Source: a virus
DNA: 25,376 nucleotides
Strand: one strand, 5' to 3'
Virus record (IMG/VR): IMGVR_UViG_3300037189_000322
Coordinates: 1-25,376 of that record
Shown: piece by piece, positions 1 through 25,376 of the stretch
How the letters are laid out: every line of letters begins with the position of its first letter
Position numbering within the stretch: the stretch's first letter is position 1
Notes under the pieces: generated by a model
Databases searched by the model: none
What the model was told of the DNA's origin: nothing
What the model saw: only the letters and a program-made list of their open reading frames with translations
Translations under genes and position numbers: made by a program

Positions 1-53
1 CCCAGACGCCCGAGAACAACGGCAACCTTGACGGAATATCGGTGACACCATAA
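1..53 (+). CDS. C-terminal end of an upstream phage gene (partial)
   Basis: An open frame enters from the left edge (codons in phase from base 3) and ends at a TAA at 51-53. The visible residues end in GNLDGISVTP. The stop shares its last A with the ATG of the next gene (TAATG), the same coupling used at several other junctions here, which supports it being a real gene end. Too little is visible to assign a function; its position suggests a structural gene. Confidence 0.55.
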   Translation, partial: QTPENNGNLDGISVTP

Positions 54-3000
54 TGGCAAATCAAACCATCACCCAACTGCCAGACGCAGGCCCTATCACG
101 GGCACGGAGCTTGTTCCTATCGTTCAAAACGGCGGGACGTACAAGACCACGACTGCGGCCATCTCTGCCAGCCCATCGCAGAACCAGACCTTCCTGACCA
201 AAAATCAGGAATTGACGCTGCCAAACAGCCGATTCCTGTCCACGGGGACGGGTTTGGGTTTGACTGATGGCGGAGCCACGTCGTTCTATCGGATCTCGCT
301 CAACGGGGCTTCTGGGAGCCTTGAAGCGGCTGGCGCTGGCGTTATCGTCAAGGACAGCTCGACCACGGTTGTTGCAAGAACCCTTCAAACATCCGGTGCT
401 GGCATTGGTGTGTCAAATGGTGACGGAACAGGCGGAGACCCCACATTCCAGTTGACTGGCCTTGCAGCAGCCATTGCCAACATGGGCGGCACCGGCATGC
501 TTGCTGTTGTTGGTGGAGCCACGATTGCTGGTCGTCAGATCACAGGCACAGTCAACCAGATCAGCGTGACCGATGGAAATGGCAGCGGAGACCCGACAAT
601 TTCTATTTTCAACAACGTGGTGTTGCCCGGTACTGCAGCCATGACGATCCCTTCAGGGTCGGATGTCGAGCAGCCCGTTGGCGCTCCCGGCCAGTTCCGG
701 TTCAATACCACGACCAATACGTTTGATGGCTACAACGGCTCGACTTGGGCTTCTTTTTCCCTCGGTGCTGGCGTTGACAGCTTTAGTGCGGGTAGCACAG
801 GTCTTACCCCCTCAACCGCTGCAACTGGCGCTGTGACATTGGGTGGCGTATTGAATGCCGCAAGCGGCGGAACTGGTGCGAACTCGTTGACCGGGTACGT
901 CAAGGGCAACGGCACGTCAGTTATGACGGCTAGCGCAACAGTCCCAACATCGGATCTAAGTGGCACAATCAGCAACGCACAGTTGGCAAACAGCGCCGTG
1001 ACCATCAACGGCACGTCTATCTCGCTGGGCGCATCCGGAACGATCACTGCGCAAGCCCCCAACGCCCTGACTATCAATGCAGGACTGAGCGGCACAAGCT
1101 ACAACGGCTCAACTGCTGTGACCATCGGCATCACCAACACTGGTGTGACTGCTGGCGCGTATGGCTCTGCAAGCAACACGTTGACTGCTACAGTCAATTC
1201 TCGTGGTCAGTTGTCGGCTTTGGCGGCAACGCCTATTGCAATCGCCAACACTCAGGTTTCTGGCCTTGGCACGATGTCAACCCAGAACGCCAATAGCGTG
1301 GCAATCACTGGTGGCGCAATCAATGGCACAGCAATTGGCGCATCCACGGCTGCTGCGGGTACTTTTACCTCGTTGACGACCACCACCGGAACGATCAGCA
1401 CTACACCTGTCAATGCGACCGACATCGTCAATAAGACCTACGTTGACGGACTGATTGCAAGTGGCATCCACTTCCATCAACCGGTTCGTGTTGAATCGCC
1501 GATTGCCCTGACTGCAACGTACAACAACGGCGCTTCCGGAGTTGGGGCAACACTGACCAACGCTGGCGCTCAAGCTGCTCTGGTGATCGACGGCATCACT
1601 ATGGCGGTGGCTGACCGAGTGTTGATTTATCAACAAGTCAACCAGACGCAAAACGGCATCTACGTGGTCACAAGCGTGGGCTCTGGTTCGACCAATTGGG
1701 TCTTGACCCGAGCCAGCGATGCAAACACCTACGTCATCAGCAGCGCAGCCGGATTGAGCGAAGGCTCCACGGTTTTTGTGCAGCAAGGCGCAACCGGAGC
1801 GGGTGAGACCTACACCTGCAACACTTCCGGCGTGATCACGTTTGGCACGACCAACATCACATTTGCCCAGATCTCTTCTGCGCAAATCTACTCGGCAGGG
1901 ACTGGCCTAACCCTTGCAGGCACTCAGTTCAGCATCACCAACACCGGTGTGACTGCGGCAAGCTACGGTACAGCCTCAAACGTTCCAACCCTTGCGATCA
2001 ACGCTCAGGGTCAGGTGACCAGTGCCAGCAACACTGCAATCGCAATTGCTGCCTCTCAAGTCACCTCCGGAACATTCCCGAACTCGCGGTTAACAAACAG
2101 CTCAATCACCGTCAACGGTACGGCGATCTCTTTGGGTGGTTCGGCAACGATTACCGCCGTCAACCCCAACGCTTTAACAATAGGCACGGGCTTGAGCGGT
2201 ACGAGCTACAACGGGTCTTCCGCAGTTACGGTTGCCATCGCCAACTCTGGGGTGTCTGCGGCCACCTACGGTTCTGCCTCACAGGTTCCAGTCTTTGCTG
2301 TCAACGCGCAAGGACAGGTGACTTCCGTCACCAACACCGCGATTGCCATCGCCTCTGGAGCTGTATCGGGCCTTGCAGCCTCCGCAACGACAGACACCAC
2401 CAACGCCACCAACATCACCTCTGGAACTCTTCCAACGGGTCGTTTGAGCGGTTCGTACACTGGTATCACCGCTGTTGGAACTCTGACTGGTGGAACTTGG
2501 AATGCAACAGCAATTGGCGTGGCTTACGGTGGAACGGGCTTGACCGCGACACCAACGAACGGTCAACTGGCAATTGGCAACGGCACAGGTTACTCGCTGG
2601 CGACTTTGACTGCTGGCACAAACGTCTCAATCAGCAACTCGGCTGGCGGCATCACGATCAATGCCACCCCTGCGGCTGGCGGTACGGTGACCAGCGTGAG
2701 TGGATCTGGCGGAACAACCGGTCTGACGCTCTCAGGTGGGCCGATCACCGTTTCCGGCACTCTGACCCTCGGCGGTACTTTGGTCCCCGCAAACGGCGGT
2801 ACAGGGGCTACGACGCTTACAGGTTACGTGTTCGGCAACGGCACGAGCACCATGACCGCCTCGACAACCATTCCCAACACGGCCATCACTGGTCTGGGGA
2901 CAATGTCCACGCAGAACGCCAACTCCGTGGCGATCACTGGCGGCACGATTGACGGAGCCTCTGTTGGCGCAACAACCGCTTCTACGGTGCGCGGCACAAC

Positions 3001-3373
3001 CATCACAGCCACCACGCAGTTCACTGGATCTGGCGCAGGCTTGACGAGCATCCCGAACTCGGCAACAACAGCTACGAGCGCAAACACCGCCAGCGCCATC
3101 GTTGCCAGAGATGCTTCTGGCAACTTCACCGCAGGCACGATCACAGCCGCTTTGAGTGGGAATGCAACTTCTGCCACTACGGCCACCACAGCCACCACAG
3201 CCACGAACGCAACCAACGTAGCCACTACGGCGACGGGCACGAACGCCAACTTCTTCATTCCCTTCGTGGCTGCGTCCACAACGGGCAATCAGGCGCTTGG
3301 AGTTAATGCAGGCATTACTTACAATCCATCAACCAATGCGCTGACCGCAAGCATCAACGGGGGAACTTTCTAA
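53..3373 (+). CDS. Tail fibre-like repeat protein, 1106 aa
   Basis: Probably a virion fibre or appendage used in host contact. The protein is very rich in Thr, Ser, Ala, Gly and Asn and has almost no Cys. It is built of repeated beta-type modules: an NTGVTAGAYGSAS-like unit recurs near residues 362, 630 and 731; GLGTMSTQNANSVAITGG occurs at about 404 and again at about 947; and GGTGA-xx-LTGYVxGNGTS occurs near 280 and 930. Between about 455 and 615 lies a different domain, opening with NKTYVDGLIASG and containing DRVLIYQQVNQTQNGIYVV, which is common in phage tail fibres. The N-terminus (MANQTITQLPDAGPITGTE) resembles short virion-attachment heads of fibre proteins. The start overlaps the previous stop by one base and the end overlaps the next ATG by one base, indicating translational coupling. 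The fibre role is inferred from repeats and neighbours; the receptor is unknown. Confidence 0.8.
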   Translation: MANQTITQLPDAGPITGTELVPIVQNGGTYKTTTAAISASPSQNQTFLTKNQELTLPNSRFLSTGTGLGLTDGGATSFYRISLNGASGSLEAAGAGVIVKDSSTTVVARTLQTSGAGIGVSNGDGTGGDPTFQLTGLAAAIANMGGTGMLAVVGGATIAGRQITGTVNQISVTDGNGSGDPTISIFNNVVLPGTAAMTIPSGSDVEQPVGAPGQFRFNTTTNTFDGYNGSTWASFSLGAGVDSFSAGSTGLTPSTAATGAVTLGGVLNAASGGTGANSLTGYVKGNGTSVMTASATVPTSDLSGTISNAQLANSAVTINGTSISLGASGTITAQAPNALTINAGLSGTSYNGSTAVTIGITNTGVTAGAYGSASNTLTATVNSRGQLSALAATPIAIANTQVSGLGTMSTQNANSVAITGGAINGTAIGASTAAAGTFTSLTTTTGTISTTPVNATDIVNKTYVDGLIASGIHFHQPVRVESPIALTATYNNGASGVGATLTNAGAQAALVIDGITMAVADRVLIYQQVNQTQNGIYVVTSVGSGSTNWVLTRASDANTYVISSAAGLSEGSTVFVQQGATGAGETYTCNTSGVITFGTTNITFAQISSAQIYSAGTGLTLAGTQFSITNTGVTAASYGTASNVPTLAINAQGQVTSASNTAIAIAASQVTSGTFPNSRLTNSSITVNGTAISLGGSATITAVNPNALTIGTGLSGTSYNGSSAVTVAIANSGVSAATYGSASQVPVFAVNAQGQVTSVTNTAIAIASGAVSGLAASATTDTTNATNITSGTLPTGRLSGSYTGITAVGTLTGGTWNATAIGVAYGGTGLTATPTNGQLAIGNGTGYSLATLTAGTNVSISNSAGGITINATPAAGGTVTSVSGSGGTTGLTLSGGPITVSGTLTLGGTLVPANGGTGATTLTGYVFGNGTSTMTASTTIPNTAITGLGTMSTQNANSVAITGGTIDGASVGATTASTVRGTTITATTQFTGSGAGLTSIPNSATTATSANTASAIVARDASGNFTAGTITAALSGNATSATTATTATTATNATNVATTATGTNANFFIPFVAASTTGNQALGVNAGITYNPSTNALTASINGGTF
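3173..3208 (+). repeat. Four 9-bp coding repeats (GCCACCACA-like)
   Basis: Four consecutive 9-base units (GCCACTACG, GCCACCACA, GCCACCACA, GCCACGAAC) encode an Ala-Thr-Thr run near the C-terminus of the 1106-aa fibre. Two units are identical. A further GCCACTACG occurs at 3221-3229. This is a short in-frame tandem repeat that could change length by slippage without breaking the frame. Confidence 0.6.
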
Positions 3374-4317
3374 TGGCTGCAACAGGCTTCACACCAATCC
3401 AACTCTATCGCACGACCACAGCGTCTGCGGCTCCAACGGCAGGAAACCTTGCTGATGGCGAACTTGCCATCAACTTGACGGACGAGCGGCTGTACTTTAA
3501 AAACGCCGCAGGCGTAGTCAAGCTGTTGGCGTCAAACACGGGTGCTTTAGGAACCGTCACAAGCGTTGGTGGCACGGGCACGGTCAACGGCATCACTCTG
3601 ACAGGAACGGTAACATCTTCCGGCAACTTGACTCTGGGCGGAACACTGTCTGGTGTGGACCTAACAACGCAGGTAACCGGTATTCTTCCGGTTGCAAACG
3701 GTGGCACGGGCAGAGCAACGCTAACCAACAACAGCCTTTTGGTAGGCAACGCAGCGGGTCAAGTGGCTTTTTTAGCCCCAAGCACTGCTGGAAACGTGTT
3801 GACATCAACCGGCACAACTTGGTCATCCGCAGCCTTGCCCGCAGGGTTTTCAACTTCCGCAGACAACACCTTTACAGGCACACAGACCTTCTCTGGCACA
3901 AGCGCCAAGTTGGCCGTGGTTCTAAACGATGCGGCAGAGGTTGTGACCGTCTCGGCCACAGCGGCCACAGGAACCATTGCTTACGACATCACCACTCAGG
4001 CGGTGCTGTTTTACACGACAAACGCATCAGCAAACTGGACGGTGAACTTCAGGGCCTCAAGCGGCACATCACTGAACACTGCACTGGCAATCGGGCAATC
4101 GGTGACCGCAGCTTTCCTTGTGACCCAAGGTGCCACGGCATACTTCAACAGCGCAGTTCAGGTGGACGGCACGACATCCGGTGTGACCACAAGATGGCAA
4201 GGCGGCACAGCCCCCGCAGCAGGTAACGCCAGCGGCGTAGACGTGTATGTTTACACGATCATCAAAACAGCCAGCGCTACATTTTCTGTGTTTGCCTCCC
4301 AGACACGCTTTGCATAA
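3373..4317 (+). CDS. Second tail fibre-like protein, 314 aa
   Basis: Probably a virion fibre or decoration subunit. The first ~55 residues (TAGNLADGELAINLTDERLY, then FKNAAGVVKLLA) match a head domain often seen in phage fibre proteins. Residues about 58-122 repeat a module also found late in the upstream 1106-aa protein (GTVTSV..., LTLGGTL..., ANGGTG..LT), so the two genes share a duplicated segment. The C-terminal ~150 residues (NTFTGTQTFSGTSAKLAVVL onward, ending ASQTRFA) form a separate beta-rich domain that I have seen as a common phage module, without a known function. The ATG overlaps the preceding TAA by one base, so expression is probably coupled to the fibre upstream. Whether this is a minor fibre, an attachment adaptor or a spike is not decidable from sequence alone. 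Confidence 0.75.
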   Translation: MAATGFTPIQLYRTTTASAAPTAGNLADGELAINLTDERLYFKNAAGVVKLLASNTGALGTVTSVGGTGTVNGITLTGTVTSSGNLTLGGTLSGVDLTTQVTGILPVANGGTGRATLTNNSLLVGNAAGQVAFLAPSTAGNVLTSTGTTWSSAALPAGFSTSADNTFTGTQTFSGTSAKLAVVLNDAAEVVTVSATAATGTIAYDITTQAVLFYTTNASANWTVNFRASSGTSLNTALAIGQSVTAAFLVTQGATAYFNSAVQVDGTTSGVTTRWQGGTAPAAGNASGVDVYVYTIIKTASATFSVFASQTRFA

Positions 4318-4326
4318 GGGGCCACG

Positions 4327-6276
4327 ATGCCATTACTTGAAACAAAAGGCGCGGCCTCGGCACAGGGGTTTGGCTTGACGCTTGGTACGACAGTTGCCAA
4401 TTACATCGAAGACGTATTCAGCACTTGGCTGTACGTGGGCAACGGCGGTACTCAGACCATTACCAACGGAATTGATCTGGCGGGTAAGGGCGGATTGGTG
4501 GTTGTGATGAACCGCGCTGGCGGGGTAAATTGGGTTTGGACTGATACCGTTCGTGGCGTCAACTACATTTCATCAAATAGCACCAACCAACAGCTATCTG
4601 GCTCTACGTTTGTCAATGCTTTTAACTCCAACGGCTTTACTGGAGGCGCAAACGTCAATTCTTCCGCCGCTAACTACGTCTCATGGACACTCCGAGAGCA
4701 AGCAAAATTCTTTGATGTTGTGACGTATACAGGGACGGGTTCAAACAGAACTATTGCGCACAATCTTGGCTCTGTGCCGGGGTGTATCATGGTTAAGCGC
4801 ACGGACACTACAGCCGATTGGCAGGTGTACCACCGCAGCCTTGCCAACACCGAATACATGGTGTTGAACTCCACAGCAGCGGTAGCCACAGGCGCTACGC
4901 GCTGGAATAGCACAACACCGACAAGCACAGTGTTTAGCCTCGGCACTGACACAACAGTCAACGCTTCGGGCGGTACATATGTAGCCTACCTTTTTGCCCA
5001 TGACGCAGGAGGTTTTGGCCTGACGGGTACGGACAATGTGATTTCGTGTGGGTCGTTTACCGCTGACGGCAGCGGTAATGCAACAGTGAATCTCGGGTAC
5101 GAGCCTCAATGGGTAATGATTAAACAGACTGACGACACCGGGTCTTGGTTTATGTTGGACATCATGCGCGGGTGGTCACTTTCTGACGATGCACGTTTGT
5201 TTGCAAACTTACCAAATTCAGAGACTACGTTTGCCCAAGGAAACCCAACGGCCACAGGTTTTTCTGCTGTTGGATTTTCTGCTTCCGGAACATTCATCTA
5301 CATCGCCATACGCCGTGGCCCGATGAAAGTGCCGACAACGGGGACTAGTGTGTTCAACCCCGGGGTTTGGGCAGGTACTGGCAGTAACGCAAATATCTCA
5401 GTTCCATTTGCGCCCGATCTTTTTATAAGTAAAAATTTATTAAATACGTTTGGAACGGGGGTGCAGTGGTACGACCGTCTCCGTGGCCTGCCCCGCACCA
5501 TTTCTTCTACTAACACATCATCTGAGTACGTGGCAACAGACAGCGTAAATGCGCTAAATAACAGAAGTGTTGCTGTTGGAAGCGACCCGGATGCGTTTGT
5601 GAACTATTCCGGTTCATCCTATGCCAACTGGGTATTCCAACGCGCCCCCGGCTTCTTTGATGAAGTTTGCTATACGGGGACAACCCCAAACCTTACTGTT
5701 GCTCACAATTTGCAAGCAATACCTGAGTTGATGATTATTAAACAAAGAGGTGGTGCGGCTGGTTGGGCTGTGTTTGCTAATTTAACCTCCACCACTATGC
5801 GTTTTGGAAGGTTGGATTTAACAAATACCGTGCCTTCTGATACGTATGCAAATCAAGGGTTTTTAACAGGGCAGCCTACTGCCAGTTCGTTTACGTTAAT
5901 TGGTGCGTCAGGACAGTTGGCAAACAATGCGGGTAGCACCTATGTTGCCTACCTCTTTGCAACCTGCCCCGGCGTGAGCAAAGTTGGTACATTTACAGGC
6001 ACAGGCGCAACACAGGTGATCGACTGCGGCTTCACAGGTGGTGCAAGGTTCGTGCTTATCAAGGCTGCCAGCACCACGGGCAACTGGCTGGTGTGGGACT
6101 CTGCTCGCGGCATCGTGTCTGGTAACGACCCCTACCTCACACTGAACACAACAGCCGCTGAAGTCACTGGGACCGACTGGGTGGACACTGCCTCTTCTGG
6201 TTTTGAATTGAGCAACGCTGGCGGCAACTTGGCTAACAGTAACGGCGTTTCGTACATTTTCCTTGCCGTGAGTTGA
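4327..6276 (+). CDS. Virion protein with repeated DUF7483-like beta modules, 649 aa
   Basis: Likely a tail or receptor-binding protein. It contains repeated modules: FFDVVTYTGTGSNRTIAHNL (about residue 129) and FFDEVCYTGTTPNLTVAHNL (about 443), each followed by a stretch of the VPGCIMVKR / IPELMIIKQ type. Two related units, CGSFTADGSG...WVMIKQ (about 240) and VGTFTGTGATQ...FVLIKA (about 553), complete a four-part architecture. The AHNLG...P..I..K pattern resembles the DUF7483-type domain that I associate with tail proteins of environmental phages. The start has AAGGGG just upstream of the ATG at 4327. The middle of the gene is visibly richer in A and T than its flanks (about 35% G+C in 5401-5460 by hand count, against about 57% in 6001-6060), suggesting a swapped module. 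It is followed directly by a homing endonuclease gene. Confidence 0.75.
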   Translation: MPLLETKGAASAQGFGLTLGTTVANYIEDVFSTWLYVGNGGTQTITNGIDLAGKGGLVVVMNRAGGVNWVWTDTVRGVNYISSNSTNQQLSGSTFVNAFNSNGFTGGANVNSSAANYVSWTLREQAKFFDVVTYTGTGSNRTIAHNLGSVPGCIMVKRTDTTADWQVYHRSLANTEYMVLNSTAAVATGATRWNSTTPTSTVFSLGTDTTVNASGGTYVAYLFAHDAGGFGLTGTDNVISCGSFTADGSGNATVNLGYEPQWVMIKQTDDTGSWFMLDIMRGWSLSDDARLFANLPNSETTFAQGNPTATGFSAVGFSASGTFIYIAIRRGPMKVPTTGTSVFNPGVWAGTGSNANISVPFAPDLFISKNLLNTFGTGVQWYDRLRGLPRTISSTNTSSEYVATDSVNALNNRSVAVGSDPDAFVNYSGSSYANWVFQRAPGFFDEVCYTGTTPNLTVAHNLQAIPELMIIKQRGGAAGWAVFANLTSTTMRFGRLDLTNTVPSDTYANQGFLTGQPTASSFTLIGASGQLANNAGSTYVAYLFATCPGVSKVGTFTGTGATQVIDCGFTGGARFVLIKAASTTGNWLVWDSARGIVSGNDPYLTLNTTAAEVTGTDWVDTASSGFELSNAGGNLANSNGVSYIFLAVS

Positions 6277-6278
6277 GC

Positions 6279-6791
6279 ATGAGAAAAGCATTCACACAGC
6301 ACAAGAGCAACGCAAAGCAGCGCGGTGTCGAGTTCTTGTTCACGTTTGAACAGTGGCGCGACTGGTGGATGGCGACTAATAAATGGGGGCAGCGCGGTCG
6401 CGGTCGCGGCAAGTTCTGCATGAGGCGTCATGGTGATGTTGGCCCGTACAGCCTCGACAATGTTTTCTGCGGAACAAATGAAGACAATCTGCGGGATGGC
6501 AACCTCGGCAAAGTGATGAGCGACAAGACAAAAGCGCTGATTTCAGAGGCCAACACAGGCAAGCCGCATCCGTGGTCTGCTGGCGAAAGAAACGTAATGC
6601 ACAGGCCAGAAGTCAAGGCTAAGATCAGCGCAGCAACCAGTGGTGGCAAACACTACCGCGCAAAGATAGTCGCCACTCCGCATGGAATCTGGACATCCGC
6701 AACCGAGGCAGCAAAGTGCATTGGAATTCCAAAGCCAACCGTTGAATGGCGCTGCAAAAACAATAAACTGGGCTTTGCCTACCTTACCTAA
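6279..6791 (+). CDS. Freestanding HNH/NUMOD3-type homing endonuclease, 170 aa
   Basis: Predicted selfish DNA endonuclease. The N-terminal part (KQRGVEFLFTFEQWRDWW, then KFCMRRHGDVGPYSLDNV and GTNEDN) matches a family of phage homing endonucleases with a conserved C-M-x-R-x-G-D-x-GPY-x3-NV core; the DNVFCGTNEDN part resembles the end of an HNH motif. Two NUMOD3-like DNA-binding stretches follow (TKALISEANTGKP and VKAKISAATSGGKH). The C-terminus (TPHGIWTSATEAAKCIGIP onward) looks like a NUMOD1-type helix-turn-helix. I chose the ATG at 6279, two bases after the preceding stop; a TTG at 6273 in the same frame would overlap that stop. No strong ribosome-binding site is visible. The neighbouring genes are intact and no intron boundary is apparent, so this is a freestanding element between a tail gene and the chaperone-like gene. 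Cleavage activity is not shown. Confidence 0.8.
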   Translation: MRKAFTQHKSNAKQRGVEFLFTFEQWRDWWMATNKWGQRGRGRGKFCMRRHGDVGPYSLDNVFCGTNEDNLRDGNLGKVMSDKTKALISEANTGKPHPWSAGERNVMHRPEVKAKISAATSGGKHYRAKIVATPHGIWTSATEAAKCIGIPKPTVEWRCKNNKLGFAYLT

Positions 6792-6801
6792 AGGAAAAAT
6801 C

Positions 6802-7284
6802 ATGCAAGTACGAATCAGAGAAACAGGTGCAGTGATGTACGAGGCGGAGTTCCGTGCGTACCAGCAAGCCAACGGTGGACCTACATGGGGACAGACCACA
6901 GAAGAAATCCTGAACAGCTTGGGCGCTGATGTTGTCTTTGAAGGACCGCAGGCAACAGGCGGCACGGTGTATCAGTACAGCCAAGCCGCTGGCGTGGAGC
7001 AAGCTGACGGCAAGTGGTACACCAAGTACGTGCTTGGCCCTGTCTTCACCGACGGAGAAACAACCGCTGCCGAGCAGGAGGCTGCTTACAAGGCTGCCAA
7101 AGATGCGGAGCAAGCCAAAGCTGTGCGTCAACAACGCACCGACAAGCTGAAAGACAGCGACTGGACACAGATTGCCGACAGCACCGCAGACAAGACTGCA
7201 TGGGCTGCACACCGCCAAGCCCTGCGTGATATCACGACACAAGCTGGCTTCCCTTGGACTATCAACTGGCCTACACAACCATGA
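6802..7284 (+). CDS. Tail fibre/tail assembly chaperone-like protein, 160 aa
   Basis: Probably helps fold or assemble tail fibres and is not expected in the finished particle. The C-terminal half contains KLKDSDWTQIAD, then AWAAHRQALRDITTQAGFPW and a WP ending, the hallmark of the phage tail assembly chaperone family (Phage_tail_APC-like). The N-terminal ~85 residues (MQVRIRETGAVMYEAEFRAY) are a small beta-rich domain often fused in front of it. A longer open frame exists upstream, but its extra 40 residues overlap the endonuclease gene in another frame. The ATG at 6802 is preceded by AAGGAAA and is clearly the better start. The stop overlaps the next ATG (ATGA). The place just after the fibre genes suits an assembly factor for those fibres. 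Confidence 0.75.
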   Translation: MQVRIRETGAVMYEAEFRAYQQANGGPTWGQTTEEILNSLGADVVFEGPQATGGTVYQYSQAAGVEQADGKWYTKYVLGPVFTDGETTAAEQEAAYKAAKDAEQAKAVRQQRTDKLKDSDWTQIADSTADKTAWAAHRQALRDITTQAGFPWTINWPTQP

Positions 7285-7442
7285 TCACACTTGAAAACCT
7301 CACCATCGACGACATCAACTTGATTCTTGCTGGGCTCAGTGAGTTACCAACAAAGTCAGGGGCCTACCCTGTGGCGATGAAGATCAAGACCCAAGCCGAC
7401 GCGCAACTTGCTCCTCCCGAGGATGCAAAAAAGGACGAGTGA
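7281..7442 (+). CDS. Small conserved phage protein, 53 aa
   Basis: Function unknown. The sequence begins MITLENLTIDDINLILAGLS, an amphipathic helix-rich stretch seen in small proteins found beside lysis genes of environmental phages. The ATG overlaps the stop of the chaperone-like gene by four bases, and its own TGA overlaps the next ATG by one base, so it is coupled on both sides. Its last codons contain an in-phase A AAA AAG heptamer at 7427-7433; a -1 shift there would run into the next gene and give a fusion protein (see findings). A TTG nine codons upstream is in frame but less likely than the ATG. Confidence 0.65.
   Translation: MITLENLTIDDINLILAGLSELPTKSGAYPVAMKIKTQADAQLAPPEDAKKDE
7427..7433 (+). 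other. Candidate -1 frameshift site (A AAA AAG)
   Basis: The heptamer lies in the correct phase (GCA AAA AAG) two codons before the stop of the 53-aa gene. It has the same sequence as the slippery site of E. coli dnaX. Shifting -1 reads through GGA CGA GTG ATG into the 68-aa membrane protein in frame. A GAGG at 7419-7422 could act as an upstream stimulator. A perfect 7-bp stem with an 8-base loop (7462-7483) lies 28 bases downstream, which is further than usual. An identical in-phase heptamer occurs at 11786-11792 where a shift would be unproductive, so chance is possible. Confidence 0.3.
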
Positions 7443-7648
7443 TGGCTGATCAAATTGACGCAACAGACGCACGCCTGTCTGTTCATGAAGCTGTCTGCGC
7501 ACAGCGGTACGAGGGCATTCAAGCGCGTTTTGACGAAGGCTCAAAGCGCATGACCAAGATCGAGTATCTGCTTTACGCAGTGATCGCTGCCGTTTTGCTT
7601 GGCCCCGGTGTTGCGGCTGAGTTGGTCAAGAAGCTCTTTGGGATCTGA
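7442..7648 (+). CDS. Small membrane protein, XhlA/holin-like, 68 aa
   Basis: Probably part of the lysis cassette. Residues 1-41 form a charged, heptad-like helix (DATDARLSVHEAVCAQRYEG onward). They are followed by one hydrophobic segment (about 43-62, YLLYAVIAAVLLGPGVAAEL) and a short KKLFGI tail. This layout, an N-terminal coiled-coil-like helix plus one C-terminal membrane span, resembles XhlA-type haemolysin/holin accessory proteins. The ATG at 7442 shares its A with the preceding TGA; a GTG one codon earlier is also in frame. It could act as a holin, an antiholin or an anchor for the endolysin system. The assignment rests on topology and neighbours, not on a strong motif. Confidence 0.6.
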   Translation: MADQIDATDARLSVHEAVCAQRYEGIQARFDEGSKRMTKIEYLLYAVIAAVLLGPGVAAELVKKLFGI

Positions 7649-7650
7649 CC

Positions 7651-7743
7651 ATGAAAGACTGGGCCGTCAGCTTTGTCGCTGCGGTCCTCGTTATTGGGCT
7701 TGTCGTCTGGTGCGCCAAGATATTTATTGAGGTGTTGAGATGA
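7651..7743 (+). CDS. Single-span membrane microprotein, 30 aa
   Basis: A very short gene with the sequence start MKDWAVSFVAAVLVIGLVVW and a CAKIFIEVLR end, giving one hydrophobic span at about residues 5-21 and a positively charged residue after it. It begins two bases after the preceding stop, and its own TGA overlaps the next ATG in an ATGA junction, so it fits exactly into the chain of coupled lysis-region genes. Possible roles are a pinholin-like, antiholin-like or regulatory peptide; none can be shown from sequence. Confidence 0.55.
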   Translation: MKDWAVSFVAAVLVIGLVVWCAKIFIEVLR

Positions 7744-8186
7744 TCGCCGAAATTGCAGCAGCGAATGCAGCCTTCGCAGTAATCAAAGGCGCACTGGCGA
7801 ACGGCAAGGAGTTGCACCAGCTCGGATCACGGGTCTTCGACTACTTTGACAACAAGGCCAAGATTCAGGAAAACGTCACCAAGAAAGGTGGCGGCTCTGA
7901 CCTTGAAGAATTCATGGCGCTGGAGCAACTCAAGCAACAAGAAGAAGAGCTGCGTGAGCGGATGGTCTACGCTGGCCGTCCGGGCATGTGGGGTGACTGG
8001 CAGAAGTTCCAAGCCGCTGCCGCCCGTAAGCGCAGGGAGGCCAAGGAAGAGGCCGAGCGTGAAGCACAAAGACGCAAGGAGCAACTTGCCCAGCTTGTGG
8101 AGTACATCGCGGTTGGCGTGGCGTCGTTGGTTCTTTCTGTATTGCTGATCTACGGCATCATCTTGTATATGCTGCACCTGCGATGA
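7740..8186 (+). CDS. Tail-anchored coiled-coil membrane protein, 148 aa
   Basis: Function unknown. The N-terminal region is helical (AAANAAFAVIKGALANGKEL). It is followed by a Glu/Gln-rich segment (ALEQLKQQEEELRERM), a conserved-looking YAGRPGMWGDWQKF patch (about 77-90), a strongly charged Arg/Glu coiled coil (about 95-118) and one hydrophobic C-terminal span (about 121-145). Such a protein would sit mostly in the cytoplasm, anchored by its tail. The gene overlaps its neighbours by four bases at both ends (ATGA junctions), placing it within the lysis cassette. It lacks the N-terminal span and periplasmic orientation of an Rz-type spanin. I recall similar YAGRPGMWG proteins in other environmental phages, also of unknown role. 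Confidence 0.65.
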   Translation: MIAEIAAANAAFAVIKGALANGKELHQLGSRVFDYFDNKAKIQENVTKKGGGSDLEEFMALEQLKQQEEELRERMVYAGRPGMWGDWQKFQAAAARKRREAKEEAEREAQRRKEQLAQLVEYIAVGVASLVLSVLLIYGIILYMLHLR

Positions 8187-8791
8187 GCGACAAACCAGAG
8201 TCCATTGTTGACAAGGTGCTGTCCTATGTGGACTCGCCGTTTAAGCTGTTTGCCATCATCTTGATGGGCGTGATTGCGTTTTCTGGTTACTTCCTCTGGC
8301 AAAACCAAACCTTCATGCTGGACGCTTACAAAGAGTCCAAGAAGCTGCCGGAGATCAATACCAGTCGCGCCGACGACGCAGGTTCTATGTTGATGAAGAA
8401 GACGGGGGCCACGGTGGTGGCGGTGTTCAAGGTCAACCCGTTGTTCAACAGCCGGACGGTGTACCGGGCCTACACAAAAGATGGCCGGGACAAGAGCATC
8501 GAGGACATTGACGTTGGGCTGTTTAGCCAGAACTCAGCCAACAACTCGGATGTGGTCAAGCTGATGACCAATGAGATACCTTGCGGGGAGTACCGCTACG
8601 CTCAATCAGAAGTGGGCCTGTGGTACTTGGAAAAGGGCGTGGGGTACACCTGCCGGGTGAGCGTACCGCCGGACAGTTATCGGTTTGTTGGTCAGATTAC
8701 GGTGGGTTGGACAGAGCCACCGCAAGACATCCAACAAGTAAAATTCATGCTGGAGATCGCCAGCGCCATGTTGACAAAAAGGGGTAACTGA
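8183..8791 (+). CDS. Membrane protein with large probable periplasmic domain, 202 aa
   Basis: Function unknown, probably lysis-related. Residues about 19-40 (PFKLFAIILMGVIAFSGYFL) are the only clear membrane span and follow a short charged N-terminus, so the remaining ~160 residues are probably periplasmic. That domain contains two cysteines (in IPCGEYRY and GYTCRVSV) which could form a disulphide. The architecture, a single N-terminal span followed by a globular outer domain of about 160 residues, is the same overall plan as the T4-type holin T, but I see no sequence motif proving relationship. It could alternatively be an inhibitor or sensor of lysis timing. ATGA overlap upstream and TGATG overlap downstream couple it to the 3-TM holin gene. 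Confidence 0.6.
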   Translation: MSDKPESIVDKVLSYVDSPFKLFAIILMGVIAFSGYFLWQNQTFMLDAYKESKKLPEINTSRADDAGSMLMKKTGATVVAVFKVNPLFNSRTVYRAYTKDGRDKSIEDIDVGLFSQNSANNSDVVKLMTNEIPCGEYRYAQSEVGLWYLEKGVGYTCRVSVPPDSYRFVGQITVGWTEPPQDIQQVKFMLEIASAMLTKRGN

Positions 8792-9294
8792 TGCTTTCAC
8801 TATTTTCAACTCTTGGGGGTCTGCTGATCTCCGGTCTGCCCAAGCTGCTGGAGTATTTCCAGAACAAGGCTGACCAGAAGCACGAACTTGCCTTGGCTGC
8901 TGTCCAGACGGAACGCGAACTGGCTCTGGCTGCTGCTGGCTTTGCCGCACAAGCCAAGGTCGAGGAAATCCGCACCGAGCAGGTGGCAATGGAGACTGAC
9001 GCCCGAATGACCGAGGCAGCGCTTGAGCATGACGCCAAGGTGCTTGAGAAGGCTGCTACGTGGGTTTCCAGCTACGTTGGCACAGTACGCCCTACGGTGA
9101 CCTACATCTTCGTTTTGGAGCTTGTGGCGGTCAACGCTTTCATGTGCTTCTACCTCTGGCATCACCCCCAGTTGATCCAGAGCATGGATGACGTTATCCG
9201 CTACTCGGACCTGATTTTCTCCAGCGACGAGACGGCCATGCTTGGTGGAATTTTGGGCTTCTGGTTCGGCTCAAGAACTTGGAGCAAGAAGTGA
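8791..9294 (+). CDS. Holin of the 3-TM (gene transfer agent-like) family, 167 aa
   Basis: Predicted to permeabilise the inner membrane so that the endolysin can reach the cell wall. Three hydrophobic regions are visible: about 5-22 (FSTLGGLLISGLPKLLEYF), about 105-127 (TVTYIFVLELVAVNAFMCFY) and about 148-163 (AMLGGILGFWFGSRTW). A long Ala/Glu-rich helix (ALAAVQTERELALAAAGFAA onward) separates the first two. The VRPTVTYIF and GGILGFWFGSRTW patches are typical of the GTA_holin_3TM family. The start overlaps the previous stop (TGATG) and the stop overlaps the endolysin GTG (GTGA), the standard holin-then-endolysin coupling. The central soluble helix is long for a simple holin and may mediate oligomerisation. 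Confidence 0.8.
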   Translation: MLSLFSTLGGLLISGLPKLLEYFQNKADQKHELALAAVQTERELALAAAGFAAQAKVEEIRTEQVAMETDARMTEAALEHDAKVLEKAATWVSSYVGTVRPTVTYIFVLELVAVNAFMCFYLWHHPQLIQSMDDVIRYSDLIFSSDETAMLGGILGFWFGSRTWSKK

Positions 9295-9839
9295 AACTGA
9301 GCAAGGCAGGTGAAGACCTGATGCACAGGTACGAGGGCTTTCGCTCTCGGCCTTACCTTTGCCCAGCAGTCATCTGGACGATTGGCTACGGCCACGTCCT
9401 GTACCAAGAGCAGATCAGGCTTCCCGTGGTCAGGCCACCCGGCAAGACCAAAGACGACATTCCCATGATTCGCAGCGAGTTCCCACTCAAACCGGAGGAC
9501 AACCGTGTCTGGACAAAAACGGAGATCGACGAACTATTCCGCGCTGACGTCGCGTCTTTTGAACGTGGTGTTCTTCGACTTGTTCCCGGCTGTGTTGGCC
9601 GTCAAGGCAGCTTTGACGCTCTGGTCTCTATATCCTTCAATTTCGGGCTAGGCAACCTCCAGCGGTCCACCATCTGCATGAGGGCCAACCGAGGGGATTG
9701 GGAGGGCGCTGCCGAGGCGTTCATGGTCTGGACCAAGGGCGGGGGCAAGGTTTTGCCGGGGCTGGTCAAGCGCCGGGTAGCCGAGAAGGCGCTGTTTTTG
9801 AGTGAAATCCAGCAAAAATCGGCCATCCAGCCCATGTAA
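9291..9839 (+). CDS. Endolysin, GH24 T4/P22-type lysozyme, 182 aa
   Basis: Predicted to cut the glycan strands of peptidoglycan between N-acetylmuramic acid and N-acetylglucosamine. The catalytic triad of this family, written E-8aa-(D/C)-5aa-T, is present with Cys in the middle: E15 (in RYEGFRSRPYL), C24 and T30 (in TIGYGH). The middle region has the FDALVSISFNFGLGNLQRST motif of the family and the C-terminus has GLVKRRVAEKALFL. No signal peptide or SAR anchor is visible, so release should depend on the holin. Between GYGH and TKTEIDELF there is an extra ~30-residue loop (about 38-70) not usual in compact members. I chose GTG at 9291, overlapping the holin stop; a TTG at 9279 is the alternative. 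Confidence 0.9.
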   Translation: MKLSKAGEDLMHRYEGFRSRPYLCPAVIWTIGYGHVLYQEQIRLPVVRPPGKTKDDIPMIRSEFPLKPEDNRVWTKTEIDELFRADVASFERGVLRLVPGCVGRQGSFDALVSISFNFGLGNLQRSTICMRANRGDWEGAAEAFMVWTKGGGKVLPGLVKRRVAEKALFLSEIQQKSAIQPM

Positions 9840-9841
9840 AA

Positions 9842-9870
9842 GTGACAAATACCTGCCATGAATTTAGAAT
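9842..9870 (+). promoter_or_regulatory. Sigma70-like promoter upstream of adaptor gene
   Basis: GTGACA at 9842-9847 (five of six matching TTGACA) and TAGAAT at 9865-9870 (five of six matching TATAAT) are separated by exactly 17 bases. They lie in the only sizeable gap between plus-strand genes and point toward the adaptor and tail genes. This is sequence match only; transcription is not shown. Confidence 0.5.
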
Positions 9871-9877
9871 TCAGGCA
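9854..9877. promoter_or_regulatory. Inverted repeat overlapping the promoter -10 region
   Basis: TGCC-A-TGAATT, a TAG centre and AATTCAGGCA form a ten-base-pair inverted repeat with one unpaired A in the left arm. It covers the proposed -10 box. It could be an operator for a DNA-binding protein or an RNA hairpin in the lysis transcript. No T-run follows on either strand, so it is not a standard intrinsic terminator. Confidence 0.45.
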
Positions 9878-9897
9878 ATAACCGAAAGGCATCTGGA

Positions 9898-10533
9898 ATG
9901 ACGACTGCAAGTGTGATGACTTACGACAGCTTGGTCGAGAACGTCCAGTCCTATCTGGAGCGTACCGACACAGCCACCATTGAGAAGATCCCGCTGTTTA
10001 TCATGCTGGCAGAGCAGACCATTGCTGCGCAGATCAAGTTCTTGGGCAACTTGACGGTCAACGCCAGCACCATGACGGCAAACGAGAACGTGATTGACAA
10101 GCCTGCACGCTGGCACAAGACGGTCTCCATGAACATCACGGTCGCAGGCAAGCGCTACCCTGTGCTGCTTCGCAAGTACGAGTACCTGCGCGAGTATTGG
10201 CCTGACCCAACGCTGACAGGCGTCCCCAAGTTTTACTGCGACTACGACTACACCCACTGGATGGTGGCTCCAACACCGGATACCGCTTACACCTTTGAGG
10301 TTCTGTACTACGAGCGCCTCCAGCCGCTTGACTCATCCAACCAGACCAACTGGTTCACCATCTACGCCCCTCAAGCCCTCCTGTACGGCACGCTGCTTCA
10401 AGCCATGCCGTTCCTGAAGAACGACGACCGTGTGCAGTTGTGGCAAGCGCTGTATCAGCAGTCCATGGATGTGCTGGTGGCGGAAGACAAACTTCGTGTG
10501 GCCGACCGTCAAGCGGTGGCGATAGACAGCTAA
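9898..10533 (+). CDS. SU10-type head-tail adaptor protein, 211 aa
   Basis: Predicted to form the ring joining the portal to the tail nozzle. The N-terminal helical part (SLVENVQSYLERTDTATIEK, then IPLFIMLAEQTIAAQI) and the central block RYPVLLRKYEYLREYWPDP (about 87-104), KFYCDYDYTHWMVAPTP (about 111-127) and FEVLYYERLQPL (about 133-144) are characteristic of SU10-type adaptors. The C-terminal helices (YAPQALLYGTLLQAMPFL, then QLWQALYQQSMDVLV) complete the fold. The ATG has AAAGG about ten bases upstream. It is the first gene after the proposed promoter and is followed nine bases later by the next virion gene. In related phages this protein is the equivalent of the tail tubular protein A of T7-like phages. 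Confidence 0.8.
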   Translation: MTTASVMTYDSLVENVQSYLERTDTATIEKIPLFIMLAEQTIAAQIKFLGNLTVNASTMTANENVIDKPARWHKTVSMNITVAGKRYPVLLRKYEYLREYWPDPTLTGVPKFYCDYDYTHWMVAPTPDTAYTFEVLYYERLQPLDSSNQTNWFTIYAPQALLYGTLLQAMPFLKNDDRVQLWQALYQQSMDVLVAEDKLRVADRQAVAIDS

Positions 10534-10542
10534 GGATCAATC

Positions 10543-11781
10543 ATGACTTACAACAGCCCCTTCACGGGAAACGTCATCCAGCCAACAGACGTTTCGTACC
10601 GTTCTGTCACCCTTGCGGCTAACACTCAACTGGAGTGGCCGATCAACGGCAACGCCACGGACGACTACATTGCTCGGATCATGGACGTCACGGCGTCATC
10701 TGCTGGTTTGTCGCTGTTCATGCCTCCAGCGAACCAAGCCTCGGTCGGTAATGATTCCTTGATCCGCAACGTGGGGGGCAACACCTTCACGGTTAAGACT
10801 TTCAACGGAGTTTCAACGATCATCACGATTGCCCCCGGTGAGGCCAAGTACGTCTACATCAAGACCAATGCCAACGAACAAGGCACTTGGGGCAACATTG
10901 CTTTTGGTGTTGGAACGTCTTCAGCAGATTCCGCATCACTTGCTGGCGCTGGACTCTTGGCTTCTGGCTCTACGCTAAACCAAAGCCACCCATCAAGTTC
11001 GCTGACCGCTGCGTACACCTTCTTGACGAGCGACAGAGCCAACACCAAGATCTGGTCTGGCGGAACAACAACAGCCACCTTGCCTTTGGCTACGGCTACG
11101 GGCGACAACTGGTTTGTCCTGTTCAAAAACAACGGCACTGGGACTGTTACGGTCGGAACAACAAGTAGCCAACTTATTGACGGGGCGGTCACAAAAGCAT
11201 TTGCCCCCGGCGAGTCGGCTTTCATTGTCTCCACCGGCACTGAGTACATCACCGTGGGTTACGGCGTCAGCACTCAATTTGAGTTTGGCGTCCTGACCAA
11301 GCCCGTGACCACGGGAACCGTCACACTGACGGCCAGTGAAGCCGCCAACACGATCCAGATCTACACTGGGACACTGACGGGCAACGTCACGGTCATCGTA
11401 CCCCCGGTGGTGAACCTGTACGTGATCTCTAACCAGTGCGCTGCCGGGGCTTTCACTCTGACGATCTCCACTGGCGCTGTCGGAGCCAACACAGCTACAG
11501 TCCCTGCCTCTGGTCAGGCAACCCTGATCTGTGATGCAACGAACATTCTGAACGCTAACACCACCCAAGCTGGCGGCACGGCCATCAGTCTGGTCAACGG
11601 CTCCGCTGCGTCTCCATCTTTGAACTTTGGCTCAGAAACCAACACCGGCATCTACCGCCCCGGCGCTGGACGCTTTGGCATCTCCGTGCTGGGCAATTTG
11701 ATTGTGGATGTTGAGGCAACTGGAATCGACGTCACCGGCACTGGAAACTTCACGGCAGGCATCTCTGGCGGAGCATTCTGA
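10543..11781 (+). CDS. Fibre-like virion protein between adaptor and nozzle, 412 aa
   Basis: Probably a structural appendage. The N-terminal ~130 residues (MTYNSPFTGNVIQPTDVSYR, VTLAANTQLEWPINGN, NEQGTWGNIAFGVGTSSADS) form a conserved head I recognise from other environmental phage genomes, where it also sits beside adaptor or nozzle genes. The middle (about 150-340) consists of repeated beta-rich Thr/Gly/Val segments such as YTFLTSDRANTKIW and NTIQIYTGTLTGNVTVIVPP. The C-terminal ~60 residues contain PSLNFGSETNTGIYRPGAGR and end in FTAGISGGAF, much like the end of the 1106-aa fibre (ASINGGTF). The stop overlaps the nozzle gene start in a TGATG junction. A fibre attached to the tail collar is plausible; no enzymatic motif is seen. 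Confidence 0.7.
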   Translation: MTYNSPFTGNVIQPTDVSYRSVTLAANTQLEWPINGNATDDYIARIMDVTASSAGLSLFMPPANQASVGNDSLIRNVGGNTFTVKTFNGVSTIITIAPGEAKYVYIKTNANEQGTWGNIAFGVGTSSADSASLAGAGLLASGSTLNQSHPSSSLTAAYTFLTSDRANTKIWSGGTTTATLPLATATGDNWFVLFKNNGTGTVTVGTTSSQLIDGAVTKAFAPGESAFIVSTGTEYITVGYGVSTQFEFGVLTKPVTTGTVTLTASEAANTIQIYTGTLTGNVTVIVPPVVNLYVISNQCAAGAFTLTISTGAVGANTATVPASGQATLICDATNILNANTTQAGGTAISLVNGSAASPSLNFGSETNTGIYRPGAGRFGISVLGNLIVDVEATGIDVTGTGNFTAGISGGAF

Positions 11782-14057
11782 TGACAAAAAAGGTTTTCGC
11801 CCTAGACACGAAGCCCGGAATCCAGCGGGACGGAACCTTGTTTGACAAAGAGGTGTATGTCGATGGTCAGTGGGTTAGATTCCAGCGTGGACGCCCCCGC
11901 AAGATCGGGGGCTACCGACAGATCACCGAATCCCTTGCAGGCCCCTCGCGGGGCATTTTCGTTGTTCCAAGAAGTAATTTCAACAACGTCTACAGCGGCC
12001 ACGCAAACGGCCTTCAAGTGATTCCTGTTGATAGCAACGGTGTGGGTTCCGGCATCACCGACTACACTTTCGGCGGGTCTGTGTTGACTGTCAACGCTCT
12101 TGTTGGGGGTTCTGGCTACGTTAACGCCACTTACACCGCTGTTGCCCTGTCTTACGTGACATCCGGAAATGGATCTGGCGTAACGGCCACCGTGGTTGTT
12201 TCTGGTGGCGCTGTGACCTCGGTGACGATCACCGGGGGTGGCTACGGCTACAACCAGTACGAAAAGCTCACCGCCACCGCTGCCCAGCTTGGTGGATCTG
12301 GCTCAGGCTTTTCCATTCAAGTCCTGACAACAGCCTCTGCGTTCGTCCCATCGGATGAGAATCTCTGGCAGTTCGACACGTTTACCGACTCCTCTGGTTC
12401 GGGTAACAACCTCTTGTTGGCCCACCCCTCAAGGGATCTGAGCGACATCGACAACGAGACCAATACTCGACTTCTGGCTGGCCCTATCAGCGGCACAAAT
12501 TTGAACCCTGTGGGAGTTTTTACGCAAGTTGGAGCCACGGCAAGCGGTTCTCCAAACGTCACCCTTGCGGCTGCAAACTTCAGCGTCGGAGCCGGTCAAC
12601 TGGTGACTGGCCCCGGAATCCCTGCGGACACCCGTGTGCTGTCTATCTCCGTGACCGCCATGGTGCTGACCAAGAACGCCACCGCAACATCAGCAACAGC
12701 CACATTGACGTTTGACAACGAGGTCTCAATCTCTGGTGGTGTGGTGTCTTTGCACCCCTATGTCTTTGTTTACGGCAACGATGGTTTGATCCGCAACTGC
12801 GCCTCTGGGAATCTGGAGGACTGGGTCTCTGCTGAAGCCAACGCCGTGAACATGTCCACCGGCAAGATCGTTCAGGGCTTCCCTGTCCGTGGTGGCTCCA
12901 ACGCTCCTTCTGGGCTGTTTTGGAGCCTTGACAGCCTGATCCGTGTGTCCTTCGCCCCCACCACTTTGGGTATCGGCGGCACGGCAAACTTCGCGGCTCC
13001 AACTTTCTGGCGTTACGACATCATCTCCAGTCAATCTTCCATGCTGTCGAGCCAGTCCGTGATTGAGTACGATGGCATCTACTACTGGTGTGGCGTGGAT
13101 CGCTTCTTGCTGTACAACGGTGTGGTCAAGGAGATCCCCAACTCTATGAACCAGAACTGGTTCTTCGATAACCTGAATTACACCCAGCGTCAAAAAGTCT
13201 ACGCTACCAAGGTACCTCGCTATGGCGAAATCTGGTGGTTCTACCCTCGCGGGAACTCAACTGAATGCAACGATTGCATCATCTACAACGTGCGCGAGAA
13301 CGCTTGGTACGATGCCGGTCAGGCCTTGGGTGCACGTAGGACTGCCGGTTACTTCTCACAGGTCTTCCGCTTCCCCGTTAACGGCGGGGTTGAGATTAAC
13401 GCTGTGGGCGGATTGCTGAACGGTTCCATCACAAACGCTGGTTCTGGCTACACCAACGCCACATACTCCTACATACCCCTCACAGGAGGCTCAGGATCGG
13501 GTGCTACAGCCACGATCACGGTCACTGGAGGGGCAGTTACGTCCATCGTGATTAACGACCGTGGATCTGGTTATGTTGTAGGCAACACCTTGACCGCCAC
13601 CTTTGGTTCTGGATCTAACTTCCAGTTCACCGTAAATACGACCATCAACTTCGTGAGCCTGTGGCAGCACGAGATTGGCACGGATGAGGTGAAGTTCACC
13701 CAATCCAACGCGATTGAAGCATTCATTGAGACCAGTGACCTTGGCTGGGTGGCTGGTGGCCCTTCGCAGCCCTCCCCCGTGGGTGAGAACCGATGGTTGC
13801 ACGTTGAGCGGTTGGAGCCAGACTTTATCCAAAGCGGGACCATGGAGCTGTTTGTGACCGGTCGACCCTTCGCTCAGGCTGAAGATAAAACGACTGGCCC
13901 CTATCCTTTTGAGCCCGGAACAACGAAAATTGACCTTAGAGAGCAAAGACGGGAGCTGAGATTGAAGTTCGTGTCCAACGTTGCTGGCGGCAATTTCCAG
14001 ATGGGTAAAGTGATCGTCAACGCAGATCTTGGGGATGTTCGTGGCTACAGCACCTAA
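11781..14057 (+). CDS. Tail nozzle-like structural protein with inserted beta domains, 758 aa
   Basis: Probably the tube or nozzle of the short tail, given its size and its place after the adaptor. The core reads VYVDGQWVRFQRGRPRKIGG near the N-terminus, SGLFWSLDSLIRVSF, VIEYDGIYYWCGVDRFLLYN and GEIWWFYPRG in the middle, and WLHVERLEPDF and LRLKFVSNVAGGNFQMGKV at the C-terminus. Three extra domains interrupt it. Two are related to each other, at about 104-185 (GSGYVNATYTAV...) and about 543-623 (GSGYTNATYSYIPLTGGSG...). A third, at about 246-315 (VTLAAANFSVGAGQLVTGPG, then TRVLSISVTAM), is a different common phage insert. The start overlaps the previous stop (TGATG). The last bases overlap the next small gene. 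Confidence 0.7.
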   Translation: MTKKVFALDTKPGIQRDGTLFDKEVYVDGQWVRFQRGRPRKIGGYRQITESLAGPSRGIFVVPRSNFNNVYSGHANGLQVIPVDSNGVGSGITDYTFGGSVLTVNALVGGSGYVNATYTAVALSYVTSGNGSGVTATVVVSGGAVTSVTITGGGYGYNQYEKLTATAAQLGGSGSGFSIQVLTTASAFVPSDENLWQFDTFTDSSGSGNNLLLAHPSRDLSDIDNETNTRLLAGPISGTNLNPVGVFTQVGATASGSPNVTLAAANFSVGAGQLVTGPGIPADTRVLSISVTAMVLTKNATATSATATLTFDNEVSISGGVVSLHPYVFVYGNDGLIRNCASGNLEDWVSAEANAVNMSTGKIVQGFPVRGGSNAPSGLFWSLDSLIRVSFAPTTLGIGGTANFAAPTFWRYDIISSQSSMLSSQSVIEYDGIYYWCGVDRFLLYNGVVKEIPNSMNQNWFFDNLNYTQRQKVYATKVPRYGEIWWFYPRGNSTECNDCIIYNVRENAWYDAGQALGARRTAGYFSQVFRFPVNGGVEINAVGGLLNGSITNAGSGYTNATYSYIPLTGGSGSGATATITVTGGAVTSIVINDRGSGYVVGNTLTATFGSGSNFQFTVNTTINFVSLWQHEIGTDEVKFTQSNAIEAFIETSDLGWVAGGPSQPSPVGENRWLHVERLEPDFIQSGTMELFVTGRPFAQAEDKTTGPYPFEPGTTKIDLREQRRELRLKFVSNVAGGNFQMGKVIVNADLGDVRGYST

Positions 14058-14304
14058 TTTACAGAGTGCTCTGGTTTATGACCCGAGGTACATGGAATTT
14101 GATCAGTGGGCCTCTCTCATGTGTGAGCAGTATTCAGCGCAGCAGTTGCCTGTGCCGGACGCTCAGACTGAATGGAAGAGCTGGGCAGCGGGGTTGTTGG
14201 CGATTGATGTGTTCATCAACCAAAACATCCCAAGTCCGTATAGTTTTGAAGACTGGCAGGACTGGGCTTCTGCTGTGTTGAATGTCATGAATGGTGGAAG
14301 ATAA
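14035..14304 (+). CDS. Small conserved phage protein, about 89 aa
   Basis: Function unknown. The sequence is acidic and rich in Trp (DPRYMEFDQWASLMCEQYSA, TEWKSWAAGLLAIDVFINQ, FEDWQDWASAVLNV), a pattern I recall in small genes that follow nozzle genes in other phages. It starts inside the end of the nozzle gene, with ATG at 14035; a GTG at 14041, with GGGG six bases ahead of it, and a TTG at 14029 are alternatives. The stop TAA shares its final A with the start of the 1687-aa gene, so the three genes are coupled. It may be a minor structural or assembly protein. Confidence 0.65.
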   Translation: MFVATAPNLQSALVYDPRYMEFDQWASLMCEQYSAQQLPVPDAQTEWKSWAAGLLAIDVFINQNIPSPYSFEDWQDWASAVLNVMNGGR

Positions 14305-17300
14305 TGGCCGTAACAAACGAGCAAGTCGCTTCTTATTTAGCATCGAACTCTAACCTGAGTGATGCGGACATTGCTGCGGCCATGAGCCAGTTTGGGGTGA
14401 CGCCTGCACAGATGGCGCAGGTCACTGGTCTTGATGTAGGCGCTGTACAGTCCCGCTTTGAGGCCGCTGCACCCGCTCCCGTTTACGCTCCTGAACCTGT
14501 TTACACCCCGCCCGTCTACACCCCCGATCCTGTTTATTCCCAGCCTGCGCCACTTTCTTTTGTGCAGCCAAGCGTAAGCGCTACGCCCAGCCCTCTCGGG
14601 GGCGTTTCGGAGCCGCTGTATTCAAGCCTGACAGCTTCAAGCACTCCACAACAAATTGCCGAAGCGTATGCCCAATTTGTTGGGGGTGCTGGTGGTGATA
14701 CGAAAGCCAACCAAGATGCAGCCCGTGAATTCCTTGAAAGCCGTGGGATTGCTGCGCCAACTATTGGGCAAGCGTATAACGAGTTCGCACAGCCGCAGCA
14801 GGTAAATGCGGATGCAGTTTCGGGTGCGCTTTCGCAAGTCACCAGCGTTCGTGGCGATGACGCCATGTCGCACCCCAACGACAGCCTCGCACCAACGAAC
14901 CTCGACAGGTACGAAGTCCGCACTGAGCAAGGACCCTACTCGCACACAGAGTATGAAGGGGGTCCGGCTGTATATAGTCCTGATGTCACCAGATATTTTG
15001 ACAAAACAACAGGCAAGGAAGTTAGCGCCAATGAATACCGTGCAGGCACAGGTCAGGGCAATACTGTTGATAAATTGACTTCCCAAATTTTGGGGCAGGG
15101 CATAACAGATAAGTGGACGGGTCAGGCTTTTGGATCTGCCGCTGCAACTGCTGAGGACATAGCGAAAAGATTGGACAGTATTGGCATTACCGACATCAAT
15201 CAGTTCGGCAAAGTGGACGCCTATCAAAATGTTTATGAGATGGGCAAAACTTACAATGGTCAACGTGTTGGCAAAATCGACCCAAATGAAGATGGCAACC
15301 TCATTGATGCGACTTATGACCCCGACAGAGGCTGGATACCAGTTCCGGCTGGCGCGAAACTTGAAACCATATACGGGCAAGAACTACAAGCCGCTGGGGA
15401 CGACTATGGCACGCTTACCCCCGTAAATTCTTCGGACGTCACCATTGTTGACGGCAAGCCTGTAATTAAAACTGGTCAAACCTTTGGCAACAAGGTAACT
15501 GGTGAGGCGTTGGACCCGAACTACGCTTTTGCTGGTGGGAACATTTTCAGCGGAACATTTGCTGGCAAAGGCAGAACGGGTTATGGCGTTCAGTTTGCTG
15601 ATGATGGAACGCCGTACTTTTACACGGCATACGGCGGCTCAAGCAACGACCTTGCGCAGCTCATGGAAGACCCGATTATTGGCACCGTTGTGCAAGCAGC
15701 GGCTTCATATTTTGGTGGACCACTTGGAACTGCTGCACTGAACTTGGCGGCTGGCAGGGAGCCTGAGGATGTGGCAAAGGCTGCATTGACTTCATGGGTT
15801 GCCGGAGAGGTCGGCAAAATTGTATCGGGTGCGCCATCCGTGATTGATGCTGTGGGGCAAACCGGTGCAAACATTGCTGGTCGTGTTGCTGGCTCTGTGG
15901 TGACTGGCGGTGGCAAAGATGGGGCATTTCAAACGCTGCTCACGGGCGGTGTTGGCGCAGTCATGCCGGAAATTCAGTCCATGATTCCCGGCTACGAAGA
16001 CTTACCCCCGTTCGGGAAAGAATTTGTCAACAACGCAATAGCATCGACACTGCGGGATGGTGATCTGAGTCAGCAGGACCTGATCAATGCTGCTGTCAGG
16101 GCTGGCACGGTTGCCGCAAGGACTTCGGCTGGCGGTACAACTGGCGGTATCACCAACCGCACTTACGACGACACCATCACTCAGGCTGGTGCTGATGCCT
16201 TCTTGAGGGCGAAAGAGGCTGGTGCTTCCGATGAAGACGCCATGGATGCTGCCAACGCCGTAACGGGTGTGCAGATCAACCCAATTGATGCTGGTGGTCC
16301 TAACCTGTCCACCACGACAACGTATGACCCACGGGCTGCTACTGTTGACACAAACTTTGGTGATCTGCAAGGCGCGATTGAAACCAATGCAATAAACGAC
16401 GCCATGCGTGCTGACAGGCTAGATCTGATCAGTCAAGCACCAAGATTCAGTGACGCCTACAGCCAAGCTCGTGAGCTGCTTGGACCAAACCAGACGTTCA
16501 CATGGAACGGCAAGCAGTACAGCACAGCCACTGCAGAGGAGCGTCCAGATCTATCTGCGCCAAAGGTGCAGCCAGCAACGGATCAGAGCGCCGCAGAGAC
16601 TGCACGCCTGACAGCTCAGAATACCGCCTTGGTTACGGGCAACGCGCCAGACCAGAGCGCGGCAGAGACTGCTCGACTCGCCAACCTGAATGCAGGTTTG
16701 AAGTCGATGGAGAAGACCGGCTTCCTTGGTCAAATTTACAAAGACCTGAACGAGCAATTCAGGCTTCAAGGCGTTGCTGCAAACGAGTACCTGAAGAACA
16801 ATCCCAACAGCCCAATTACTCAGAGCGTCAGCTCGGCATTTGAGGCTGCTGGTGAGCTTCAAAAGAACTTGGGCGGCATACCCTTGGCTTTTGACAACAA
16901 GCCTCTTGCTGACATTATTATCAGTGGCGGCAGTAAGTTGCAAGCACTGGGTCAGTCGCTTGGAGATGGTCCGCAGGACACCAAAAATTGGAACGATACC
17001 GTTGATCTGATTAGCAAAGCCAAAGGAACAGAGAAGCTGGCTGTTCTGGCTGGTCGCATCATGGACGGGACAAGCGGGCTTGCAAGGCAAATTGGCGTTG
17101 AGCTTCGCCAAGAAATCCCGGCTCTCTTTTTGGGTGGCGGCTTGTTGAGACCAACCATGATTGCCAGTGGTTTGATTGATGTTGCCGACACGGGTGGCGC
17201 TGCTGTTATTGAGGCATACGATGACGTTGTCAAAAAAGGCGGAACCCATGCCGAAGGTTTGTCTGCTGGACGTAAAGCTGGCGCTGCCGCCGCTGCAACT

Positions 17301-19367
17301 GAAGCCGTCATTCAAGCAACGATGGGCAAGCTCGGTGATTTTGCCGCTGGTAAGCTCGACAACGTCTTGTCAAAGGGAACCACAAAAATAGGCTCTGAGG
17401 GCGTTGTTGGTGGAACTCAAGAGGCGGGTTCATCTGCTGCTGTGGATCTTGCTTTGGGCAACGCTATCGACGTCAACAAGGCTATCACGCAGGGCGTTTT
17501 GGGGACTGCCGTAAGCAAGGGTGCGGCAACCGCAACCTCTGGCATCGACGCCGCGCAGACCGATTCAATCAACAACATCATCTCAACCGCTGTTGCTTCC
17601 AACAATCCAGAGACCGTCAACTCGGTCATCACAAACTCTGTGCAGACATCGCTGAACAGCGGCGCTTCTGTTGAGGTTGCCGTTGGAAATACTGTTGGTG
17701 CAGCGATCACCAATGGCGCGGACGCTGCCGTGTCAATTGATAACGTGGTGACCACTGCGATTGAAAACGGTGCTGACACATCTCAGGTGGTTGCATCAAC
17801 AATCACTTCTGCGGTTAATGCAGGATCTGAAGCGGCTGTTGCTGTTGATTCTTCAATAACCGCTGCATTAAATGCCGGTGGAGATCCAGCCGTAGTTATT
17901 GACTCTGCCGTAACTGCTGCTGTAAATGCTGGCGCAAGTGTAGACACAACACTGGCCTCCGCCGTGTCTTCTGCTGTTAACGCTGGTGCTGACGTCAACA
18001 CGGTGGTTCAGGCGGCAACGGATGCAGCGGTCAGCACTGGCAACGATGTGACGGTTACATCAGACGCTAATACGGTCACGATCAACAATGCCACGACCAA
18101 CACTGACACCACCGTTGATGCAGCCACTGGCGTCACCACTACGGTGGACAACGCCAACAACGTGACCACGGTGGTGGATGGCAACACCACAACTGTTGTT
18201 GACGCGAACACCAATACCACGTCACAGACTACCGTTGACACCGCCAATAACACCCAGACAACAGTTGTTGCTGACGCCGCCACAAACACAAACACCGAGA
18301 CGGTTGTTGACACCAAGACCAACACCACTACCTCGACTACTGTTGACACCAACAACAATACAACCACTCAAACCACAATCAATCAAGACACACAGACAAC
18401 TGTCTTGACTGACACCAACAACAATACACAGACAACAGTGAAGTTGAATGTCAACACGGGTGATGTGATTGAAGTCAAAGAGGCAGAGATTCCTCCAGAC
18501 TGGAAGCAGCCTGTTGTTGAGACTCCCGTTGTTCCACAATCGGTTACGCCTCCAACAGTTGTGTCTCCAGAGGCCACTCCTCCAGCGACCGTTGTCAATC
18601 AAGTTGCAGCAGCTCCAAAACTTGCACCTAAACTCACGGAAGAATCAAGAGTTGGTGCTAATGGGGTTGGTTTGCCTGTTGGTATGGACTTAAAACCAGC
18701 CTCCCTGCGCTCACGCGAGACGCAAAAGGCCATCGACCCACTTGCTCGGGTAAAAGAGATACAAGCTGAATTTGAAAGAGACGCCATGATCCAAAACGTA
18801 GACCCCCGCCTGATGCAAATCTTGCAGCAGCGTTCAGACCCTCAACAGCAGTCACAACAGTTCGACAAAGACATCGGTGCGCTGGCAAGACTCTTGGGCG
18901 GCGAACCCGAAGCCCCGAACACCAGCAACTACTACTCCTACGGTTCCGAGGACAGCATCGACGACATCCTTGGGGGCAGGGCAGCAAACTACAAGGAGGG
19001 CGGCTACGTGGAGCCCCTGAAGGCTTCTGGCGGTTCTATGGCGCTTCCTCTGCTGGCAAAGTCCGGTGGCGCTCTGGGTCATTACCAAGGACGTGAGAAT
19101 TTCAAAGAAGGCAAGCACGTTGCTGGTAAGGGTGACGGACAGTCGGACGACATCCCAGCATGGCTGGCTGACGGGGAGTTTGTCTTCCCTGCCGACGTGG
19201 TTTCTGCCCTTGGTAACGGCTCCACAAAGGCTGGAACCGACAAGTTGTACGAGATGATGCACGGCATCCGTGACCGCGCCAGATCTAAGGGTCCGAAGGA
19301 TCTTCCCCCTCCCGCTTTGAAATCCCCGCTGGATTACTTAAAATCTAGCAAAAGGAGCACCTCATGA
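14304..19367 (+). CDS. Giant internal virion/ejection-type protein, 1687 aa
   Basis: Likely an internal core or DNA-ejection protein. The N-terminus (NEQVASYLASNSNLSDADIA) looks like a small helical UBA-like domain and is followed by a Pro-rich linker (about 52-100). Gly/Ala-rich hydrophobic patches occur at about 470-550 and 980-1060 (AALNLAAGREPEDVAKAA; KAGAAAAATEAVIQATMGK) and could contact membrane. A 23-residue duplication (DQSAAETARL) begins at 760 and 783. Eight 18-residue repeats span 1111-1254 and a Thr/Asn/Asp repeat tract spans 1269-1387. The C-terminus has a widespread phage module, GDGQSDDIPAWLADGEFVFP (about 1610-1630), followed by VSALGNGSTKAG and KLYEMMHGIRDRARS. It starts in a TAATG junction and ends in an ATGA junction. 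The three following ejection-type genes support the role; no enzyme motif is seen. Confidence 0.7.
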   Translation: MAVTNEQVASYLASNSNLSDADIAAAMSQFGVTPAQMAQVTGLDVGAVQSRFEAAAPAPVYAPEPVYTPPVYTPDPVYSQPAPLSFVQPSVSATPSPLGGVSEPLYSSLTASSTPQQIAEAYAQFVGGAGGDTKANQDAAREFLESRGIAAPTIGQAYNEFAQPQQVNADAVSGALSQVTSVRGDDAMSHPNDSLAPTNLDRYEVRTEQGPYSHTEYEGGPAVYSPDVTRYFDKTTGKEVSANEYRAGTGQGNTVDKLTSQILGQGITDKWTGQAFGSAAATAEDIAKRLDSIGITDINQFGKVDAYQNVYEMGKTYNGQRVGKIDPNEDGNLIDATYDPDRGWIPVPAGAKLETIYGQELQAAGDDYGTLTPVNSSDVTIVDGKPVIKTGQTFGNKVTGEALDPNYAFAGGNIFSGTFAGKGRTGYGVQFADDGTPYFYTAYGGSSNDLAQLMEDPIIGTVVQAAASYFGGPLGTAALNLAAGREPEDVAKAALTSWVAGEVGKIVSGAPSVIDAVGQTGANIAGRVAGSVVTGGGKDGAFQTLLTGGVGAVMPEIQSMIPGYEDLPPFGKEFVNNAIASTLRDGDLSQQDLINAAVRAGTVAARTSAGGTTGGITNRTYDDTITQAGADAFLRAKEAGASDEDAMDAANAVTGVQINPIDAGGPNLSTTTTYDPRAATVDTNFGDLQGAIETNAINDAMRADRLDLISQAPRFSDAYSQARELLGPNQTFTWNGKQYSTATAEERPDLSAPKVQPATDQSAAETARLTAQNTALVTGNAPDQSAAETARLANLNAGLKSMEKTGFLGQIYKDLNEQFRLQGVAANEYLKNNPNSPITQSVSSAFEAAGELQKNLGGIPLAFDNKPLADIIISGGSKLQALGQSLGDGPQDTKNWNDTVDLISKAKGTEKLAVLAGRIMDGTSGLARQIGVELRQEIPALFLGGGLLRPTMIASGLIDVADTGGAAVIEAYDDVVKKGGTHAEGLSAGRKAGAAAAATEAVIQATMGKLGDFAAGKLDNVLSKGTTKIGSEGVVGGTQEAGSSAAVDLALGNAIDVNKAITQGVLGTAVSKGAATATSGIDAAQTDSINNIISTAVASNNPETVNSVITNSVQTSLNSGASVEVAVGNTVGAAITNGADAAVSIDNVVTTAIENGADTSQVVASTITSAVNAGSEAAVAVDSSITAALNAGGDPAVVIDSAVTAAVNAGASVDTTLASAVSSAVNAGADVNTVVQAATDAAVSTGNDVTVTSDANTVTINNATTNTDTTVDAATGVTTTVDNANNVTTVVDGNTTTVVDANTNTTSQTTVDTANNTQTTVVADAATNTNTETVVDTKTNTTTSTTVDTNNNTTTQTTINQDTQTTVLTDTNNNTQTTVKLNVNTGDVIEVKEAEIPPDWKQPVVETPVVPQSVTPPTVVSPEATPPATVVNQVAAAPKLAPKLTEESRVGANGVGLPVGMDLKPASLRSRETQKAIDPLARVKEIQAEFERDAMIQNVDPRLMQILQQRSDPQQQSQQFDKDIGALARLLGGEPEAPNTSNYYSYGSEDSIDDILGGRAANYKEGGYVEPLKASGGSMALPLLAKSGGALGHYQGRENFKEGKHVAGKGDGQSDDIPAWLADGEFVFPADVVSALGNGSTKAGTDKLYEMMHGIRDRARSKGPKDLPPPALKSPLDYLKSSKRSTS
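16581..16679 (+). repeat. Direct coding repeat (DQSAAETARL, two copies)
   Basis: A 30-base segment at 16581-16610 recurs at 16650-16679, 69 bases (23 codons) apart, with only a few third-position changes. Both encode DQSAAETARL. This is a small internal duplication in the 1687-aa protein, just before a helical region. Confidence 0.65.
17634..18065 (+). repeat. Eight 54-bp coding repeats (18-residue units)
   Basis: Residues 1111-1254 of the 1687-aa protein divide without gaps into eight 18-residue units. Examples are NTVGAAITNGADAAVSID, STITSAVNAGSEAAVAVD, SSITAALNAGGDPAVVID and SAVSSAVNAGADVNTVVQ. The consensus is roughly SxVTxAVNAGADxxxVVx. The DNA copies have diverged, so the repeat is old and held at protein level. 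A degenerate unit with two extra residues precedes it. Confidence 0.8.
18108..18462 (+). repeat. Thr/Asn/Asp-rich repeat tract (TTVD units)
   Basis: Residues 1269-1387 of the 1687-aa protein are a run of short units starting TTVD, TVVD or TTV and rich in N, D and T, such as TTVDAATGVT, TTVDNANNVT, TVVDTKTNTTTS and TTVDTNNNTTTQ. Unit length varies from about 8 to 14 residues. The pattern suggests a stacked beta structure or an extended linker. Confidence 0.65.
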
Positions 19368-20344
19368 GCTTATTTGACGCGCCAGATCCACGGAAAGTGG
19401 AGTTAAAGGGTAGCACCACTCAAACCGCCCCGCAGTACCTGACGGACTACCTGTCTTCACTGGCCCAGACTGGTCAACAGCAGTTGGGTGCAGCCAGCAT
19501 TGCTCCACTGAATCAAAACCTTCAGGATCTGTACGGTGGGGCTCGGGACACTTTGGAGCGCTACCAAACCCCCATGGACGAGTCCTTGTCGACTCTGCAA
19601 GGCGCTGCAAAAGGCGTATCTGCTCAGGACATCTCTCAGTTCTACAACCCGTATGAGCAAGACGTGGTTAATGAGATGGGTCGTCAGAGCGCCCTAAACG
19701 TCCAGCAAAGCATGCTTCCCGCTTTGCGTGCTGCATTCGCTGGTCAGGGTGGCTTCGGGAGCCAAAGGTACGCCGGGGCAATGGGGCAGGCCATGGGCAA
19801 CGTGCAGTCGGACCTGTTCGGCAATCAAGCCAAGCTGCGCTCCGAGGGCTACAAGACCGCCTTGGATGCTGCCTTGCGTGATCGCGGCTATGACATTCAA
19901 GCGGGTCAGAGTCTTTATGGCTTGGGTCAAGCCGAGTCTCAAGCTGGGACTCAAGGACTCAAGACCTTGGGCGACATCGGCGCTCAGGAGTTGGGCTACG
20001 AACAGTCGAAAATTGAGGCTCCACTGACTCGTGCTCAGAACGTGGCTCAGATCATGCGTGGATACACGTACCCCATGACCACGGCAGAGACCAAAGAAGC
20101 CCTTCCCGGGGCATTTGCACCTTCTCCGTTGCAACAGATTGCTGGCTTGGGTACGCTGGTTGGTGCTGTTGGGAAAGGCAGCTCAGGAAGCGACATATCG
20201 AAATTTTTGAGCGGACTCAACTACAGAGGATCAACCGGAGACCTCCGAGGCGGATCTACTCTTGTGACTGGCGGGGAAAATCTTGGTTATGGTGAAGCTG
20301 GATCTGCCGCAAGCGATGAATTCAACCCGTTTCCAATAATTTAA
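19364..20344 (+). CDS. Internal virion protein, 326 aa
   Basis: Probably an ejection or core protein. It is helical and Ala/Gln-rich, with motifs I recognise from virion proteins of other environmental phages: SQFYNPYEQDVVNEMGRQ (about 91-108), GQGGFGSQRYAGAMGQAM (about 127-144) and repeated LRSEGYKTALDAALRDRGY and GLGQAESQAGTQGLKTLG segments. The first ~30 residues (MSLFDAPDPRKVELKGSTTQ) are extended and the last ~70 are Gly/Ser-rich, including a hydrophobic stretch (QQIAGLGTLVGAVG). A strong ribosome-binding site (AAAAGGAG) precedes the ATG, which overlaps the stop of the 1687-aa gene (ATGA). Molecular role is inferred from location among ejection-type genes; it could also be a scaffold-like protein. 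Confidence 0.65.
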   Translation: MSLFDAPDPRKVELKGSTTQTAPQYLTDYLSSLAQTGQQQLGAASIAPLNQNLQDLYGGARDTLERYQTPMDESLSTLQGAAKGVSAQDISQFYNPYEQDVVNEMGRQSALNVQQSMLPALRAAFAGQGGFGSQRYAGAMGQAMGNVQSDLFGNQAKLRSEGYKTALDAALRDRGYDIQAGQSLYGLGQAESQAGTQGLKTLGDIGAQELGYEQSKIEAPLTRAQNVAQIMRGYTYPMTTAETKEALPGAFAPSPLQQIAGLGTLVGAVGKGSSGSDISKFLSGLNYRGSTGDLRGGSTLVTGGENLGYGEAGSAASDEFNPFPII

Positions 20345-20353
20345 GGGGCAACC

Positions 20354-21856
20354 ATGGCAACCAAAGCACCGCTTGGCTCCTTATACGCTGAAGGTCCAGA
20401 AGAACAAGCTCTGGTTGATGAGATCAAGGGAACATACGCAAAGTTGCGTGAATCCCTTGAGGCTCGTCAAAAACCGTTATTTGATCCAACACTGCTGGCT
20501 ATGGCTCAGGGCTTTCTTGCGCCCACAAAGACCGGCTCTTTTGGTGAGGCTCTTGGCAACGTGGCCGCTCAAGTTGGTCCCGCTCAGGAGGCTCAAGAAA
20601 AACGTGCCCAAGAGATTGCCTCCATGAAGATGGAGTTGGCCCAGCGTGAGCTTGCCCAGCGTCAAGCAACCCGTGGCGAAGCCATGTTTCAACAGATGCT
20701 GCCTCGGATTGGGGGGCAATCAGGCGCTGCTACTCCCAGAGCGCCCGGTACGCCTGCTGCTCCCGGCGCTCCAGCCGCCCAGCAAATGCGTCCGGTTACG
20801 TCCGCCGACATCGCACTGCTTGCCAGTCAGCCGGGTATGGAAGGCAGGGCCAAAATCCTGAGCGACATGATCAAGTCTGATCGAGATCGCTTCAGCATTT
20901 CCATGAACGGCATCGTGTTTGACAAAGACACGCAGCAGTACCTCAACCTTGAGATTCCGGGTCAGAAGCAAGAAAGATTCACAACTCAGTTCGGCACCTA
21001 TGAGATGACGCCCTACGAGTACAGCCAATACAAACAGGCTGAGGCGGCAGGACAGGGAAAACAGTGGATTGACAAATTCCGTGGGGTTGCGCCTTCTGGT
21101 GCCCCTACCAAGCCAACAGTTCGTCCGACTGTTGCGGAATCTGCCGCAGAGATTAAAGGCGCAGAGACTAGGGCTGTTGACACCACCAAGGCAGAAGTTG
21201 GTCGCACGCAAGAGATGATCGACGCTGGCAAGGATGTATCTGGTCGTTTGGCTTCGTATTCCGCCCTGCGCTCAATCGCTGCTCGTCCCGATGCCAAGGA
21301 GATCTTCGGTATCTTCAACCGTCCAGACTTCGGCAGTGCGTTGCTCAACCTCATCCAAGAGGGCGTCAAAACCCCCGGACAGACTTCTATTCAGGCTGGT
21401 GCTTTGGAAGACAGCCTGAGGAACATCGGCTTGTCGCAAGATCAGATTGACCGCTACCGCTTTGGCTTGTCCGTCATGGCGAACATCCAGCTTCAGCAAG
21501 CCAAGTTGGCTGCTGGTCAAGGCGCAATCTCCAACTTCGAGCGAGACTTGTTCGCCAGTGCCACGCTGTCACCAAAGGACAACCCCGGCACAATCTTGGC
21601 AAAACTCAGTATGCTTGAGGCTCGGGCAAACTTTGACAAACAACGTGCTGCCGCCCTTCGCAAGACCAAGATGGATGCGGATGATTTTATGGACACTCCT
21701 GAAGGTCAACGTATGTCTCAAGAGTACCTGAACCAGATCTCAAACATCGCCTCCAACATGGGCGTCAGAGCCCCTGCAAGGTCAAATCAGCGCTCTGCTA
21801 CTGGCAACTACGGTCCAGCAGCCTCAAAACTTCGTGAAGAGCTTAGAGGTCAATAA
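20354..21856 (+). CDS. Internal virion/ejection-type protein, 500 aa
   Basis: Function inferred from position. The N-terminal section (DPTLLAMAQGFLAPTKTGSF, then GEALGNVAAQVGPAQEAQ) is a helical head common in internal virion proteins. A charged coiled coil at about 78-112 (EKRAQEIASMKMELAQREL) and an Ala/Pro linker at about 123-145 follow. The C-terminal half is helical (VSGRLASYSALRSIAARPDA, DQIDRYRFGLSVMANIQLQQ, GAISNFERDLFASATLSP) and may form the core structure. The gene is nine bases after its neighbour, with AAGGGG before the ATG, and ends in a TAATG junction with the transglycosylase gene. It could work with the 1687- and 420-aa proteins as the three-component core familiar from T7-like phages (gp14, gp15, gp16), but homology is not evident. 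Confidence 0.6.
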   Translation: MATKAPLGSLYAEGPEEQALVDEIKGTYAKLRESLEARQKPLFDPTLLAMAQGFLAPTKTGSFGEALGNVAAQVGPAQEAQEKRAQEIASMKMELAQRELAQRQATRGEAMFQQMLPRIGGQSGAATPRAPGTPAAPGAPAAQQMRPVTSADIALLASQPGMEGRAKILSDMIKSDRDRFSISMNGIVFDKDTQQYLNLEIPGQKQERFTTQFGTYEMTPYEYSQYKQAEAAGQGKQWIDKFRGVAPSGAPTKPTVRPTVAESAAEIKGAETRAVDTTKAEVGRTQEMIDAGKDVSGRLASYSALRSIAARPDAKEIFGIFNRPDFGSALLNLIQEGVKTPGQTSIQAGALEDSLRNIGLSQDQIDRYRFGLSVMANIQLQQAKLAAGQGAISNFERDLFASATLSPKDNPGTILAKLSMLEARANFDKQRAAALRKTKMDADDFMDTPEGQRMSQEYLNQISNIASNMGVRAPARSNQRSATGNYGPAASKLREELRGQ

Positions 21857-23118
21857 TGGATGAATTTTTGAACAAGTTAAGCGAAGATCAGGCGCAAGTT
21901 GCGCTTGAGATTGCACGCAAGGCCAAGCAGATGGGCATTGACCCAAAACTTGCCGTGATCTTGGCTTACCGCGAAAGCGGACTCAAGCCTGACGCCAAGG
22001 GGTCAAGTGGCGAGATCGGCACGATGCAAGTGATGCCAAAGACAGCCGAGATGATGGGGTTCTCGGTTGAAGATTTGCGAGATCCAGCCAAGAACATTGA
22101 GATCGGTCTGACCTATCTCAAGCAAGGTCTCGACAAGTTTGGTGACCCTATGCTGGCTGTTGCCGGGTACAACGCTGGGCACAATCATCCCTATTTCACA
22201 GACCCCGAAAAGAACGCTCTGCCTGCGTCCACCAAGGACTACCTGAGAGACATTAACGGCATGGGCGGCTTTGCTGAGCCCGAGGCTCAAGAGGCACCTC
22301 CCGAGCCCGTGGTGACGCCAGCTTCTGAAACCGACTTCATGGCGAACAAGGCACGCATTGCCACCGACGTTGCGGGTATTGGTGCTGGGGCTGCCCTGTC
22401 AAAGGGCTTGGATGTCGCATCAAACATCGGCAAAACGGGCGAAGCCATCCGTCAGTTACCCGGTGCCTTGTCTGCTGCAAGACCAGTTGCTGGCGGACCT
22501 GCTGGACCCGTTGGCGGACCCGTCTCTTCTGGGGCAAAGTGGCTTCAGAACTGGGGTGGAATTTCCAAGGAAGGTTTTTCTGGAGGCGTTCCAGAGGGTG
22601 CGGCTCAGTACAACAAGATGAAGCCGCAAGGTCAAATCATGCAGGGGCTGGCAAAGAAGGGCTTGATCACCCCTCAGCCTGTGCAGCCGGGGGTGTTCAC
22701 GGGTGGACAGCTTTCAATCTCGGGGCAACCAAGTGTTGCACCACCACCTCCACCCCCAAGTCCGCTGTCGCAAGCTGCTGGCGCTGTAAAACAAGGCGTA
22801 GGCGCTGTTTTGCGCTCACCCATAGCCTCGGGTGCTCTTGGCGGTCTTTCGATGGCTGAGAGCGGTCAGGAGGCTCAGAAGCGCGTTCAAGCGGGTGACA
22901 CCACCGGAGCCATGATTGCAGGCACTGGCGGCTTGGGTGGAGCCATGCAGATGATGCCCAGCCCACAACTCAAGACCATTGGTGCTTTGATCTCTGCCGC
23001 ATCGCCTTTGACTCTTTACCTGCGGGAAAACCTGAAAAACCAAACCCCAATGCCTGACCCAACCGAGCAAGAGATGTTTGAGGCACAGAGACCCGCCTTC
23101 AGATACGCAAGACCCTAA
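21856..23118 (+). CDS. Virion lytic transglycosylase (SLT domain) protein, 420 aa
   Basis: Predicted to cut peptidoglycan locally during genome entry. The N-terminal ~140 residues are a soluble lytic transglycosylase domain. The catalytic Glu is E40 in AYRESGLKPDA, followed by GEIGTMQVMPKTA (about 53-64), NIEIGLTYLKQGL (80-92) and AVAGYNAG (101-108). After a Pro/Glu-rich linker come Gly/Ala-rich, partly hydrophobic segments (VAGIGAGAALSKGLDV; GPAGPVGGPVSSG), a run of six prolines (about 296-301) and another Gly/Ala-rich region (SGALGGLSMAESG). This is the layout of internal virion proteins such as T7 gp16, though much shorter. It starts at a TAATG junction and is the last plus-strand gene before the terminator. 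It is a particle enzyme, distinct from the endolysin at 9291-9839. Confidence 0.85.
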   Translation: MDEFLNKLSEDQAQVALEIARKAKQMGIDPKLAVILAYRESGLKPDAKGSSGEIGTMQVMPKTAEMMGFSVEDLRDPAKNIEIGLTYLKQGLDKFGDPMLAVAGYNAGHNHPYFTDPEKNALPASTKDYLRDINGMGGFAEPEAQEAPPEPVVTPASETDFMANKARIATDVAGIGAGAALSKGLDVASNIGKTGEAIRQLPGALSAARPVAGGPAGPVGGPVSSGAKWLQNWGGISKEGFSGGVPEGAAQYNKMKPQGQIMQGLAKKGLITPQPVQPGVFTGGQLSISGQPSVAPPPPPPSPLSQAAGAVKQGVGAVLRSPIASGALGGLSMAESGQEAQKRVQAGDTTGAMIAGTGGLGGAMQMMPSPQLKTIGALISAASPLTLYLRENLKNQTPMPDPTEQEMFEAQRPAFRYARP

Positions 23119-23139
23119 GCAGTTGCCATGCAAGGGATT

Positions 23140-23165
23140 TGCCCCCAGTGATGGGGGCATTTTTT
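23140..23165 (+). terminator. Intrinsic terminator ending the virion gene cluster
   Basis: TGCCCCCA (23140-23147), a GTGA loop and TGGGGGCA (23152-23159) form a perfect 8-bp stem closed by a GNRA-class tetraloop, followed by six T (23160-23165). It lies 21 bases after the stop of the transglycosylase gene. The T-run exists only on the plus-strand exit side. The stop codon of the opposing minus-strand gene (23164-23166) falls in the T-run. Confidence 0.85.
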
Positions 23166-23403
23166 ACAGGTCTCCCCGTTTCTCTTCCAGCTTGTCGCCA
23201 ACGAAACGGTTGAGGCTCTTCACAAACTCAATGCACATGGCTCGTTCTGTTTGAACGATCTTGGGCATCGCTTCCATGATGAAGCCTGTAGCAATCTTCT
23301 CCAGATCCTCTGGCGAGAACTCGTGGATCTCGTCAAGGTGAACGGCAATCTTGCTCAGGAATGTTTTGACGACTTCGTCTTTGGTCAGGTATGGATTGTT
23401 CAT
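23164..23403 (-). CDS. Small hypothetical protein, 79 aa
   Basis: Not recognised. The protein is helical and charged (LTKDEVVKTFLSKIAVHLDE, FSPEDLEKIATGFIMEAM, SLNRFVGDKLEEKRGDL) with no membrane span and no known motif. It is the last gene of the minus-strand cluster, six bases after the 118-aa gene, and converges on the terminator of the plus-strand genes. No clear ribosome-binding site is seen, so translation may depend on the gene before it. A small early-function or host-interaction protein is possible. Confidence 0.6.
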   Translation of the reverse strand: MNNPYLTKDEVVKTFLSKIAVHLDEIHEFSPEDLEKIATGFIMEAMPKIVQTERAMCIEFVKSLNRFVGDKLEEKRGDL

Positions 23404-23409
23404 GGTGTT

Positions 23410-23766
23410 TTATGCGATGCGAAGAACTTCAACGCTGTGTTCGCTGATGCTGGTGGTGTAAGAGTCCTTACCCCACTCCTTGGTGAGCAAGCTGCAAACC
23501 CCGCTACGGATGTCCTCAGAGTTGAACTTCCCGGCCGCAATCTCTTGCACGTCACCGATCTCGGCTTGCAGGTTGACTTGCGGCTTGTAAAACTTTGCGA
23601 TCTCGCCGTAGGCGTACCGCAGTGGCGCTCTGGTCCTGTTCTTTGCAACCTTGACCTCAAGTTTTCCAAACTCATCGCCTTCTGGGGTGATAACTTTGAA
23701 GTCGCACCCGAGTGCTTCGATGAATTTTACGGCGCGTTGCAGTTCGCGCATTTGAATTTCTTTCAC
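23410..23766 (-). CDS. Hypothetical early protein, 118 aa
   Basis: Function unknown. It has an N-terminal alpha/beta part (MRELQRAVKFIEALGCDFKV, ITPEGDEFGKLEVKV) and a basic middle (KNRTRAPLRYAYGEIAKFY). The C-terminal half (GDVQEIAAGKFNSEDIRSGV, then CSLLTKEWGKDSYTTSISE) could be a small helical DNA-binding domain, but I cannot name a family. The start is GTG at 23766 with AAGGAG five bases upstream, a strong site. It lies nine bases after the 49-aa gene in the same cluster. Codon structure and spacing support a real gene. A longer plus-strand frame opposite it is judged a shadow. Confidence 0.65.
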   Translation of the reverse strand: MKEIQMRELQRAVKFIEALGCDFKVITPEGDEFGKLEVKVAKNRTRAPLRYAYGEIAKFYKPQVNLQAEIGDVQEIAAGKFNSEDIRSGVCSLLTKEWGKDSYTTSISEHSVEVLRIA

Positions 23767-23775
23767 GATAACTCC

Positions 23776-23925
23776 TTATTGAAACCACAGCCAAGCGCCG
23801 TGGAGAATGCCAAGTGGAAAAAAGATTGCGCCTGCCAGAAGAAAGCCCCACAGGCCGTCACTGAAGCAGGTGAAGACGTGATTCAGCCATGCAGCAAAGC
23901 ATGTGAGTCCGATGATCCAGCCCAT
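23776..23925 (-). CDS. Two-span membrane peptide, 49 aa
   Basis: A short gene between the exonuclease and the 118-aa gene. The protein begins MGWIIGLTCFAAWLNHVFTC, has a short polar turn (FSDG) and a second hydrophobic segment (LWGFLLAGAIFFPLGILHGA), ending WLWFQ. It therefore has two membrane spans with a tiny loop and many Trp and Phe residues. The ATG at 23925 has AAGGAA upstream and lies nine bases from the exonuclease stop. Similar small FFP-G-I-H-G membrane peptides occur in early regions of other phages, to my recollection without proven function. Roles such as superinfection exclusion or membrane remodelling are only guesses. Confidence 0.65.
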   Translation of the reverse strand: MGWIIGLTCFAAWLNHVFTCFSDGLWGFLLAGAIFFPLGILHGAWLWFQ

Positions 23926-23934
23926 GGGAATTCC

Positions 23935-24717
23935 TTACAGGTTGGTTTTGGCGTAGTAAAAAGTCTTGAGTGCGTCGAACATGGACCAGCCACGCCACAG
24001 TTCTTCTTGGGTCCACTCTTTGACCACGACCAGCCCCGGCTCAGTGACCGAGACAAAGACGTTTGCGCACCGTGCTTGGGGTTTGACCAAGCCCGTCCTG
24101 TAAGCCGCCAGTTGCATGACGTTCTCGTCAAAGCCTGCGACCTTTTCCAGTGTTTCCGAGGTGAACTCTTTCGTCTTGAAGTCGATCACCACGCCGTCAC
24201 CCTCCAAGCTGTGCAGGTCAATTTTTCCTGCAAAGCCGTAGGGTGAGGAGGTGTGAGCGAATGACTTCTCAACAGCCCACATGAGGTTTCCGAACGTGTC
24301 GTTGACAGCCTTGTAAACAGGCTCAAGGTAGGGCAGGTCGTTGGCGTTGATCTGTCCGTCAAAGAACTGCTCGATGGCTGTGTGGACTTGCGTACCCCGT
24401 TCTGCCGCCTTGCGTGCTTGGTCCTTGGAGTCGGCTTGGATTCGTTTGATGAACGATTCCTCGCTCTCTCCGTCCGCCCGGGGAAGGGTCAGAGCAGCCA
24501 GCATCATCTGATTGATCTTCCAAGCCTCCAAACCGGGGCTTGCAGCGGCTTTCATGATGGTGGTGACCGAGGGTAGAAGCCCCATCTTTTTGGCGTCCCT
24601 GAGGGTCGTAGAGCGCTGCTCTCCGTTCTTTGCGGTGACGGTGTAGGCTGGCGTGCCGTCTTTGGCGTACCAGTGGTTCGATTCTGATGGTCTTGCTGCG
24701 ATCATTTTCTTTTCCAT
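23935..24717 (-). CDS. PD-(D/E)XK exonuclease (RecB/Cas4-like), 260 aa
   Basis: Predicted DNA exonuclease for phage replication or recombination. The PD-(D/E)XK signature is clear: RGTQVHTAIEQFFDG (about 108-121) gives the helix with the family histidine (H112), GFAGKIDLHS carries D167, GVVIDFKTKEF carries D179 and K181, and MQLAAYRTGL (201-210) is the conserved QxxxY-type motif. The N-terminal part (GLLPSVTTIMKAAASPGLEA) resembles the start of related phage nucleases. I chose ATG at 24717; the frame continues 32 codons upstream but that stretch overlaps the neighbouring gene and has no conserved features, and ATG at 24705 is a further option. It overlaps the 107-aa gene by 16 bases. With the SSB-like gene upstream it suggests a DNA end-processing module. 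Confidence 0.85.
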   Translation of the reverse strand: MEKKMIAARPSESNHWYAKDGTPAYTVTAKNGEQRSTTLRDAKKMGLLPSVTTIMKAAASPGLEAWKINQMMLAALTLPRADGESEESFIKRIQADSKDQARKAAERGTQVHTAIEQFFDGQINANDLPYLEPVYKAVNDTFGNLMWAVEKSFAHTSSPYGFAGKIDLHSLEGDGVVIDFKTKEFTSETLEKVAGFDENVMQLAAYRTGLVKPQARCANVFVSVTEPGLVVVKEWTQEELWRGWSMFDALKTFYYAKTNL

Positions 24718-25025
24718 AAAACTTTGGGGGACCCGTTGGATGACTTGGCAGCGCCAAATCCAGCGGAGATGACAAAGCCAGCACGCTGGCAACGCTTGGC
24801 TACGTGCCCCCAAGCCCTGCCGTCAGGAGGGCTGGAGAGTCCGCAAGACTCAGCAAACTGCCGAGCCTCTTCCGTGAGGAATGGAGACGATGTAATTTTT
24901 GCAAACGTAGCAAACAAGGCCACCGCCTTATCAGTCCATTCATCAATCTCACGGTCTGCACGAGCAGCCGCTGCTTTCGCTGCGGCGTGCCCCTTCTCAG
25001 ATGCGCTGAAAAGATCTTGTTGCAT
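24702..25025 (-). CDS. Small basic protein, possible winged-helix fold, 107 aa
   Basis: Function unknown. An Ala-rich charged N-terminal helix (EKGHAAAKAAAARADREIDE) leads to FLTEEARQFAESCGLSSP, DGRAWGHVAKRCQRAGFVIS and a basic end (SNGSPKVLWKRK). The pattern of helices followed by G-RAWG-x-V-x3-C-x-RAGFI and a short hairpin suggests a winged helix that may bind nucleic acid. The ATG at 25025 is two bases after the stop of the SSB-like gene, and the end overlaps the exonuclease start. I recall similar small genes in replication clusters of other phages. A DNA-binding helper of the nuclease is plausible, not shown. Confidence 0.65.
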   Translation of the reverse strand: MQQDLFSASEKGHAAAKAAAARADREIDEWTDKAVALFATFAKITSSPFLTEEARQFAESCGLSSPPDGRAWGHVAKRCQRAGFVISAGFGAAKSSNGSPKVLWKRK

Positions 25026-25027
25026 GA

Positions 25028-25376
25028 TCAGAAGGGCAGATCGCTGTCGTCCATGTCATCAAACCCGCTGGATGGCGCTGCGGGGGCTTGAGACGCTACA
25101 CGGTTCTTCAGAGCCTTGAACTCGGGCGATGCCTCGATCTTGGCTTTCAGACCCTTGCTGAAAGTGTCAAACAACGCCCAGTCAGGCTCTGCCAAGCGGA
25201 ACATCTGGAGAGCGTTAACGCCCTCTGGAAGACCAGCTTTCTTGATGATGCCGGGGACAGGTGTGATGCCTGCTACGTTTGCATAAATTTTGTTGTTCTT
25301 GCCCTCAGCGTGGATGACGTTCAACATGCACCACTGACCCAAGATGTTCTTCAGGTCAAAGCGGTTGGCTTCTGCG
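25028..25376 (-). CDS. SSB-like ssDNA-binding protein, 5' end outside window
   Basis: The reading frame enters from the right edge without a start, with visible residues beginning AEANRFDLKNILGQWCMLNV. The region IHAEGKNNKIYANVAGITPV looks like beta strands of an OB-type core, followed by FRLAEPDWALFDTFSKGLKA. The C-terminus is a short linker (ASQAPAAPSSG) and an acidic tail ending DDMDDSDLPF, very like the DDDIPF tail of bacterial SSB proteins and the acidic tail of T7 gp2.5. A TTG at 25342 is an internal codon, not the start. About 115 residues are visible. The role as phage ssDNA-binding protein fits its place before the exonuclease, but the N-terminal part needed for certainty is missing. 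Confidence 0.65.
   Translation of the reverse strand, partial: AEANRFDLKNILGQWCMLNVIHAEGKNNKIYANVAGITPVPGIIKKAGLPEGVNALQMFRLAEPDWALFDTFSKGLKAKIEASPEFKALKNRVASQAPAAPSSGFDDMDDSDLPF

Follow-up and report, generated by a model that had tools for sequence, protein, structure and literature searches.

A tandem repeat with quantised unit spacing, predicted to form an alpha-solenoid, in a putative ejection-module protein of an unclassified and probably short-tailed phage

Natural alpha-solenoids, such as those built from HEAT/TOG, TPR, PPR and ankyrin repeats, are rods in which antiparallel helices stack, and their units are about 30-40 residues long for two or more helices. De novo designed helical repeat proteins such as DHR4 (5cwb) have short, regular helices joined by tight turns. 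Among phages, SU10 is short-tailed and has five ejection proteins, one of them with transglycosylase activity (PMC9509320). The locus described here resembles the ejection modules of T7, P22 and SU10 in that an adaptor and tail proteins are followed by a cluster that includes a match to an ejection protein and an SLT transglycosylase. It lies in a window (the whole stretch of 25,376 nucleotides that was analysed) from a virus that is unclassified and probably short-tailed, and the protein of interest in it is a product of 1687 aa that bears a tandem repeat. The alpha-solenoid class is known. The libraries used did not recognise this repeat family, and the solved structures most like it are designed proteins; what is unusual is a helix length that would change by whole turns. 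Taken as a whole, the evidence leans towards an alpha-solenoid array that serves as a spacer in a protein of a short-tailed phage's ejection module.

Gene neighbourhood and protein family

The features of the window that bear on the placement of the protein are the following.

9898..10533, + strand: SU10-type short-tail adaptor, upstream of the 1687-aa ORF (PF24175, E 7.8e-27)
11781..14057, + strand: 758-aa tail or structural protein
14304..19367, + strand: large ORF of 1687 aa that bears the repeat; the whole protein has no Pfam, PHROG or NCBIfam match
18891..19364, + strand: C-terminal domain of the 1687-aa protein, residues 1530-1687, with the DGEFVFPADVVSALGNGS motif, the family's common marker
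19364..20344, + strand: 326-aa neighbour with a weak match to a PHROG 'DNA ejection protein' (E 4.6e-4)
20354..21856, + strand: 500-aa neighbour with no PHROG or Pfam match
21856..23118, + strand: 420-aa protein with an SLT transglycosylase domain (PF01464, E 7.5e-23)

A homologue of the 326-aa protein is the next gene to the family protein in 86 of the 89 distinct loci with enough sequence, and the homologue from one relative (L163) matches a PHROG DNA ejection protein at E 2.1e-6. Of 63 distinct loci that are long enough for the comparison, 59 have a homologue of the 500-aa protein, and 46 an SLT transglycosylase protein, within 5 kb downstream of the family protein; upstream, the 758-aa protein has a homologue in 25 of the 33 distinct loci that extend far enough. 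The gene for the 1687-aa protein follows the tail genes and belongs to the ejection-protein cluster, and because of the adaptor, the ejection homologue and the SLT neighbours the protein is placed in a short-tailed phage ejection module. From this gene context we infer that it is a virion protein. It differs from the ejection proteins of T7, P22 and SU10 in having no sequence match to them. In searches for ejection-protein families the full-length protein matched no PHROG and its pieces gave weak or unrelated matches, and the protein exceeds in size those ejection proteins for which section 4 of PMC8954989 states a size. Elsewhere in the window, a short ORF between tail fibre genes (6273-6791) has PHROG matches to homing and HNH endonucleases. 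In three relatives (L003, from base 187; L052; L066) a separate large ORF upstream of the family protein has a strong 13-residue periodicity.

The C-terminal motif DGEFVFPADVVSALGNGS is shared with PHROG tape measure proteins and is widespread, relatives being encoded on at least 499 viral contig stretches. The relatives compared below were taken from two ranked sets, the best 80 from one of 121 and the best 80 from one of at least 499, plus further loci, and counts made on them lean towards window-like proteins. When ORFs with at least three quantised spacings were collected, near-duplicates included, the C-terminal domain was present in 84 of 95 and the other 11 run past the contig end. Among the loci examined, the arrays are confined to this one protein family. 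Cellular genomes yielded a single match to the C-terminal domain (L082), on a 27 kb contig of a Limnohabitans metagenome-assembled genome (MAG), which hints either at freshwater Comamonadaceae as hosts or at a misbinned phage contig.

The repeat array and its predicted fold

Two features of the large ORF make up the helical region.

17541..17657, + strand: two predicted helices, residues 1080-1098 and 1102-1118, at the N-terminal end of the array (AlphaFold2, pLDDT about 70-89)
17634..18065, + strand: eight 18-residue units, residues 1111-1254, forming a predicted alpha-solenoid (autocorrelation, AlphaFold2, unit comparison)

An earlier note on this DNA had described a gap-free run of eight 18-residue units, diverged at the DNA level, and both observations stand. 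All eight units tile without gaps, and autocorrelation over residues 1111-1254 has maxima at lags of 18, 36 and 54 (z of 11.7, 9.7 and 9.0), whereas in 2000 shuffles z did not exceed 5.0 whatever the lag. Position 10 is Gly in all eight units and position 6 is Ala in seven of them. Mean identity between units is 35% for protein and 46% for DNA, and at the 174 sites at which two units share a residue the same codon is used 55 times, compared with 58.6 expected from codon usage. The DNA of the units is saturated at synonymous sites, and the regularity is therefore old and kept at the protein level; judged by its codons and its periodicity, the repeat is real, old and maintained as protein. The array draws on only 12 residue types, with no Lys, Arg, His or aromatic residue. 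Unit 8 (residues 1237-1254) is degenerate, with half of the unit outside the repeat. At the other end, the helical run begins upstream of the strict repeat (about residues 1080-1118), where the register is not strict, and in the AlphaFold2 model the second upstream helix (1102-1118) overlaps unit 1.

The fold was predicted with AlphaFold2 for window residues 1040-1262 from a repetitive alignment of 12 rows from related loci, two of which (L009 and L011) lie mostly off the repeat, so that about ten rows were useful. The mean pLDDT of the model is 82.0, the first 41 residues being poor and the repeat reaching about 93-98. Seven helices of 14 residues (1123-1136, 1141-1154, 1159-1172, 1177-1190, 1195-1208, 1213-1226 and 1231-1244) are joined by linkers of exactly four residues, at the AGAD stretch. 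A relative, L005, was modelled from a repetitive alignment of eight rows; its model (mean pLDDT 92.6, pTM 0.90) begins with five 14-residue helices and continues with five 18-residue ones, and all turns have four residues. Both models are read as predicting antiparallel helices stacked in an elongated rod, the arrangement of an alpha-solenoid, and on the strength of these predictions the array is very probably an alpha-solenoid of short antiparallel helices. Gly would close one helix and Asp, Asn or Ser would cap the next, with a tight AGAD-type turn of four residues between them. The suggestion of a regular helical solenoid is thus supported, with no disordered region predicted in its place, and the accompanying idea that a unit equals five turns of helix has to be given up in favour of a 14-residue helix plus a four-residue turn. 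AlphaFold2 may yield confident false solenoids from perfect repeats; these are mainly beta-solenoids, and the authors of the study concerned suggest that the bias may matter only with near-perfect repeats (PMC11795689). Unlike the perfect repeats in those cases, the units here are diverged.

The top solved matches of the window model in Foldseek are designed proteins (8cwy_A, E 1.6e-4; 5cwb, E 7.4e-4). In structural alignment with VIA the window model resembles DHR4 (5cwb) with a Z of 13.4 and an rmsd of 2.5 Angstrom over 146 residues, and the L005 model resembles 8cws_A, a designed crystal component as is 8cwy, with a Z of 24.2 and 2.9 Angstrom over 309 residues. These proteins are artificial and do not share descent with the array, identity being 13% in both alignments, and designed helical repeats also differ from the viral arrays in that helix length changes along the array in some viral relatives. 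The natural solenoids share the stacking of antiparallel helices and differ by their low Z, which is 8.5 for 8d00 (a TOG domain, the best natural chain recognised) with the window model and 9.4 for 6zu9 chain o with the L005 model; none was prominent in structure searches with these two models, which does not prove absence. In the BFVD viral structure library the window model found nothing at E 0.001 or better.

Sequence searches agree with the view that the unit belongs to no named family, as far as Pfam, PHROGs and NCBIfam are concerned, and no known repeat family was matched. The window array gave nothing credible in these three libraries (the best in Pfam was PF02627, CMD, at E 4.5), and HEAT, TPR, ankyrin, PPR and other Pfam repeat profiles did not match it; the L005 array had no Pfam match. 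PF05205 (COMPASS-Shg1) was considered, as it matched the arrays of five of eight relatives with a best E of 4.9e-4; it does not match the window and was judged compositional. With the array as query, nothing below E 0.25 was found by sequence among solved structures, no match was found in a phage collection, and matches in a plasmid collection were at E 0.2 or worse. The array alignment, used with one pattern on cellular genomes, gave 33 pattern matches and no confirmed relative. In the literature, judged by titles and the openings of abstracts, no description of the repeat was recognised.

Unit spacing among relatives

The earlier note had proposed comparing unit number among related phages. 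A comparison of arrays from related viral contigs revealed that spacings are quantised at 18, 22 and 26 residues. A unit profile was run on the ORFs of 208 loci, and all distinct ORFs in which it found five or more units were kept, irrespective of spacing, which gave 36 ORFs. Their 36 distinct arrays contain 422 spacings of up to 46 residues (five further spacings are longer), divided into 201 of 18, 150 of 22, 39 of 26 and 32 of other lengths, so that 390 of the 422 are 18, 22 or 26. Taken modulo 4, the spacings leave 2 in 396 cases and 0 in 24, and are odd in 2; 420 of them are even. Glycine turns counted without the profile gave 157 of 346 at 18, 72 at 22 and 32 at 26. The added residues are tetrads of the S-A-V-T type, and the positions of the turn Gly and Asp/Asn are unmoved. 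Since four residues are about one helical turn, units of 22 residues are predicted to keep the same turn and to have a helix one turn longer. The L005 model agrees, as its 18-residue units form 14-residue helices and its 22-residue units form 18-residue helices with the turn unchanged. The gain or loss of one tetrad would therefore change the length of a helix and produce units of 18, 22 and 26 residues.

Array length varies widely across relatives. Two of the arrays, L166 (24 units) and L175 (22 units), have strict alternation of 18 and 22 over a long stretch, giving a 40-residue unit of two helices, as would be expected if the unit were a pair of helices. Similarity between units is higher at lag 2 than at lag 1 in 21 of 34 arrays, a weak pattern to which the window's own array does not belong. 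A graded lengthening of units from the N- to the C-terminal end, suggested by L005, was dropped, since all arrays together have 22 steps up and 21 steps down.

It is possible to imagine that such arrays arise by neutral low-complexity drift, expanding by slippage, with the helices a by-product of composition. The content of the slot that holds the array is extremely varied and is missing in some relatives, as drift would allow, and 12-base slippage inside the S-A-V-T tetrads could give steps of four residues. Such an origin is nevertheless improbable. Neighbouring units in 29 arrays have 687 synonymous codon matches, compared with 641.5 expected, over 2043 sites, and with synonymous sites saturated in this way slippage is not recent and most of the four-residue steps are old and have been preserved; still, nearly all spacings are even and the great majority have one of three lengths. 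The turn Gly and Asp/Asn are conserved as well, and neutral indels would have broken the register. The quantised spacings and the synonymous saturation strengthen the proposal in the earlier note that strict unit length implies selection on geometry.

The variable slot and its possible role

The array fills a variable slot between the N-terminal part and the conserved C-terminal domain of this putative ejection-module protein. In the window the slot has a second filling.

18066..18488, + strand: Thr/Asn/Val/Asp-rich segment, residues 1255-1395, second slot filling

Residues 1255-1400 have weaker periods of 24, 12 and 10 (z of 5.1, 4.8 and 4.3; the largest in shuffles was 4.7). Thr/Asn/Val/Asp-rich segments related to that of the window occur in many relatives, including L004, which lacks a helical array even though its downstream part shares 64% identity with residues 1237-1685 of the window protein. 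Slot fillings were assigned by simple composition rules in 87 distinct relatives of at least 400 aa, with near-duplicates dropped, four of 91 ORFs below 400 aa left out and several incomplete ORFs kept. They are helical in 29, Thr-rich in 20, (GT)n-like in 11, Pro-rich in 9, of the SGxSG type in 6 and of another type in 1; the remaining 11 (about 1 in 8) have no strong low-complexity filling, so that such a spacer is not universal. Repeats of (GT)n, SGxSG, TPTP or TTTG fill the slot in L098, L101, L129, L159 and others. A low-entropy filter is passed by 80 of these 87 proteins, and in them slot length ranges from 90 to 601 residues (median 228.5). Compared with the rest of the protein, Lys plus Arg is lower in the slot in 78 of 80 and aromatics are lower in 78 of 80, with the reservation that filtering for low entropy in itself selects for few residue types. 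Among relatives the slot is interchangeable, so that no particular fold may be essential to it.

Because the slot tolerates very different fillings and stays unsticky, a spacer is suggested, and we put the chances that it has this role, in a virion protein of the ejection type, at slightly better than even. It would determine how far apart, or how loosely joined, the two ends of an internal protein are, and this protein would exit the head together with the DNA or ahead of it and help to build a path across the envelope. Such a spacer may span part of the channel, provide slack during ejection or hold the C-terminal domain off the DNA. A further and rather unlikely idea is that the array is a slender rod, a natural counterpart of the designed helical repeats, in which helices are adjusted by single turns and both width and length therefore change in whole steps. 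It would be narrow enough to pass the portal and tail channel while still folded, and would act as a rigid strut in the place that a flexible linker takes in sister phages. Helices of 14-22 residues correspond to about 21-33 Angstrom, from the rise per residue.

Alternatively, the protein could be the tape measure protein of a long-tailed phage, with the array setting tail length. It resembles tape measure proteins in its short C-terminal motif and its length-variable middle: PHROG tape measure families match it over about 52 residues at the C-terminal end (best E 1.7e-6), array length is highly variable, and MW202545.1, which has the same gene order with a 639-aa relative, carries the record label Siphoviridae. 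Beyond these 52 or so residues, however, tape measure profiles gave no match, and the short C-terminal motif may be a common docking motif. No further tape-measure feature was found. Tail type was judged from the window, itself a fragment, and, in the relative G003, from a PHROG scan of 10 of the 22 ORFs of at least 180 aa in two of its three pieces. The neighbours are of the short-tail type, with the SU10-type adaptor, the adjoining ejection homologue and the SLT protein, and relatives that share the flanks have (GT)n in place of the array or have lost it, which would make tail length vary wildly. A tape measure role is accordingly doubtful, a little more so than neutral drift. To the same degree doubtful is a binding scaffold for a host or virion partner, on the model of HEAT or TPR proteins, instead of a spacer. 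Alpha-solenoids usually serve as such scaffolds (PMC11514114), but the window array lacks Lys, Arg and aromatic residues, and in relatives its place is taken by fillings unrelated to it. A beta-solenoid or beta-stacked array, like that of autotransporter passengers whose repeats are about as long, is very improbable, for although Val, Ile and Thr are abundant in the array, two of its seven helices (1123-1136 and 1177-1190) have a hydrophobic periodicity nearer to strand than to helix, and weak tblastn matches to AIDA-repeat autotransporters were obtained (best E 0.2), both AlphaFold2 models are helical with high confidence, indels come in fours, the length of one helical turn, and the turns resemble helix caps.

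If the reading of the array as an alpha-solenoid spacer in an ejection-type protein is right, it represents a repeat family not described before, with designed proteins as its solved look-alikes, and nature would alter helix length by whole turns, which would be useful for protein design. The series of natural swaps at one site of a probable ejection protein, with a helical rod, (GT)n, SGxSG or Pro/Thr-rich fillings, would make it possible to test whether fold, length or slack is what matters. In one relative (L080; MW202545.1, P0002) the middle of the protein is Cys-rich instead. The phage records MinM2, Pag-Yong1 and Pra-JY27, which have different hosts, are all 65,014 bases long with equal match identity and may be one phage.
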